The notes under the pieces were generated by a model, which was not told the DNA's origin, searched no databases, and worked only from the letters and a program-made list of their open reading frames with translations. From Hymenobacter sp. J193 (GTDB taxonomy: Bacteria; Bacteroidota; Bacteroidia; Cytophagales; Hymenobacteraceae), in the NCBI RefSeq assembly GCF_024700075.1, contig NZ_JAJONE010000001.1, positions 4,549,001 through 4,613,000 on the forward strand: 64,000 bases of DNA. The letters run 5' to 3'. A program made the translations under genes and the position numbers. This document shows positions 1 to 64,000 of the stretch, in pieces (positions within the stretch are counted from its first letter, which is position 1; every line of letters begins with the position of its first letter).

Positions 1-2
1 CG

Positions 3-845
3 GCGGTACCATCCGTGTTGTTTGCCATTATCAGTGTACAGGCAGGGGCTGCCTTGGCTAAGGGCTTGTTTCCGCTGCTGGGGGCGGCCGGTACCACGAG
101 CCTCCGCATTGGTCTGTCGGCCCTGGTGCTGCTGGCGGTGGTACGGCCGCGGCTGGGGCAGCTGCAGGCTGCGCAGTGGCGGGCCGTGGTGCCCTACGGC
201 CTGGCGTTGGGGCTCATGAATTTCCTCTTCTACTGCTCACTGGCGCGCATACCGCTCGGTCTGGCCGTAACGTTGGAGTTTATCGGCCCGCTGGCTCTGG
301 CCCTAAGCGGCTCCCGGCGCTGGTTGGATGCGGTTTGGGTGGCCTTGGCGGGCCTGGGCATTGCTCTTATCACGCCGTGGAGTGGTCAGGGTATCGACCT
401 CATCGGCATGGCTTACGCCCTGGCTGCGGGAGCTTGCTGGGCTATTTACATCGTACTGGGACAACGCACTGCCGCCGTACTACCCGGTTCGGTAGCCGTT
501 GCCGTGGGTATGCTCTTTGCGGTGCTGCCTGTGCTGCCATTTGCCGTAGCGAGCGGCAGCTTATTGCATCTGACGCCGCAACTCTTGCTGCAGGGCGCTG
601 GGTTGGCGCTATTTTCCAGCATTCTGCCTTTCACCCTGGAAATGCGGGCCCTCAAGTCCCTTCCGACGCGCACCTTCAGCATTCTGATGAGCCTGGAGCC
701 GGTAGCGGCGGCCGTTTCGGGGTGGCTGCTGCTGAGCGAGCAGCTGTCGGGGTGGCAGTGGCTGGCGGTGGGCTTCATCGTGCTGGCCAGCGTAGGGGCT
801 ACGCTCACTAGCCAGCGCCCCGTACCGGCGCTGCATGGCGAGTAG
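3..845 (+). CDS. EamA/RhtA-type inner-membrane exporter (5' end cut by window edge)
   Basis: This is a polytopic membrane protein of the drug/metabolite transporter superfamily. RhtA-type members export amino acids such as threonine and homoserine. The sequence shows successive hydrophobic helices in two EamA-like halves. The second half begins near the stretch GMAYALAAGACWAIYIVLGQ, and the C-terminal half carries the typical LEPVAAAVSGWLLLSEQL segment, in which a conserved Glu precedes the last helices. The frame is open to the left edge, so the true start lies outside; the GTG at 15 is only the first in-frame candidate. About 281 codons are present, against roughly 295 in RhtA, so little is missing. 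The family is clear, the substrate is inferred. Confidence 0.85.
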   Translation, partial: AVPSVLFAIISVQAGAALAKGLFPLLGAAGTTSLRIGLSALVLLAVVRPRLGQLQAAQWRAVVPYGLALGLMNFLFYCSLARIPLGLAVTLEFIGPLALALSGSRRWLDAVWVALAGLGIALITPWSGQGIDLIGMAYALAAGACWAIYIVLGQRTAAVLPGSVAVAVGMLFAVLPVLPFAVASGSLLHLTPQLLLQGAGLALFSSILPFTLEMRALKSLPTRTFSILMSLEPVAAAVSGWLLLSEQLSGWQWLAVGFIVLASVGATLTSQRPVPALHGE

Positions 846-914
846 GGCGCGGAACTTTACCAGCCTAAGCCGCTCGTTAAAAAACATCCGCCTCGCTCGT
901 TCGTCTGCCCTGCC

Positions 915-1613
915 ATGAAACTACGCGTAATCCTGACCGGAGCCACGGGCATGGTGGGAGAGGGTGTGCTGCTGGAATGCCTGAACAGCCCACAGGTAGA
1001 GCAGGTGCTCAGCATCAGCCGGGGGGCCAGCGGCCGGATCCACCCCAAGCTGCGGGAAATCATCCACACAGATTTCCATAATCTGGCACCCATCCAGGAC
1101 CAGCTGACGGGCTACAACGCCTGCTTTTTCTGCCTGGGCGTGTCGTCGGTGGGCATGAAGGAACCCGAGTACCGCCGCCTCACCCAGGACCTCACCCTGC
1201 ACTTTGCCCAAACGCTGCTCGCCCACAACGGCCCCGACCTCACGTTCTGCTACGTATCGGGCGCGGGTACCGACGATACGCTGCGCAGCCGCCAGATGTG
1301 GGCCCGCGTGAAGGGCGAAACCGAAAACGCATTGCGGGCACTAGGCTTCCGGCAGGCCTACATGTTCCGCCCCGGTTTCCTGCGTGCCACACCGGGTCAG
1401 CAGCATGTGCTGTCGTACTACAAGTATTTCGGCTGGCTATATCCGGCGCTGCGTCGATTCATGCCGAAGTATGTATCCACGCTGGCGGAGCTGGGGCAAG
1501 CTATGCTACACGTGTCGCAACGTGGCTACGCAAAGCCAGTGTTGGAAGTGTCGGATATCGTGACGGCGGCCACAGGGTATGGCAATCCTATTATCCTTCT
1601 CACGGCTGAATAA
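915..1613 (+). CDS. Atypical SDR / NAD(P)-binding epimerase-like protein
   Basis: This is a Rossmann-fold protein of 232 residues. The N-terminal LTGATGMVGEGVLLECL stretch matches the TGxxGxxG dinucleotide-binding motif of atypical short-chain dehydrogenases (the TIP30/HTATIP2-like NAD(P)-binding group). A YVSGAGT segment and a later FRPGFLRA segment fit the central sheet and substrate region of such proteins. No classical YxxxK pair is obvious, as is common in atypical members, so catalytic activity is uncertain. It starts 69 nt after the exporter gene on the same strand and may be cotranscribed with it. The gene ends inside an inverted repeat that could act as its terminator. Confidence 0.8.
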   Translation: MKLRVILTGATGMVGEGVLLECLNSPQVEQVLSISRGASGRIHPKLREIIHTDFHNLAPIQDQLTGYNACFFCLGVSSVGMKEPEYRRLTQDLTLHFAQTLLAHNGPDLTFCYVSGAGTDDTLRSRQMWARVKGETENALRALGFRQAYMFRPGFLRATPGQQHVLSYYKYFGWLYPALRRFMPKYVSTLAELGQAMLHVSQRGYAKPVLEVSDIVTAATGYGNPIILLTAE

Positions 1614-1681
1614 CCTCCGCGCCTTCTGCGGAAACTTCTGCGTCTTCTGCGGGCTAACAAATTTGTTTTACCGTGAGAAGG
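1595..1681. repeat. Inverted repeat spanning a gene end, terminator-like
   Basis: CCTTCTCACGG (1595-1605) is exactly inverted as CCGTGAGAAGG (1671-1681). The left arm lies in the last codons of the upstream gene. The spacer has three close copies of CTTCTGCG. The element sits between two convergent genes, so a bidirectional 3' structure is the simplest reading. Confidence 0.5.
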
Positions 1682-1713
1682 TCCTTCGTAGAGCGTAGGA
1701 TAACAAGGAAATA

Positions 1714-2175
1714 CTACTTGCACCCGTCCTTGCGGCGCGTGTCGATGATGTAGGCAATGCGCCAGCCCTCGGCCAGCTTCACCAGCTGAAAGGAGTTGTA
1801 GCCGCAGTGGCTGAACTTGTCGCTGACGTAGAACTGGTAGGGCGTCCAGACGCTGGCCAGCTGCGCGTCGATAAGCACCCGCTCAAAGCTGATGCGCTCA
1901 TCGTACACGCCTTGGTGCGGCGTGCCCACGGCCTTCAGGAAGGCGGCTACGTTTTCCGTCTGCACCTGCGTTTTGCCGCCGCGGTTGCTGATGGTTTGCA
2001 GCACGACCGTAGGCGCCAGCGTGCTGCGAATGAGCGTGCTGTCGGTTTTGCGCATGCCCTCAAAGAAGCGGTTGATGGTTTGTTTAACCGCTTCCGTGTC
2101 CGAAGCCGGGCTTTGACCATGAGCGGCAGCGGCGGTAAACAGTAGGCCAGCGAGAAGAGCGTAGAAAGGGCGCAT
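1714..2175 (-). CDS. Secreted NTF2-like (SnoaL/DUF4440-type) protein
   Basis: This is a 153-residue protein with a cleavable signal peptide (a hydrophobic stretch ending near AAAAHGQ, about residue 21). The mature part has the layout of an NTF2-fold domain: an N-terminal helix with VKQTINRFFEGM, a central segment, and a final strand pair containing GYNSFQLVKLAEGWRIAYIIDT. That WRI-I-D ending is typical of SnoaL/DUF4440-like proteins. Function cannot be assigned; members range from enzymes to ligand binders. It is convergent with the preceding SDR gene and divergent from the small gene at 2311. Confidence 0.75.
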   Translation of the reverse strand: MRPFYALLAGLLFTAAAAHGQSPASDTEAVKQTINRFFEGMRKTDSTLIRSTLAPTVVLQTISNRGGKTQVQTENVAAFLKAVGTPHQGVYDERISFERVLIDAQLASVWTPYQFYVSDKFSHCGYNSFQLVKLAEGWRIAYIIDTRRKDGCK

Positions 2176-2310
2176 ACAGGGAGGGGGTTAGCGTTGGGCC
2201 GTAACGACGCCGCTGCGGGACGGCAGTTGCAGCGGTTCCGCAATTTACGGGCGGGGTAAATCTTTCTGTGGTGGGAGTTGTTACCTTAGTAGTCCTAAAA
2301 CCTCTGCCTC

Positions 2311-2484
2311 ATGCGTAAAGACTTGTTTAATCTGGGTCCCGTTTTTGGGTATTTTTTCCGCAAGAACGACCCCACGCGCCATACCAACTTCAACCTGCGC
2401 ACCATGCACTTCATCAATAAGCTGAGCATGGCCATGTTTCTGGTCGGCTTTCTGGTGTTGCTGTATCGGTGGTTTCTCCGGTAG
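2311..2484 (+). CDS. Small membrane protein, DUF6728-like (57 aa)
   Basis: A 57-codon gene runs from ATG at 2311 to TAG at 2484. The product starts MRKDLFNLGPVFGYFFRK, followed by a basic, Asn-rich middle, then one transmembrane helix (about residues 36-53, AMFLVGFLVLLYRWF). The arrangement, with a conserved GPVFGYFFRK block, a THxNFNLRxMH-like middle and a C-terminal helix ending in RWFLR, resembles the short Bacteroidota DUF6728 family as I recall it. Function is unknown. Codon use is ordinary for the window and the position between two real genes supports it as genuine. Confidence 0.7.
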   Translation: MRKDLFNLGPVFGYFFRKNDPTRHTNFNLRTMHFINKLSMAMFLVGFLVLLYRWFLR

Positions 2485-2553
2485 TTAGATGTCGGCTGTC
2501 AGCAACACATGTTGGTAGCCGGCATTCAATTAACAAGCAGTTCTGGCAATAGC

Positions 2554-2961
2554 ATGAACATCGAAGACTTCCGCGACTATTGCCTGCTGAAAGCGGGGGT
2601 GAGCGAAGAAACTCCGTTCGGTCCCTCAACCCTGGTATTTAAAGTGGGCGGCAAAGTGTTTGCCCTCACCGATATCGACACCTTCGGCAGCATCAACCTG
2701 AAGTGCGACCCGGAGCGCGCCGTAGAGTTGCGCGAGCAGCACGACTACGTGTTGCCCGGCTACCATATGAACAAAAAGCACTGGAACACGGTGCTGGTCG
2801 GTACCGGCATCCCCGGCCGCCAGCTGCGCGAGCTTATCGACCATTCCTATGAGCTGGTGCGCGCTTCCTTGCCAAAAAAGCTGCGCGAAGAGTTAACCGA
2901 GGCCGAGCAAACGGAAGGGTATCAACCTGATTTTAGGCCTGAAAAATCCAGGGCGGAGTAG
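2554..2961 (+). CDS. MmcQ/YjbR family protein
   Basis: The protein has about 135 residues from the chosen start (MNIEDFRDYC), which matches the usual N-terminus; an in-frame start at 2509 would add 15 residues that look non-coding. Family landmarks are visible: ETPFGPSTLVFKVGGKVFALTD near the start, LKCDPERAVELRE in the middle, and GYHMNKKHWNTV with the invariant Lys-His-Trp. The fold is of the CyaY-like, DNA-binding YjbR type; the biological role is not well established. The C-terminal tail is charged and low-complexity. Confidence 0.88.
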   Translation: MNIEDFRDYCLLKAGVSEETPFGPSTLVFKVGGKVFALTDIDTFGSINLKCDPERAVELREQHDYVLPGYHMNKKHWNTVLVGTGIPGRQLRELIDHSYELVRASLPKKLREELTEAEQTEGYQPDFRPEKSRAE

Positions 2962-2990
2962 CAGCTTCGCCTCTTTTTTTCATGCTTTAC

Positions 2991-3009
2991 TGTAACTGGT
3001 TTTGTTACA
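2991..3009. promoter_or_regulatory. Putative Rrf2 operator 1 (autoregulatory)
   Basis: TGTAAC-N7-GTTACA is a perfect 6+6 inverted repeat lying 60 bp before the Rrf2-type gene. A near copy with the same 7-nt spacer lies before the following gene at 3529. The pairing of sites with a regulator and its neighbour supports an operator role; binding is inferred. Confidence 0.6.
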
Positions 3010-3014
3010 ATGCG

Positions 3015-3022
3015 TATCTTTG
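3015..3022 (+). promoter_or_regulatory. Candidate Bacteroidota -7 promoter element
   Basis: TATCTTTG fits the Bacteroidota -7 consensus TAnnTTTG exactly. It lies 5 nt after the inverted repeat, so a bound regulator would cover the region between -33 and -7. No convincing -33 TTG at ideal spacing was found. Confidence 0.4.
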
Positions 3023-3069
3023 CTCTGCCAACGCTTGGAGCTGGCTTTTTTCCTCCACCTGTTGCCCCT

Positions 3070-3513
3070 ATGCAAATCAGTAGTCGTTTTTCCGTGGCCG
3101 TTCATGTGCTTTCCCTGCTGGCTCTGCAGCAGCCCGGCGACGCGCTGCTGACCTCGGAGCGCATGGCCGGAAGTGTCAATACCAACCCCGTCGTGATTCG
3201 GCGTATTCTGGGGCAGCTGAAAAAGGCCGGGCTGGTAGAAGTGCGGCCGGCTTCGGGCGGCACGTTTCTGACCCGCTCTCCGCGGGCTATTTCCCTGTTG
3301 GAGGTGTACCGGGCGGTGGAGGTGGTGGCTGAAGGCCAGCTGTTCAGCGTGCACGACCAGCCAAACCCGGCCTGCCCCGTGGGGCGCCATATTCAGGCAG
3401 CACTCAATGCCACCCTGCAGCGCGCCCAGGCGGCCCTGGAGCAGCAGTTGGCTGGCGTGCTGCTGGCCCAGGTCACCACGGATATTCAGGCCAAAGCTGC
3501 GGCTAGCAGCTAA
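3070..3513 (+). CDS. Rrf2 family transcriptional regulator
   Basis: This is a 147-residue winged-helix regulator, starting at MQISSRFSVAVHVLSLLAL, the standard Rrf2 N-terminus. The recognition segment is NTNPVVIRRILGQLKKAGLV, and RPASGGTFLTR forms the wing. Only one Cys (in the segment NPACPVGRHI) is visible, so the three-Cys Fe-S cluster set of IscR/NsrR is absent. It is closer to YwnA-type, possibly redox-sensing Rrf2 proteins. It is followed by an NAD(P)H-binding gene that carries a matching inverted repeat upstream, which makes that gene its likely target. A 60-bp upstream in-frame extension overlaps the promoter and is rejected as coding. Confidence 0.88.
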   Translation: MQISSRFSVAVHVLSLLALQQPGDALLTSERMAGSVNTNPVVIRRILGQLKKAGLVEVRPASGGTFLTRSPRAISLLEVYRAVEVVAEGQLFSVHDQPNPACPVGRHIQAALNATLQRAQAALEQQLAGVLLAQVTTDIQAKAAASS

Positions 3514-3528
3514 TTTTTTTGTCTTCAA

Positions 3529-3549
3529 TTGTAACTGCAGTGGTTGCAA
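3529..3549. promoter_or_regulatory. Putative Rrf2 operator 2
   Basis: TTGTAAC-N7-GTTGCAA is an inverted repeat with one mismatch in each 7-nt arm pairing. It has the same half-site and spacer as the site at 2991. It lies 40 bp before the NAD(P)H-binding gene and just after the Rrf2 stop codon. Confidence 0.55.
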
Positions 3550-3588
3550 TAAATCTTTCTTTTTCTCTTCACCATACCCTTTTTACCT

Positions 3589-4240
3589 ATGAAAATTGCC
3601 CTCATCGGAGCCACCGGGTTCGTCGGCTCAAAGCTCCTGACCGAAGCCCTCAACCGCGGCCACCAGGTAACGGCCCTGGTGCGTGACCCTACCAGACTCA
3701 CCACCCGGCACGCTAACCTGACTGTAGTGACCGGCGACGTAAACCAAGCTGGAGGAAACCGCCCGGCAGCTGGCCGGCCACGACGTCGTTATCAACTCTT
3801 TCAACGCCGGCTGGGCCAACCCCAACCTCTACCACGACTTCCTGCAGGGCGCCCGCGACATTGAAGCTGCTACCGAGAAGGCTGGAGTGCCACGCCTGAT
3901 TGCCATTGGCGGGGCCGGCAGCTTGTACATTGATGGGCAGCAGCTGGTAGACGGCCCCCAGTTCCCCGCGGAGTACAAGGCCGGCGCCACCGCCGCTCGC
4001 GACTACCTCAACGAGCTGAAAAACAACGATACCCTCGACTGGACCTTCGTCAGCCCCGCCATTGAAATGCACCCCGGTATCAGCACGGGCCGCACGGGCC
4101 ACTACCGCCTCGGGCTCGAAAGCCCGGTGTTCAACGAAGAAGGCCGCAGCATTCTGTCGGGCGAAGACCTGGCCGTGGCCATCCTGGACGAAGTAGAGCA
4201 GCCCAAGCACAGCCGCCAGCGCTTCACCGCCGCATATTAG
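3589..4240 (+). pseudogene. NAD(P)H-binding (NmrA-like) protein, one frameshift
   Basis: The product starts MKIALIGATGFVGSKLL, a TGxxGxxG Rossmann motif, and reads normally to about residue 51 (TVVTGDVN). It then leaves frame. The rest continues one frame over with LEETARQLAGHDVVINSFNAG and runs through IAIGGAGSLYIDG to RFTAAY. Removing one C of the CC at 3744-3745 gives GDVNKLEETARQL and a 216-residue uninterrupted protein, the normal length for this NmrA/YwnB-like family. It lies directly after the Rrf2 regulator and has its own operator copy, so it is probably the regulated oxidoreductase-like partner. A real mutation and an assembly error are both possible. Confidence 0.8.
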
Positions 4241-4242
4241 GG

Positions 4243-4431
4243 TTTAGCTAAGGGGCTAGTTCCCCTCCTTTTTGAAGGAGAGGTGGCCGCAGGTCGGGGT
4301 GGTTAAACTAGAGTTAGAAGCTAGAAAACCATCTGAACGGCTTACTAGCTCTAATCTTCTAGCTCTAGCCTAAACCACCCCGCCCTGCGGGCACCCCTCC
4401 TTCAAAAAGGAGGGGAACTAGCTTTAGCTAA
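4243..4431. repeat. Long imperfect palindrome, copy 1 of a repeat family
   Basis: Arms of about 77 nt (4243-4320 and 4356-4431) are near-perfect reverse complements around a loop of about 35 nt. Each arm contains a smaller hairpin built on CCCCTCCTT and AAGGAGGGG. A degenerate relative lies at 8508-8690. It sits between convergent genes and has no coding capacity. It looks like a dispersed palindromic element; it may also act in transcription termination. Confidence 0.75.
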
Positions 4432-4465
4432 AAAAGGCCCGCCGGATTTTTCCAGCGGGCCTTTT
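4432..4465 (-). terminator. Intrinsic terminator of leuS
   Basis: AAAAGGCCCGC (4432-4442) pairs perfectly with GCGGGCCTTTT (4455-4465) across a 12-nt loop, giving a GC-rich stem with a T tract on both strands. It lies 20 bp beyond the leuS stop codon. Confidence 0.85.
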
Positions 4466-4484
4466 CCTTTTCGGGTAAACGCAA

Positions 4485-7433
<2,949 letters not shown>

Positions 7434-7557
7434 GGGATTCTGCTGCGAGTGAAAGGGCGAAATTAAGCGGAAATGCCGGGAAATGCCGTTTCATCCCCGG
7501 GGCGCTTTTCAGGGGAGAGGCCGGAGCCTGACAAGGCGGGGTTACACCCAGGGCGTA

Positions 7558-7770
7558 GGGTGTTTCAGGTTAGTCGAAGGGTGTTTTGCTTTGGTCAGGA
7601 CGTGTTTTCGAGTGGTCTTGGAGTGTTTCGCTTTAGGCAAGACGTATTTCCGATTGGCCGCAGGGTGTTTTACTCTAGTCGGGACGTGTTTCGCTTTAGT
7701 CGCAGGGTGTTTGGTGTTGCTCGAACCCTGTTTCGCCTTGCTCGAATGCGTTTTTCAGCTAAGCAGTACC
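7558..7770. repeat. 21-bp tandem repeat array, about ten units
   Basis: A TGTTT core recurs exactly every 21 bp at 7561, 7582, 7603, 7624, 7645 (TATTT), 7666, 7687, 7708, 7729 and, degenerate, at 7750. The unit consensus is close to gTGTTTcgctttagtcg followed by a variable purine-rich end. Unit length is a multiple of three, so plus-strand frames read as heptapeptide repeats (for example RRVFRFS-like or TCFALVA-like). The array lies between leuS and the preceding gene, both on the minus strand, upstream of the leuS start. Coding status is unknown; neither plus-strand frame resembles a known protein. Confidence 0.75.
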
Positions 7771-7794
7771 TAAAGCACCGGGCCACTGACCGGC

Positions 7795-8487
7795 CTACTC
7801 CTGTGCCGGATTCCGGCCGTCGAGGGTTCCGCTACTGCTGAGCACCCGGAACCGCGCAAACAGCTCCTCACCGTACCAGTTTTCCTGGCGGGTGAGCCTG
7901 ATTACTTCCTTGTGTTTTTCGCTGCGGTAAGCGTAGTCCTGCATGGCCTGGGCCGAGGTCCACAAGCTGAAGGTGGCCTGACGCACGACCGGCAGCTCGC
8001 CCAGGCCAATAGCGGCCAGCACGCCGGGCGCCTGGGCAATGGTAGCGCTGGTAGGCGCCACGTAGCGCCAGAAGCGCGGCGTTTTGTGCCAGCGAATAGA
8101 GGCCCGGGTAAGCACCGCTATGGGGCCATCGACCGCCTGAGTGGTATCGGGGTAATCAAACGGGTTTTGCTTGTCCCAGCGCCCGTGCGACTTGATCGGG
8201 GCCAGGTGCGCCGTCCAGATTTCCTGACACCGCTGCTCGTACTCCCGCCACAGCGGGTGAGTAGTGAAGAAATCCGCCGCCGCCGCTTCCGACTCCCAAA
8301 CCGCCATAAAGCCGTAGCGCAACAGGTTGGGCAGCGCCCCAAAGCCCCCGGCCCCGCTGCCGAGCAGCTTCTGAAACCGCAGCCCGGGTACGCGCTGCAG
8401 GGGGCGTTGGGCGGTGCCCATTTGCGCAAACCCCCAGCGCTTCTGGTTGGGGTGGAGGGTAAGCAGGGAAATAGTGGTCAGGGGCAA
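7795..8487 (-). CDS. Spheroidene monooxygenase-like protein (CrtA family)
   Basis: This 230-residue protein resembles the CrtA family, whose members add a keto group to acyclic carotenoids. Matching features are the LRYGFMAVWESEAAAADFF block, the central FWRYVAPTSATIAQAPGV block, and the C-terminal FSLWTSAQAMQDYAYR, followed by HKEVIRLTRQENWYGEELFARFR. No other carotenoid gene is nearby, so the substrate is inferred only from the family. The group also contains uncharacterised dimeric alpha/beta-barrel heme proteins, so a different oxygenase role is possible. It is on the same strand as leuS but separated from it by the tandem repeat array. Confidence 0.8.
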   Translation of the reverse strand: MPLTTISLLTLHPNQKRWGFAQMGTAQRPLQRVPGLRFQKLLGSGAGGFGALPNLLRYGFMAVWESEAAAADFFTTHPLWREYEQRCQEIWTAHLAPIKSHGRWDKQNPFDYPDTTQAVDGPIAVLTRASIRWHKTPRFWRYVAPTSATIAQAPGVLAAIGLGELPVVRQATFSLWTSAQAMQDYAYRSEKHKEVIRLTRQENWYGEELFARFRVLSSSGTLDGRNPAQE

Positions 8488-8507
8488 GGGAGGAGAGTTA
8501 TAAACTA

Positions 8508-8690
8508 CAGGCTAGTTCCCCTCCTTCCAAAAGGAGGGGTGCCCGGAGGGCGGCGTGGTAAAACTAGAGCTACAAGATTAGAGTTAACAAGTCAAGGAAG
8601 GATTTGCTTGCTCTAACCATCGTTCTAACAAATTTTCCTGCCCCGACCTGCGGCTACTCTCTTTTAAAAAGGAGGGGAGCTTTTTAGCCT
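8508..8690. repeat. Degenerate palindromic repeat, copy 2
   Basis: This is a relative of the element at 4243-4431. The left arm starts GCTAGTTCCCCTCCTT and continues through GTGGTAAAACTAGAGCTA; the right arm contains the complementary CGACCTGCGG and AAAAAGGAGGGGAGC blocks. The arms have diverged more than in copy 1. It lies upstream of the CrtA-like gene and past the end of the FMN-binding gene. Confidence 0.65.
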
Positions 8691-8707
8691 CTGGTTGCCC
8701 AATGCAT

Positions 8708-8738
8708 AAAAAAGGCCGGAACTGCTTCCGGCCTTTTT
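8708..8738 (-). terminator. Intrinsic terminator
   Basis: AAAAAGGCCGGAA and TTCCGGCCTTTTT form a perfect stem with a 4-nt CTGC loop and T tracts on both sides. It lies 18 bp past the stop of the minus-strand FMN-binding gene. Confidence 0.85.
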
Positions 8739-8756
8739 CTTAAAATGCTAGCAGGG

Positions 8757-9269
8757 TTACTGCACATTCACTTTAGCGTGTTCGTTCACGTCGTCAGCTT
8801 TGCTTCGCTCGCCGGTGGCCAGGGCCCGCACGTAGGCGTAAGCCCGCGTCAGCACAGAGCTGGGCGTATCCCAGTACTCGCCTTTGTCGATTTCTACTTT
8901 CAGGATATAGATGCTGGGGTCGTCTTTGCCGCCGGGAAACCAGGCGCGCATGGGCTCACTCCACAGCTCATCAATCTTGGCCTGGTCGCGGTACGCGTTG
9001 GCGCGGCCCGAAACCGAGACGTACACGTTGCTTTCGGGGTTGGCGAAGCTTAGGTTTACCTGGCTGTCCTTTTTCACTTCGTATACTTTCGCCGATTCCT
9101 TGTCGGTCAGGAACAGCAGCGCGCCCGAGCCGTCGGGCTTCTGCGTGAACATGGGGCGGCTGCGCAGGGAGTGGTCCTCGTCGGTGGTGGTGAGCATGGC
9201 AATGCGCACGTCCTTGATTTTTTCCAGGAGGGTAGTGAGGTCGTTGGTGACGGGTGTTTGGTCGGCCAT
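8757..9269 (-). CDS. Pyridoxamine 5'-phosphate oxidase-like FMN-binding protein (general stress 26 type)
   Basis: This is a 170-residue split-barrel flavoprotein-like protein. Visible family segments are VRIAMLTTTDEDHSLRSRPM at the N-terminus, SGALLFLTDKESAKVYEVKK, VYVSVSGRANAYRDQAKI in the flavin region, and WFPGGKDDPSIYILKVEID. These are hallmarks of the general stress protein 26 / PNPOx-like family found across bacteria. The start at 9269 gives the normal length; a longer in-frame extension (to 9464) overlaps the divergent promoter region. The substrate is unknown; it probably has a stress or reductase role. Confidence 0.88.
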   Translation of the reverse strand: MADQTPVTNDLTTLLEKIKDVRIAMLTTTDEDHSLRSRPMFTQKPDGSGALLFLTDKESAKVYEVKKDSQVNLSFANPESNVYVSVSGRANAYRDQAKIDELWSEPMRAWFPGGKDDPSIYILKVEIDKGEYWDTPSSVLTRAYAYVRALATGERSKADDVNEHAKVNVQ

Positions 9270-9420
9270 GGGGCAGGAGGTTGAAGAACAGTAAATCAGA
9301 GAAACAACCCGCGCAGGCGGGCCGGGCCACCAAAGTGGGCCTGCCAGAAGTACGGCCCGCGCTACGGTCGGGTTCGGTTGCACCTCAGGTTGCCCGGATT
9401 TTCCCGAACTTCCGCCTCCA

Positions 9421-10035
9421 ATGAACTTCCTCGCGCACCTGCTGCTTTCCGGCCCGCCCACCACGCCCGACTACGAGGATATTGTAGTCGGCAACTTCGC
9501 CGCCGAGGCCGTACGGGGCCGCGCCGCCGTGCTGGCCTACCCGCCGGCCGTACAGCGCGGCATCCGCCTCCACCGCTTCATCGACTCGTTTACCGATGCC
9601 CACCCCGTGGTGCGCCGTACCACCGCCCGCCTGCGCGTGGCCGGGCTGGGCAAGTGGGCCGGCGTCGTGTCCGACGTGGGCTTTGACCACCTGCTGGCCC
9701 GCGACTTCGCCGGGTTTCACTACGATGCCGCCGAGCCGCTGCCCGCGTTTGCTCAGCGCCTGTACGCCCTGCTGCACGCCCGCCGCGCCGAGCTGCCCCC
9801 GCGCCTGCAGCACATGCTCCAGTACATGCGCCAGGGCGACTGGCTTACCGGCTACGCCCACCCCAAGGGCCTGCGCAATGCCTTGCTGGGCCTAAGCCGC
9901 CGTGTACCCCAAGCCGAGGTGCTGGCTACTGGCGCGGCCGCGTTTCTGGCGGAGCTGCCCACCTATGAGGCCGATTTCCGGGAGTTCTGGCCGGAACTGC
10001 GGGCGGGAGCAATTGCTGAAATACACAGCATTTAG
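9421..10035 (+). CDS. Acyl carrier protein phosphodiesterase (AcpH-like)
   Basis: The 204-residue protein starts MNFLAHLLLSGP and continues VGNFAAEAVRGR, closely following the E. coli AcpH N-terminus (MNFLAHLHLA...NLLADFVRG). AcpH is an HD-superfamily hydrolase that removes 4'-phosphopantetheine from ACP. The metal-binding pattern is visible as GIRLHRFIDSFTDAHPVVR (His-Arg and Asp-Ser-x-Thr-Asp) and VGFDHLLARDF. It is divergent from the FMN-binding gene and is followed after 3 nt by a small gene, so the two are likely cotranscribed. Confidence 0.88.
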   Translation: MNFLAHLLLSGPPTTPDYEDIVVGNFAAEAVRGRAAVLAYPPAVQRGIRLHRFIDSFTDAHPVVRRTTARLRVAGLGKWAGVVSDVGFDHLLARDFAGFHYDAAEPLPAFAQRLYALLHARRAELPPRLQHMLQYMRQGDWLTGYAHPKGLRNALLGLSRRVPQAEVLATGAAAFLAELPTYEADFREFWPELRAGAIAEIHSI

Positions 10036-10038
10036 CCT

Positions 10039-10458
10039 ATGACAAATATGGAGCAAGCAATAGAAGCGGTTAAAAACATGGTGGTGCAACAAGCCAAGCA
10101 TTTTCTGACGGAGGCGGGAGAGTTTTATCCTTTCGGTGCAGTTCAGAAAGCCGATGGTACATTGGTTCCAGTGGTTGCCGGAGCGGCTGAAGATCTGCCG
10201 GAGTCACAGCCGTTGCTGGAATTGCTGGAACAGAGTATCCGGCATCAACTCACAACCGGCGTCAGCAACGTCGGAGCAATAGGATTGGATGTACGCCTGC
10301 GGTTTTCGTTGGATACTCCTGCTACTGACGCCTTGCAAATCAGGCTGCTGACGGCCGAAGGCTACTCAGTAGACTATTTTATGACCTATCGTTTAGCAGA
10401 AGATAGGTTGATCTGTGATCCGCTGTTTGAAGAAACAGGGACTTTCACGCTGGACTAA
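10039..10458 (+). CDS. Conserved hypothetical protein (139 aa)
   Basis: I do not recognise a named family with certainty. The protein is acidic, has no signal peptide or membrane helix, and reads as an alpha/beta fold: an N-terminal helix (EQAIEAVKNMVVQQAKHFL), a YPFGAVQKADGTLVPV strand pair, a long helix, then strands including GLDVRLRF and YSVDYFMTYRL. The latter halves look like a paired-sheet domain found in small bacterial proteins that recognise or bind other proteins. It begins 3 nt after the AcpH-like stop, so translation is probably coupled. GC content is lower than in its neighbour. Confidence 0.7.
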   Translation: MTNMEQAIEAVKNMVVQQAKHFLTEAGEFYPFGAVQKADGTLVPVVAGAAEDLPESQPLLELLEQSIRHQLTTGVSNVGAIGLDVRLRFSLDTPATDALQIRLLTAEGYSVDYFMTYRLAEDRLICDPLFEETGTFTLD

Positions 10459-10513
10459 TTTCTCAGCTGGTCACCAATACAACGCTGTCGTCAACAACCC
10501 GGATTTGTTTCTA

Positions 10514-10951
10514 TCAACGCGAGTACGTCGCGTTGATCGTGACGACTTGATTCATAACAATAGCCGGCAGCTTGTAGCGCAGCACCAGCTTGCTGCCCGT
10601 CAGCTCGATAATCTCGCGGGAGTAGTTGATGCGTGGGCTGGGGCTTTGAAGCGTGAGGGTATTCCCGTCGCGGGTGTAATCCATCGTGAAAGAAAGCATG
10701 TCGGCCCGGTACTCATTCAGGGTCGTAGCGGAGAGGTTCAGATAGTCGCCCGCGGCGCCAGGCTGGTTTAGCTCCTGCAAGGTTGCCCCGCTGGTTGCAT
10801 CGGTGTACATACTGTGCTGGGTTACCAGATTCCAGCGGCCGGTGATGGGAGCTGGCTCTTCATCTTTTTTAGCATCACAGGCCGCCAGCGTGACGACAGC
10901 AGCCAGGAGAGTCCAAGACGCCAAGCGGGCAAACCGAGGAGAATAAGTCAT
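10514..10951 (-). CDS. Putative lipoprotein with lipocalin-like domain
   Basis: The N-terminal hydrophobic segment ends in the lipobox-like LAAC (Cys at about residue 25 of the chosen start), followed by DAKKDEEPAP, a typical flexible post-Cys linker. The remaining 110 residues are strand-rich, beginning ITGRWNLVTQHS, which matches the GxW opening of lipocalin-like domains in Bacteroidota lipoproteins. It is likely exported and anchored in a membrane. It is convergent with the 10039 gene. An in-frame Met 8 codons upstream is an alternative start. Confidence 0.7.
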   Translation of the reverse strand: MTYSPRFARLASWTLLAAVVTLAACDAKKDEEPAPITGRWNLVTQHSMYTDATSGATLQELNQPGAAGDYLNLSATTLNEYRADMLSFTMDYTRDGNTLTLQSPSPRINYSREIIELTGSKLVLRYKLPAIVMNQVVTINATYSR

Positions 10952-11024
10952 GGAAGGATAGTAAAATTTATCCAAAGAAAGCAGGTAGCAAGTAACCGAA
11001 CACTGTAAACTAACCTACAATACC

Positions 11025-11058
11025 AACGGCCCATTTCGCAGGAGCAAAATGGGCCGTT
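11025..11058. terminator. Stem-loop between the lipoprotein gene and the FKBP remnant
   Basis: AACGGCCCATTT (11025-11036) pairs perfectly with AAATGGGCCGTT (11047-11058) over a 10-nt loop. No strong T tract follows, so this is a probable but not certain terminator for transcription coming from the minus-strand genes beyond it. Confidence 0.6.
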
Positions 11059-11078
11059 GCCGCAAACTATATGAACTC

Positions 11079-11247
11079 TTAGTGATGGTGCCCGCCTTCG
11101 CCGTGCACGTGGCCGTGGTCCAGCTCCTCGCGGGTGGCGTCGCGCACGGCGGCTACTTTGCCGTCGAAGTGCATGACCATGCCGGCCAGGGGGTGGTTGA
11201 AGTCCATTTTCACCATCTCGTCACCAAATTTCCACGCGGGCGGGAGT
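11079..11247 (-). pseudogene. Truncated FKBP-type isomerase remnant (3' end only)
   Basis: The minus strand encodes the last about 50 residues of an FKBP/SlyD-like protein, with the ending DHGHVHGEGGHHH and its stop codon. It is nearly identical in DNA to the 3' end of the intact gene at 58556-59071. Similarity stops near 11247; an extra base in the AAATTT region there puts the upstream bases out of frame. No start codon or catalytic domain remains. It is a partial duplication or a deletion relic. Confidence 0.85.
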
Positions 11248-11294
11248 AATGGAAAGCAATATGGCGGGTGAATGATAGAGTTGATGTGGTGGTA

Positions 11295-14200
11295 TTAAGG
11301 CAGGGTCACTGGGCGGTTATGCTCTGCCCTCCAATCAGTCAACAACTGACGTGGATCAACACTGACTTCAGCCGGCCGGTCAGTTACCGTCAGCACAATC
11401 GTCTGCCGGCCGGATTTCAGCAGGTGCTTTTGCCGATAGAGCAGCTTGCCTTTCTCTTTGCCCACGGCGGCAGGAGCGAAGGCCCCGATTTCCACCCACT
11501 CCTTCATTGGCAGTTTGGTCTCGGTGCCAGCACTATCCACGACCAGCTTGCTGGCCTGCAGGGTGAGCGTCACCTGCCATTTACCGCTTTTGAGTTGTTG
11601 GGCAGAAGCGGTTTCTATTGATAGTTCCCAGAAGGTGTTGGCCTCGAACAGGTCATGCAGCAGGGGGTGGAGCGAATCCGGCGTGGCCGTTTGCAGCTCC
11701 CGGTAGAGGTCCAGCGAAGTGGCGAAGGGCAGGGTTCCGGGGCGGTGCCGGGCCAGCAAGTTCTGGAGCGCCCCGTTTACCCGGTCGCGGCCGATGTACT
11801 GGCTCAGCGTGTACAGCGCAAAGGGCCCTTTGCGGTAGTTCTGGTAAAAGTCGTCGGCTTGCAGCAGCGGTTTGGCGGCGCGGGTGCGCGGGGTCTCGTT
11901 TTCTTCCCGCAGGAAGCTGAGCAGCGCCTGCAGGTGCTCCGGACCGTACTGGTCCTCCAGCACGCCCATAGCCGAGTACCAGGCCAGGCTCTCGGTAATC
12001 AGGCCGGCGCCCTCCACATAGGCTTGCTTGAGCTGATTGCCCCACCACTGGTGCGCCACTTCGTGCGCCACCACGGCCGTCAACAAATCAAAGCCCCGCT
12101 CGTCAGCCTTGGGATTCAACAAGAAAAAGCCTTCCTCCGCGGTAATGTTGATGGGCGCGGCGTGGTGCCCGAAGGCGTAGCTGGCATGGGCTACAAAGCG
12201 GAGCTGCGGGTGCGGGTAGGGCCCGAACTGCCGGGTGTAATACTCCAGCGACGCCCGGGCGCTGCTCATCATGCGCGCCGGATTTTCCGTCTGGCCCGGC
12301 GGATAGAAAATCTGGATGTCAACCTCCTGATTGGGCCCGGCCGACGGGCTGCGCCACGTCCCTTCCTGCAGCGCGTAGTCGGCCGAGAAAAAGGTGTATT
12401 CATTGCGAATGGGCGCATCGGTAGCGTAGTGAAAGTAGCGCCGGCCTTGTTTTGCCCAGGTCCGGCGCAGGGTGCCTGGCGCTACTGCTGTCTGGCCCGC
12501 ATCGGTGCCCACTACGGCCTCAAAGCGGATTTGCTCGGGAAACGGGGCGTAGCGCCGGGCGGCCGTATCGTAGAGCGAGTAGGTGGCGGGCCGGGCGCTC
12601 AGGCCGTGCGCTTTGCGGGCTCCGGCCTCGTCCAGCTCCCGGTAGGGCTGGTAGCCGATGACCGGCAGCCACTCCAGGTTCCGGAAGCTGGTGCCGTTGG
12701 CCAGCACCTGCGCGGCGGCGGCATCGTTGGTAAAGCCCCGCGCTTGGTGCTTTACCCGAAAGCTAAGGCGCAGCGAGTCGCCGGGGAGCAGGGGCTGGGC
12801 CAGGCGGTAAATGCGGTAGCCGTGCTCCGCATCCAGCAAAACTTCCTTAGCTGGCCCGTCGAGCTGAATGGCGGCGGTTTCCACGCCCGCCCCGGTAGCC
12901 AGGTGCACCGAGTCGATGGAAGCCGGACTGCGGTTGACCAGCAGGTAGGTGCCCCGTATCGTCGCGGCGCGCTGCCGGGGGTAGATTTCCACCTGCAGGT
13001 TTACGGCGGTCAGCTGAGGCTGGGGTATGTTCAGGTAGCGGCGGTAGCGCCGCTCGTAGTCGGCGCGCTGCGCCTTGGCAGCCGGGGGGCTGAGGTAGCC
13101 ATTCAGCACGTTGGTGTGGTAGAAGATGAAGCCGCCCAACAGCAGGATGCCGGCTACGGCCGCGGCCGAAACCAAGAGGTTGGCCGGCGTGAGACGCCGT
13201 CGGGCCAGCTGCAGCCGCGCGGCCACGCTGTTTTGCCGGCCGCGCACCCAGAACAGCCGCGCCACTACCGTCAGCAGCAGCGCCCACGCCACCCAGTACG
13301 CCTTAAACCACAGCCAGGGCGCCAAAGACGAGCCGAAACCGGCCATGTCGGTGTACGACCACGGCGGGCTGGCGCCGTAGATGAGCAGCTTGTGCTCAAC
13401 GCCCAGGGTAGAGGCAAAGGCAATGCACCCGTAGGCCAGCAGCGCTACCAGATGCCCCAGGAATTTCTGATTGACCAGCACGTGCACCAGCAGGGCCAGC
13501 AGGGCAAAAAGTAGGCAATCCACCAGCTGCAGTCCGAAAAGGGTTTGCAGGTACAACCCGATTTCGGGCGCAGCGCCCCCAATGGCCACCTGCGCCGCCA
13601 CTCCGGCCATCATCAGCAAGGCCAGCCAGGCCACCAGCACCAGGCTTAGCGCCAGAAAGCGGCTCAGCAGCAGCACCCATTCCGGCACCGGCGCCGCGTT
13701 GGCAATGTCGCTCAAGCCGGCTTCCCGCTCCCGCCACACCAGCTCGCCGGCGTAGAAAATGGTGAGCAGCACCAGGATGATCCAGAAACGCTCCGGCTGC
13801 GCCAGGGAAGAGGTCAGATACTCCGCCACAAAATCGGTGCGGGGCAGCAGGGGCGTGCCCCGGCCCTTCAGGTTGCCTTGCACCGTCAGGCCCACCACCA
13901 GGGCCAGCACAGCCAGCAGGGGCAGCCCGGCCCGGCTTTGAGCCAGGTGCACAAAGGATTTCCAGGTGATGAGGCGCAACTGGCGTAGCTGCGTGGCCCA
14001 CCCGTACACGCCCCGGGCCGGCGGCAGCGCTTCCCCGTTGCCCCAGGACAGCTTCTCTTGGAGCGTCACCGCTGACTTTGGCCGATTACCCGACTGCTTT
14101 TGGCGGCTTGTTTCGGGCAGTGCCAGCTGAAACCGGAAGTAGGTAAACGCGAGCAGGGCCAGCGAGAGGCCGAGCCACAGCAGGCGGTTGGCCAGAAAGG

Positions 14201-14909
14201 AGCCCTCCAGCAGCAGAAACCGCGTGTTTTTCTCCAGGGGGCTCCAGTCAACGGACAAATGGCTCAGCACCGGGCCAAAGCTCATCGGGTCGGCCAGATT
14301 GCCCCACGCTCCCCCTTTTTCCAGCAGCGGCCAGATCGTGTAGGCCGCCGCGAACAATGCCGCGCCGACCAGGTAGCTGGCCAGGGCCCGGCGGCTAAGC
14401 GCCGCCGCCGAAAACTGCATGGCCGTGGCGAAAAAGGCGTTTGGCAGCGCGATAAAGAAGAAGGTCGTCAGGTAGGGTGCCACCCGGAACGGCCCCAGTA
14501 TCTCGGCTTCTACCCCGGCAAAGTGCATGGCCAGCAGCATACCCACCGGAATTGAGAGCAATTGGAGTGCATTCAGGGCAAAGGCGGCCAGAAACCGCCC
14601 GCCTAGGTAGGCGGCTTTGCTGGCGGGGGCCGCGTAGGTGAGCAAGTGCATGCGCGTCTGCACGTCGCGGGCCGCCGCCTCGCCCGCCACGGAGGCGCCT
14701 ATCACCAGCCAAAACACGCAGCTGATAACTGTGACGGCCGCCATGACGATGGGCGCATTCAGTAAAATATACCCGTCCCGCGCATCGGAGGCGTAGTTGG
14801 CAATGACCACCAGAAACGTGATGAGTAACAGGACTCCGAAGTAGAGCCAGGTAGCCCCGCGGCGCAGCTGGTAGCTGAACTCCAGCGCAAAAATCCGTTG
14901 AAACTTCAT
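11295..14909 (-). CDS. ABC transporter permease fused to M1 aminopeptidase-like domain, copy A
   Basis: This is a 1204-residue fusion known in Bacteroidota. Two sets of transmembrane helices (about residues 15-260 and 310-600) resemble ABC-2 permease halves; the second contains the GELVWREREAGLSDIANAAP block. A periplasmic-side region then leads to an M1 peptidase-like domain. The zinc site is HEVAH at 949-953 with the third ligand Glu at about 973 (GLITESLAWYS). The spacing to that Glu is one longer than in classical M1 enzymes. No clear GxMEN exopeptidase motif is seen, so aminopeptidase specificity is uncertain. Its start overlaps the stop of the ATPase gene by 4 nt, so the two are translationally coupled and likely form one membrane complex. 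Confidence 0.92.
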   Translation of the reverse strand: MKFQRIFALEFSYQLRRGATWLYFGVLLLITFLVVIANYASDARDGYILLNAPIVMAAVTVISCVFWLVIGASVAGEAAARDVQTRMHLLTYAAPASKAAYLGGRFLAAFALNALQLLSIPVGMLLAMHFAGVEAEILGPFRVAPYLTTFFFIALPNAFFATAMQFSAAALSRRALASYLVGAALFAAAYTIWPLLEKGGAWGNLADPMSFGPVLSHLSVDWSPLEKNTRFLLLEGSFLANRLLWLGLSLALLAFTYFRFQLALPETSRQKQSGNRPKSAVTLQEKLSWGNGEALPPARGVYGWATQLRQLRLITWKSFVHLAQSRAGLPLLAVLALVVGLTVQGNLKGRGTPLLPRTDFVAEYLTSSLAQPERFWIILVLLTIFYAGELVWREREAGLSDIANAAPVPEWVLLLSRFLALSLVLVAWLALLMMAGVAAQVAIGGAAPEIGLYLQTLFGLQLVDCLLFALLALLVHVLVNQKFLGHLVALLAYGCIAFASTLGVEHKLLIYGASPPWSYTDMAGFGSSLAPWLWFKAYWVAWALLLTVVARLFWVRGRQNSVAARLQLARRRLTPANLLVSAAAVAGILLLGGFIFYHTNVLNGYLSPPAAKAQRADYERRYRRYLNIPQPQLTAVNLQVEIYPRQRAATIRGTYLLVNRSPASIDSVHLATGAGVETAAIQLDGPAKEVLLDAEHGYRIYRLAQPLLPGDSLRLSFRVKHQARGFTNDAAAAQVLANGTSFRNLEWLPVIGYQPYRELDEAGARKAHGLSARPATYSLYDTAARRYAPFPEQIRFEAVVGTDAGQTAVAPGTLRRTWAKQGRRYFHYATDAPIRNEYTFFSADYALQEGTWRSPSAGPNQEVDIQIFYPPGQTENPARMMSSARASLEYYTRQFGPYPHPQLRFVAHASYAFGHHAAPINITAEEGFFLLNPKADERGFDLLTAVVAHEVAHQWWGNQLKQAYVEGAGLITESLAWYSAMGVLEDQYGPEHLQALLSFLREENETPRTRAAKPLLQADDFYQNYRKGPFALYTLSQYIGRDRVNGALQNLLARHRPGTLPFATSLDLYRELQTATPDSLHPLLHDLFEANTFWELSIETASAQQLKSGKWQVTLTLQASKLVVDSAGTETKLPMKEWVEIGAFAPAAVGKEKGKLLYRQKHLLKSGRQTIVLTVTDRPAEVSVDPRQLLTDWRAEHNRPVTLP

Positions 14910-15835
14910 AGCCCTACTGCCTCCGCTTGCTGCTGCTCAACGGCCGTACCAAAGCAGCCCGTCATGGCACTGAAATAAACGTCTTCCAGATCGGCCTGCA
15001 CTAACTCAAATCCGGGGCCGGGAGCTTCCGGACTGTACACATGCACCAGAATGCGGCCGCTGAGCAGTTTGGCCGAAATCACCCGGTGCTCCTGTTCCAG
15101 GGCCGGCAGGGCGGGCTTGTCGGTCAGCTTGCGCCAGATACGGCCGTTGAGAGCGGCCACGGCTTCCAGCGGCTGAGCTTCGAGCAGAATCCGGCCCTGG
15201 TGGATGATGGCCATATTGGTGCACACTTCGGCTACGTCTTCCACAATGTGGGTGGAAAGGATAACCACGCTGTTTTCGCCCAGCTCGCTGAGCAGGTTCA
15301 GAAAGCGCACCCGCTCGGCTGGGTCCAGGCCCGCCGTGGGCTCATCTACAATCAGCAGCCGGGGGTTGCCCAGCAACGCCACGGCCACGCCAAAGCGCTG
15401 CTTCATGCCCCCGGAAAAGCCGCCCAGCTGCTGCCGGCGCACGTCCCAGAGGTTGGTCTGCCGCAGCAGGGCTTCAACTGCCTGCCGGCGGGCCCCTCGC
15501 TGGGTGAGGCCTTTGAGTACGGCGAAGTAGTCGAGCAGGTCCTCGGCGCGGGCTTTGGGGTACACGCCGAACTCCTGCGGCAGGTAGCCCAGGGTCTGGC
15601 GCACGGCTTCCTTCTGGCCCACCACGTCGATGTCGCCCAGCAGGATGTGCCCGGCGTCGGGCTCCTGCAGCGTGGCCAGCGTGCGCATCAGGGTGGATTT
15701 GCCGGCCCCGTTGGGCCCCAGCAGCCCGTACATACCCGGTGGAATGGTCAGCGTCACGTTCTGCAAGGCCTGCACGCCATTCGCATATCGTTTGGAGACG
15801 TTGCGGATGCTCAGGCCCAAGGGGGGATTTGCCAT
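14906..15835 (-). CDS. ABC transporter ATP-binding protein, copy A
   Basis: This 309-residue cytoplasmic ATPase energises the downstream permease/peptidase. Walker A is GPNGAGKS near residue 40, the Q-loop is in YLPQEFGVYP, the signature is GGFSGGMKQR, Walker B is LLIVDEP followed by TAGLDPAERVRF, and the switch His is in LSTH. The C-terminal extension (about residues 230-300) resembles those of export-type ABC-2 ATPases. It is almost the same as the ATPase at 29887-30792. It is the first gene of the unit; the start lies 265 bp from a divergently read kinase gene. Confidence 0.95.
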   Translation of the reverse strand: MANPPLGLSIRNVSKRYANGVQALQNVTLTIPPGMYGLLGPNGAGKSTLMRTLATLQEPDAGHILLGDIDVVGQKEAVRQTLGYLPQEFGVYPKARAEDLLDYFAVLKGLTQRGARRQAVEALLRQTNLWDVRRQQLGGFSGGMKQRFGVAVALLGNPRLLIVDEPTAGLDPAERVRFLNLLSELGENSVVILSTHIVEDVAEVCTNMAIIHQGRILLEAQPLEAVAALNGRIWRKLTDKPALPALEQEHRVISAKLLSGRILVHVYSPEAPGPGFELVQADLEDVYFSAMTGCFGTAVEQQQAEAVGL

Positions 15836-16100
15836 TGTATCGGAGTTGCTTCGGTTGATTTGTTGAAATCAAGAAAGCCAGGCACCTTTACCGATGCCTG
15901 CCTTCGCTATTTCAGGACGAAGCAATGATTGCCTGACCGGAAAGTGAAACCCGATATGCTGATGCGGGGAAGTAATCGACCAAGCTGGGGTTTGATTCCG
16001 CCAAAGCGCTGGCCGGCTTCTTTCCGCCGCTCGTAGATCAGCCTGCGCAACTGGTCGAGACGGCAGCGCGGACAACTGCAGGAAAACCCACCTTTGTGCG

Positions 16101-17138
16101 ATGGAGCGCGTCAAAAGAATCTTCCGGCTGACTCACCTGGTCGTCTGGCTTTTATTTACCTGGTTGGTAAGCCTGCAACTGGATAATGACCATGATGCAC
16201 ACTGGCGCAGCACCACTGCCGCGTTTATAGCGACCTGCCTGTATGTTTTTTACCTTCATTTCTACCTGTTAACCCAATACACGGGCAAGCAAAACCGAAA
16301 AGAATATTGGCTTCGAGTGGCAGGAATTGTGCTGACCGGTCCTATGCCATTTCTGCTTTTCCACCAGAAACGGTTCGATGCCGGGTACTATTTCATGCAC
16401 CTGCTTGCTACGGTACCTATCTTTCTCTTCCTGAGCTGGCTGGCCCGGGTCACCGAGAACCTGGTACTGAACACCATTCGGAAAGAGCAGCTGGAAAAGC
16501 AGGCGGTGGAAGCCGAATTGGTTAATCTGAAGTCGCAGATCAACCCGCACTTCCTGTTCAATACCCTCAACAACATCCACACGCTGGTGTACAAGCAGGC
16601 CCCGGCCGCCCCGGAGGCCGTCATGCACCTGGCTTCGCTGATGCGCTACATGATTTATGAGTCCAACGCGGCCACGGTGCCGCTGGCCCGGGAACTGGAC
16701 TATCTGCAGGATTACGTGAGCCTGCAGCAGCTGCGCTACAAGAACAGTCCGGTGGTGGACCTGCAAATAGCCGGAGAAACCGCCGCCTGCTCCATTGCCC
16801 CCTTGCTGTTCATCCACCTGCTGGAAAACGCCTACAAGCACAGCCCCGCCCGCCTGGAGCCCGGCGACCTGCAAGTCAGGGTGGAGGTGAAAGACGACGC
16901 TCTAACCTTCTGTGTGCAGAACCCGATAGCCAAAAAGCCGGCGCATCCGCTGGAAGAGCCCGGCGGTATCGGGCTGCCCAACGTCCGGAAAAGGCTGGCG
17001 TTGTTGTACCCGGGCCAGCATACGCTGGACATTCACAGCACCGGCGGCACTTTTACGGTCACGCTTACTATCCAGCGTTTGGCTGAATTGAAAGGCATAG
17101 GCGTAGACAGCCAGTTTTACACTCATGGAAGGATTTAA
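16101..17138 (+). CDS. LytS/YehU-type sensor histidine kinase
   Basis: This is a 345-residue inner-membrane kinase. Three to four transmembrane helices fill residues 8-125, with no large periplasmic sensor, which suggests membrane or intramembrane sensing. The His_kinase (PF06580) domain has its phospho-acceptor in SQINPHFLFNTLNNIH (His150), followed by a HATPase region with LLENAYKHS (N box) and GGIGLPNVRKRL (G box). The partner is the LytTR regulator at 17583. A 113-residue gene overlaps its 3' end. The gene is divergent from the ABC copy A unit, which could be its target by position, but this is only inference. Confidence 0.93.
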   Translation: MERVKRIFRLTHLVVWLLFTWLVSLQLDNDHDAHWRSTTAAFIATCLYVFYLHFYLLTQYTGKQNRKEYWLRVAGIVLTGPMPFLLFHQKRFDAGYYFMHLLATVPIFLFLSWLARVTENLVLNTIRKEQLEKQAVEAELVNLKSQINPHFLFNTLNNIHTLVYKQAPAAPEAVMHLASLMRYMIYESNAATVPLARELDYLQDYVSLQQLRYKNSPVVDLQIAGETAACSIAPLLFIHLLENAYKHSPARLEPGDLQVRVEVKDDALTFCVQNPIAKKPAHPLEEPGGIGLPNVRKRLALLYPGQHTLDIHSTGGTFTVTLTIQRLAELKGIGVDSQFYTHGRI

Positions 17139-17466
17139 AATTACCTTGTTTGAACAAAAATACGCTGCCCCTTTTCCTTCATACCGCTCCCTGCCTCCCG
17201 CAGAAAGTAAGGCGCTGCAGGCACGCCTTGCCAACCATTTTGGGCTGACAGCATCCGGCACGGCTGGTGAGCTCGAACGCGCCCTTGCTTCGCGCCAGAC
17301 CTACTACCAGGAGGCAAATGCCGAGCAGGATTTTGCTTTGCTGCCGACGCTTAATACCCTGGGTATTGCGCCCCTGACCGAACTCTTCATCAATTGGGCC
17401 CGATTCGAAGAAGTGGACGCCTTCCAGACAGCCGACGTGGCCCGCTACTTCGATGACCTCTGGTAA
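17125..17466 (+). CDS. Small hypothetical protein between kinase and regulator
   Basis: This 113-residue protein starts MEGFKITLFEQKYAAPF and is rich in helix-forming residues, with motifs such as LPPAESKALQARLANHFGL and NTLGIAPLTELFINWARFEEVDAF. No signal peptide or membrane helix is present. It overlaps the end of the kinase gene by 14 nt in another frame and precedes the response regulator by 116 nt. I know no function; its position suggests an accessory of this two-component pair, or an unrelated passenger. The codon use is like that of its neighbours. Confidence 0.6.
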   Translation: MEGFKITLFEQKYAAPFPSYRSLPPAESKALQARLANHFGLTASGTAGELERALASRQTYYQEANAEQDFALLPTLNTLGIAPLTELFINWARFEEVDAFQTADVARYFDDLW

Positions 17467-17582
17467 CCGGTAGCCGATGACATTGATTTGTTCGATGCCA
17501 GCCTCAACTGGCTTGTATCCATTCGACATGATGGGATGGTGAGTGTAATTTGCTAAATGAACTACTTTCACTCCCCTGACAC

Positions 17583-18311
17583 ATGAAAGACAAGCTCACC
17601 TGCTACATCATTGAGGACGAGCACCTGGCCCAGGAAATACTGGAAGAATACATCCGGAAAGTCTCGTTTCTGGAGCTGAAAGGCACCTTCATGAGCCCCC
17701 TGGAAGCTGCTGCTCAGTTGGCGGCTGACCAACCCGACCTGCTGTTTCTGGACATCAACATGCCGGACCTGGACGGGCTCAGCTTTATCCCGATGCTCAG
17801 TCCCAAACCCATGATCATCCTCACCACCGCCTACGACCAGTACGCGCTGAAGGCCTACGACCTGGAGGTGAAGGATTACCTGCTGAAGCCCTTCACGTTC
17901 GAGCGGTTTTACCGAGCCGTGTTACGCCTGTACCAGGAACAAAGCCCCCGCCCGGTACCGGCAAAGCAGGAGGAGAAAGCGGAAGCGAAGCCAGAGCAGG
18001 AGTATATTTTCCTGAAGGTGGGCCACCGCATCCAAAAAGTTGCCACCCGTGATATTCTCTTCGTGGAAGGCATGAAGGACTACCTGCGCATACACACCCG
18101 GGACGAGAAGATCATGACCCTGCTCAGCTTTGCCCGGCTGGAAGAACTGCTGCCCGCCCAGGAGTTTGCCCGCGTGCACCGTTCCTTTCTGGTGGCGCTA
18201 AACAAAATCGACCACATCGAGAAAAACCGGATTCAGATTGCCGACCAGCTCATTCCCATCAGCGACACTTACGCCGAAGCGTTTTATAGAATGCTCAGGG
18301 GCTTGCAGTAG
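17583..18311 (+). CDS. LytTR family response regulator
   Basis: This is a 242-residue two-domain regulator. The receiver domain has the acidic pair at residues 11-12 (IIEDEH), phospho-acceptor Asp57 in LLFLDINMPDLDG, and KDYLLKPF containing the conserved Lys. A charged, Glu/Lys-rich linker leads to a LytTR DNA-binding domain (IFLKVGHRIQKV, ILFVEGMKDYLRIHT, FARVHRSFLVAL, PISDTYAEAF). It pairs with the LytS-like kinase just upstream. LytTR targets are usually promoters with paired direct repeats; I could not identify such sites with confidence. Confidence 0.94.
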   Translation: MKDKLTCYIIEDEHLAQEILEEYIRKVSFLELKGTFMSPLEAAAQLAADQPDLLFLDINMPDLDGLSFIPMLSPKPMIILTTAYDQYALKAYDLEVKDYLLKPFTFERFYRAVLRLYQEQSPRPVPAKQEEKAEAKPEQEYIFLKVGHRIQKVATRDILFVEGMKDYLRIHTRDEKIMTLLSFARLEELLPAQEFARVHRSFLVALNKIDHIEKNRIQIADQLIPISDTYAEAFYRMLRGLQ

Positions 18312-18458
18312 AAGGTGCTGGTGGTAGAGTTTCTTGCTCCTCGCCTCAGAAGTCCCGGCTGGAATCAGCAAGCCCAGGCTGGTCTTAGACAGTAACTATA
18401 ACATTCAGTGGGGCGCCAGCCCCAAAGCTGAAATACTCTTGGGCTGGCGCCGACCCCG

Positions 18459-19196
18459 TCACCACGGGCACGTTGCGGGGGCCGGAAAGTATTCTTCACT
18501 GAAGTACTGGCCGGTAGGGCCGTTCGCGCCAAGCAGGGCGTACTTCACGATGCGCTGGCCGGCCTGCTCCACGGTGCTGGTGCCCTGGTGGTCCGTGAAG
18601 TCGGTTTGGGTGTAGCCCGGGCACACCGCGTTTACTTTAAAAGGGGTGCCGCGCAGCTCATAGGCCAAATTGAGAGTGTACATGTTCAGGGCCGCTTTCG
18701 AGGCCTGGTACACCGGCAGCCGGTAGGCTAACTGCTCGTTTGCAAAGTCGGCGTACAGCGTCAGCGAGGCCATGGCCGTACTTACGTTCACGATGCGCGG
18801 CTGCAAGGATTTTTCCAGCAGGTCGAGAAACGCCTGCGTGACGCCGGCCACCCCGAACACGTTGGTTTCAAACACGGCCCGGAATTGCTCCAGCGTGGCG
18901 TGCCGGGCCGACTGCGACCCTCCGCCGGAAATGCCGGCGTTGTTGACCAGCACATCCAGCGCCGGCGTTTTGGCGCCAATGGTTGCCCGGGCCGCCCGGA
19001 TGGAGCCGGGACGGGTCACATCCAGTTGAATGGCTTCCAGGTTTGTGAGGCCAGTGGCCCTGAGCTGTTGAACGGCGGCCTGGCCGCTTTCCAGGTTGCG
19101 GCTGCCGAGGTAGACAAAAAACCCGTGCCGGGCGAGCTGTCGGGCCACTTCCAGGCCAATGCCCTTGTTGGCGCCGGTTACAAGTGCTGACTTCAT
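18459..19196 (-). CDS. SDR family NAD(P)-dependent oxidoreductase (carbonyl-reductase-like)
   Basis: A classical short-chain dehydrogenase of about 245 residues, starting MKSALVTGANKGIGLEVARQ. The TGxxxGIG cofactor motif, LDVLVNNAGISGGG (NNAG), the catalytic Ser near NVSTAM, and YQASKAALNMY (YxxxK) are all present. It resembles CBR1-type carbonyl reductases. An AraC-type regulator lies 195 bp upstream on the same strand and probably controls it. The start at 19196 is preferred; 20 more residues are open upstream but lack family similarity. Confidence 0.9.
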   Translation of the reverse strand: MKSALVTGANKGIGLEVARQLARHGFFVYLGSRNLESGQAAVQQLRATGLTNLEAIQLDVTRPGSIRAARATIGAKTPALDVLVNNAGISGGGSQSARHATLEQFRAVFETNVFGVAGVTQAFLDLLEKSLQPRIVNVSTAMASLTLYADFANEQLAYRLPVYQASKAALNMYTLNLAYELRGTPFKVNAVCPGYTQTDFTDHQGTSTVEQAGQRIVKYALLGANGPTGQYFSEEYFPAPATCPW

Positions 19197-19391
19197 GGTT
19201 GAGGTGGGTGAGTGTAATAGGGGAAACGAACCGGCGGAACCCTTCCGGCCGGGCAATCGGGCCAGGGATGCAGCCCTGTCGATGAGGTGTTGGCCGGGGC
19301 TTTACAAGGCGCTTGCGAAGCGCACGACAAGCCCTGCCCGCGCCCTGGTAGTAGCTGCGGCGGCCATCAGGATGCCTTTTTCTGGGGTAGC

Positions 19392-20222
19392 CTAGCGCAG
19401 TTGGTTGCCGGTGCCCGGGCCGACCAGGGTGCTCGGGGGGTAGCCAAACTGCTTTTTGAACGCATAGGAGAAGTGCGCTAGGTTCTCAAAGCCCACTTCC
19501 AGGTAAAGCTCCACTGGCTTTCTGCCCTTTTCCGCCAGCTGGTAGTGGGCCAGCGCCAGCCGTTTCTGCGTGAGCCAGCGCTGGGGGCTCAGCTGAAAGG
19601 CTTTTTTAAAGTCCCGCTTGAAGGTGGTCAGGCTGCGGCCGGTCAGGTAGCTAAACCGGGTCAGGGGCATGTTGAACATGTAGTTTGCCTCCATAAACGC
19701 CACCAGGTTCAGCTTGCCCGGCTCAGAGAAGTCAGCCAGCACCCCGTCCGCGTGCTCGTTGAGGCTGCGCAGTATCTCTATTGCCTCCGCTACCTTAACG
19801 GCCCGGAGCTTTTCCGGCAAGGGATGCTGCAGCTCCAGGTAAGGCAGCAGGGAAGCAAAGAGGCTCTGCAGCAGCGGATTTTTTGAGAAAACCAGCAAAG
19901 CGGGGGACGCCGGTCCAGCGGGTGCCAGGGCCTTTTCGGTGTAATAGGCCCGCACCAGGGTCGTGGGCAGCTTCAGCACCAAGGCCTGGTAGGGGGCGCC
20001 GTCTTTGGGGTATTTCAGCAGGGTTGCCGGCTGCTTGCGGGGCAGCAGCAAAGTGTCGCCGGGGCCGCAGCAGTACGTATGGTTGGCCTGCACCACTTTC
20101 AGCTCGCCCGCCAGCACACCCACCAGCATAACATCCTCGGCGGCTATTTCGCCTCCGTAGCGCTGGTCGCCGTGGCAGGCGACGACCATTTCCGCGTAGC
20201 GGTTCAACTGCTTGAAAGCCAT
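19392..20222 (-). CDS. AraC family transcriptional regulator
   Basis: A 276-residue regulator from the chosen start (MAFKQLNRYAEM). The N-terminal half is a cupin-like sensor domain. The C-terminal helix-turn-helix pair is seen in MPLTRFSYLTGRSLTTFKRDFKKAF and ALAHYQLAEKGRKPVELYLEVGFENLAHFSYAFKKQFGYPPS, in parts, with the classic second-HTH 'GFENLAHFSYAFKKQFG' signature. It is divergent from the outer-membrane protein gene at 20580 and lies upstream of the SDR at 18459, its likely target. An alternative Met at 20288 adds 22 residues. Confidence 0.9.
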   Translation of the reverse strand: MAFKQLNRYAEMVVACHGDQRYGGEIAAEDVMLVGVLAGELKVVQANHTYCCGPGDTLLLPRKQPATLLKYPKDGAPYQALVLKLPTTLVRAYYTEKALAPAGPASPALLVFSKNPLLQSLFASLLPYLELQHPLPEKLRAVKVAEAIEILRSLNEHADGVLADFSEPGKLNLVAFMEANYMFNMPLTRFSYLTGRSLTTFKRDFKKAFQLSPQRWLTQKRLALAHYQLAEKGRKPVELYLEVGFENLAHFSYAFKKQFGYPPSTLVGPGTGNQLR

Positions 20223-20579
20223 AAGGCAGTAGGGTTCGAGGTTTGTCAGGCAGCTTACTTCGGCATAAAGCGCTGCCTGACCATACAAAAGTAGGCGGCC
20301 CGGGGCCGGAGCGCTTTGTTTAAAAGGCCGAATATGCTTTGCTCAGCGGGCCGTCCGGCCGGGGAGGAGCCGGGCAGGCAGAGCAGTGGGTTGCAACACC
20401 GTGTGCCCTTCTCTCTGTACGTGCGCTGCCGGGTACAACAAAGCCAAAATCAGCCACCCTCCGATGGGCTGGCAACTGGTCGGTTTGTCCCCTTTTCTAG
20501 GTTAATCGGCCCCGGCAAGCCAACTTTGCCTTCGTTCTATTCCTTTTTGCTTGTCTGCTTGCCATAATTTCTTTCTGCA
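20223..20579. other. Intergenic region between divergent AraC and outer-membrane genes
   Basis: About 357 bp without a convincing gene. CAACTTTG at 20521-20528 differs by one base from the Bacteroidota -7 consensus and is a weak promoter candidate for the plus-strand gene. No operator-like inverted repeat was found. Confidence 0.4.
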
Positions 20580-21272
20580 ATGACCCGTATACTAACTCTT
20601 GCCGCCCTGCTTGGCGCTACGCTGAGCGCGAGCCATACTGCCGCCGCGCAGGATGCTGCTCCCTGGAAAGTGTACCTGGAAGGAGGCGGTAAAGTCAGTG
20701 CCTTCCGCACTACCTCCTACGGTGGAAGCTACCAGCCGCAAGGGACGTACCCCTCGCCCGAAGAAGACCGAAAGATTACGGTGCGCAATACCTTTTCGGG
20801 GTTTCTGCAAGTGAAAGGCTTCAAAGAAGTGGCCAAGCGTTTGACCTTATCCGCTACGGTGGGCCTGGACATGCAGCATCTTAACTACCGCACGGGCTAC
20901 ACCGAAACGTTCAGCAACGGCACTATTACGGCCTACGGGCGCGACCACATCAGCCGGCTGCTGAGCCGTGCCCGGGTAGACATTGGCTTCCATTACCCGG
21001 TGCGGATCGGCGAGTCGGGGCGGTTGCTGCCGGGCATTGCCCTGGGTCAGATGGTCAACCTGAGTGAGCAGGGGTATAGCTACACCTTCATCCAACCGGG
21101 TATTTACTTTACCAATGACCGGTTGCTGCTCTCGGCTACGGTATCGGAAACACCCTACAACGTGCTCATTCCGGGAGCCTCCCATATGGAAGGACAGCTG
21201 CGGGGCACTTACACGTACGACGCCGAGTACCGGATACGCGAGTTTCAGCTCGGTTTTGGCGCCAAGTTTTAG
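20580..21272 (+). CDS. Secreted outer-membrane beta-barrel-like protein
   Basis: The 230-residue product has a signal peptide ending near AAAQD (about residue 25). The mature chain alternates polar and aromatic residues in strand-like segments, for example VYLEGGGKVSAF, RLTLSATVGLDMQ and FQLGFGAKF, and ends in a C-terminal Phe, typical of BAM-inserted barrels. The length suggests an 8-stranded barrel of the OmpA/OmpW kind. No specific family could be named. It is monocistronic, with a strong terminator immediately downstream. Confidence 0.75.
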   Translation: MTRILTLAALLGATLSASHTAAAQDAAPWKVYLEGGGKVSAFRTTSYGGSYQPQGTYPSPEEDRKITVRNTFSGFLQVKGFKEVAKRLTLSATVGLDMQHLNYRTGYTETFSNGTITAYGRDHISRLLSRARVDIGFHYPVRIGESGRLLPGIALGQMVNLSEQGYSYTFIQPGIYFTNDRLLLSATVSETPYNVLIPGASHMEGQLRGTYTYDAEYRIREFQLGFGAKF

Positions 21273-21298
21273 TTACAGTCTGCCCTGGCCGATAACTG

Positions 21299-21330
21299 AA
21301 AAAGCCCCACTGCTCGGTGGGGCTTTTTTT
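21299..21330 (+). terminator. Intrinsic terminator
   Basis: AAAAAGCCCCAC and GTGGGGCTTTTT form a perfect stem with a TGCTCG loop and a T7 tract, 26 bp after the stop of the outer-membrane gene. Confidence 0.9.
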
Positions 21331-21549
21331 ATGAACACGGGACCCGCACCGGGGCATCGGCTACTGAGGGAGCAGGCGCGTGAGGTGGCTCGTCCGGCGC
21401 TAGGCTCCGGGCCCAGGCGCGAAGTATGGCGTCGAAATCCGGCGGTGCCGCTGGGCTATAAGGGACTAATTGAGAACCGCTCATCCCCGCATAAGCTCTT
21501 TCTCGTGTCGGGGTAAAAGCTGAGGTAAAGTCAGCTGGCAGAAAGCTCC

Positions 21550-21655
21550 TTAGGGCTTGCAGGCTACCCATCCCCGAAACGGGAAGCCGGCGTAGAACAG
21601 GCTGACATTGGCAAAGCCGGCTTCCCGTAGCAGTGCTTCGCATGCGAAGGGGGCG
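21550..21655 (-). pseudogene. C-terminal remnant of a class I methyltransferase
   Basis: In one minus-strand frame, about 30 codons read EALLREAGFANVSLFYAGF, then PFRGWVACKP and a stop. This is the typical ending of small class I SAM-dependent methyltransferases (xLLREAGFxNxxxFxxxxxFRGWxA). Nothing upstream in the frame resembles the SAM-binding domain, so only the tail of the gene is left. The 220 bp on its right up to the terminator holds nothing I recognise. Confidence 0.5.
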
Positions 21656-21724
21656 CAGGGTGGGGAATACGTGTTTGTTGGGAAGCAGTAAGGAAAAGAA
21701 GAAGCGAAAGGAAGTTATCGGGGC

Positions 21725-24246
21725 TTATTCTACCACCAGGCGCCGGGTAGCCGCGCCGCAGCGCACGATGTACACGCCGGGTTTGAGGCTTGGGGGCAAC
21801 TGCACCTGCGCGCTGCCACGTGGGGCAGGCAAGGTCAGGGCCAGCCGGCCCAGGGCATCATAGAACTGCAAGGGCTGCCCGGCAGGAAGGCCCGCTACCT
21901 GCACCAAGTGCTGGGCAGGGTTAGGCCAGAGTTGCATGCTGGTGCTTGGCGTACGACTATCGGGCTCGACGGCCAGTGGGATGCCGCTCAGGTCCAAGAT
22001 GCCAAAATTTCTCATGGCTAAGGTCCCGTTCTTCGTCGCTGCCTGAGTGAAATCACCGCCTATGTAGAGGTTGGTTGCTGTACTTGTAATGGTCTTTACC
22101 TCGCCCGTCACGCCATAGGCAACGGGGTGCCAGGCTTTGCCATCCCAGCGGGCGATGCCATTCGTGTACGCTTGCCCGGCCCCTCCTTGAAACGAGCCAA
22201 CGACCAGGAGTTGCTTTCCTACCACATGAAATTCCCGTACTGTTCGCCCTATGCTGGGTGATCCTACCGCTTGCCAGCTCGTGCCATTCCACTTGGCTAG
22301 CCCCGCTGTGTTGGCAACGCCGCTGGCATTAGTAAACCCCCCTCCCACATATATATCGCTGTCAATGCCAGCTAACGCATATACCGTTCGATCAACGCCA
22401 TTTCCCATAGCTTGCCAAGCCGTTCCATCAAAGTACGCTACCCCATCAGCACCGGCCTTGCCATCTAAATTTTCAAATGTCCCACCTATATACAACTTGT
22501 CTTTGTGCATCAGTATCGCCCACACATCCGAGTTCGGCTGATGGTCGATAGCCGGGAATACCTGACTGATACTATGCCAATCCCGGCCATCCCAGCGCAC
22601 AATATTTTTGCCGTAATATTTAGAACCAGAAGCCACAAAACGTCCCCCCCATGTAGATATCCGTTCCATAAGCATAGAGCGTGTAGACATAGCCCCCCAG
22701 CTTGGTTCCGTCACTGGCAGCCAGTGCATGCCATTGCTGGCCATCCCAACGAGCAATTCCCACCGCAGGCGTCGTGAATTCACCGCCCACGTACAGGTCT
22801 TTGCCTACCACAAGGAGAGTAAGAATCACATCGTTGCTACCAGCAAAATTTTCGGGATAATTGCCCAGTGACTGCCACGAGGTGCCATCCCATTTGGCGA
22901 TGCAATTGGCGGCTGGATTCCCACCGGCCGCCACAAAGCTTCCCGCCACATACACATCCTTGCCCATAATAGCAATGGATTGGACATCATCACTCAATCC
23001 ATTACCGACGCTGCGCCAGTCAGTGCCCGTCCAGCGGGCAAAGTTCTTCGTGTTTCTGCCCCCACTCGCCCCGCGAAAGTCCCCGCCAGCATACACGTCC
23101 GTGCCCTGTGAAGCCAGCGCGTAGACCGGGCCAGAGGTTCCTTCATGCACCGGAGCCCAGGTCGTGCCGTCCCATTGCATGATGTAGGCCTTTGGTGGGC
23201 TGAAGCTGAGGAAATCTCCGCCCACGAACAGGGGTCGCGCCGCGCAGGGTAATGGCCCGCACCGGGGCAATGGCGCCATCGCCCAGGGCTTGGTAGGCCG
23301 TGCCGTCCCACCGTACGATATAATTGGCCCGGAAGTCGCCGCCGGCCTGGCGGAAGGTGCCGCCCACGTACAGGTCAGCTCCCGACGCGGTCAGCGCGTA
23401 CACCCACGAGCTCAGGGGCTTGCCCACCTGGTTCCATTTCTGCCCGTCCCAGCGCACCAGGTAGTCGGCATTGGCATTGGCGCCCACATTCTCGAACCGC
23501 CCGCCCACGTACAGGTCCGTGCCGACGAAGGCCAGGGCAAAGACGTCACTGGGCAAGCCCGTACCCAGCGCATGCCAGCTCGCCCCGTCCCAGCGGGCAA
23601 TGTTTTTGGCCTCGGTCAGGCCGCCGGCCGAGTTGAAGGTACCGCCCACGTACAGGTCGGTGCCCCGCACGGCCAGCGCATTGACGCCACCCGAGACCCC
23701 CGTGCCCAGCGCCTGCCACTTGGTGCCATCCCACTTGGCCACCCGAGAACTACTGGCCGCGCCGGCCGCATTGGTAAAGTCGCCCCCCACGTACACGTCG
23801 GTGCCCATCAGGGCAATAGCTTCGACGGTCTCGTTGAGCCCGGCGCCCAGGTTCAGCCAGCGGCTGCCATCCCAAAGGGCAATATGGTCGGCGTTCAGGT
23901 TGCCGCCTGCATCCGTAAAATCACCGCCTACATAGACATCGGTGCCGGAAACGGTGATGGCGCGCACAATGCCATTGAGGCTGGGCGCACTGAAGCGCGG
24001 GTCCCAGCCCGCGGTTTCTTCGTCGGCGCCAGCCTTCTGAAACTTGGGCTGCCCTTGAGGGCCGTAGCGGAGCTGGTAGCCTTTGGCATCGAAGGAGCCG
24101 GACGTGCCTGGCTGCAGGGAGCCATCGGGGCGCAAGACTTCGCTTACGGAGCGAGTAGTGACAGGAGCCGGCGTGGTTTGACCAAATACCAGGAAGGGAA
24201 AGCAGGCAAGCCAGCAGCTCACCAAGGCGTATAAGGGTTTTTGCAT
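21725..24246 (-). pseudogene. Secreted beta-propeller repeat protein with T9SS sorting domain, two frameshifts
   Basis: The protein begins with a signal peptide (MQKPLYALVSCWLACFPFLVFGQ). It then has about a dozen repeats of roughly 45-50 residues, each with a motif like GTDVYVGGDFTxAGG ... NxIAxWDGxxWxxLGxG. It ends in a type IX secretion sorting domain with LWPNPAQ near its start and VYIVR near its end. Two +1 errors break it: one C too many in CCCC (23231-23234 on the plus strand) and one in the C7 run at 22644-22650. Removing both gives 839 uninterrupted residues. Repeats encoded at about 22000-23100 use notably more A+T than those at either end. It is likely cell-surface or secreted, adhesive or enzymatic by analogy only. 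Confidence 0.85.
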
Positions 24247-24399
24247 AGTTGCAGGAAAGAAGGGGAAAGGCGTGGCCCGATAGACTGCTGGCGGAGGGAA
24301 ATCGTTCCGCTGGCGGGTAAGAAGCCGCTAAGATACAGGCTTGTAGGATAGGAGGCTACACCCGCAGCTAGCTTAGCCTTGCCTACCCGGTACCAAAAG

Positions 24400-24765
24400 C
24401 TACGCGCCGGACCAGCCGGGTGAGCTAACCCAAGAAGGCCGCCGGTAGGCGTCAATGGCCAGAATCTGCAGGCCCAGCCGATACGGCGAGGGCCCGTGCT
24501 CCTCCACCAGCTCGGCCCAAATCACGGTCAGCTCATCGGTGTCGAACAGCCGGACGCACGGCACCACGGAGCAGGCAACCACCCGACCTTCGTGCAGCTC
24601 TGCCTCGGTAAGCTGATAGTTCACCACGTAACGTTGTGGCCCCGCTGCGGTCGGCGCGGGGCCCAAACTACGGGCTGAGTCTTCAGTGGCAAGCCGCTGC
24701 GCAACAACAGGGGGCGCGTCAAGGCCAACTAGTTGCCGGAAAAGGCAGCCAAGGCCGTCTTCCAT
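24400..24765 (-). CDS. Hypothetical protein (about 121 aa)
   Basis: An unrecognised ORF with regular codon use follows the flavoprotein gene by a short gap on the same strand. The predicted start MEDGLGCLFRQLVGLD is a choice; a Met 13 codons upstream, at 24804, lies only 6 bp from the flavoprotein stop. The middle reads as a sheet-rich segment (RYVVNYQLTEAELHEGRVVACSVV in part) and the tail is Pro/Ser-rich. No signal peptide and no known motif were seen. It may be cotranscribed with the oxidoreductase. Confidence 0.45.
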   Translation of the reverse strand: MEDGLGCLFRQLVGLDAPPVVAQRLATEDSARSLGPAPTAAGPQRYVVNYQLTEAELHEGRVVACSVVPCVRLFDTDELTVIWAELVEEHGPSPYRLGLQILAIDAYRRPSWVSSPGWSGA

Positions 24766-24810
24766 CTGGGTTAGCAGGCACGCGAGAGGAGTTAATAAGA
24801 ACATAAGCGC

Positions 24811-25716
24811 TTACCAGGAAAGCAGGAGCTCGGCGTTGAGGGCGGCCCCGACCATGGTGCCGCCGGCCACGGCCATACTTACCGCCCGCATGGGCATGGT
24901 AGCATCGCCCGCCGCGTAGATGCCCGGCACACTGGTTTTCTGCATGCCGTCTACCTGCAGATAGCCCGCCTCGGTGTAGGCGCAGCCCAGGTCCCGCGGC
25001 AACAGGCAGTGCTGCTCCATGCCCGGCCGTAGGTAGAGGGCTGCCAGGGGCACCTGCCGGCCATCCAGCAGGGCTACGTGCGTGAGCTGACCAGCCTGGT
25101 GGCGCAGCTCCCGTACGGGCGTTTCCTCCACTTCTATGCCCGCGCCGGCCAGCTGGGCCCACTGCCCGGGCGAGAACGTGGCCGGGCCATCGGTGAAGAT
25201 GGTCAGCTGGTCGGTCCACTGGCGCAGCAGGCGGGCGTGTTCCAGGGCGGCTTCACCGTTGAGCAGCGTGCCAGTGGGCTGATGGTGGTACTCGTAGCCG
25301 TGGCAGTAGGGGCAGTGAATGACGGAGATGCCCCAGCACTCGGCAAACCCGGGCCGGGCCGGCAGCTGGTCGCGCACCCCGGTGGCGAAAAGCAGCTTGC
25401 CGGCGCGCACTACCCGGCCGGTGTCCGTCGTCAGGGTGAAGTCGCCATCGGAGCCGCGGGCCGCTACGGCAGTTTCCGGCAGCAGCTGCACGGTAGGGTA
25501 GGCCAGCACCTGGGCCCGGGCCTGGGCGGCCAGCTCGGCGGGTGCCGTTCCGTCCCGGGTCAGAAAGTTATGCGCGTGCGGGGTTGGGCGGTTACACGGC
25601 TGGCCGCTATCCAGTACCAGTACCCGTCGCAACGCCCGCCCCAGGGCAAGGGCCGCCGATAACCCGGCGTAGCTGCCGCCAATAATGATTACTTCCACGG
25701 TGAGCTGCTGTTCCAT
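24811..25716 (-). CDS. Thioredoxin-reductase-like FAD/NAD(P)H oxidoreductase
   Basis: A 301-residue flavoprotein. The FAD-binding GGSYAGLSAALALGR lies at residues 13-27, the redox pair CPYC is at 135-138, and the C-terminal FAD motif is GIYAAGDATMPMRAV. This is the TrxR-like layout, but the usual GxGxxA NADPH motif is replaced by TGTLLNGEAALEHARLL, so cofactor choice is unclear. The inner HGYEYHHQ after CPYC is seen in related bacterial enzymes. A TetR regulator precedes it on the same strand, and a clear operator lies between them at 25737, making this its likely target. Confidence 0.9.
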   Translation of the reverse strand: MEQQLTVEVIIIGGSYAGLSAALALGRALRRVLVLDSGQPCNRPTPHAHNFLTRDGTAPAELAAQARAQVLAYPTVQLLPETAVAARGSDGDFTLTTDTGRVVRAGKLLFATGVRDQLPARPGFAECWGISVIHCPYCHGYEYHHQPTGTLLNGEAALEHARLLRQWTDQLTIFTDGPATFSPGQWAQLAGAGIEVEETPVRELRHQAGQLTHVALLDGRQVPLAALYLRPGMEQHCLLPRDLGCAYTEAGYLQVDGMQKTSVPGIYAAGDATMPMRAVSMAVAGGTMVGAALNAELLLSW

Positions 25717-25736
25717 CTGGTAAGAAAAAAAGTTAA

Positions 25737-25754
25737 TGTCTCATTTGTGAGACA
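25737..25754. promoter_or_regulatory. Putative TetR operator before the flavoprotein gene
   Basis: TGTCTCA-TTTG-TGAGACA is a perfect 7+7 inverted repeat with a 4-nt centre. It lies 20 bp upstream of the flavoprotein start and matches the core of the site at 26345. Confidence 0.75.
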
Positions 25755-25771
25755 CGAGAAAGCAAAAAAAC

Positions 25772-26338
25772 TTACAGCCCGATGCCTTTGCTGAAAGAGA
25801 ACCAGGCAAACTGCTGCAGGTGCGGCCCCGCGGCGCCCGCAGCCCGGGCCTCTATCGTGGTTTTGACTACCCCACTGAGCAGCAGCAGCACCCAGTCGGC
25901 CGAGAGGTGGGCGCTGATTTGGCCTTCCTGCTGCAGGCGGGTGACAACAGCGCGGCACCGGGCCTGCAAGGCGTCGTACTCGGCACAGTCGGCCGCCTGG
26001 CCGGGGGCGTGCTGGTGTTCGGGCCGGGTGTGCAGCTTGGTAAAGAAAGCGTACTTGGCCCCGCAGTCGATGCCCGCATAGAGAATGTGTTCGAGCTGAA
26101 CCACAGGGTCGGAAGAGCTGGCCAAAGCCTGGGTTAGAGCAAGGCGGCAGCTGCGCTGCATGTCGCGGGCACAGCAGGCCAGCAATTCTTCCCGGCCGGC
26201 AAAGTAGCGGTGCAGCGTCCGGCGGGTAACGCCCGCCCGCTCGGCCACTTTTTCCAGGGGGGCCGAGTAATCCTCGTTAAAGACGAGAATAGCCGCTTCC
26301 ACAATAGTTTGCTCCGTGCCAGATGTCATCGGGAGCAA
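25772..26338 (-). CDS. TetR/AcrR family repressor
   Basis: A 188-residue one-component regulator. The N-terminal HTH is seen in APLEKVAERAGVTRRTLHRYFAGREELL, the classical TetR pattern with the recognition helix TRRTLHRYF. The C-terminal ligand domain is helical and not recognisable by ligand. Matching inverted repeats lie before its own gene (26345) and before the downstream flavoprotein gene (25737), consistent with autorepression and control of that gene. The start could alternatively be the Met three codons later (MTSGTEQTI). Confidence 0.92.
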   Translation of the reverse strand: MLPMTSGTEQTIVEAAILVFNEDYSAPLEKVAERAGVTRRTLHRYFAGREELLACCARDMQRSCRLALTQALASSSDPVVQLEHILYAGIDCGAKYAFFTKLHTRPEHQHAPGQAADCAEYDALQARCRAVVTRLQQEGQISAHLSADWVLLLLSGVVKTTIEARAAGAAGPHLQQFAWFSFSKGIGL

Positions 26339-26344
26339 ATGTAA

Positions 26345-26374
26345 GGATCATGTCTCATATGTGAGACATGATCC
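26345..26374. promoter_or_regulatory. Putative TetR operator before the repressor gene
   Basis: A perfect 13-bp inverted repeat surrounds a 4-nt TATG centre. The inner 18 bp read TGTCTCATATGTGAGACA and share the half-site with the operator at 25737. It lies within 40 bp of the repressor start. Confidence 0.8.
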
Positions 26375-26610
26375 GGAAATAAATACTGTATAAAGCTTGA
26401 CCTATGTTGCTAATAAGTGCCCGAAACAGGTATTGGAAGAGGATTCTCCGTTGCTGCAGCAATGATTAAGCTGACTTCAAGAGGCCTCCCTGCGCTGACA
26501 GCGGCAGGGCGTCGCTAAGCGGGGCGTTCCGGCCCAGGGCAAGCATCCGGAGCACTGAATTGAACAGCTTATATCCCGTAGCCTTTGCCGGCTACGCTCT
26601 CCTGAGTTCC

Positions 26611-27180
26611 TCAATGCTGCTTGCGGATGCGGCTGAGGGTTTCGCGTGAGACTCCCAGGTAAGAAGCAATCATGTGCAGGGGGATGCGCTGGTAAAAATC
26701 GGGAAAGGCCTTCACGAACTCCTGGTAACGCTCTTCGGCCGTGTGGCTGATGGCCGTATAAAGCCGGTTGACCTGGGCCTCGAGGTGGCGGCCCGCCAAC
26801 TGCTCCTCCAGGGCGCTGAAAGCCGGAACCTCTCTTTTCAGCTGTTCAAAGTCTTCTTTCGACCACAGCAGCACGTGCGTGTCTTCCAGCGCGTCGATGG
26901 CTCCTTTGGCCGGCAGTTCGTTGCGGAAGCTTTCGGCGTCCGTAATCCACCAGTTCTCCAGGGCAAAGCGCAGGATATGCTCCTGCGCCGCCTCGTCGGT
27001 GCGGTAGAGGCGCAAAGCACCGCTGACGACGAAGGCCATGTGGCGGCAAATTTCGCCCTGGCGCAGCAGGTATTCCCGGCGCTTCAGCTTTCTGCTTTTC
27101 GCCGCCGCTTCCAGCTGCTCCAGCTCGGCGGTGGTAAAAGCGGCTTTGGACGTCAGGTAGCTTCGGAACGGTTCAACCAT
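26611..27180 (-). CDS. Crp/Fnr family regulator (1)
   Basis: A 189-residue cyclic-nucleotide-binding-fold regulator. The N-terminal cNMP-like barrel has the YLLRQGEICRHMAFVVSGALRLY segment, in part, and a C-terminal HTH contains IPLHMIASYLGVSRETLSRIRKQ. The cAMP-contacting Arg and Ser of true CRP are not evident, as in most Bacteroidota members, so the signal is unknown. It is divergent from two SDR genes starting at 27515, which are the natural target candidates. Confidence 0.9.
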   Translation of the reverse strand: MVEPFRSYLTSKAAFTTAELEQLEAAAKSRKLKRREYLLRQGEICRHMAFVVSGALRLYRTDEAAQEHILRFALENWWITDAESFRNELPAKGAIDALEDTHVLLWSKEDFEQLKREVPAFSALEEQLAGRHLEAQVNRLYTAISHTAEERYQEFVKAFPDFYQRIPLHMIASYLGVSRETLSRIRKQH

Positions 27181-27514
27181 AGGAATGCACGTCGTTTAAT
27201 GGGGCAGGCGGCTAAGCCAGCAGCAAAGAAGCTACCCAGAGCCGGTAGCTCCCAATTCAACCCGGTAAACCTGCGGCGTCGGGCCGGTGTTTGGCGCCGC
27301 GCTTGGGGCAGGGACACGCTCGGCTTATCCGCCGAAGATACCGGGTGTCAGCCGCCGCCTGTGGCTCTCCCGGCGGCGGGCGGCAATGGCCCGGTTGCCC
27401 GGAATTTAGTGACAAATGTCCTCGTTCCACCCCCGCCGGCCGCCCCAACTTTGCCTTAACAAACAGCCCGCCCCCGATGAGGCGAGGGCGCTTAACCAAG
27501 CAAAGAACAGAACC
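27181..27514. other. Divergent promoter region, Crp/Fnr (1) and SDR operon
   Basis: About 334 bp without a gene. CAACTTTG at 27446-27453 is a near match to the Bacteroidota -7 element for the SDR operon. No clear inverted-repeat operator was seen. Confidence 0.4.
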
Positions 27515-28270
27515 ATGAACAAGCTCAAGAACAAGGTAGCCGTAGTGACCGGGGCTTCCAAAGGCATAGGGGCCGCCATAGCAACGTATTTCGCCGCCGA
27601 AGGCGCCCGCGTGGTCATCAACTACGCCTCCGACAAAGACGGGGCCGGCCGCGTGGTGCAGGCTATTACTGCCGGCGGCGGCCAGGCCATTGCCGTTCAG
27701 TCCGACGTGTCGAGCGCAGCCGACGTGCGCCGGCTGTTTACCGAAACACAGGCCGCTTTCGGCACCCTGGATATCCTGGTCAACAACGCGGGCATTTACC
27801 AGTACGCCCCGATTGAGCAGGTGTCGGAAGCGTCGTTCCACCAGCAGTTCAATATCAACGTGCTGGGTTCTATACTCGCCATCCAGGGCGCGCTGCCCCT
27901 GTTCGGCGCGGGCGGCGGCAACATTCTCAACATCAGCTCCGAGGCTGGCCGAACCCCGCTGTCCACGGGGTCGGTGTATTCGGCTACCAAAGCGGCGCTG
28001 GATGCCCTGACTACGGCGCTGTCGAAGGAATTCAGCGGCCGCAACATCCGCATTAACTCGATCCTGCCGGGCATCGTGGACACAGAAGGGGCGCGCAGCG
28101 GCGGCTTTATCGGCAGCGAGGCAGAAACCCGGCTGGTGGCGACTACGCCCCTGGGCCGCACGGGCCAGCCCGAGGATATTGCGCGCGTGGCCGTGTTCCT
28201 GGCCTCGGACGAGGCCGCCTGGATTACCGGGGAGAAAATATCCGTCTCCGGCGGCATTTACGGATTGTAA
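27515..28270 (+). CDS. SDR family oxidoreductase (FabG-like)
   Basis: A 251-residue classical SDR starting MNKLKNKVAVVTGASKGIGAAIA. It has TGASKGIG, DILVNNAGIY, the catalytic Ser in NISSEAG, and YSATKAALDALTTALSKEF (YxxxK). The C-terminal GEKISVSGGIYGL is typical of FabG/glucose-dehydrogenase-like members. The start at 27515 is preferred over 27416, whose extra 33 residues are not family-like. It is the first gene of a pair with 28304 and divergent from a Crp/Fnr regulator. Confidence 0.92.
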   Translation: MNKLKNKVAVVTGASKGIGAAIATYFAAEGARVVINYASDKDGAGRVVQAITAGGGQAIAVQSDVSSAADVRRLFTETQAAFGTLDILVNNAGIYQYAPIEQVSEASFHQQFNINVLGSILAIQGALPLFGAGGGNILNISSEAGRTPLSTGSVYSATKAALDALTTALSKEFSGRNIRINSILPGIVDTEGARSGGFIGSEAETRLVATTPLGRTGQPEDIARVAVFLASDEAAWITGEKISVSGGIYGL

Positions 28271-28303
28271 AACACCCTCAGCATCAAACTATTCACTACC
28301 ACC

Positions 28304-29302
28304 ATGGAACAGACGAATGATAATGGCGCCCTGCAGGCGCCCCTTGGCTCGGGATTCACGGCGGCCTCCACGGCCCGCGAGGTAATAAAGGGAATAAGCC
28401 TGGCCGGCAAAGTGGCCATCGTCACGGGCGGCTACACCGGCATCGGGCTGGAAACCACCAAAACCCTGGCGGCCGCGGGGGCCACCGTCATCGTGCCCGC
28501 CCGCAGCCTGGACAAGGCCCGGGAAAATCTGGCCGGCGTAGCCCATGTGGAGCTGGCTGAGCTGGACTTGATGGAACCGGACTCCATCGATGCCTTTGCG
28601 GCCGCGTTTCTGGCTTCGGGGCGCCCGCTGCATCTGCTCATTCATAACGCCGGCATCATGTTCGTGCCGCTACGCCGCAACAGTAGGGGAATTGAGTCGC
28701 AGCTGGCTACCAACTACCTGGCGCCATTTCAGCTCACTGCCCGGCTATGGGACGCGCTCCGGCAAGCGCCGGGGGCCCGGGTCATCAATGTGTCCTCGCA
28801 GGGGCACCAGTTTGCGCCCTTCGACTTTGATGACCCGAATTTTGCGCACCGCGAATACGAAACGCTGCAGGCGTACGGCCACTCCAAAACCGCGCTCAAC
28901 CTCTTTACGCTGGAGCTGGATAAGCGGGCCCGGGCGTTTGGCGTCCGGGCGTACGCGGTGCACCCCGGCAATATCTGGGGCACGGAGCTAACCCGGGAGG
29001 CGCCGCTGGAAATACTGCAGCAGTTTGGCTTCTACGATGCTCAGGGCCAGGTGGTGCCGGAAGTAATTGCCTCGCTGAAAACCATTCCGCAGGGTGCGGC
29101 TGCTACCATTTGGTGCGCGACGAGTCCGTTGTTAAACCACATCGGCGGCGTGTATTGCGAGGATGCGGATATTGCTTCCCTGGCGCTGGAGGCGGGAATG
29201 TCGGCCGTGGTAAAGCCCTATTCCGTTGATGCCGCTGCCGCCCACCGGCTGTGGGCACTAACCGAAGAGCTGACGGGCATCCCATTCAACGTAGCGGAAT
29301 AA
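28304..29302 (+). CDS. SDR family oxidoreductase (retinol-dehydrogenase/WWOX-like)
   Basis: A 332-residue SDR. After an N-terminal extension of about 30 residues (ASTAREVIKGISLAGK) come VAIVTGGYTGIGLET (cofactor motif), LHLLIHNAGIM, NVSSQGHQF with the catalytic Ser, and YGHSKTALNLFTLEL (YxxxK). The extension and the YSVDAAAAHRLWALTEEL tail match the retinol-dehydrogenase-like group. It follows the FabG-like gene by 33 nt and is probably cotranscribed with it. Confidence 0.9.
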   Translation: MEQTNDNGALQAPLGSGFTAASTAREVIKGISLAGKVAIVTGGYTGIGLETTKTLAAAGATVIVPARSLDKARENLAGVAHVELAELDLMEPDSIDAFAAAFLASGRPLHLLIHNAGIMFVPLRRNSRGIESQLATNYLAPFQLTARLWDALRQAPGARVINVSSQGHQFAPFDFDDPNFAHREYETLQAYGHSKTALNLFTLELDKRARAFGVRAYAVHPGNIWGTELTREAPLEILQQFGFYDAQGQVVPEVIASLKTIPQGAAATIWCATSPLLNHIGGVYCEDADIASLALEAGMSAVVKPYSVDAAAAHRLWALTEELTGIPFNVAE

Positions 29303-29886
29303 CCGGCCGTCCTTGGCGTGAATGTGCGGGTCGATAGTGCCCGGCAGGATAGAAAGAGCTTTCCTTGGCCCGGACGGCGCATAGAGCCGGCAAGGGGTGC
29401 GCCAGGAAGCACGGCCCCGGTTTCCTGGCGCAACCCTTCGGCGACGGTGCGGGCGGCATTTCTAGTGGCCTGCTACACGGCCATAATTGGGCTGATGATG
29501 AGGCCGGCCGTGGAAAGCACCGCCGCTAAAGCAGGGGAGGAAGTCAACTGCCCGGCCTCATTGGGGAAGGCCTGGAGACGCACTGGAAAACGCAAGCTAA
29601 AAATATCGACCAAATCCCGGTCCCTGGTATTGCAGGGCAAACAAACAACTTGTTACTTTGCAGTACAAAGTTCTTTTTATCGGGCTGGCCCACGGTTATC
29701 CTCCCTCATAGTCCCCACAGGTATCCTTGCAGGGCCTGGTGATAAGATTAGGGCTGTGAGGGGGAATAGGGTCTAATCGGACTGGAGGCCTCCTGACTTG
29801 CTCCAAGATAGGCTTGCCCATTCCCTAGCTTGGCCCGGTGTTCTTGTGCAGCAGCTCACCGGCTTTTCACTTTTTATTTAGCTCTC
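29303..29886. other. Gene-free gap before ABC copy B
   Basis: About 580 bp with no convincing gene. An open frame of about 150 codons on the plus strand has arbitrary composition and no features of a real protein, and minus-strand frames are short. The right part (about 29650-29800) is more A+T-rich and is the probable promoter region of the ABC operon. Confidence 0.45.
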
Positions 29887-30792
29887 ATGGAATTACAGAT
29901 TCGCCAGGTTTCCAAGAGCTACGCCAACGGCGTGCAGGCACTACAGAACATCAGCCTGAGCGTTCCGGCCGGTATGTACGGCTTGCTGGGCCCAAACGGG
30001 GCGGGCAAATCCACGCTCATGCGTATTCTGGCCACGCTGCAGGAGCCTGATGAAGGTAGTGTGCACTTGGGTTCTGTTGATGTACTGCGCCAGAAAAATG
30101 AGGTGCGCCAGACCCTGGGCTACCTGCCGCAGGAGTTTGGGGTGTATCCGAAAGCCCGTGCCGAGGACCTGCTCGACTACTTCGCCGTACTCAAAGGTAT
30201 TACCAACCGGGCCCTGCGCCGCGAAACCACCGAGGCCCTGCTGCGGCAAACCAACCTCTGGGACGTGCGCCGGCAGCAGCTGGGCGGCTTTTCCGGGGGC
30301 ATGAAGCAGCGCTTTGGCGTGGCCGTGGCGTTGCTGGGCAACCCCCGGCTGCTGATTGTGGACGAGCCCACGGCGGGCCTGGACCCGGCCGAGCGGGTGC
30401 GCTTTCTGAACCTCTTGAGCGAGCTGGGCGAGAACAGCGTGGTCATCCTCTCTACCCACATCGTGGCCGATGTGGCGGAGCTGTGCACCCACATGGCCAT
30501 TATCCACCAAGGCCGGATTCTGCTCGAAGCTCAGCCGCTGGAAGCCGTGGCTGCCCTCAACGGCCGAATCTGGCGCCGGATGGTGGAAAAAAGCGAGCTG
30601 CCCCGGCTGGAGCAGGAGCACCGCGTTATCTCCACCAAACTGCTCAGCGGCCGCACTCTGGTGCACGTCTACAGTCCGGAAGCTCCCGGCCCCGGATTTG
30701 AGTTGGTGCAGGCCGATCTGGAAGACGTTTATTTCAGCACCATGGCCGGGCACTTCGGGCAGGCTGCGGCGCAACCCAGCCAGCCAGCGTAG
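29887..30792 (+). CDS. ABC transporter ATP-binding protein, copy B
   Basis: This 301-residue ATPase starts MELQIRQVSKSYANGVQAL; an upstream in-frame start at 29830 adds 19 residues and is not needed. Walker A is GPNGAGKS, the signature is FSGGMKQR, Walker B is LLIVDEP, and the switch is LSTH. Most of its length is identical at the protein level to copy A (14906-15835), with differences mainly at the N-terminus, around residues 65-80 and 120-130, and at the C-terminus. It is followed after 2 nt by its permease/peptidase partner. Confidence 0.95.
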   Translation: MELQIRQVSKSYANGVQALQNISLSVPAGMYGLLGPNGAGKSTLMRILATLQEPDEGSVHLGSVDVLRQKNEVRQTLGYLPQEFGVYPKARAEDLLDYFAVLKGITNRALRRETTEALLRQTNLWDVRRQQLGGFSGGMKQRFGVAVALLGNPRLLIVDEPTAGLDPAERVRFLNLLSELGENSVVILSTHIVADVAELCTHMAIIHQGRILLEAQPLEAVAALNGRIWRRMVEKSELPRLEQEHRVISTKLLSGRTLVHVYSPEAPGPGFELVQADLEDVYFSTMAGHFGQAAAQPSQPA

Positions 30793-30794
30793 CC

Positions 30795-33700
30795 ATGAAG
30801 CTCGGCAAGATCTTTCGCTACGAGTTTCGCTATCAGCTAAGGCATGCTTCCACCTGGCTGTTTCTGGCCGTTCTGCTGCTGCTGCCCGTGGTGCTGACCA
30901 AAACCAGCACCCCCGCCGATGGCACCTACCACAACGCTCCGTCCTCCATTGCCTTTTTCACGGTAGGCGCCGGGGTGCTCTGGCTGCTGATGGCCGGGGC
31001 TATCAGCGGCGACGCGGCGGCGCGCGACGTGCAGACGCGCATGCACCCGCTCCTGTACACGGCCCCCGTCAGCAAGGCCAGCTACCTGGGCGGCCGGTTT
31101 CTGGCAGCCCTGGCGCTCAATTCCCTGCTGCTGCTGGCAGTGCAGGTGGGGCTGCTGATTGGTTTTCATACACCGGGAAGCCGGGAAGGCGTGCTGCTGG
31201 GTCCGTTTCGGCCGGATGCCTACCTCACGGCCTACGCCTTTCTGAGCTTGCCCCTGGCCCTGGCGGGCACGGCCGTGCAGTTTACGGTGGCAGCCCTCAC
31301 GCGCCGGCCCATCACCAGCTACCTCGGCAGCGTTTTGCTGTTCATCACCTCCCATTTCATCGTGATGATCATGGCCCATTTCGTGGGCTGGTGGGGCCTG
31401 ACCAAGCTGCTGGACCTGGCGGGCTTCGGCAGCGTGCTCAGCAGTGAGCTGGAAACCTGGACCCCGGCGGAGCAGAACACCCGCCTGTTCGTGCCGACCG
31501 GCCTGCTGCTCTGGAACCGCCTGATCTGGCTGGGCGTAGCCCTGGGTTTGCTGGCTTTCACGTACTTCCGGTTTCAAGTTGGACACCCTGTCAGCAGCCC
31601 GGCCCGCCGCTTCTGGCGCCGGCCCAAGCCCCAGCCTCCATCCCAACCGGTGGCAGCGGTCCGCAGCCCGGCTACGTTGGTGTCGGAGCCGAGCTCCTTC
31701 GACTTCGCTACGCATAGGCACCAAGCGCTGGTCGTAGCGTGGTCGTCTTTTGGGACGCTGGCCCGGAGCCGCGTCGGGCTCACGCTCGTCACCCTTATAG
31801 CGCTGGGCGCAGCATTGCTGGGGTCGGAGTTTATGCAGCAGAACACCATTCCGCTGTTGCCCACCACCCAGCAAGTCGTCGATTTTCTGACTACGCCCCT
31901 GGGCGACGTCAAAACGCCCTGGATTATCATGCCGCTGCTGCTCATGTACTTTGCCGGGGAGCTGGTGTGGCGGGAGCGGGAAGCGGGCCTGAGCGAAATT
32001 GTCGACGCGGCCCCAGTACCGGAGTGGGCTCTTTTCACGGGGAAGTTTTTGGGGCTCGGGCTGCTGGTGGTGGTGTGGATGGGCATCCTGCTGCTAGGCG
32101 GCCTGCTGCTGCAAACCATCCTCGGGTATCACCGCTTCGAAATCGGGCTCTATGTGCAGGCGCTTTTCGGGCTGCAGTTGGTAGAGTACCTGCTCTTTGC
32201 TCTGCTGGCCCTGGCGGTGCACGCGCTGGTAAACCAGAAATACGTGGGGCATCTGGTGCTGCTGCTCGCGTTGGGCTTTATGGGCTTTGCCTCCCGGCTC
32301 GGTATTCCCCACCATCTGCTGGTATTTGGGGCCGCGCCCGAGTGGTCGTACACCGATATCCGGGGCTATGGCGCCTCGCTCGGACCCTGGCTGTGGTTTA
32401 AGGCCTACTGGGCTGCCTGGGCACTGCTGCTGGCGGTGGCGGCTACCTTGTTCTGGCCCCGGGGCAAGCAGCCAAGCTTGAACTTACGGGCCGCGCTGGC
32501 GCGCCGGCGCTTCACCCGCTCCACGGCCGTAGCGGCCGCAGTAGCCGCCGGTATGGTGCTGATTCTGGGCGGGTTTATTTTCTACAATACCAACGTCCTA
32601 AACCGCTACACTACCGCTGCCGACCGCACCCGGCAGCGCGCCGAGTACGAGCGGCGCTACGCCCGGTACGCCCGCATGCCGCAGCCGGCCCTGACCAGCA
32701 CCCGGCTGCAGGTGGCGCTGTATCCCAGGCAGCAGGCCGTGACCATACGGGGCACGTACCAGCTGGTAAACCGCAGCGCCGGGCCGCTCGATTCCATTCA
32801 CCTGGCGCCCGCTCAAGGCGTAGAAACCAGCGTTGTATCCTTTGGCCGCCCGGCCACCCAGGTGCTGGCGGATAAGGAGCTGAACCACCTCATTTACAAG
32901 CTGAGCCGGCCCCTGCAGCCCGGCGACTCCCTGCAGCTCACCTTCCGGGTGCAGGCCCGGCCGCGGGGCTTCCGCCACGACGGCGTCAATGCCCTGGTAG
33001 AGCCTAGTGGCACTTACCTGATGTACCAGGATGCGCTGCCCGGCATCGGCTACCAGACGATGCGTGAGCTGCGCGACGCCGGCCCGCGCCGACAGTACGG
33101 CCTGCGCCCGCGCCCCGACATACCCTCGCTCTACGATGTGGCCGCCCGCCAGAAGTCGACGCGCGGCGACTGGATGCGGTTTGAAGCCGTGGTGGGCACG
33201 GACCCCGACCAGGTGGCCGTGGCACCGGGGAGGCTGCGCCGGACCTGGACCGCTCAGGGGCGCCGCTACTTTCACTACGTGACGGATGCGCCGATTCAGA
33301 ACCAGGCGGCGTTTTTCTCCGCGCCCTACGCCGTGCGCCAAACCCGTTGGACGTACCCGGCGGCCGGTCAAGCGGTTTCCATCAGCCTGTACTACTTCCC
33401 GGGGCACGCGGCCAACGTTGACCGGACGCTACGCAGTATCCGAGCCTCCCTTGACTATTACACCGCGCAGTTTGGCCGCTACCCCTACGGGCACCTAACG
33501 GTGGTGGAGCGGGCCGGCAACGAGGGCGAGCTGAATGCGGAGGCCAGCACCATCGACTACGGCGAGCAGTTTGCCCTGATGCGCCCCGATGACGGCCCCC
33601 GCGGGTTTGATTTGCCCTACTACGTGCTGGCCCACGAAATGGCGCACCAGTTCGGGGGCGCCTATGCCTCCGTGGAAGGCGTGCAGGTGATGTCTGAAGG

Positions 33701-34400
33701 CTTGGCGGTGTACTCCGGCATGCAGGTGCTGGAAAACGCCTACGGCTACGGGCACCTGCGTCGCTACCTGAGCTTTCTGCGCCAGTCTTACGAAGTGCCC
33801 CGCTCCCGCGCCATGGCCCCGCTGCTACGCTCCGACAATGCGTTTCTGGGCTACCGTAAGGGTCCGCTCGCGCTGTACGCCTTGGGCAGGTACATCGGCC
33901 AAGACAAGGTGAATGTGGCCATCCGGCAAATGATTGCCCGGCACGAGGCGGAAGCGGCCCCGCTAGCTACTACCCTCGACCTGTACCGGGAGCTACGGGC
34001 TGCCACGCCCGATTCGCTGCACTGCCTGCTGCGCGACCTGTTTGAAACCAACACCTACTGGAAATTGAAAACCGAGCAGGCCACCACGCGGCAGACCGCC
34101 GCCGGCACCTGGCAGGTGACGCTGCAGGTGCAGGCCCGCAAGGTAGTGGTCGACAGCACCGGCACCGAGCAGCAGCGGCCAATGAACGACTGGGTGGAAG
34201 TGGGCGTCATTGCGCCCCGCGGCAAAGGTGAAGACTACGGGCAGCCACTCTACCGGCAGCAGCACCGCATCCGCTCCGGCCGGCAGATTATCCGGGTAAC
34301 CGTGCCCCGCAAACCTGCCCGCGCCGGCATCGACCCTTACCTTTTGCTCATCGATTTAAGTTTGGATGATAATGTCACCGCAGTCAAGCTTGAGCAGTGA
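30795..34400 (+). CDS. ABC transporter permease fused to M1 aminopeptidase-like domain, copy B
   Basis: A 1201-residue protein with the same layout as copy A: two permease-like membrane blocks, the second with GELVWREREAGLSEIVDAAP, then an M1 peptidase-like domain. The zinc motif is HEMAH at 947-951, with the third ligand candidate Glu only 17 residues later (QVMSEGLAVYS), three fewer than in copy A. The catalytic glutamate is kept, so it may still bind zinc, but the spacing change could matter. It is much more diverged from copy A than the two ATPases are from each other. It forms a two-gene operon with the ATPase at 29887. Confidence 0.92.
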   Translation: MKLGKIFRYEFRYQLRHASTWLFLAVLLLLPVVLTKTSTPADGTYHNAPSSIAFFTVGAGVLWLLMAGAISGDAAARDVQTRMHPLLYTAPVSKASYLGGRFLAALALNSLLLLAVQVGLLIGFHTPGSREGVLLGPFRPDAYLTAYAFLSLPLALAGTAVQFTVAALTRRPITSYLGSVLLFITSHFIVMIMAHFVGWWGLTKLLDLAGFGSVLSSELETWTPAEQNTRLFVPTGLLLWNRLIWLGVALGLLAFTYFRFQVGHPVSSPARRFWRRPKPQPPSQPVAAVRSPATLVSEPSSFDFATHRHQALVVAWSSFGTLARSRVGLTLVTLIALGAALLGSEFMQQNTIPLLPTTQQVVDFLTTPLGDVKTPWIIMPLLLMYFAGELVWREREAGLSEIVDAAPVPEWALFTGKFLGLGLLVVVWMGILLLGGLLLQTILGYHRFEIGLYVQALFGLQLVEYLLFALLALAVHALVNQKYVGHLVLLLALGFMGFASRLGIPHHLLVFGAAPEWSYTDIRGYGASLGPWLWFKAYWAAWALLLAVAATLFWPRGKQPSLNLRAALARRRFTRSTAVAAAVAAGMVLILGGFIFYNTNVLNRYTTAADRTRQRAEYERRYARYARMPQPALTSTRLQVALYPRQQAVTIRGTYQLVNRSAGPLDSIHLAPAQGVETSVVSFGRPATQVLADKELNHLIYKLSRPLQPGDSLQLTFRVQARPRGFRHDGVNALVEPSGTYLMYQDALPGIGYQTMRELRDAGPRRQYGLRPRPDIPSLYDVAARQKSTRGDWMRFEAVVGTDPDQVAVAPGRLRRTWTAQGRRYFHYVTDAPIQNQAAFFSAPYAVRQTRWTYPAAGQAVSISLYYFPGHAANVDRTLRSIRASLDYYTAQFGRYPYGHLTVVERAGNEGELNAEASTIDYGEQFALMRPDDGPRGFDLPYYVLAHEMAHQFGGAYASVEGVQVMSEGLAVYSGMQVLENAYGYGHLRRYLSFLRQSYEVPRSRAMAPLLRSDNAFLGYRKGPLALYALGRYIGQDKVNVAIRQMIARHEAEAAPLATTLDLYRELRAATPDSLHCLLRDLFETNTYWKLKTEQATTRQTAAGTWQVTLQVQARKVVVDSTGTEQQRPMNDWVEVGVIAPRGKGEDYGQPLYRQQHRIRSGRQIIRVTVPRKPARAGIDPYLLLIDLSLDDNVTAVKLEQ

Positions 34401-34477
34401 GGCCAGATAAGCAGGGGCGGCTATGCGGCCAAAGGCCTTGCTTCAATCACGTCATTGCGCTAATGCAAACCCCTGAT

Positions 34478-35321
34478 TTATTTGCCGGCGGGCTTGGGCT
34501 TGAACACCAGCCGAAATGCCTGAAGTGCGGCAGGGTGATAGATAGTGGCGTGCGTCTCCTGCACCATCGGCTGATAATACCAGACGAGTCGGCCTTTGGG
34601 GGCGCCGCGCAGCACGGATGCCAAGCGGCGGGACTCAGGTATTTTTTCATTGTCGCGGCTCGAGGCTATGTACAGCGTTTTGGCCGGACCGGTATAGGTG
34701 CGCAGCAGGTTCTCCGCCTGGCCTGCTAACTGGCCTTTGTTCCACCACACACTCGGGTCGAAGGCCAAATAGGTGTCAAACAGCGCGGGTTCCAGCAGCA
34801 GGGTTTCCACCACAAACAAGCCGGCCAGCGACTCACCCACCAAGGCCGACTCGGCACTGGTGCGGTAGCGTTGGCGAATAAGGGGCATCAGCTCCGTGCG
34901 CAAAAATGTGCGGTAAGCCGCCGAGCCCCCGACCTTGGGCGCAATCTTCTGGTCTTCCGGATCGGTAGTGGGACCGGTGAGGTCACGTCGGCGCTGGGTA
35001 TTTTCGATGCCAACCAGGATAAAAGGACGCATGGTGCCGTTGCCGTTCAGCACTTGCACGAGCCCGGCCACGTGCAGAAAGTCTTCGCCCATCCCCCCCA
35101 TCGGGCATATACAGAACCGGCAGCCCGGCAGCAGCGGCCGAGTCGGTGTAGGCGGGCGGCAGGTACACGTTGATGCGGCGGGTTTCCCCCAGCGCAGCCG
35201 AGGCCATTGTGAAGGTTTGCCCCATCACCAGGGGCATGGGGCGGTCCTGGGCGCTGGCCGGCAAGCAGGCAACCAGGCAAACCAGGAGCAGAACCGGCAA
35301 AAGCAGCGTAGAAGCTTTCAA
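34478..35321 (-). pseudogene. Secreted alpha/beta-hydrolase (esterase-like), one frameshift
   Basis: The product has a signal peptide (KASTLLLPVLLLVCLVACLPAS in part), then NVYLPPAYTDS and LPVLYMPDGG of the esterase (IroE/Fes-like) family. Reading then leaves frame in the C7 run at 35093-35099. In the next frame it continues GEDFLHVAGLVQ, then SALVGESLAGLFVVE (nucleophile Ser in GESLAG), FDPSVWWNK and ETHATIYHPA with the catalytic His. With one C fewer it is a full 280-residue hydrolase. No ATG fits the start; TTG at 35321 is assumed. Confidence 0.75.
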
Positions 35322-35349
35322 TTTCAGGCGGAAAGAAGGAACAGAGGAA

Positions 35350-35565
35350 TTACTGCCGGCCGCGAAAGGAGGCCAGGTTAGCGCGGTAGTCGCGGGGCCA
35401 TTTGAGGGTTTCACCGTTGAAATAGGTTTCCAGTTCGACGATGTGGTTCAGGCCCACGATGCAGAAGCGGGTGATACGCCTGAAATCCGGCAGCGACCAG
35501 TAGGCCGAGGTTTGCAGGCAGCCCGGCAGGGTAAAGCTGCTCCAGAACGCGGCCCCAGTCCCCCA
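35350..35565 (-). pseudogene. LytTR-like C-terminal remnant
   Basis: The frame ends IVELETYFNGETLKWPRDYR-ANLASFRGRQ, which resembles the closing strands of a LytTR DNA-binding domain (hydrophobic strand, NGE turn, SRxYRxxL). The upstream part has no receiver domain or recognisable LytTR start and no suitable start codon, so it looks like a degraded regulator. Confidence is limited because the segment is short. Confidence 0.4.
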
Positions 35566-35704
35566 AATACCCACGGGCGAAACGGAATACCGGTAATCTG
35601 AAACACAGATTGCAAAATGTTCATCACGCTGAATGTATGCTATACCCAACGGCTGCTGACCGGTAGTAGGCAAACGCGGCCCGCAGCTCACACCGCAATT
35701 ATTG

Positions 35705-36931
35705 TTACAGGTACGACAGCCACCAATACGTGTGGCGGCGCTTATACGCCCCGTACCAGCGGCAGGGCCAATACAACACCAGCACCACCAGCACCCACAC
35801 TCCGTAGGCCCGCCACAGGCTGGGCTGGTAGGCAGCGGGCCATTGGTTGACGGCGGCAAAGGAGAAATTGACCGGCTGGCCAAAAGCCAGTCGGGTCCAG
35901 CCCAGGGCTGCGCCGCTGACCAGCGCTAGGTGACCAATGAAGTAGAAGAGAGGTACCTGCCCGAAGGTGCGAACCCACCGGGCCGGCCGGCTCGTCGCCT
36001 GCTCCGTTACGCTCAGCAGCAGCAGTGCCACGCCCAGAGTAAGGCATACAAACAGCAGGGAAGGCGGGTATTTCGTTACATTCAGAAAGGATAGGACGCT
36101 GTAGCCCACACCCCGTGGCTGAGCACTCCAGGGCGCAGGGTCGCCGTACCAGTTGGTGGCCCGCAAGACCCCAAACAGCCCCAGCGCCAACACGCCCAAT
36201 TGGCGCAGGCGCCGATTACGCACGGGCAGCGGTAGCGCAAACCAGGGCCCAAGCACGTAGCCAGCCAGCAGCACGCCCAGCCACGGACCCACCGAATACG
36301 CAACCAGTAGTGGGGGCAGCCCCCCAACAGGCAGCACAAAGGGCGGGTTGTGGAGCAGCGCCCAGCCCGCGTTGGCCGCCGTAATGGGTTGGATAACCGG
36401 CAGGGCATCGTGCCCGGCCATGATGACCACCGCCAGCACGGCCAGCACGGCGCGCGGCAGCCAAAGCAGAGCAGCTAGCAGTACCATGCTCCCGCCAATG
36501 GCCCAGATGACCTCCAGCAGTACCAAATTATACTGCCACTGCAGCACAAAGCTGATAAGCACCACTTCCACCAGGATCAGCCACAGCCCGCGCGAAAGCA
36601 GAAAACGGCTTGTGTAAGCTCGTGAGCTATGTTTTTGGGCTGAGAGCCAGATACTCACGCCCGAGAGGAATACGAAGGTGGGGGCGCAGAAGTGCGTCAC
36701 CCAACGCGTGAGAAACAGTGCGGCGGAGGCATGCGCCACATCCTCTGCCCGCACGGCCATAGGCGACCAGAACTCGCGAATGTGGTCGAGGGCCATGATG
36801 ACCATGACTATACCCCGAACCACGTCGATGGCTTGTACCCGCGCTTGGGCCGGCTCCTTGGCGGCTGCGGCCGGTTCGCCCGCAGTAGGCGCCGTTGGGG
36901 CAGGGAGAAAGGTAGGCTGCGGCACTGCCAT
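35705..36931 (-). CDS. DUF1624 / HGSNAT-like membrane acyltransferase-family protein
   Basis: A 408-residue polytopic membrane protein with about ten helices. A short Ala/Pro-rich head precedes the marker block QAIDVVRGIVMVIMALDHIREFW, which carries the conserved D and DH of the heparan-alpha-glucosaminide N-acetyltransferase catalytic domain (DUF1624). Later blocks are FCAPTFVFLSGVSIWLS and FGQVPLFYFIGHLALVSGA. In eukaryotes relatives acetylate sugars across a membrane; the bacterial role is unknown. The start at 36931 is preferred over 37003. It is on the same strand as the LytTR-like remnant and the esterase. Confidence 0.88.
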   Translation of the reverse strand: MAVPQPTFLPAPTAPTAGEPAAAAKEPAQARVQAIDVVRGIVMVIMALDHIREFWSPMAVRAEDVAHASAALFLTRWVTHFCAPTFVFLSGVSIWLSAQKHSSRAYTSRFLLSRGLWLILVEVVLISFVLQWQYNLVLLEVIWAIGGSMVLLAALLWLPRAVLAVLAVVIMAGHDALPVIQPITAANAGWALLHNPPFVLPVGGLPPLLVAYSVGPWLGVLLAGYVLGPWFALPLPVRNRRLRQLGVLALGLFGVLRATNWYGDPAPWSAQPRGVGYSVLSFLNVTKYPPSLLFVCLTLGVALLLLSVTEQATSRPARWVRTFGQVPLFYFIGHLALVSGAALGWTRLAFGQPVNFSFAAVNQWPAAYQPSLWRAYGVWVLVVLVLYWPCRWYGAYKRRHTYWWLSYL

Positions 36932-37091
36932 GAATATAGCGGGGTTTCGTTCAGGTGCGAAGTAATTGGTCAGTTGCCACGGCGCAAGCCAAAACTTCCC
37001 CAATCGATGCTTTCTTTATCCCACCTACGCTTTTTGTTGTTCCAAAAGCTTTCGTCAACACGAGTCCCGGGTGAGGATAATGTATGTACGT

Positions 37092-37128
37092 GCGCTGGCA
37101 GAGGGATATGAACCGCCTCTGCCAGCGC
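37092..37128. repeat. Perfect 13-bp stem-loop
   Basis: GCGCTGGCAGAGG (37092-37104) is exactly inverted as CCTCTGCCAGCGC (37116-37128) with an 11-nt loop. It lies about 100 bp past the DUF4132 gene end and 160 bp before the DUF1624 start, both read on the minus strand. With no T tract, a factor-dependent or mRNA-end structure is possible. Confidence 0.6.
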
Positions 37129-37227
37129 GTGTAATAGGTTGGCTAAGGCCCCGTACTGCCTGGACCAAAGGCACCTGCTTTCGGCGGAAGAAGCAACACG
37201 TTGGTACACGTTATAGGGAGTGAAGGG

Positions 37228-39766
37228 CTAGAGCTGACGCAGGATGGTTTCGTCGGTAATCTTGTCATCGTCCATGAGCAGCAGGGCTTTGCTCAGGATA
37301 ATGGACAGCACGGCGTCGCCTTCGAAGGGCAGAAAAACATCCGTCGTGCCCAGGGTCTTGCCCGAGCGGTCCGGCACAATGCACAGGTACTGGTCGTTGG
37401 GCGCCATAAGGATGTTGCCCGAGCCCAGGTGGATTTTGTAGACGTGCCGGTGCCCTTTCACTTCCAGGAAGTTACCCTTGATTTCGCTTACTTTTCCAAT
37501 TTTGAGTCGGGGCACCAGCCGTTCCAGGGCCAGCTTACGGGTTTTGGCTACCTCGCTCAAATCCCCGAACGAGTAGCTTTCCCAGTACGTGCGGAACTGA
37601 GCCAGGCCGCCGTTGTCGCGCCACTGCGGGTCATTGCCCACTGAGGCTACGCCCACAAACAGGTCTACGTCGCGCATCACTTCCGAAAAAGCCAGGGGCG
37701 AAACATCAGGCAAGGGCACCGGCTCGTTCTCCCGGGTGAAGCGCACCTGGTCGGTGCTCACGTAGTTGTAAATGCCCGTGTCGTTCCACTCCCCGTCGGC
37801 GTACACCTCGCTTACCCAGAACTCAGCCGTGAGGTTGTGGGCGGGCAGGGGCAGGCGGGCCGTTTCGGAGTCGTAGCCTTTATCGTAGGCGCCCAGCAGG
37901 CTATAGCGCCAGCCGCGCAGCTTGGCGAGGCTATTGAACTGGTGCTGCTTGAGAAGGTGGGCCGCCATGCGGTTGGAGTAGGTGAGGGTGCGCTCCTCGG
38001 GGGGCGTAAGCAGGTACACTTCCCGGAAGGCCTGCTTGAGCGGCTGCCGCACCTGCCGGCCCTCCAGCAGGCGCCGCCAGGCCAGCACCTCATCGGTATG
38101 AGCCAGCACGGGATGCCAGAGCTGCAGGTAGGTGTCGGCGGTAGGAGCGGGCACGGGCTGGCCTTGCGCGTCCTGCCAGGCGTCTGCCTGGAAAATAGCA
38201 TCCTGGCTTGAGCCATCGGGGCGGTGCAGGCGCCAGATAAGCGGGTGGGCCAGCAGACTGAGCAGCCCATGCCGGAAATAGTACTGCTCAAACCAGGGCC
38301 AGGGAATACGGCGCTCCTCCACAAAGCTGCGGTCGAGCCGGTCGCGCTGGGTGGTGTAGGTTTGCTGGGCCTGGGTCTGAGCCGCTTTCAGCTCCTTTAG
38401 CTCGTCGGCATGGGTGGCTTTGAGGGCAGTTGGAGCGCTTTTCAGGGCTTTATCGGCCTTGTGCCACTGCACGTCCGCCTTGCCGTCGCGGAGGGTGAGC
38501 GTGGCGGTATAGTCGGCAAACTCTTCGGAAAGCCGGCCGTTTTCCAACCCAAAGTCCGGCACGGCCATGTCCTCAATCTCGGCCGGACTCACGCCCAGCT
38601 TCACCGACTCCTGCTCGATATAGCGGGCAATGAGCTCCTGGGTGTTGGTCTGGCGTATTTTGGAGCGCACCCGTGCCAAAGCCGCCACGCCGGGCAGGCC
38701 GTTCTGCGACAAGGCCAGCAGGCAGGCATTGCCCAACCCGGCGGCCAGCGGTCCTTTGCCCGGAATCTTGCGGAAGCACTTCGCCGTCAAAACCGTCAGC
38801 TGCTCTATAATACCCGCATCGGCCAGGGGCTGCAGCGCCCAGACGAGGCCCTTGGCGACGGTGGCGTTGGCCTCGGTGAGGAAGTCCCAGGAGGAGTAGT
38901 GGTAGTCCCGCCCGTTGTCGTACGTAACGACGTGCTGCTTTTCCGTCACCGGCGTGTCGGTCAGCAGCTTCAGCCAGGAGCGGCCCTGTTCGCGTACCTC
39001 GTCGGGGCCAACGGCGGCAACGGCCGCATCCATTTCCTGGCGCAGCTTGGCGGTGGGCTGGGCGCCCGTGGCTTTTGGCCAGCGCTGCAGCAAGCTCAGC
39101 CAGGCGCCGGTGCGCGGGTCGGCGCGGTCCAGGCCCGTCACGAACTGGGTGAGGCTGCGGCCCAGCGGGTCGCCATCGGCAAATACGACCACCGGCAAAT
39201 TATCGTCGCCGGCGGCCTGGCCCAGCATTTCCTGGGTTTTGAGGTGTACTTTCAGCTGGTCGCCGGTTTGCCCGGCCGTGAACTCGCGCAGCTGACGCAG
39301 AAAAGCCAGCATATCCTCTCCCAGGGGCCCGCGCTTGGCTAGCTTGGCCACTTGGTTTAGCGTCAGCAGCACCGGGAAAGGGTAGAAGTTCAGGGTCAGT
39401 TTGTCTGGATTTGCGAAATCGAGCCCGTAGCTGGCAAACAGCCGCAGGTAATCCGCCTCACTCAGGCTGAGAGTAGTGCGCATAAGGGCCGTCATCACCT
39501 CCGCCATCCCCCCACTGGACGCGGTAGCTGTCTTCCCGGCCCACGCGGTTGATGGCCGCCGCCAGGGCCAGTACCAAGCGGCTCTGATAGGCGGTGTCCT
39601 GGCTTCGGATGGCCTGATACGCGGGTAAATCATTGAGCTTGGTGTAGAAGTCTTTTTCCAGGACCTGAGGCAGCAGAGCCAGCAGCACGGGCTTCATTTC
39701 AACGGCTTCGGCACTGGCGTCCTCCAGAATGGCGGGGTTGAACTCTTCTTTTCTTGTCGAAGGCAT
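37228..39766 (-). pseudogene. DUF4132 (MolR-like) protein, one frameshift
   Basis: An N-terminal piece starts MPSTRKEEFNPAILED (39766) and runs to YRVQWG. The remainder continues one frame over from GMAEVMTALMRTTLSLSEAD to the end. Removing one C from the C6 run at 39508-39513 gives an uninterrupted protein of 845 residues. The C-terminal part has the features of DUF4132: RRIPWPWFEQYYFRHGLL, HPLIWRL, and LGAYDKGYDSETARLPLPAH, then EVYADGEWNDTGIY. E. coli YehI/MolR belongs to this family; its biochemical role is unsettled. It is the last gene of the SWIM/DUF6493/beta-grasp cluster and lies 49 bp from the beta-grasp gene. Confidence 0.82.
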
Positions 39767-39815
39767 AAGGCAACTGCAATTAAAGACTGGGATACAAATC
39801 AGCACGTTGGCAGGC

Positions 39816-40208
39816 TCAACCCCCAACCAGCGGCGTGAGCTTTATAAAACTGGCCGTAGCTCCCGCGCCCAGCCAAACCTGCTCGTCCAGGCTCTCGGCT
39901 TGGCGCTCATTCACCAGCACAAAAAAGCGGTTCTGCTGGAAGGCTTCGAGGGCGCGGTACACCTGCTGCTCGGCATCGATGAGCTGGTGGGGGCGCAGGC
40001 GGAACCCATTGAGCGTGCGCTCCGATTCGGTGGGCTGCACCAGCCCCTGGAAAGTGCCGCTCTGCTGCGCATTGTAGGCCGTTACCTCATCGTGCACGCG
40101 CTGGGTTATCAGCTCGCGCACGGTGAGGGTTTCCTGGGTTATTTCCAGCTCCAGGCGGCGCAGTATGCTGCCACTGGCGGTTTCATCGAGGATGGTGAGT
40201 ATGGGCAT
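39816..40208 (-). CDS. Putative MoaD/ThiS/ubiquitin-like beta-grasp protein ending in Gly-Gly
   Basis: A 130-residue protein starting MPILTILDETASGS. The order is strand (PILTILDETA), strand (ILRRLELEI), helix (TVRELITQRVHDEVTAYNAQ), an insert of about 40 residues, helix (LIDAEQQVYRALEAF), and a final strand set beginning RFFVLVNERQAESL and ending SFIKLTPLVGG. The VN...PxVGG ending closely parallels the VN...PPVTGG ending of MoaD/ThiS, whose C-terminal Gly-Gly is adenylated and thiolated or conjugated. No E1-, E2- or JAB-like gene is in the window. The GG is encoded in a G5 run; one base fewer would fuse it to the DUF4132 gene. The alternative upstream start at 40319 is unlikely. It is probably translated with its cluster neighbours. 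Confidence 0.72.
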   Translation of the reverse strand: MPILTILDETASGSILRRLELEITQETLTVRELITQRVHDEVTAYNAQQSGTFQGLVQPTESERTLNGFRLRPHQLIDAEQQVYRALEAFQQNRFFVLVNERQAESLDEQVWLGAGATASFIKLTPLVGG

Positions 40209-40324
40209 AGGTAAGTAAGCAAGAAGGTTTTTGCCGAAAGAATGACTGAATGGCGGTGCCAGCAGCTCGGCCGGCGTCAGAAGGCATTGGGAAAGGCAAT
40301 GGCACCAAAGCTGCGGCAAGCCAA

Positions 40325-43300
40325 CTATGCCTGCTGGTGCCCAACATGAAGGCTTACGGCGCTGCCTTTCTCCTGCAGCAAGGCCCCGGCCGCCTTTTTC
40401 AGGCTACTCACCCGCTGCCACTCGCGCAGGCGTTCCTGTACGCTTTCCGGTACCAGGCGGCGCACCCGGCTCAGGGCATCGGCGTAGGCATCAAGCACCT
40501 TGGCCGTGTTGCGCAGAGGAACCGCGGGCAGCAGCGGTAGCAGAGCCTCCAGGATCTGGCGCAGGGCATCGTCGGTGCGCCGGCTGATGGCGCGGGCCTG
40601 CCCCAGCCCTTCAGCCAGGCGGGCCAGGGGCGCACGGCCCGCAGCCAGCAAACGGCCCAGGGCTCGGCCCAGGTCGGCGGGTACCAGGCGCCCCGTATCA
40701 GTGGCGCTTAGCAGCACTTCCAAGCCCATGGCGCGCACCACCGGCGCCTGGTGAAGCAGTCCGGCCGCCAGCAAGGAACTGGTGCCAGTTGCATGCGGTG
40801 GCCCTATTCCCAGCAGGCCCTTCAAAGCCAGCTGAACGGCGTCGCGGGCCTCGGAGCCGGCCTCATCCGTGCGGCAGCAGGTGCGCAGCACGTGCCAGTG
40901 CAGGGGCTCAGGGTTGTTGGGCAGCAAAGCCAGGGAGCTGGAAATGCTAAAGCGCAGCACGTACCCCGACTGCTCGACGCGCTGCGTTAAACCAGCGTAG
41001 GCCGTGTAAGGGAACAAGGGTGGGGCCGGGCGGGAAGCCGGGGTATCGGGCACCAGCAATTCCACGTGCTTGTCGGTTACGGTAGGCTGGCCCTTTTCCC
41101 ATTTGCGCACGTAGGTCAGGGTAATTTCTGCCAGCGTCCAGCCCGGCTCCCAGGGCAGGGCCAGGCCGGGCAGCTTGCCGAGAGCTGCCAGGGCCGGCAG
41201 CTCGGCCGTGGGGTAGCGGGTACGCGCGGCTACAGCCCACAGCCAGGGCAGCGCCTCCGTCAGGTCCAGGGGCAGGATTTGCTCGGGCTGAGATTTTATG
41301 GGGATAAGCTTGCCGAGCTTTTCCCGGGCCCGCTCCAGAAGGCTCGGGTCCGCCGCCGAATCAGCCTCTGGCCAGGAGGGCAGCTTGGTGGCGTGAGGCG
41401 GAGCAGGGGCGGGCACCGGCACTGGCACGGGGCCGAGGGGTGTGGTAGTACGGGTGGAGTTAGCGCCGTAGTTCTTTACCTGCTCCGTCTGAGGGTCCGC
41501 GCCGGCAGATAGGGTTTCGGGCGTAGCGGCCACAGCGGGAGCTTCTTCCTCGCAGGAGGCCAGCAGCCAGTTGAGCAGCTCCCGCAGGTCGGCGGCGTGC
41601 AGCTCGGGCAGGCGGGCCCGGGCCTGCTGGGCATCAGCCGGGTTCGACCAGGCGCACCGGGCCAGGGCCACGGCCAGGTCGGCCGCATCGGGTGTTTCAT
41701 TGGCTTCTTGGTAAGTCAGTAGCTTGTCTACCAGAATGCTGGGCGCCACCCAGTGTGGGGCATGCGTGGCGGTACTCAGCAAGGGCAGCGGCACTGCCCC
41801 GGGGCGCAGGCGGCCTTCGGCGGCCGCCAGGCGGCGCTGTTCCAACTGCAGCAGCGGGTCGGCGGCGTGGTAGTGGCTTTTGCGCAGGTCAAGGCGCGCG
41901 ACGTGCGGGTTCTCAAAGCCGGTAGCCAGGCCAACTACCAGCGCCGCCAGCAAATCGTAAGGGCCCGGCCGCCCGGTGGTGTGGTAGGTTTGCAGCAAAG
42001 CCTCCTGCTCGGCCGGAGTTCTTTCCTGCCCATGCCAGCTCAGCACCTGCTTTTGGTAGGGGCGCAGCTGGGTAGCATGGTCGGCCGGCAGGTGGGGGCG
42101 CAGGCGCAGCAGGCCATCCACCCAGCGGTCCACAGCTGTGGGGTCGTCGGCCGCCAGTACCGGGCCGGTCAGAAACAGCAGCTCGTGCCAATCGGCCACC
42201 GGGGCCAGGGCCGTATCAGGCGTCAGCTCCGGGACGAAGCCGGCCTGGGGTGAGTAGTCAGCGGCGGGTGCGGCGGCGTCCTGTTCCTGGGCCGCGGAAG
42301 CCGTCAGCCAGGGGGCCAGGCGGGTGCGGGCGGCGGGAGAGAGCAGGTCGGCGTAAGCAGATAGGGTAGTCGTGGTTTCCTGGATTTCCGCGGGGGAGAG
42401 CAGGGGAGTTTTGGCCGTCAGTACGGCGGCCAGTACGCGGGCGGCGCGGTCCTGCACGCCGGCATCGGCGTGGGGCAGGGCGGCAGCAGCCAGGCGGGTA
42501 AGGGCAGGAGCCTGCGCGGGCTGGCTTTTAAGAAGCTTCTCGAAAGAGGTTAGCAGGGTCTTTAGGCCGGTTTTCAGGTCCTGCCGGCTCATCAGGCCGT
42601 CGGCGTACTGCAGCAGCGGGCCCAGGTCGAAGCCGGGGTTCTCCCACAAGCCTTTCAGCTGCTCAATAGCAAAGTTCACAACCACCGGCAGCGGGTGGGC
42701 CAGCAGCTCTACCAGCTCGTTTTGCCGGGCCAGCCGCTCTTCCAGGGTTGGCTTCAGCCCGGCAAACAACTCCTTGAACCAGCCCAGCAGCGGCCTTTTG
42801 AAGTCGCGCCGCAAAGCCAGCAGGCTGCGCGTAAGCAACTCGCTGCGGTCCAGGTCGCCAGTCGTGGCCAGGGCGACCAGCAAGGCTATCCACCCAATCG
42901 AAATACCATTGGGGTAGGAGCCGATGTAAGTGCTGTCGTAATTGACGTTGGTTTCGTAGTCGAACAGGAGCCACACGTCCCGGCCGAGCAGCTCGGGGTC
43001 GGCCCGCAAGTCAGTTAGGATAACCTCTTCTACCTGCTGCTGGGTGCGCTTGCGCTTGTCTTCGCGGTCGTAGCGCGAAAGGCGGTTGCCCAACAGCTGG
43101 GCGAAGGTAGGCGGGTCGAAGGCAATGAGGCCTTCCCGCTCCAGAGCCCGCAGCTCAGCGTAGTCGGGGGCCTGCCACAGGTTGGTACGGGTCATGCGGG
43201 CCAGCAGGTCGCCCAGCCAGTCGGGCCGGAAGTGGCGCAGCACCTGCCAGTGCAGGTCGTAGTGCTGGCGGTTGTCGTGGCTGTTGCGCAGGCTCCAGGG

Positions 43301-43579
43301 CAGCTCAAAGCTGCGGGCCAGGGCCTCCTTGCGCGTAAAGGTGGCCAGCCCGGTGAGGGCCAGCATGGCCTGCTGCTCGGTAGTGAGCAGGCGCTGGTAC
43401 TCTATCCTGCCCTTTTTGCCTTCCACCTGGCGGTACTCTTCCAGGCGTTTTTTGAGCTGCTGGGTAGGGCGGCGCAGCGCTATAGCGTCTTTTTTATCGA
43501 TGCTCAGCAGGAAGGGCACCAGCTCCCGGGCAGTCTGGTGCAGTATGATGTCCTCAAAAGTTTCGGCAACGGTCGGCAT
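40325..43579 (-). CDS. Large helical protein, DUF6493-like
   Basis: A 1084-residue cytoplasmic protein starting MPTVAETFEDIILHQTARELVPFLLS. No signal peptide or transmembrane helix is present. It is Leu/Ala-rich throughout, reads as stacked helical (HEAT-like) repeats, and has a Pro-rich linker near residue 720 (GPVPVPVPAPAPP). This layout and its position between a SWIM protein and a DUF4132 protein match DUF6493-type proteins as I know them, but the assignment rests on context as much as sequence. It lies 62 bp after the SWIM gene and 116 bp before the beta-grasp gene. The 62 extra codons that are open upstream overlap the SWIM gene end and are excluded. Confidence 0.72.
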   Translation of the reverse strand: MPTVAETFEDIILHQTARELVPFLLSIDKKDAIALRRPTQQLKKRLEEYRQVEGKKGRIEYQRLLTTEQQAMLALTGLATFTRKEALARSFELPWSLRNSHDNRQHYDLHWQVLRHFRPDWLGDLLARMTRTNLWQAPDYAELRALEREGLIAFDPPTFAQLLGNRLSRYDREDKRKRTQQQVEEVILTDLRADPELLGRDVWLLFDYETNVNYDSTYIGSYPNGISIGWIALLVALATTGDLDRSELLTRSLLALRRDFKRPLLGWFKELFAGLKPTLEERLARQNELVELLAHPLPVVVNFAIEQLKGLWENPGFDLGPLLQYADGLMSRQDLKTGLKTLLTSFEKLLKSQPAQAPALTRLAAAALPHADAGVQDRAARVLAAVLTAKTPLLSPAEIQETTTTLSAYADLLSPAARTRLAPWLTASAAQEQDAAAPAADYSPQAGFVPELTPDTALAPVADWHELLFLTGPVLAADDPTAVDRWVDGLLRLRPHLPADHATQLRPYQKQVLSWHGQERTPAEQEALLQTYHTTGRPGPYDLLAALVVGLATGFENPHVARLDLRKSHYHAADPLLQLEQRRLAAAEGRLRPGAVPLPLLSTATHAPHWVAPSILVDKLLTYQEANETPDAADLAVALARCAWSNPADAQQARARLPELHAADLRELLNWLLASCEEEAPAVAATPETLSAGADPQTEQVKNYGANSTRTTTPLGPVPVPVPAPAPPHATKLPSWPEADSAADPSLLERAREKLGKLIPIKSQPEQILPLDLTEALPWLWAVAARTRYPTAELPALAALGKLPGLALPWEPGWTLAEITLTYVRKWEKGQPTVTDKHVELLVPDTPASRPAPPLFPYTAYAGLTQRVEQSGYVLRFSISSSLALLPNNPEPLHWHVLRTCCRTDEAGSEARDAVQLALKGLLGIGPPHATGTSSLLAAGLLHQAPVVRAMGLEVLLSATDTGRLVPADLGRALGRLLAAGRAPLARLAEGLGQARAISRRTDDALRQILEALLPLLPAVPLRNTAKVLDAYADALSRVRRLVPESVQERLREWQRVSSLKKAAGALLQEKGSAVSLHVGHQQA

Positions 43580-43641
43580 GCAAAGGCAGGGATATAGAAG
43601 TAAGTGATAAAAGCAGCTAAGGCCAGGCACAGCAAGCCTGC

Positions 43642-44982
43642 CTACCCAAACCGCAGCTGCGCCGCCAGAATGTGCTTGCACGGCCCCCGCTGGCCCTGGT
43701 TGTCGGTAAACCACGTGCAGGTGCACCGGGCCGGTTCGGTGCCGCTCAGCACCACGGTGTGCCACACGCCCGTACCCCGCACGCGCACCTCCGTGCGCCC
43801 CTGCGGCCCCACGCCCACCAGCTGCACGTCGTCGGCATTATCGAGCAGGGCGCGGGCATTTTTCAGGCGTGGGTTCAGCTTCAGGATGCGCTCTGTTTTG
43901 AACGGCAGGCGCCGGTAGAAATACTGGTTGTCGCGCAGGTCGAAGCCCAGCAGGCCCAGGGCCGAGAGGTGGGCGCACAGCCGCGCCACGGTGGCCGGGC
44001 TCAGGTCGTGGGTCAGCCCAAAAAGGGTGGGGTTGAGGGTTTCGTTGCTTTGAAACAGGTTGTTGGCCCCGGTCAGCCATTCGGCCGGCAGCTCCTCCGC
44101 CAGGGTTTCCAACTGAGCGCCTTCCCCCGAAAAGCCCCGGTTCACCTCCGCCGACAACGCTAGTAGAAACTCGTGGCCGCTGCCTAGCGTGAGCACCACG
44201 GCGCTGGCTTGCCCATCGGGGGTGGCGTAGAGGCGCACTGTTTCGCTGAGCGGCAGCAGGCCATCGAGCAGACGCAGGCGGTGGGCCCCACCAATGCGCA
44301 CCCCGCCCGGCCCGGCTACCGGCGAAAAAGCCGGCCGGCCCCCGCGCACCACGAGGAAAGTGTCGGTGCGGGCTGCGCCGGCCGGCAGGGTTTGCAGCAG
44401 CTGGGCCGCCTGCACCCGGGTAAGCGTCAGCCGCTCTTCCATACGGGCAAGGTAGTCCTGGGCCGCTGTAAGGCCCTTGAGCCAGCGCTCCGGCAGCGTC
44501 ACCTTGCGCTCGGTGACGTGGCCGGCCGCGCGCTCCAGCGTAACTTCCTGCTGGCCCACGCTCAGCCGCACCGGCTCCGTCCGGCTGATGCGGCTCAGAG
44601 CGTTTACCATGGGCTCATTGAAGTCGACGTTGGTGGTGCCGCTGTGCACAAACTCGCCATCGAGAGCGGCCGGCCCCAGGTCCAGCCGGGCATACACTCC
44701 ATTGCAGGAGGAGAAGGCCTCGAAGCGCAGCTGACCTGCCCCGGCCGTCACGATAGGGTCGCGCAGGGCGGCGCTCTGGGGCACAAAGCGCGAAGCCACT
44801 ACTTTGGCCAGCGTAGTGAGGCCCCGGGCCGCCAGCCAGGGGTCACGCAGCTGGCCCCGGAAAAAGCAGGCTGCTCCGCTGGCAGGCGCATTCTCGGCGT
44901 ACGCGGCCAGCAGCAGCGTGTCGCCTTCGGCCTGGCGGGTGAGGGAGGAAGCCTGGGCGTAGGCATAAGCAAAGTCAGTCAT
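43642..44982 (-). CDS. SWIM zinc-finger protein
   Basis: A 446-residue protein starting MTDFAYAYAQASSLTRQAEG. Its C-terminus contains the SWIM signature: C420-x-C422 followed after 12 residues by C435-x-H437 (CTC...CKH). SWIM fingers mediate DNA or protein contacts. Family relatives accompany DUF4132 proteins, including E. coli YehQ in the yehI region. The long N-terminal part is mixed alpha/beta with no other motif recognised. It is the first gene of the four-gene unit; the start at 44982 leaves a promoter region with an A/T-rich segment to the right. Confidence 0.9.
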   Translation of the reverse strand: MTDFAYAYAQASSLTRQAEGDTLLLAAYAENAPASGAACFFRGQLRDPWLAARGLTTLAKVVASRFVPQSAALRDPIVTAGAGQLRFEAFSSCNGVYARLDLGPAALDGEFVHSGTTNVDFNEPMVNALSRISRTEPVRLSVGQQEVTLERAAGHVTERKVTLPERWLKGLTAAQDYLARMEERLTLTRVQAAQLLQTLPAGAARTDTFLVVRGGRPAFSPVAGPGGVRIGGAHRLRLLDGLLPLSETVRLYATPDGQASAVVLTLGSGHEFLLALSAEVNRGFSGEGAQLETLAEELPAEWLTGANNLFQSNETLNPTLFGLTHDLSPATVARLCAHLSALGLLGFDLRDNQYFYRRLPFKTERILKLNPRLKNARALLDNADDVQLVGVGPQGRTEVRVRGTGVWHTVVLSGTEPARCTCTWFTDNQGQRGPCKHILAAQLRFG

Positions 44983-45391
44983 AGCAAGGTGCGGCAGAGG
45001 TAGTGAGAGGTTTAAGTTGATCCGATTGACGGGCAATGGCCAGCCATATTGCTTACTCCAAATATACATTTATAGTTGCCAATTATTGCTAATAAATTTA
45101 GTAATAGTGAATATGCTAAAGAGTTTGGTTTAAAGCCTCATTAGCTACAGAATCCGGAACAAAAAGTAAGCTTAAAACCCGCATTCAGGTCCTATAGTAG
45201 TGGTCCAGCGTGCAGGCTTGCCGGTATGTATTCGCCTGCTGAAAGCACGCTGCCGCTTTGCGTTTGCTGGAAAAAATAGCTTGTTCTTTGCAGCAAGCTC
45301 GCTGGCCCTGGGTAGAGTTAACAGGTGCTTAATTGGCTGTTAGTTAGCAGGTTGAATTTAGCTCGCGTATCCGGGCGAAACCCAACAACCC
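44983..45391. other. Promoter gap before the SWIM cluster
   Basis: About 409 bp, A/T-rich between 45050 and 45130 in an otherwise GC-rich window, with no ORF of note. It contains the promoter candidate listed below and probably the end signals of the DUF1963 gene on its right. Confidence 0.45.
45059..45066 (-). promoter_or_regulatory. Candidate -7 promoter element for the SWIM cluster
   Basis: On the minus strand the bases read TATATTTG, an exact fit to TAnnTTTG, about 80 bp before the SWIM start codon. A TTG lies 13 bp upstream, closer than the usual -33 spacing, so support is partial. Confidence 0.4.
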
Positions 45392-46126
45392 TCAACAGCT
45401 TTGCAGCTGGAAGGAAATCTGGGTTGGGTCGTCGAAGTCAGCAAAAAAGTAGAGCAGGCCGGAGTCGCCCCAGGAAAATTCGTTGGTGCTGTCGAACTGC
45501 AGCCAGAACTCGCCGGTGGGGGAAGCACTTTGCAGCCACTGTGCATAGCCGCCCACCCAGGAGCCCAGGTCCGGTTCGCCGGCCAGGGCCGTTACGGCCT
45601 CATTATAGGCTTTGCGCCAGTCGTCGGGGCGCAGCTGCCGGCAGAGCGCTTCGGTGGACGGGCTGATCATATCCAGCTCATCGTCATCGGGCAGGGAAGG
45701 TACGGCCTGCGTGCACAGGTAACTGAAGGCAATGGGAGGCAGCGCAGCCGGGCGCGGCAGCTGCAGCATCTGCTCGGGCCGGGCGCGAGGGTAGAGCTTT
45801 ATGCGGTAGTCGTGCGGCTCGCTGTCATCGTAGGGCAGCTCACCGCTGTAGTAGTTGTGGTAGAACTGCACCACCTGCGCCTCAAAGGGCCAGGGCATAG
45901 TGCCATCGGGGTTTATCAGCTGAAAAATCAGCTCCAGGGGCTGGCCGGTTTCGGGGTTTACCGGCCAGGTTTCGCCCAACTCAAAGTACGGGTCGCCGCC
46001 GATGTGTGAGAGCAGCTGCGAGGCCGTGGGGCGCTCGGCCGGCTCTATTAGTAATTGCTGCTTGGTTTGAAGCAGCCCCTGCAACTTGGCGTGCAGCTGG
46101 GTGCTCAGCCCGGAGGTAACGTCCAT
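45392..46126 (-). CDS. DUF1963 (YwqG-like) protein
   Basis: A 244-residue protein whose layout follows the YwqG/DUF1963 family: SHIGGDPYFELGETWPVNPETGQPLELIFQL at residues about 40-70 (in part), LQLPRPAALPP, GSWVGGYAQWLQ, and the closing WGDSGLLYFFADFDDPTQISFQLQSC in parts. The family has no confirmed biochemical role, though it is widespread and often near protein-interaction or polymorphic-toxin loci. It is on the same strand as the SWIM cluster but 410 bp away. Confidence 0.85.
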   Translation of the reverse strand: MDVTSGLSTQLHAKLQGLLQTKQQLLIEPAERPTASQLLSHIGGDPYFELGETWPVNPETGQPLELIFQLINPDGTMPWPFEAQVVQFYHNYYSGELPYDDSEPHDYRIKLYPRARPEQMLQLPRPAALPPIAFSYLCTQAVPSLPDDDELDMISPSTEALCRQLRPDDWRKAYNEAVTALAGEPDLGSWVGGYAQWLQSASPTGEFWLQFDSTNEFSWGDSGLLYFFADFDDPTQISFQLQSC

Positions 46127-46402
46127 GTAAGGGTTCTGTTAAGTCCTGAATGAATAGGGTAACGGCGACTGGTTCATACGGAATGAGGCCTCGGCCAGGC
46201 CGTAAGCCCTTTCTAATATCGTCCGCAGCGCGGCTTGCCGCGGCAGCGTAAGTTGAGGAAAAGCCGGCCGACGGCCGGCCAGCTTGCCCGGCTACGGGGC
46301 GTTTAAATTAGCTGGCAAAAAAACGGTAGGCTCAGCAGCCTTTTCTGCTGGTATCTTGTCTGGGCGGAGCCACCCCTGCGTGGCTTTCTCTTTCCTGCCC
46401 TC

Positions 46403-46960
46403 ATGCCGGTTCCTGCTGACTTAGAAGACCTGCTACTGCGCTGCCGACGACGCGAACCGGCGGCGCAGCGGGCCCTGTATGCCCGCTACGCCGGCCAGAT
46501 GCTGGGCGTAGCGCGCCGCTACACGCGCACGGTGCCCGAGGCCGAAGACATTCTGCAGGACGCCTTCGTGAAGGTGTTTACTTACCTCGATGATTTCCGG
46601 GCCCAGGGCAGCCTGGAGGGCTGGATCCGGCGCATCGTAGTTACTACCGCCATCACCTACTGGCAAAGCGGCAAAATGCGCCGGCAACAGGTCGTGCTGG
46701 ATGAGGTAGTAGAGCCTATTGCCCCTGATGCCGATGTGCTTGACCGCCTGACTGTGGCCGAAGTCCTGAAGTTAGTGGAACAGCTGCCCGACGGCTGCCG
46801 GCTGGTGCTCATGCTCTACGCCGTGGATGGCTACACGCACGGCGAAATCAGTGAGCTGCTGGGCATCCAGGAAAGTACTTCTAAAGCGCAGCTCAGCCGG
46901 GCCCGCAAACAACTCAACGTGCTGCACCAGCGGCAAGCCAACTTTATCCGCCATGACTGA
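46403..46960 (+). CDS. ECF-type RNA polymerase sigma factor
   Basis: A 185-residue sigma-70 family regulator. The region-2 block RALYARYAGQMLGVARRYTRTVPEAEDILQDAFVKVFTYLDDF is shown in parts, and region 4 has LVLMLYAVDGYTHGEISELLGIQESTSKAQLSRARKQL with the recognition helix. It overlaps the start of the following gene by 8 nt, so the two are translationally coupled. By analogy that gene holds its regulator. The target promoters are unknown. Confidence 0.93.
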   Translation: MPVPADLEDLLLRCRRREPAAQRALYARYAGQMLGVARRYTRTVPEAEDILQDAFVKVFTYLDDFRAQGSLEGWIRRIVVTTAITYWQSGKMRRQQVVLDEVVEPIAPDADVLDRLTVAEVLKLVEQLPDGCRLVLMLYAVDGYTHGEISELLGIQESTSKAQLSRARKQLNVLHQRQANFIRHD

Positions 46961-48644
46961 CCTGCCCGACGAAGACCGTCTTGACGAGTCGCTGCGCCAT
47001 ACCTTCAACGACTTTCACTTGCCGCCTGACGACCAGGTGTGGGCCGGTATCGAGCAGCGGATTGCCGGCTTGCCGCCACCTCCCACGCCCGCCCGGCGCC
47101 CGTTGCCGTTGCCGTTGCTGCTGGCCGCGCTGGTCGGGCTGCTGCTTGGCTGGCTGCTGCCCCGACCCGCTACAAACCTGGAACCTGAAGTTGCCAAGGC
47201 CCCGGCCCGCGCCGCCGGGCGTGCTATTCCAGCTCCCCGACCTGCGCCGGCCGCCCCGAACCTTTTGCCCGAAGTCGGCAAGCAATGGACTTACGCTCGT
47301 TCCGCCCCAACTGGAAGTCAGCAGCACCCGGTGCTTTCCGTGGCGTGGCGCAAAAATGCGTTTGCCCGTGCAAATTCAGCTCAGCAACTGATAAAAGGCC
47401 GTGCCATAGCCTCAAAGCTGCTGGCTGTTCCCGCCGTGCCGGACTCGGGCAGGGTGCCAACAACTGATACGCAACGGATATTGGCAGCACTGCCAGAGGT
47501 TGCTGCGGAGCGTGTCAGCCCCAGTGATTCGGTGCCCGGCACAGTGCGCACGCTCGTCGCGTTGGAGCGGCGGGTGCTGGTGCAGCTGGGCGACTCCGTG
47601 TACGCCAGCCGCGCCACACTGCTGGCTACGCTGCGCGCCGAGCAAACCGAGCTCATACGGCTGCGGCACCACACCGACAGCCTGCTGCTGGCGCTGAGCG
47701 GTTTGGCCAACCCAAGCCAGCCGGCGGCAGCCACTCTGCCTTCCCCGGATACCGCGCAGCGCCAGCGGCCAGCGCGCCGGTGGAGCGTAAGCCTGACGGC
47801 TACGCCGGAACAGAACTACCTGCGGCTCCAAACGGCGCCGTCCGACACTCTGCTGCAGGAGCGCCGCAACCACGAAAGCGGCCGCAAGGGTCTTAATGCC
47901 GCGCTTCTGGCTGAGTACCAGCTAACCAACCGCTGGAGCATAGCCAGTGGTCTGGGCTACAACACCTACGGGGCGGAGCTGCGCCTCTCCAGCCACCGCA
48001 CCGACGTGTCCATCGTCTACGACACTACGGTGACGCACCAGGTGAGCGTCTCTACCAGCACCAATACCGTGTACTCGGTGCGCGAAGACTCCATTCCGCA
48101 GCTTACCCCAGTGCTCAACCAAAGCGGACAGCTCATCGGCTATGATACCGTGTACTTTATGCGGCCCGATACGGTGTACACCACCATCGTGCAGCACGAC
48201 AGCATCCGCACTACCCAGCAAACCATTACGCCCCTGATCAATAAGCGGGAAATAACCACCTACAAAAAGCTGCGGCCCACTTACCACTTCGTGACGCTGC
48301 CCTTGATCCTGCGCTACCGCCTTACTCCCGGCAACGGCCGCTGGTGGGCCGACATAGCCGGGGGCACCCAGCTGCAGCTATTTACCGGGGGCACCCAGCT
48401 GGTGACTGAAGACGGGCGCACCTACCGCACGGAGCGTGTGCGGCCCCGCGAAAGTCTATTCCGAACCCTGAATGTGTCGTTGCTCGGAAGCCTGGCCATG
48501 AACTATGCCCTTACCCCGCGCTTCAGCGTGAGCGTGGCCCCCAGCCTGCGGTGGCAGGTGCTGTCGGTGTACAAGCCCGAAACGGGCCTCCGGCAGCAGC
48601 CCACCGCCACGGGGCTGCAGCTGGGCATGCGGTGGAAACTTTAA
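46953..48644 (+). CDS. Anti-sigma-like / outer-membrane barrel protein
   Basis: The 563-residue product starts MTDLPDEDRLDESLRHTFND, an acidic head resembling the cytoplasmic anti-sigma regions of Bacteroidota. One transmembrane helix follows at about residues 52-72 (PLLLAALVGLLLGWLL). A long periplasmic-side, Ala/Pro- and Ser-rich stretch and a short helical segment precede the C-terminal 250 residues, which alternate in beta-barrel style (NRWSIASGLGYNTYGAEL; FSVSVAPSLRWQVL). If the topology is right, it bridges both membranes. It partners the ECF sigma gene. The gene is long and the barrel assignment is by pattern only. Confidence 0.72.
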   Translation: MTDLPDEDRLDESLRHTFNDFHLPPDDQVWAGIEQRIAGLPPPPTPARRPLPLPLLLAALVGLLLGWLLPRPATNLEPEVAKAPARAAGRAIPAPRPAPAAPNLLPEVGKQWTYARSAPTGSQQHPVLSVAWRKNAFARANSAQQLIKGRAIASKLLAVPAVPDSGRVPTTDTQRILAALPEVAAERVSPSDSVPGTVRTLVALERRVLVQLGDSVYASRATLLATLRAEQTELIRLRHHTDSLLLALSGLANPSQPAAATLPSPDTAQRQRPARRWSVSLTATPEQNYLRLQTAPSDTLLQERRNHESGRKGLNAALLAEYQLTNRWSIASGLGYNTYGAELRLSSHRTDVSIVYDTTVTHQVSVSTSTNTVYSVREDSIPQLTPVLNQSGQLIGYDTVYFMRPDTVYTTIVQHDSIRTTQQTITPLINKREITTYKKLRPTYHFVTLPLILRYRLTPGNGRWWADIAGGTQLQLFTGGTQLVTEDGRTYRTERVRPRESLFRTLNVSLLGSLAMNYALTPRFSVSVAPSLRWQVLSVYKPETGLRQQPTATGLQLGMRWKL

Positions 48645-48810
48645 CGGATTTATTTTTTCGGTGGTCAGCAGCCTTTCCAGAATGGGGCTGGTCTGGCGAG
48701 TTGAAAAGGGAAGCGTGGCGCACCGGCCGGAGCAGCATTTTCCTAGTCGTCCGAATTTTTCCTGGCGCGAGTTACGCGCTGGCTTCTTCACGCTTCACGC
48801 TTTTGCCTGT

Positions 48811-51612
48811 ATGAACTTGCTACGCTTCCTGGTGCTCTCCACCTTCCTTTTCCTGTGTGCCCGGCCGGGGCAGGCCCAGCGGCCCGTCTGGACGCAGCTG
48901 GCCAACAAAACCCAGGTCCCCGGCTACGGCGTGAGCAACAGCGCCACCGATTTGCGGGGCAACACCTACACCTGGCAAACCATCGGTGGCCCGTCGGCCA
49001 TTGGCTCAGCCAGCCTCACAACGCTGCCCAACCGCACCGACCCGCGCACGGGTGAGGTCCTGGCCTGGAACCTGGACGTATGCCTGGCCAAGTTCAAGCC
49101 CAACGGGGAGGTGGCCTGGGTGGTGCAGGGCACCGATGGCACCTTTACCAATCAGGCAACCAGTATGGCCATTGATGAGCGCGGCAACATTTACGTTTCG
49201 GGCTTCAACTGGCACAACTTCCGCTTTGGCGCCCACACGGTGGCGGAGGCGGGCTACTTCCTGGCCCGGGTGGATTCGGCGGGCACGGTGCAGTGGGTGC
49301 AGCACCTGGCCGATTATCCGCTCACGCTGGATAAGTCGTTTCAGGCGCCCCAGCTGGCTACCGATGCCGAGGGCAACTGCCTGATGCTCGGCCACAGCCG
49401 CAACGAAACGTCCCTGAGCGGGCAACCCCTCAAAGTTACCGGCCACTACGATGCCTACCTGGCCAAGTGCAACGCGGCGGGCAAGTACCAGTGGGTGAAA
49501 CAGCTGTTTTCGACGACCACCAGCACCAATGTGCCGGCCATTGCGGCCCAGCTCACGGCCGATGCGGCCGGCAACAGCGTGGTGGCGGGCACCTTCAGCG
49601 ACCTGCTCACGCTGGGCACCAACGGCCCCCAGCTAGACACCACCCCGGTGGAGAACTTTTCGCCGCGCAATACCTTCGTGGCCCGCTTCGACCGCGACGG
49701 GCAGCTGCTCTGGACGCGCCAGGGCAACAGCAGCTACGTGAGCGGGGCCGCTACCGATTACTTGGGCAATACCTACCTGACGGGCTACTCCTCGGGCGGT
49801 CCGACTGCCTTTGGCGAGCTATACCTCATGGCCAGTGACTTCTTCGTGCTGAAGTACGCTCCCAACGGCACGGAGCAGTGGCTGCAGGGAACTACGGGCG
49901 GCTTCACCCGCGGCGTGCAAACGGACATCGACGGCAACGTGTACCTGGCTGGTCAGCACAGCGGCCCTGTAGAGATAAGCCCGTTCAGCCTGCCGGCTTC
50001 CACGGGCGGCTATTACGATGGTTTCCTGCTCAGCTATACGCCCGAAGGAGCTGTGCGCTGGCTGTACGGCGTTGGTGGCCCTGGCAACCTGGATAATGTG
50101 GGTACTCCCGGCCTGGATGCCCAGCAGAACCTGTACGCCGTCCTCACCAGCGACTCGCTCAACTACCTGGATGGGCAGCCCGTAGCCGGCTCGCGCAATG
50201 CCTCGGTGCTGGTGCGCCTGGCGCAGCGGGCCAACCGTCTGGCCGGGACCGTGTACCTCGACCAGAACGGCAACGGCCGCCGCGACGCAACTGAAGGACC
50301 CTTTCCCCGCCCTGTGGCGCTGACCGATACGGTAAGTCAGCAGCTTTTTACGTCCGAAAGCCCCGGCACCGGCGCGTTTCAGGCTTTTGTTGATACCGGC
50401 AGTTGGGTGGTCCGGCCTGCTGTTATTCCAACGTACTACACCCTTAGCCAGCCCGCGCCGGAGCACTATGCCGGTCATTTTTCAGCCTATGGGCAGGTAG
50501 CCGATACGCTGGTGTTTGGGTTGCAGCCATTAAGCGAGCAGCCGGATCTGCGCGTTACGCTCACGCCCTACGGCGCGGCGCGGCCCGGCTTTTCAGTTCG
50601 CTACCGCCTCACGCTCGAGAATGTAGGCACCACCACGCTGCCGGCCGGCACAGCCACGGTTACGCTTGATGGGCGAATGCAGGAGCAGGATATCAGCAGC
50701 TCACCTGCGGCTAACATAAGCAACCATACCGTGAGCTGGCATTATCCGACCCTGACGCCTTTTGCCCGCCGGGAGCTGGATATAGCGGCCACCCTGCCCG
50801 TGAATACGACCCCGGGCACCCAACTGGCAACCGTTGCCGAGGCGTTGGTGGAAGCCGATAGCGCTCCGGCTGATAATAAAGCCAGCCTAACCCAGACCGT
50901 AACGGGTTCCTTCGACCCCAACAACATCGAAGTGAACTACCAGCAACTGACGGCCGCGCAACTGGCCGCCGGCCAGCCCTTGGACTATACCATCCGGTTT
51001 CAGAATATGGGCACCGACACGGCCTTTGCCGTGGTACTTACGGATACCCTCGACAACACGAAGCTGCAGGTGGCCAGCCTGCAGCTGGTGGCCAACTCCC
51101 ACAACTGCACCTGGCGGCTGCTAAGCAGCGGCGTGCTTATCGTGCGCTTTCCGGGCATTCAGCTGCCCCACCGGAGTATGGATGCGCTCCGGTCCCAGGG
51201 GTTCGTGCGGTTCCGGGTGCAGCCGCGCACCACGCTGGCTCCCGGCGCCATAATTCCAAACCACGCTGATATCATCTTCGACTACAATCATCCGGTGCGC
51301 ACGAATACGGCTACTACGGCGGTGCTGCTGCCCACGGCGCTGGTAGCGGCCCGCTCCGCCGTGGCCTGGAGCGCCTATCCCAATCCCACCACCGAAGCCC
51401 TGACCATTGAGGCAACTTTGCCCACGCGCGGCACGGTGCGGGTTGAGCTGCTGGACCTGCTGGGCCGCTGTATCCGGCAGCAGTCAGTTGTCAGTCAGGC
51501 CGGGGCCTTTCAGCAGGCGCTGGATGTGCGCGCCGTTGCACCGGGAGTGTACGTGCTGCGCCTGCAGCTCCCGGATGGCCGGCTGGTCAGCCGGCAGGTA
51601 GTGCGCCGGTAA
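48811..51612 (+). CDS. Secreted multi-domain protein with T9SS sorting domain
   Basis: A 933-residue extracellular protein. After a signal peptide (MNLLRFLVLSTFLFLCARPGQAQ in part), residues about 50-450 hold SBBP-like beta-propeller repeats with GNIYVSGF and GNTYLTGYS motifs. A SdrD_B-like segment (LDQNGNGRRDATEG) follows, then DUF11-like and DUF7619-like regions (FDPNNIEVNYQQLTAAQL; DIIFDYNHPV). The C-terminal sorting domain begins YPNPTTEALTIE and ends PDGRLVSRQVVRR. Exported through T9SS by inference. It lies 166 bp after the barrel gene on the same strand and could be a target of the sigma system. Confidence 0.87.
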   Translation: MNLLRFLVLSTFLFLCARPGQAQRPVWTQLANKTQVPGYGVSNSATDLRGNTYTWQTIGGPSAIGSASLTTLPNRTDPRTGEVLAWNLDVCLAKFKPNGEVAWVVQGTDGTFTNQATSMAIDERGNIYVSGFNWHNFRFGAHTVAEAGYFLARVDSAGTVQWVQHLADYPLTLDKSFQAPQLATDAEGNCLMLGHSRNETSLSGQPLKVTGHYDAYLAKCNAAGKYQWVKQLFSTTTSTNVPAIAAQLTADAAGNSVVAGTFSDLLTLGTNGPQLDTTPVENFSPRNTFVARFDRDGQLLWTRQGNSSYVSGAATDYLGNTYLTGYSSGGPTAFGELYLMASDFFVLKYAPNGTEQWLQGTTGGFTRGVQTDIDGNVYLAGQHSGPVEISPFSLPASTGGYYDGFLLSYTPEGAVRWLYGVGGPGNLDNVGTPGLDAQQNLYAVLTSDSLNYLDGQPVAGSRNASVLVRLAQRANRLAGTVYLDQNGNGRRDATEGPFPRPVALTDTVSQQLFTSESPGTGAFQAFVDTGSWVVRPAVIPTYYTLSQPAPEHYAGHFSAYGQVADTLVFGLQPLSEQPDLRVTLTPYGAARPGFSVRYRLTLENVGTTTLPAGTATVTLDGRMQEQDISSSPAANISNHTVSWHYPTLTPFARRELDIAATLPVNTTPGTQLATVAEALVEADSAPADNKASLTQTVTGSFDPNNIEVNYQQLTAAQLAAGQPLDYTIRFQNMGTDTAFAVVLTDTLDNTKLQVASLQLVANSHNCTWRLLSSGVLIVRFPGIQLPHRSMDALRSQGFVRFRVQPRTTLAPGAIIPNHADIIFDYNHPVRTNTATTAVLLPTALVAARSAVAWSAYPNPTTEALTIEATLPTRGTVRVELLDLLGRCIRQQSVVSQAGAFQQALDVRAVAPGVYVLRLQLPDGRLVSRQVVRR

Positions 51613-51624
51613 GCAGCCGCAGGG

Positions 51625-51765
51625 TTATTCTGCGAAAGCCGCCTCGGGCTGCAGGCCGCGCACAAAGCTCTCGAAGTCGGAAGCCAACGGGGTGATGCGG
51701 TAGCCATGTTCCTGCTCTACGTGCACTACGGCCGGCTCGCCCTAGGGCCCATCCTGCCAAACGCC
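51625..51765 (-). pseudogene. SMI1/KNR4 (SUKH)-like C-terminal remnant
   Basis: The minus strand reads WQDGP, a TAG stop, GEPAVVHVEQEHGYRITPL, then ASDFESFVRGL and a stop codon. The tail pattern (VxVExExGYxIxPLASDFxxFxxGL) is characteristic of SUKH-superfamily immunity-like domains. The in-frame stop and lack of an N-terminal half suggest a broken gene. Only about 45 codons remain. Confidence 0.45.
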
Positions 51766-51766
51766 A

Positions 51767-51796
51767 AAGGGTCCGGCAGCAATGTGCCGGACCCTT
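51767..51796. terminator. Stem-loop terminator between convergent genes
   Basis: AAGGGTCCGGCA (51767-51778) pairs perfectly with TGCCGGACCCTT (51785-51796) around a 6-nt loop. It lies about 20 bp past the stop of the RidA gene on the minus strand and may serve both directions. Confidence 0.7.
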
Positions 51797-51818
51797 GACT
51801 GCCCTGCGGCTAAGAGGC

Positions 51819-52211
51819 TTATTTCACCACGGTGGCTTCCAGCTCTACCGTTAGGGTGGCAAAAAGCCCCTTCACTTCCAGCAGCGTTGTGGCTTGCCGG
51901 ATGCCGTGCTTGGCCAGCCAGGCCTGATAGATATCAGCGCACGAGGCGAAGAACTCGGCCACCGAGGTGGTGTACACATTCAGCCGTACGATGCCCGCGC
52001 ACTCATAGCCCGCCTCGCTGATAAGCTGCTCCAGATTCTGGAAAGTTTGCTGCAGCTGGCTGCGCATATCGGCTGTGCTGGGCTGGCCCTCCGCATCCAG
52101 GGCTACCTGTCCGGAGCAATAGAGCGTGCCGGCTGGCTGACTGATTTCAACGGCTTGAACTGAATTGGTGAACTGACCCCACTTCCAGGGGTCTACGGTG
52201 CGCTTCTCCAT
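51819..52211 (-). CDS. RidA family protein
   Basis: A 130-residue protein of the Rid/YjgF/YER057c family, which deaminates reactive enamine/imine intermediates. Landmarks are SQPAGTLYCSGQVALDAEG, QTFQNLEQLISEAG, GIVRLNVYTTSVAEF (with the Arg of RLNVY) and a closing VELEATVVK. The start at 52211 (MEKRTVDPWKW) is preferred to one 11 codons upstream. It lies immediately upstream of the WYL regulator gene's end on the same strand, after a short gap. Confidence 0.9.
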   Translation of the reverse strand: MEKRTVDPWKWGQFTNSVQAVEISQPAGTLYCSGQVALDAEGQPSTADMRSQLQQTFQNLEQLISEAGYECAGIVRLNVYTTSVAEFFASCADIYQAWLAKHGIRQATTLLEVKGLFATLTVELEATVVK

Positions 52212-52311
52212 TGTTTTGGCTTTGCAAGAGCAAGTGTCCCTCACTTGCTAAAACAAAGGTCCCGGCCCCAACTGACAGCCCTGTGTCAGCATGTTTTTAG
52301 GTCCGAAAAAA

Positions 52312-53274
52312 TTAGTCGGGCCGGCAAAAAAAGTCGTGCGCCCGCTGGGCCAGCTCGCGTAGCGGCGCAGCCAGGGCGGCCGGCTCTACAATGGTAAGGG
52401 CTCCGGCGTAGGGCAGCAGCCAGGTGGCCAGGTAGGGAAGCTCCCCGATAAACAGGGTCATTTCGAGCTGCCCGTCGGGCAGGCGCTGCTCGTGGGCCCA
52501 GCCGTACTGGTACTTGGTGTCGTGCAGGTGCTGCACCAGGGCGGGCAGGAGAGCGGCCGGCTGAAAACGGAGCACAACCCGCTCACGCGGCCGCCGGGCG
52601 GCTTCCGCGGCCCAGTGCTGCTGCAGGAGGCCGGGGCGCGCGGCAAAAACCTCGGTTCGCAGCTCCAGATGCCGGATGCGGTCCAGGCGGAAGTGGCGGA
52701 TGGTCTGGCGCAGCCGGCAATAGGCTACCACGTGCCACTGCCGGCTTAGCAGCAGGCTGAGGGGCTCAATGTCGCGGGTAGTGGGAGCCTGGTTTTCGGC
52801 GGCCTGGTAGCTCAGGTTCACCACGCGGTGCATCGAAATGGCCGCCACCAGCTGCTGGTAGGCCGGAGGGCAGCCGGCGTGGTTTTGGGGGCCGAGCACC
52901 TGGATGTGAGGCGCCAGGGTGTCAAGATGGTCGCGGTCGGGGCGGCGCAGCACGGCGCGCACCTTGTCCATGGCCGCGGCGCTGAGCTGGGCCGTGGGCG
53001 CGTCAGTCAGGCGGGCGGCCAGCTTTTCGGCTGTGAGCAGGGCCGTGGCTTCCTCGCGGGTAAACATAACGGGCGGCAGGCGGTAGCCCTCGGCCAGGGA
53101 GTAGCCGACGCCCGGCTCGCCGATAAGCGGCACGCCGGCCTGTTCCAGGGTCCGCAGGTCGCGATACACCGTGCGCAAGCTCACGCCAAACTGCTCGGCT
53201 AGGGCGGCCCCGCTCACTTTGCGCCTGGCCTGCAGCTGGATGAGCAGGGCCGTGACGCGGTCAAATCGGTTCAT
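52312..53274 (-). CDS. YafY-type transcriptional regulator with WYL domain
   Basis: A 320-residue regulator. The N-terminal HTH_11 (MNRFDRVTALLIQLQARRKV..., VSLRTVYRDLRTLEQAGVPL) is followed by the PafC/WYL core (LSLLLSRQWHVVAYCRLRQTIRHFRLDRI, in part) and a C-terminal extension (LPDGQLEMTLFIGELPYLATWLLPYAG). WYL domains bind ligands, often nucleotides or ssDNA-related signals. The SUKH remnant, RidA and this gene lie together; RidA lies after it on the same strand (100 bp) and is a plausible target. Confidence 0.92.
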   Translation of the reverse strand: MNRFDRVTALLIQLQARRKVSGAALAEQFGVSLRTVYRDLRTLEQAGVPLIGEPGVGYSLAEGYRLPPVMFTREEATALLTAEKLAARLTDAPTAQLSAAAMDKVRAVLRRPDRDHLDTLAPHIQVLGPQNHAGCPPAYQQLVAAISMHRVVNLSYQAAENQAPTTRDIEPLSLLLSRQWHVVAYCRLRQTIRHFRLDRIRHLELRTEVFAARPGLLQQHWAAEAARRPRERVVLRFQPAALLPALVQHLHDTKYQYGWAHEQRLPDGQLEMTLFIGELPYLATWLLPYAGALTIVEPAALAAPLRELAQRAHDFFCRPD

Positions 53275-53400
53275 TGCGGGAAGGTAAAAAAGGCGGAAAC
53301 AAGCCGCCTGAGCAGCTCACGTAACATAAGCATTGCAGCCGCTACCTCGTGCTTCTACATCGGATTCATCGGCAAGATATTATTGGTTAGGGTCTTCCGT

Positions 53401-53462
53401 TGTGCTCCTGAGCGCAGAGCCTAGAAGGGCTGTCAAACAGTTGGTCTGCGCCCAGGAGCGCA
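53401..53462. repeat. Stem-loop between the WYL and SRPBCC genes
   Basis: GCTCCTGAGCGCAGA (53404-53418) pairs with TCTGCGCCCAGGAGC (53445-53459) with one mismatch around a loop of about 26 nt. It lies immediately past the SRPBCC gene's end on the minus strand and is the probable 3' end structure for that operon. Confidence 0.55.
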
Positions 53463-53466
53463 ATCA

Positions 53467-53889
53467 TTAAAGGCTCGATTCCAGATGTTGCTTCAGGTTG
53501 CTTCCCAGGAGGTGCTGCCAGCCGGCTTCAAATCGGCTGCGGGCAAAGTGGGGGTCGGCAGGGAAGCTGGCCAGGCCGGTGTGCGTAAGCCTCAGCCGGG
53601 TTGCGGCGCCTTCTGCCACCAGCTCAAAGGTGACTTCCGAGCGGCCAGGGTAGCCTGTATACTGCCAGCTGTGGGCCAGCTTTTCCCCTTCCACGACCTG
53701 CGTAACCCGCCACTGCTTCTGATACGCCGAGCCGTCATCGGCAAACTCAAACACGAAGCCCTCCACCGGCTCAAACCGCTTCAGCTGCGAAAAATACCAG
53801 GCCCGCAGGCGGTTTTCATGGGTCAGCGCGTCCCAGACTTTTTCCATCGGGGCCTGATATAGCTGTTCCAGTACGAAGGGGGTATCCAT
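53467..53889 (-). CDS. SRPBCC (AHSA1-like) protein
   Basis: A 140-residue START/Bet v1-like protein. The AHSA1 marks are visible: an N-terminal VLEQLYQAPMEKVWDALTHENRLRAWYF segment, the central FEFADDGSAYQKQWRVTQVVEGEKLAHSW, and the closing SRFEAGWQHLLGSNLKQHL. It may bind a hydrophobic ligand; function is unassigned. It is the last gene of a minus-strand unit with the Crp/Fnr (2) and epimerase genes. Confidence 0.88.
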   Translation of the reverse strand: MDTPFVLEQLYQAPMEKVWDALTHENRLRAWYFSQLKRFEPVEGFVFEFADDGSAYQKQWRVTQVVEGEKLAHSWQYTGYPGRSEVTFELVAEGAATRLRLTHTGLASFPADPHFARSRFEAGWQHLLGSNLKQHLESSL

Positions 53890-53948
53890 CTAGCTTTTGG
53901 TGTGGTGATTTTTTGCTGCGGGTATCGGCACTTTGGGTATTCAGGGCT

Positions 53949-54518
53949 TTACTCACTTTTCCGAATGCGGCTTAGCGACTGCGGCGTGATGCGCAGGTAA
54001 GACGCAATGTAGTGCTGCGGCACGCTCAAGACCAAGTCGGGGTAGCGGCGGACAAATTCCAGGTATTTCTGCCTGGCGGTGCCGAAATGCAGGAAGTCGT
54101 GGTCCTTATTGTTGCCAAGCAGCGCTGCCTCCGTCAATAGTTTGCTCAGGATGAAGAGCTTGGGGATTTCCTCGCTCAGGTGCTGCCAGGTGCTGCGGTC
54201 GATGCGCAGCAGCTCGCACTCGGTGATGGCCTGAATGCCCGCCGACGTGGGCCGGTTGCTGTAGAAGCTCTCTACGGCCATGATAAACTGGTGGGGCCGC
54301 AGAAAGCACGTCGTAGCTTCCTCCCCCGGCCGGGAACCCACCAAATACATGCGACACACCCCGGCGCTGACGAAGCCAATCTGGCGGGAAACCTCGCCGG
54401 GGGCGCAGAAATGCTCGCCCGCCCGGAACCGCCGGGGCGTGAAATGGCCCGTGAGGGCGGCAATTTCCGCCGGGCTCAGCACCCCGCCAAAACTGAAGGC
54501 CTTGCGTAGATTTTCCAT
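53949..54518 (-). CDS. Crp/Fnr family regulator (2)
   Basis: A 189-residue regulator of the same length as the one at 26611 but clearly different in sequence. The N-terminal barrel has FRAGEHFCAPGEVSRQIGFV, and the C-terminal HTH has VPQHYIASYLRITPQSLSRIRKSE. It lies 14 nt after the epimerase gene and 59 nt before the SRPBCC gene, so the three likely share one transcript. The effector is unknown. Confidence 0.9.
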   Translation of the reverse strand: MENLRKAFSFGGVLSPAEIAALTGHFTPRRFRAGEHFCAPGEVSRQIGFVSAGVCRMYLVGSRPGEEATTCFLRPHQFIMAVESFYSNRPTSAGIQAITECELLRIDRSTWQHLSEEIPKLFILSKLLTEAALLGNNKDHDFLHFGTARQKYLEFVRRYPDLVLSVPQHYIASYLRITPQSLSRIRKSE

Positions 54519-54532
54519 GGGTCAGGCCGCGC

Positions 54533-55558
54533 TTAGTTCACCAGCCCGAGGGCCAGCAAGCTCTCGGCGCAGGCGATGACGGCCTGCTCCGGGCCAAGCG
54601 GCTGCCAGTGTAACAGCTGCCAGGCTTTTCGGTTGTCGCCTTGCCTTTGCCGGCCCAGGTCCACGAGGATGGGCCGGATGGCCGGGTCAAACCAACTCAG
54701 CACCCGGGTCAGCACATTCGGCAGCACCCGCCGGGGAATTTGGCGGCCGGGAAACCGGGTGCGCAGCAGGGCGGCCACCTGCGCCAGCGTCAGGAAGCCC
54801 GCCGTGCCCAGGAAGCGCTGGCCCGCGGCGGCGGGCTGCTCCATGGCCCGAAGCAGCAGGTCGGCCACCGAGCGCACGTCCACGACGTCGAAGCCCATGG
54901 CCGGCACGGCGGGCATGCTGCCGTCCAGCAGCTTGAGCACGGCGTTGGCGGAGTTGCCGAAGTCTTCCTCCAGCACCGGCCCCAATATCAGGCCGGGCAA
55001 CACGGCGCTCAGCTCCAGGCCGCTGGTATCGGTGGCCATAAAGTCCCAGGCAGCCTTTTCGGCCAGGGTCTTGCTCCGGTAATAGGCCGTGTTATCGGCC
55101 CGGTTCGCGGCGTCAGTCCACATCGACTCGTCGTAGACCCCGCTTTCCCGGCCTTCGGGGCGTCCGTACATCACGGCGCTGGAGGAAGACGTCAGTACCA
55201 CGCGCTTTACCCCGTTGGCGGCCGCGGCCCGCAGCACGTGCAGCACGCCGCTGACGGCGGGCCGAATCAGCTCGTCTTCGTTTTTGGGCAGCTCGCGCGG
55301 GTTCGGGGAGGCCACGTGCTGCACGTAGTCCATGCCTTTGGTCAGGTCGCGCCACACGTGCTCGTCCGTCAGCTCGGCCTGGGCGAAGCGGAGGTAGTCT
55401 ACTTGGCGCGTATGGCGCGCCAATAGGGTTCTGAGGGCTTCGGCCCGGTCCAGGCTCCGCAGCGTGCCGGTGACTTCGTAGCCGTTTTCCAAGAGGTGGA
55501 TAGCCGTGTGCGAGCCGAGAAAACCGGAAATGCCGGTCAGCAATACCTTGCCTTTCAT
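54533..55558 (-). CDS. NAD(P)-dependent epimerase / dihydroflavonol-reductase-like protein
   Basis: A 341-residue extended SDR starting MKGKVLLTGISGFLGSHTAIHLL (TGxxGFLGSH). The catalytic region has VVLTSSSSAVMYGRPEG with the Ser, and the NTAYYRSKTLAEKAAWDF motif provides YxxxK. The N-terminal third matches dihydroflavonol-4-reductase and cinnamoyl-CoA-reductase-like proteins, so a sugar or carbonyl substrate is possible. It is the first gene of the unit with the Crp/Fnr regulator; a longer start (55600) is not family-like. Confidence 0.92.
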   Translation of the reverse strand: MKGKVLLTGISGFLGSHTAIHLLENGYEVTGTLRSLDRAEALRTLLARHTRQVDYLRFAQAELTDEHVWRDLTKGMDYVQHVASPNPRELPKNEDELIRPAVSGVLHVLRAAAANGVKRVVLTSSSSAVMYGRPEGRESGVYDESMWTDAANRADNTAYYRSKTLAEKAAWDFMATDTSGLELSAVLPGLILGPVLEEDFGNSANAVLKLLDGSMPAVPAMGFDVVDVRSVADLLLRAMEQPAAAGQRFLGTAGFLTLAQVAALLRTRFPGRQIPRRVLPNVLTRVLSWFDPAIRPILVDLGRQRQGDNRKAWQLLHWQPLGPEQAVIACAESLLALGLVN

Positions 55559-55744
55559 AGGGGTTGCGTTAGGAGGCAAAGGTCGAGCGGCCCGGGCCAT
55601 GCCCGCGTTACCAATTGGTAAGAAATGGCGGCGCGGACCTACTGATTCGTGCCACTATGCGAGGACTAACGGTGGGCACTGGCGCGGCATATTTCAACTG
55701 AGCCTCGTATACGGCTGTATAGTTTCTCTTTCAGCACCTCAACC

Positions 55745-55996
55745 ATGCATAACGATTCAACCGCCAATAGCACCCAACTCGTACGCTACCAGCTGCACCT
55801 ATCCCCGGAGGCCAACGACCAGCAACTGGTAGCGGCCCGCACCCTGCTCACCCAGCAGGGCTTCGTAGTCGATCAGCTTGCGCCAGGTGAAGCAGTGGTT
55901 GCTTTTGCCCAGGGAGGAGACCCGGATTGGGAGCCTGTCAAAGAGGCGTTTCGGAAACTTGGCTGCTCTATCACGCACATCATAACGGCCGAGTAG
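55745..55996 (+). CDS. Small hypothetical protein (83 aa)
   Basis: The product starts MHNDSTANSTQLVRYQLHL and reads as a small alpha/beta domain with LVAARTLLTQQGFVVDQLAP and WEPVKEAFRKLGCSITHI. Codon use is normal for the window; no homologue is recognised. It stands alone, divergent from the epimerase gene and followed by a strong stem-loop. Confidence 0.6.
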   Translation: MHNDSTANSTQLVRYQLHLSPEANDQQLVAARTLLTQQGFVVDQLAPGEAVVAFAQGGDPDWEPVKEAFRKLGCSITHIITAE

Positions 55997-56059
55997 CCTT
56001 GCTTTTCGTGCAGTGGCTGGGTTAGCAGTACAGAGCCCCGGAGGGGCGGCCATTAACAG

Positions 56060-56089
56060 GAAGCGCGCTGGACTTGGCCAGCGCGCTTC
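56060..56089. terminator. Bidirectional terminator-like stem-loop
   Basis: GAAGCGCGCTGG pairs perfectly with CCAGCGCGCTTC over a 6-nt loop, between the convergent 83-residue gene and the S74 gene. Confidence 0.7.
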
Positions 56090-56147
56090 TTCGGTTTTGC
56101 GGATCGATAAGCCACCAAGCGAGGCTTTTTACTGTAGGGGGAATAGC

Positions 56148-57671
56148 CTAGCGACGTGCCTGCCCGGTTGGAGTTGTCACCTCCTGGAGTTTGCGCACTT
56201 GCGCCTTCAACTCCTGCAGGTCGGTGTGGTCGGCTTGCTGGGCCGCCTGGGCCTGGTCGGCGCGGCGGGTCTGGGCCGTTAGGTTCGACTCCAGCTCCTT
56301 GATGGCCTCAAGCAGAATGGGGGTAAGCAGGGCGTAGTTCACGGCCTTGTAGCCCTGGGCATCGGTGCTGACCAACTCGGGGAAGATAAGCTCAACTTCC
56401 TGGGCCAGCAGACCTACCTGCTCGGCTCCGGCTACGCCGCCGTGCTGCACGCCCAGGGCATTCCAGCGGTAGCGCACCCCGCGCAGCTGCCGTACGGCAG
56501 CCAGTGCTCCGCCCAGCGGCCGCACGTCCTGCTTGAAGCGCACGTCGGAGGCCGACACGTTGGTGCCGCGGATGGTGCCGGCCACGTCCAGCGTGTAGCC
56601 CGCGTTTAGCGTGTTGATGCCCACGTTGCCCGTGCTCTGGTTCCAGCTCATTACGCCCACAGCGCCCCCACCGTTCAGGCGCTCCAGGATCAGTCGGTCG
56701 GCGGCCTGCCCGGCTTCGGCACCGCCGGTGTTGTGGCGCAGATTCCAGCCGTAATTGGTATTGTCCTCACGCCACTGCAGGGCGGCGCCGGTCACTAGGT
56801 CGTTGCTATTGGAGTGCAGCAGCAGCGTGGGCGAGGCCACGCCGGCCTGCTCCACCACGCCGCTGCTGCTGATGCGAATGCCGCTGCTGCCTCCATTGCC
56901 TACCAGTTGGAAGGCGCCCAGGTTGAAGTTGCCCCCGGCCGCCGTTATCGGCATCCACTTGCCGTTGCCCACGGCATCGGAAGTCAGTACCCGGCCGGCG
57001 GCCTGGGTGCCATCAACGATACGGATGGCTGAGTTGGCATTCACGTAGCCAGGGTGGCCGGCCAGGCCCACCCAACGCAGGGGCTGGCCGGGCCGACCCG
57101 CCGTGAAGATGCCGCCCCAGCCCTCGGCGCGGTAGGCGTTGCCCCACACGGCGTAGTCAATATCCTGGCCGTAGGGTCCCGTGCCGTAGCCCGAGAGCAT
57201 GGTGCGGGTGTAGTGCCGCCCGTAGTAGCTGCGCGTCATCAGGGCCACGCTTTTGTTGGGCACCAAGGACTGGATCTGTACCTGGGCCGTGGAGTCGCCC
57301 AGGGCGGCGGTAGCGGAGCCGGTCAGGGCTTTGTTGTTCAGGTCGAAGGTCTGGGCGGCGCGGTGGTTGCCCAGATTGTCGCCGCTGCGGGCTTTGTCGG
57401 GGATGAAGAGCCACGCTACGCCGGCGTAGTACCAGAACCCCTGGCGCCCGTCGGTCTGAAAAACCATCAGCCCGGTAGGGGGGCTGGTAATCCGGGCGCG
57501 GGTAGTGGAGTCCATGCGCGGAATCAGCAGGCCCTTGCCCGTGGCGTTAATATCCAGGGCTGCCGCCGTTGCGGGCAGGCCGGCCGAGCCGATGCGTACG
57601 CCGCCGGTTTGCGCCAGCGAGGCCGTAGCGGTGGCCACAAGTGCCAGGGTCAGAGTCAGAAATAGTTTCAT
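56148..57671 (-). CDS. Secreted tail-spike-like protein with S74 endosialidase-chaperone domain
   Basis: A 507-residue protein. It starts with a signal peptide (MKLFLTLTLALVATATAS in part). The body is Gly/Ala/Thr-rich and strand-like, with a bacterial tail-fibre-like region (SAGLPATAAALDINATGKGLLIP). From about residue 395 it has the S74 peptidase/intramolecular chaperone pattern: SDVRFKQDVRPLGGALA with the catalytic Ser, RYRWNALGVQ and QVGLLAQEVELIFPELV. It ends in a coiled coil with KELESNLTAQTRRADQAQ. S74 domains trimerise beta-helical partners and cut themselves off. In Bacteroidota such proteins occur without phage genes; none is seen here. Confidence 0.88.
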   Translation of the reverse strand: MKLFLTLTLALVATATASLAQTGGVRIGSAGLPATAAALDINATGKGLLIPRMDSTTRARITSPPTGLMVFQTDGRQGFWYYAGVAWLFIPDKARSGDNLGNHRAAQTFDLNNKALTGSATAALGDSTAQVQIQSLVPNKSVALMTRSYYGRHYTRTMLSGYGTGPYGQDIDYAVWGNAYRAEGWGGIFTAGRPGQPLRWVGLAGHPGYVNANSAIRIVDGTQAAGRVLTSDAVGNGKWMPITAAGGNFNLGAFQLVGNGGSSGIRISSSGVVEQAGVASPTLLLHSNSNDLVTGAALQWREDNTNYGWNLRHNTGGAEAGQAADRLILERLNGGGAVGVMSWNQSTGNVGINTLNAGYTLDVAGTIRGTNVSASDVRFKQDVRPLGGALAAVRQLRGVRYRWNALGVQHGGVAGAEQVGLLAQEVELIFPELVSTDAQGYKAVNYALLTPILLEAIKELESNLTAQTRRADQAQAAQQADHTDLQELKAQVRKLQEVTTPTGQARR

Positions 57672-57780
57672 GAGCAGCCGATAAGGTAGTGGTTTAAAGC
57701 TATTTTATTTATACTAATCCACGAAAGTTTTTACTGTTAATGACGCCTCCAGGAAGGTGAACGACGCCTATTGGGGTGCC

Positions 57781-57822
57781 ACGCCTGCAGGCAGGCGTTT
57801 GAAAACGCCTGCCTGCAGGCGT
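57781..57822. repeat. 42-bp perfect palindrome
   Basis: Twenty bases (57781-57800) are exactly inverted at 57803-57822 with only GA between them. Each arm is itself partly palindromic around CCTGCAGG, so it can also fold into two small hairpins. It lies in a gene-free gap of 399 bp between the S74 gene and the small gene at 58071. Confidence 0.75.
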
Positions 57823-58070
57823 CGCGTCGCTTCTCAACCGTGCCGCTGAGCCTGGCCCTCCGCAACTCTGAACCGGCTTTTGAAGGCAGCAGGCTGATGC
57901 AGGTAAGGGCAGCTATTCTGCTTGTTTGGTAGGCTGTATCAGCTTGTCGTACTTTTCGGAAATGACAGGCTGGTCCTTGGCGAGACGCTGGACTTAATCT
58001 GACGGCTTATCGACTTACCATTCTTTCTTATGCCACTTTCTTTTATACCACTTTCTTATTTCTGTTTCTG

Positions 58071-58500
58071 ATGAAACAACACCTACTCATCTGGGGCCTG
58101 TTTCTGCTGCCGGCTCTGGGCATGGCGCAGGCTAACCTGGTGCATGGCGTTAGTGCCCTTACCACGGCTGCTATGCGTAAAAAACTGGCCCATCGTCCTG
58201 CTTCCCACGGCAAGAAAGAAGTCAGTTCCGCAGAAGCGCACTCCGGCCTCCTATCTTCAGGGAGCAGCAGCCAGTGAAATCAGTGGGGTAGAGGGTTTTC
58301 TGGATGCGGCCTACAAAGCCTACAAAAACCCGCAGGAGCCGAATATATGCGCCAACAGCGCGTTGGTCACGAGCATGATCAACAGCATTGACGCTGCTGA
58401 GCCCAAGTGGAATACGGCCCCTTACAAAGCCGAGCTTGCCTTCTACGAGCAGGAGCATAAGCGGCGGCAACAGGCGATTGCCCAGCCAAAGGACAAATAA
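58071..58500 (+). pseudogene. Secreted hypothetical protein with apparent frameshift
   Basis: The first frame gives a clear signal peptide (MKQHLLIWGLFLLPALGMAQ) and then about 48 more residues before a stop. A second frame, one base over, gives PASYLQGAAASEISGVEGF and then LDAAYKAYKNPQEPNIC, continuing to QAIAQPKDK at 58500. Removing one base joins them into 142 residues; the exact point is unclear but the A6 run near 58176 and the AAGAAAGAAG near 58211 are candidates. The product is unrecognised. Confidence 0.5.
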
Positions 58501-58501
58501 A

Positions 58502-58532
58502 AAAGCGGCGGAACCACTGGTTCCGCCGCTTT
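58502..58532. terminator. Intrinsic terminator
   Basis: AAAGCGGCGGAA and TTCCGCCGCTTT form a perfect stem over a 7-nt loop with A/T flanks, between convergent genes and directly after the stop at 58500. Confidence 0.8.
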
Positions 58533-58555
58533 CGGTTTATAGCTACTCAGGGCTA

Positions 58556-59071
58556 TTAATGGTGGTGTCCGCCTTCGCCGTGCACATGGCCGTGGTCGAG
58601 CTCCTCGCGGGTGGCGTCGCGCACGGCGGCTACTTTGCCGTCGAAGTGCATGACCATGCCGGCCAGGGGGTGGTTGAAGTCCATCTTCACCACCTCGTCG
58701 CCGATTTCCACGATTTTGCCCTGCATGTGGTTGCCCTGGTTGTCGGCCATGGGCAGGAAGTTGCCTACCTGCAGCATCTCGTTGTCGAGCTGCCCGTCAA
58801 TTTCGAAGACGTTTTTCGGAATTTCTACCACGGCCTGCTGGTCGTAGTCGCCATAGGCCTGCTCGGGGGAAAGGGAGAAGGTAAACGTGTCGCCGGCCTG
58901 CTTGCCGTTGAGCTGGTTCTCGAATTCCTCGGGCAGGCCGCTCTGGCCGAACAGGAAGACCATGGGCGCATCGGCTTCAGCCGATTCTACCAGTACTTTC
59001 TCTTGATTCTCGTCGGTTACGCTCAGGTCGTAGGTGATAGTAACGACTTTGTTTTCGCTGATTTGAGCCAT
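58556..59071 (-). CDS. FKBP-type peptidyl-prolyl isomerase (SlyD-like)
   Basis: A 171-residue cytoplasmic isomerase. FKBP signature regions are seen in VVTITYDLSVTDENQEKV, PMVFLFGQSGLPEEFENQL and VVKMDFNHPLAGMVMHFDGKV. The IF-domain region (SLSPEQAYGDYDQQAVVEIP) is the SlyD-like insert. The C-terminal His-rich tail (DHGHVHGEGGHHH) suits nickel or other metal binding. A truncated copy of its 3' end lies at 11079-11247. Confidence 0.9.
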   Translation of the reverse strand: MAQISENKVVTITYDLSVTDENQEKVLVESAEADAPMVFLFGQSGLPEEFENQLNGKQAGDTFTFSLSPEQAYGDYDQQAVVEIPKNVFEIDGQLDNEMLQVGNFLPMADNQGNHMQGKIVEIGDEVVKMDFNHPLAGMVMHFDGKVAAVRDATREELDHGHVHGEGGHHH

Positions 59072-59201
59072 GCTGCGGGTGGACGCTGGCGCCCGGGGGA
59101 TAGAAATGAAGGGTTGGGTTTCGACTAGCTAGTTACGGAAATAGCCCGAAATAGTCGGTGTAACTCCGCTGTTCTGGAGTTACTAAATAGGCTATCAAAT
59201 G

Positions 59202-59243
59202 GTTGCGAAATACGCTGGTCGCAAGAGCAGCGTGTTTCGCAAC
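59202..59243. repeat. Stem-loop past the isoaspartyl peptidase gene
   Basis: GTTGCGAAATACGCTG (59202-59217) pairs with CAGCGTGTTTCGCAAC (59228-59243) with one mismatch over a 10-nt loop. Probable mRNA 3' end. Confidence 0.55.
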
Positions 59244-59270
59244 AGGGTTCCAGCATAAGCCCTTCTCCGT

Positions 59271-60185
59271 TTACTCCTCGTCGCTCCAGATGGCTACGAA
59301 TGGCTCCTGCTCGCCCACGCGGTAGCCGCGGCGCATGATGTTGGTGTTGGTCTCCAGGGCAATGTTGCCTTCCCGGTCCACGGCAATCAGGCCTTTGTCG
59401 CCTCGCAGATCTTCGTCACGCAACTCAATAGCGGCCCGGCAGGCTTCATCTACGGGCAGGCCCTTGTACTTCACCAAGGCGTACACCTCGTGGGCCAGGG
59501 CACCGCGCAGGATAATTTCGCCGTCGCCGGTGGCCGACACGGCGCAGGCCTCGTTGCTGGCGTAGGAGCCGCCCCCAATTACCGGGCTGTCGCCCACGCG
59601 GCCTTTCAACTGGCCCTCAATGCCGCCGGTGCTGGTGGCCACGGCCAGGTTACCGTCCTGGTCGAGGGCCACGGCACCCACGGTATCTTTCTGGGGGACT
59701 TTGGCTTCTTCCTGCATGATTTCCAGCCATTCCTGCTGGGCCTTTTCCGTGATGAAGTAGTGCACGGCTTCGATAGCGAGGCCGTGCTGGAGGGCAAACT
59801 CGTCGGCGCCTTCACCGGAGAGGCACACATGCTCGCACTTGTCCATCACGGTGCGGGCCAGGCTAATGGGGTTTTTGACGTAACGCACCCCCGCCACCGC
59901 ACCGGCCTTAAGCGTTTTGCCATCCATGATGGAGGCGTCCATCTGCACCTCGCCCTGCTTGTTGAGGCTGCTGCCCCGGCCGGCATTGAAATGCTCGTTG
60001 TTTTCCATGCTGTTCACGGCCGCTTCCACGGCTTCGAGGGCCGTGCCACCACTGTGCAGCACTTCCCAGCCAGCCTGCAAGGCCTCGTGTAGTCCTTCGC
60101 GCTGGGCGGCTTCTTCCTCGGGGCTTAGCTCGCTGGGGTCCATCGTGACGGCGCCCCCGTGAATGACAATGGCGTATTTATTCAT
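59271..60185 (-). CDS. Isoaspartyl peptidase / L-asparaginase (Ntn-hydrolase)
   Basis: A 304-residue Ntn-hydrolase precursor starting MNKYAIVIHGGAV. It matures by self-cleavage before Thr168 in AKVPQKDTVGAVALDQDGN. Other motifs are NAGRGSSLN and MDASIMDGK in the alpha chain, and STGGIEGQLKGRVGDSPVIGGGSYA (in part) around the substrate pocket. It removes beta-aspartyl residues and hydrolyses L-asparagine. The 60185 start matches the family; a longer start upstream is not supported. Confidence 0.93.
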   Translation of the reverse strand: MNKYAIVIHGGAVTMDPSELSPEEEAAQREGLHEALQAGWEVLHSGGTALEAVEAAVNSMENNEHFNAGRGSSLNKQGEVQMDASIMDGKTLKAGAVAGVRYVKNPISLARTVMDKCEHVCLSGEGADEFALQHGLAIEAVHYFITEKAQQEWLEIMQEEAKVPQKDTVGAVALDQDGNLAVATSTGGIEGQLKGRVGDSPVIGGGSYASNEACAVSATGDGEIILRGALAHEVYALVKYKGLPVDEACRAAIELRDEDLRGDKGLIAVDREGNIALETNTNIMRRGYRVGEQEPFVAIWSDEE

Positions 60186-60232
60186 CAGACAAGATGCTTT
60201 GGGAAGGTAATAGGGCTGAATACGCACATAAA

Positions 60233-60262
60233 AAAAGCCCCGTTTCTGAGGAAGGGGCTTTT
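60233..60262. terminator. Terminator of the helicase gene
   Basis: AAAAGCCCC (60233-60241) pairs with GGGGCTTTT (60254-60262) over a 12-nt loop, about 65 bp past the helicase stop codon on the minus strand. Confidence 0.75.
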
Positions 60263-60328
60263 CAGGGTTATTAGCAGACGGGCGCGGAAAACACGTAGTC
60301 GTCGGCGCGGAAGGCTGCAATGTGCTCG

Positions 60329-62311
60329 TTACTGCAGCTCCCAGGCCGTGCGGTAGGCCCCGATGCTTTCCACGTAATCGAGGAAGGCCTTGTAGAACGG
60401 GTGCCCGCCCAAGGTAGCCGAGTCGCCTACGATGAGCAGCTTGCGGCGGGCGCGCGTCATGCCCACGTTCATGCGGCGAATGTCGGAGAGGAAGCCGATT
60501 TCGCCCTGGGGGTTTGAGCGGGTGAGGGTAATGGCAATGATGTCGCGCTCCTGGCCCTGAAACGAGTCGACGGTGCCGATGCTGAGCATGCGGTGCTCCA
60601 TCAGGCCCACCAGCTCGTCGTTATCCTCCACGGCATCCTTGAGGTAGTTGATCTGGGCGCGGTAAGGGGCAATGACGCCGATGGTGAGCAAATCCTCGGT
60701 GTGGTCGGCCGGGTCGTAGACTTCCAGCAGCTGCGAGAGGCGCTTGAGCAGCAGGTCGGCTTCTTCGGGGTTAGCAATGGAGCGGCTTTCCTCGATGCCC
60801 AGCTCCTGGAAGCCGAAGCCGGCCGTGTCCAGAAACTCCACGGCCATATCCGGGGCAAAGCGCAGGTCGTAGGCGGGCAGGTCGGCGTGGGCCACGGTGG
60901 GTGCGGCTACCAGCTTGCCCTCGTAGAACTGCTGGGAGCTGAACTCCATGATCTGCTCGTGCATGCGGTACTGCACCTCCAGCATGCGGGCCGTGTCGGG
61001 CTGGCGCCGGATGCACTTCTCAAACAGCGTTTCGCGCAAGCCCTGGGCCGCCGCTTTCTCGCTCTTCACGGTGGGCGGCAGCTGCTGATGGTCGCCGGCC
61101 AGCACCACGCGGTTGGCCTTGGTGATGGGAATCCAGCAGCCCGGTTCCAAGGCCTGGGCCGCCTCATCAATGAACACGGTTTCGTAGGTGAGGTGGCGAA
61201 TGGCGCGGTTGCCGGCGCCCACCAACGTGCAGGTAATCACCTGCACCTTCTCCAGCAAATCCTCGGTGATGTAGCGTTCCAAGTTGTCGGAATCCTGGAG
61301 CATGAGGTGGGCCTGCTCTTTCAGCAGGCGGCGCTGCTCTCGCTCTTCCCAGCCGAAATGGCGCTTGAACTTGCCGGCTTGCTCGCGGTACTGCTCGGCG
61401 GTCTGGCGCATACTTTTCAGCTCAGGGTAGCTCTTGTGCGCCATAATCTGGGCATCGAGCGTGTGCTCCAGCAGCAGGTCCGACACGCGTGAAGGGTTGC
61501 CCATCCGAATCACGTTCACCCCGCGCTCGGCCAGCTTTTCAGTGAGCAGGTCCACGGCCGTGTTGCTGGGCGCGCACACCAGCACCCGCCGCTCGCGCCG
61601 GATGGTTTCCAGGATGGCCTGCACCAGCGTGGTGGTTTTGCCGGTGCCGGGCGGGCCGTGAATGATGGCTACATCCTGGGCCGCCAGCACGTGGCGTACG
61701 GCGGCCAGCTGGCTTTCATTCAGGGGCGAAGGGTAGTACAGGGTAGCTTCCGACTCGGGCTTGTAGCGGGCCGGCTTGGCGCCCAGCAGCACGTCGCGCA
61801 GCTCGGCCAGGCGCGAGTCGAAGGCACCCATAACTTTGCCCAGAGCATACTCCATCTCGCGGTAGCTCACCTCGTCGAAGGTCAGGTCCACGCCCAGCTT
61901 GCCTTCCTCCACCCAGTCGGGCAAATCCTCCTTGGTGGTGGCCAGCAGGATTTTGTTGCGCTTTACGCTGGTGATGACGCCGTTGAGCGTGGGCCGGTCG
62001 GAGCCCGAGCGGCCGGGGATGTTGCCGAACAAAGCCGCGTTTTTGCCCACCTGAAACAGGTGCAGCCCGGCCTGGCCCGAGGGGCGCTCCAGCTCAATGA
62101 CGAGCTTGCCGCCGAAGCCAATGTCTTCCTTCGTGATTTTGACCGGGTACCAGGTAAGGCCCCGCTTCTGGCGCTCGGCAATGGTAGCCTGGGCGTTCTT
62201 GATTTTGAATTGTTCGAGGTCCTCCTGCTGCTCGAGCTTCATGAGGGCCTGCACCTTGCGCAGCTCTTTCTCGATGGCGTAAGGGTCGGTATAGGTAGGT
62301 TGTTCAGCCAA
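60329..62311 (-). CDS. UPF1-like superfamily 1 helicase
   Basis: A 660-residue cytoplasmic SF1B helicase of the IGHMBP2/UPF1 group. Walker A is GPPGTGKT at residues 219-226, motif Ia is VCAPSNTAVD, Walker B is FIDEAAQAL, motif III is VLAGDHQQLPP, and motifs V/VI include GTVDSFQGQERDII and VGMTRARRKLLIVGD. The N-terminal region (about 1-190) forms the usual OB/beta-barrel and helical stalk. It unwinds nucleic acid 5' to 3' using ATP; its exact partner is unknown. It is monocistronic. Confidence 0.94.
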   Translation of the reverse strand: MAEQPTYTDPYAIEKELRKVQALMKLEQQEDLEQFKIKNAQATIAERQKRGLTWYPVKITKEDIGFGGKLVIELERPSGQAGLHLFQVGKNAALFGNIPGRSGSDRPTLNGVITSVKRNKILLATTKEDLPDWVEEGKLGVDLTFDEVSYREMEYALGKVMGAFDSRLAELRDVLLGAKPARYKPESEATLYYPSPLNESQLAAVRHVLAAQDVAIIHGPPGTGKTTTLVQAILETIRRERRVLVCAPSNTAVDLLTEKLAERGVNVIRMGNPSRVSDLLLEHTLDAQIMAHKSYPELKSMRQTAEQYREQAGKFKRHFGWEEREQRRLLKEQAHLMLQDSDNLERYITEDLLEKVQVITCTLVGAGNRAIRHLTYETVFIDEAAQALEPGCWIPITKANRVVLAGDHQQLPPTVKSEKAAAQGLRETLFEKCIRRQPDTARMLEVQYRMHEQIMEFSSQQFYEGKLVAAPTVAHADLPAYDLRFAPDMAVEFLDTAGFGFQELGIEESRSIANPEEADLLLKRLSQLLEVYDPADHTEDLLTIGVIAPYRAQINYLKDAVEDNDELVGLMEHRMLSIGTVDSFQGQERDIIAITLTRSNPQGEIGFLSDIRRMNVGMTRARRKLLIVGDSATLGGHPFYKAFLDYVESIGAYRTAWELQ

Positions 62312-62407
62312 CTGGTTGGGTTCTTTTGCGAATCGTTGATAACAACGAAAGCGGGGAAAAGGTGGCCGAAGGTCGGGAGGAATTTGGGAACGGGCCGCCA
62401 GTAGGCG

Positions 62408-62635
62408 TTAGGCAGGAAGTGTCTTTATATAGTTTTCCAGTTCATCGTAGATGCTTACCTCTACTCCTGGATGCATAATTAGGATGCCTGTAGCTCGATG
62501 CTGCGCAGCATCAAGAGAATCTACTTCAATACGTGGCGATTTAGTTGTGCCACCATGATTTTGGAAACGGGTCGTGCAGTCCTGCATCAATACAATGCCG
62601 GTGGCCGCTTCGCAGACTAGCAGATAGTACTTCAT
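62408..62635 (-). CDS. Small hypothetical protein (75 aa)
   Basis: Starts MKYYLLVCEAATGIVLMQDC. It is lower in GC than most of the window, with a mixed alpha/beta outline and no signal peptide. Its start codon overlaps the stop of the gene at 62632 by 4 nt, so the two are translationally coupled. No homologue is recognised. Confidence 0.6.
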   Translation of the reverse strand: MKYYLLVCEAATGIVLMQDCTTRFQNHGGTTKSPRIEVDSLDAAQHRATGILIMHPGVEVSIYDELENYIKTLPA

Positions 62636-62925
62636 GTATTTTCCTGAAATCCTTGTGGGTACCAGATACCCAGCCAAGACGGGGAATTCATATTTGGCAA
62701 TACGTGGTTCGCATCAAGCGTTCTGACGTCAATATTCTCAGCATACCGAAGTATATCCGGCAGAGAAGCGCCTCGAAATACTTTCTTCCGAAGAATAGAT
62801 AGTGCATCATCCAGCGTCCAGGCCGTTACACCGTAGCATTGTTTGAAGCCTGAAGTGGTTGGCAAAAATTCAATCCAGTAGCGTTTCAGCAGAGCTTTGT
62901 TAGATATCGTGCGTCCTGTATTCAT
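62632..62925 (-). CDS. Small hypothetical protein (97 aa), conserved VTAxxLDDAL type
   Basis: Starts MNTGRTISNKALLKRYWIEF. Recognisable blocks are YGVTAWTLDDALSILRKKVF and NIDVRTLDANHVLPNMNSPSWLGIWYPQGF in parts. I have seen this pattern in unnamed small bacterial proteins (a YGVTAxxLxDAL opening and a VDVxTLDxxHVxPNMxxPxxRGIWxP ending), but no function is known. It is coupled to the 75-residue gene after it. The A/T-rich composition differs from the helicase gene. Confidence 0.6.
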   Translation of the reverse strand: MNTGRTISNKALLKRYWIEFLPTTSGFKQCYGVTAWTLDDALSILRKKVFRGASLPDILRYAENIDVRTLDANHVLPNMNSPSWLGIWYPQGFQENT

Positions 62926-62940
62926 ACCATCTATATTCAG

Positions 62941-63474
62941 CTAGTTATGATTGATGAATTTGGTGTAACACCGCTGAACTTTACCATCAGAGCCAAACAC
63001 GAACAGATATTGAATTGACTGGTCGAACGTCGAAAGAATATTGCGCAGGCCCGGCCCACCGTTCTGGTTGTCGCTGATTTCTGCGAGTAACATATTGTTG
63101 GCCAGACGGGAGAATAGAACAACCACGCATCCTTCCTCCGTGCCGGAGGCAGTCGTAAGGCGGGCTGTCAGCTTTGAAAAATACGGCTTGTGATACGACG
63201 ACCTGTCTACGGCAGTCAATGAATCCACCAACCGACGCTTCTGCTGGGAACTGGTGTAGCCCCACTGTTGGCCGAGCTCTTCCAGAAAATATAGCGGCGG
63301 TATGTGAACAACGTTATCAAAGACGGCTACGCAGCGGCTTGCGCCCTGCAAACGGCAAAAAATTGAGTCGGAGGTGATGTGCCGAAAGGCTTGCTGGTAC
63401 AGCTGACGAGGTGAAGCGGGTTGCCCATAGCTACGCAGGGGCAGTAACAGCGCAAAAACCAGAAGTAGCTTCAT
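62941..63474 (-). CDS. Secreted hypothetical protein (177 aa)
   Basis: Starts MKLLLVFALLLPLRSYGQPAS, a typical signal peptide with cleavage near residue 18. The mature part includes ASRCVAVFDNVVHIPPLYFLEELGQ, EEGCVVVLFSRLANNMLLAEI and YLFVFGSDGKVQRCYTKF in parts; the Cys residues could form a disulphide. Function is unknown. It lies 15 nt before the pair at 62632/62408 on the same strand and shares their lower GC, so the three may be one operon. Confidence 0.65.
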   Translation of the reverse strand: MKLLLVFALLLPLRSYGQPASPRQLYQQAFRHITSDSIFCRLQGASRCVAVFDNVVHIPPLYFLEELGQQWGYTSSQQKRRLVDSLTAVDRSSYHKPYFSKLTARLTTASGTEEGCVVVLFSRLANNMLLAEISDNQNGGPGLRNILSTFDQSIQYLFVFGSDGKVQRCYTKFINHN

Positions 63475-63589
63475 CGAAGAATGGGACCTTTTACGCACCA
63501 GCGGCACGCTTGCCAAATTGCGCATAATTTACTTGGCAACGTACCCCGCAAAGCCCGTAGCTTAGGGCGCACCTTCAGCTTTTCTGGTC

Positions 63590-64000
63590 ATGCCGTACCG
63601 TATTGCCGCCGAAACAACCGACGAGCTGCTGCTGCTGCCGGTTCCTGTGAAGACGGGCTGCGTGCGTGGGCTATTCAGTGGCTTCGGACTGCTGGCAGTG
63701 CTGATAGGCGGCGGCCTGCTGTTCGCCCGGCGCGGCAGCGCCCTCGATGCCGATACCCTGATTGCCGGTACGCTAGCGTATGTTGGGCTGGGCTTTCTGC
63801 TGCTGGGTATTTTCCTGAACGTTAAGCAGCGCCCGGCCCTGGCGGCGCTGGTATTCGACCGACGGCTGGGGGCAGTGCGGGTACGCGGCCGGGAAGGCGA
63901 GCCAGCGGAAGTCTACCTCGCCTACGCTGATATTGCGGATCTGCGGGTACACACCCATGCCGAAACCCACTCCTCCTCCAACAGCACTTATACCTGGAAA
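63590..64000 (+). CDS. Membrane protein fragment, cut by the right edge
   Basis: The start ATG at 63590 gives MPYRIAAETTDELLLLPVPV and a frame open to the end of the window (137 codons). Two transmembrane helices are predicted (about residues 26-45, GLFSGFGLLAVLIGGGLLF, and 57-78, LIAGTLAYVGLGFLLLGIFL). A soluble part follows with YLAYADIADLRVHTHAE. This resembles small two-helix proteins with a PH-like domain after the helices, but the family is not certain. It is divergent from the secreted hypothetical gene. Confidence 0.6.
   Translation, partial: MPYRIAAETTDELLLLPVPVKTGCVRGLFSGFGLLAVLIGGGLLFARRGSALDADTLIAGTLAYVGLGFLLLGIFLNVKQRPALAALVFDRRLGAVRVRGREGEPAEVYLAYADIADLRVHTHAETHSSSNSTYTWK

Follow-up and report, generated by a model that had tools for sequence, protein, structure and literature searches.

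A Gly-Gly-ended, predicted beta-grasp protein paired with DUF4132/DUF7737 proteins: a likely undescribed modifier or sulphur-carrier system

The described systems closest to the locus analysed here are MoaD and ThiS with MoeB and ThiF, the bacterial E1–E2–JAB ubiquitin-like operons (PMC1779556, Table 1 rows 6a-6e), the Deinococcus radiodurans pair DRA0165/DRA0166, and the Escherichia coli yehI-yehKLMPQ cluster, which encodes DUF4132, MoxR ATPase, VWA and SWIM proteins. Like MoaD and ThiS, the small protein at the centre of this work (hereafter UBL) has a predicted beta-grasp fold and a C-terminal Gly-Gly (GG) after a hydrophobic strand, and a MoeB/ThiF-like E1 gene adjoins the UBL–DUF4132 pair in 11 loci. 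Unlike them, it is about 130 residues long, carries a long insert that separates the first helix from the last strands, lacks a match to the Pfam ThiS model, and has as its constant partner a DUF4132/DUF7737 protein rather than MoaE or ThiG. The E1–E2–JAB operons are similar in that ubiquitin-like and E1 genes stand together in some UBL loci, but these loci have no recurring E2 or JAB gene, and a DUF4132/DUF7737 gene with a conserved cysteine is the constant member instead; in the accessible part of the 2006 survey of prokaryotic ubiquitin-like gene neighbourhoods, none of rows 1-11 of Table 1 fits the UBL–DUF4132 arrangement (PMC1779556). In D. radiodurans a GG-ended homologue also lies directly before a DUF4132 protein, but DRA0166 is a 1626-aa DUF4132 protein, and the account of DRA0165 in the accessible text of PMC9650054 makes no connection with an E1 or with DUF4132. 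The E. coli cluster likewise brings DUF4132 and SWIM genes into one neighbourhood; it differs in that YehI matches DUF4132 and not DUF7737, and in that yehK (105 aa, beside yehI) scores 1.4 bits with the UBL profile and has no GG end. Among seven window proteins scanned against Pfam, DUF4132 and SWIM were present and none matched MoxR or VWA.

In the literature open without subscription, we found no account that links DUF4132 with a beta-grasp protein and no paper at all on DUF5724, a domain of some relatives of the partner; within that same scope, the original prediction that a carrier or modifier had gone undescribed for these genes stands. We consider that the pair is likely an undescribed modifier or sulphur-carrier system. 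Our working model is that the MoaD/ubiquitin-type UBL functions together with the adjoining DUF4132/DUF7737 protein. An E1-like enzyme would adenylate the C-terminal glycine of UBL; it may be a dedicated enzyme, encoded by a third operon gene, in some genomes, and elsewhere, probably including the Hymenobacter studied here, a borrowed E1 of the MoeB type. The activated glycine would then pass to a conserved DUF7737 cysteine, acting as an E2-like or a sulphur acceptor, so that the large protein would be a transfer enzyme, with the helical N-terminal half of DUF4132 as a possible docking platform for targets and a protein modification used under stress as the end product. We see the chances of such E1-to-cysteine transfer, with protein modification as its likely outcome, as evenly balanced. 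The model draws on sequence comparison and structure prediction: the conservation of GG, the fold, the gene pairing, the operonic E1s with intact motifs, and the association of the cysteine with GG.

The small protein, its tail and its predicted fold

The window is the whole stretch of DNA that was analysed, 64,000 nt of Hymenobacter sp. J193. The features concerned are as follows.

37228-39766, minus strand: DUF4132+DUF7737 gene (Pfam), the constant partner, split over two reading frames (39458-39766, 37228-39633), DUF7737 cysteine present; partner in 75 of 80 loci
39816-39836, minus strand: tail codons TPLVGG and stop; TPLVGG in 116 among the best 120 of 1294 homologues
39816-40208, minus strand: UBL gene, a 130-aa predicted beta-grasp (MoaD/ubiquitin-like) protein ending ...KLTPLVGG, from its ORF, homologues and predicted fold
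40325-43765, minus strand: DUF6493+DUF7824+DUF7825 protein (Pfam), local upstream neighbour; in 7 of 80 relatives' loci
43642-45069, minus strand: SWIM zinc-finger protein (Pfam), local neighbour whose ORF overlaps the mechanical start of the next ORF; in 6 of 80 loci

As the original prediction had read it, the UBL ORF ends in ...FIKLTPLVGG with a TGA directly after, and a G5 run writes the GG and stop. The same prediction cautioned that this run might be one base too long, in which case the stop after GG would be false and the ORF would be no more than the front of the DUF4132 gene; a change of frame at a G6 run is indeed present in that gene. The homologues speak strongly against such an artefact. 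A protein search returned 1294 relatives, and among the best 120, which include the query, a GG end is present in 119 and a length of exactly 130 aa in 109; GG ends 239 of the 240 proteins among the matches listed from two UBL searches, query included, and the listed homologues are short, separate proteins. A genome search confirmed 156 relatives, from which 80 loci were kept (38 from Hymenobacter, 42 from others) by patterns that covered KLTPLV and neither GG nor the stop. GG followed by a stop was nevertheless found in 78 of the 80, written with at least 30 combinations of two glycine codons and a stop codon, and five or more consecutive G occur in only 10 of the 78 tails. Because these tails vary so much in their codons and so few carry such a run, the stop in the window is not the product of an erroneous G5 run. 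By this comparison of sequences, UBL is a real protein of 130 residues that ends in Gly-Gly, its fusion to DUF4132 through a homopolymer error is ruled out, and we regard the artefact as having next to no chance of being right.

The suspicion that other homopolymers of the window are too long does fit the neighbouring gene, where the 5' part of DUF4132 changes frame near the G6 run at 39508-39513. Proteins of four Hymenobacter relatives span both frame parts, and the change in the window may be either an assembly error or a real break.

The two loci of the 80 that lack a GG-stop are L014, where the ORF is interrupted, and L026. In the latter, a Hymenobacter UBL (8001-8396) ends in GV beside a DUF4132 partner that retains its cysteine, and the same strain holds a GG-ended copy (L025). 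Copy number also differs within Hymenobacter, with two copies in G072 (L099 7178-7570, and a second near L100) and none in G166 and G387. Bins labelled as cyanobacteria, Thalassovita and Armatimonadetes (L053, L071, L050, L086) carry Bacteroidota-like UBL genes, and misbinning is possible there.

A Pfam scan assigned UBL to no family at E up to 1, ThiS (PF02597) included, and the PF02597 matches of the window's genome lie elsewhere than UBL; NCBIfam gave a single match, far below its cut-off. Structure prediction and a fold search nonetheless bear out the beta-grasp fold that had been proposed from the sequence. The nearest match of the predicted structure is human MoaD (MOCS2A), followed by ubiquitin-type proteins, and SAMP1 and ubiquitin are among the best matches.

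Neighbouring genes and E1-like enzymes

The locus had been described as a SWIM/DUF6493/DUF4132 cluster, and Pfam confirms each of these neighbours. Across relatives, however, the three behave very differently: DUF4132 accompanies UBL in 75 of 80 loci (37/38 in Hymenobacter, 38/42 in others), whereas within the fetched flanks SWIM occurs in 6/38 and DUF6493 in 7/38 Hymenobacter loci, and both in 0/42 others. In 74 of these 75 loci at most 200 nt separate the UBL end from the DUF4132 start; in L085 the distance is 512 nt. Five loci lack DUF4132; in L032 the contig ends just past UBL, and in L048, L068, L070 and L083 other genes stand in its place. On the evidence of gene order, the constant partner of UBL is thus the next gene, DUF4132+DUF7737, and not SWIM or DUF6493. 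The SWIM protein at 43642-45069 matches the PADLOC model SWIM_XIII (2.6e-59). Directly 5' of UBL in two Flavobacterium loci lie genes for an McrBC component and a type I restriction subunit (L062 6561-7979 and L065 4804-7989).

Outside Hymenobacter, clustering of ORFs of at least 90 aa by BLAST, from which divergent genes could escape, found three clusters in more than three loci, namely DUF4132, UBL and a ThiF family (8 loci), and no recurring E2-like or JAB gene. Pfam scans of 118 of 217 nearby ORFs, which covered the first 25 among 151 families, added no other recurrent family and gave no MoaE, MoaC, MoaA or ThiG/ThiC near UBL, and neither these scans nor the ORF clusters showed a recurring desulphurase, rhodanese or SirA gene. 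Within these scans, the earlier statement that no E1, E2 or JAB gene lies nearby holds for recurring E2 and JAB genes, and it holds for an E1 at the window's own locus, but an E1 does adjoin the pair in other genomes. Of the 38 loci outside Hymenobacter that have DUF4132, 8 include an E1 (8/35 of those with at least 800 nt 3' of DUF4132), and in all eight the overlap between the E1 ORF (mechanical starts) and the DUF4132 stop is 1 or 4 nt. The same UBL–DUF4132–E1 order is seen in L098, L204 and L205 (where UBL is broken), bringing the total to at least 11 loci. No E1 stands alongside in the other 30 of the 38, nor in any of the 37 Hymenobacter loci with DUF4132, the window's included, in a search that may miss divergent E1s. 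Both the scarcity of adjoining E1s and, within these scans, the lack of recurring E2-like or JAB genes count against a transfer from E1 to cysteine.

The operonic E1s themselves appear intact. Two that were scanned match Pfam ThiF at 1.9e-68 and 2.1e-58, and nine that were aligned (L204 and L205 left out) retain GxGGLG, NL[HQ]RQ and a D-C-[TS]-D stretch. All nine share a cysteine that aligns with one in the MoeB-rhodanese protein of the window's genome and that we take to be catalytic, as in ThiF/Uba4. A 43-row tree places eight of the nine outside the clade of the genomes' MoeB/ThiF proteins (support 90/84, short of the tool's star), without showing them to be one clade, and the placement of the Kordia E1, on a long branch, is unsure. 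The genomes of Flavobacterium cheniae and Kordia algicida have no ThiS/MoaD above the cut-off, and beside the operonic E1 each has one other ThiF-fold protein at E ≤1e-10, divergent and labelled TcdA-like by us; UBL is hence the only visible carrier for the operonic E1 in both.

In the window's genome, a ThiF-rhodanese fusion of the MoeB type and a ThiS/MoaD-family match are about 5 kb apart, and contig C6 has two further ThiF matches. The idea that the locus borrows a chromosomal activator is thus possible, since this fusion is present, and by sequence this Hymenobacter could use either the MoeB-rhodanese protein or another ThiF protein as its E1. On contig C6 (195 kb), an E1-like protein (L102 4711-6522) begins with a stretch that weakly resembles an E2, at a score under the Pfam cut-off; a JAB-family protein is encoded about 5 kb beyond it (L102 11295-11726), and some 100 kb away on C6 the E1 region is present a second time, with its ORF fragmented (L103).

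The same E1s admit a reading in which no conjugate is formed: the enzyme would make a C-terminal thiocarboxylate on UBL, a pure sulphur carrier, and DUF4132 would use the sulphur on a small molecule or RNA much as MoaE and ThiG do. The top fold match is, after all, MoaD in molybdopterin synthase, the operonic E1s resemble MoeB/ThiF, the MoeB of the window's genome bears a rhodanese domain, and YeeE/YedE genes, a thioredoxin and thiS are found in the vicinity of the D. radiodurans UBL. A rhodanese domain is, however, missing from all nine operonic E1s in the alignment, which end before that part of MoeB-rhodanese, and the absence of a recurring desulphurase, rhodanese or SirA gene in the scans above points the same way. 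We consider a pure sulphur carrier a minority possibility, though a serious one.

The DUF7737 cysteine and the YW-tailed sister group

Turning to the proposed transfer of the activated glycine to DUF7737, a single cysteine of this domain (C818 of the L056 protein) is present in 73 of 73 ordinary-size UBL-linked DUF4132 proteins compared. Counted by the tail of the neighbouring UBL, it is found where the tail is GG in 79 of 80 partners (L047, the one without it, is a 457-aa ORF lacking that region) and where the tail is not GG in none of 11, which have S, N, H or A instead (L197 is a fragment). Outside these counts stand the partners of the GV-ended UBL (L026) and of the two broken UBLs (L014, L205), all with the cysteine, and two proteins with no UBL detected nearby (L211 and L212, residues C and F). 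The front half of DUF4132 is predicted to be helical (pLDDT 82.7), with weak HEAT/ARM-like structural matches mainly at residues 31-416.

The non-GG tails belong to a sister subfamily, mostly from Flavobacteriaceae among the matches seen, that ends in RLTFLAGSYW, with GSYW in 119 of the 120 listed; other tails are TFL[STV]G[AT]YW and one AGGW (L179, the same gene in L203). In L203 (3538-4005) this AGGW end, GG plus one residue, is paired with a DUF7737 protein that has His in place of the cysteine. The terminal GG, whose invariance the original prediction had set as a check, is nearly invariant in the main family, but gives way to YW in this more distant group. Where complete, the adjoining giants are about 1650-1716 aa long, and the two scanned against Pfam are DUF5724+DUF4132+DUF7737 proteins. 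Since YW-tailed UBLs also adjoin DUF4132, the pairing does not need GG, which counts against the transfer of an activated tail.

The sister group lends itself to an account in which UBL is a structural or regulatory subunit of a DUF4132 complex, its tail sitting unactivated in a DUF4132 pocket, and the nearby E1s serve some other purpose. It shows that a tail next to DUF4132+DUF7737 giants can be conserved without GG, ThiF-family and ThiS matches are both absent from the YW-type genome G198, and TmoB offers a precedent for a beta-grasp subunit in the accessible part of PMC1779556 (Table 1). Such a non-covalent role would leave unexplained both the tight UBL–DUF4132–E1 order and the way the DUF7737 cysteine tracks a GG tail. 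Moreover, a ThiF-fold protein is present in 9 of 10 YW-type genomes and in 13 of 17 genomes without UBL, so the absence of an E1 follows no pattern. We find this account rather improbable.

The match between GG and the cysteine, on which the transfer of UBL from E1 to DUF7737 leans, carries less independent weight than its counts suggest. In a DUF4132/DUF7737 tree of 66 rows (Hymenobacter thinned; L047, L197, L211 and L212 omitted; long branches flagged by the tool), the partners of non-GG UBLs form one clade (88/84), and the association therefore represents a single joint evolutionary change. Both this and the cysteine kept by the partners in L014, L026 and L205 count against the transfer. 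The Deinococcus giants fall in the deep clade of YW-type giants (100/100), and those of L213, L218 and L219 have GG-ended UBLs and keep the cysteine.

A more specific form of the model takes DUF4132/DUF7737 to be an unrecognised ubiquitin-like transfer enzyme, in which an E1 charges UBL and UBL moves to the cysteine and on to targets without an E2, with damage-induced protein modification in Deinococcus. We offer it tentatively, as a proposal that would more probably need revision than survive intact.

Distribution and the Deinococcus radiodurans pair

The UBL–DUF4132 pair also occurs in Actinomycetota, Pseudomonadota and Deinococcota, with the UBL tail VPLVGG in Nonomuraea, LTPLKGG on a Novosphingobium plasmid (where UBL overlaps the DUF4132 start) and LTALAGG in Deinococcus (4/4), and a Bacteroides finegoldii plasmid record holds a pair with a GRLW tail. 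In Acetobacter the ORF 5' of DUF4132 gave no UBL match, and no UBL was detected at a second Nonomuraea DUF4132 locus (L211). Within Bacteroidota the distribution is patchy: UBL was found in 7 of 395 Bacteroidota genomes, the window's own included, with a Hymenobacter profile, and in 14 of 249 genomes of one family, one copy degenerate, with a broad profile.

The regulatory motif printed for DRA0165 in the accessible part of PMC8533742 has an exact match at L213 3390-3409, 82 nt 5' of the start of UBL (-83 in the paper), which identifies the D. radiodurans UBL as DRA0165 and its DUF4132 giant as DRA0166. As far as the accessible text of PMC8533742 goes, depletion of DdrO strongly upregulates the DRA0165-DRA0166 operon, and mitomycin C induces DRA0166 in an IrrE-dependent manner. 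DRA0165 has been studied as SEP068184, and the accessible text of PMC9650054 reports that it is up under gamma rays and peroxide, that its deletion raises peroxide survival, that it binds Trx1 and that its predicted structure is likened to MOCS2 and SAMP1. The two papers disagree, in the parts accessible, on a radiation/desiccation response motif upstream of DRA0165: PMC9650054 finds no such motif and regards the protein as restricted to Deinococcus. Our results disagree with both statements: the printed motif is present at L213, and homologues occur in other phyla.

PMC9650054 further reports, in its accessible text, 157 co-immunoprecipitated proteins common to N- and C-terminally tagged SEP068184. 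Because these contacts are seen with a C-terminal tag as well, they do not need a free tail, which argues against these 157 contacts being tail conjugates and counts against the proposed transfer to targets. Our leading guess is still that the product of UBL is a stress-time protein modification, because the D. radiodurans pair is reported in a DNA-damage regulon.

The MoaD-like predicted structure of the D. radiodurans member and its damage-induced operon are already in print (accessible parts of PMC9650054 and PMC8533742), and a knock-out strain and proteomics are available for it (PMC9650054). DUF4132 is an unexplained domain of several phyla, and in D. radiodurans it is linked to the response to damage. 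Its pairing with a beta-grasp protein that ends in GG, and that in part of the genomes has an E1 of its own, provides it with a chemistry that can be tested. Should UBL prove to be only a sulphur carrier, the pair would define a new thiolation pathway. If instead the cysteine does accept UBL, bacteria would possess a ubiquitin-like relay whose transferase is of a type for which we found no description.
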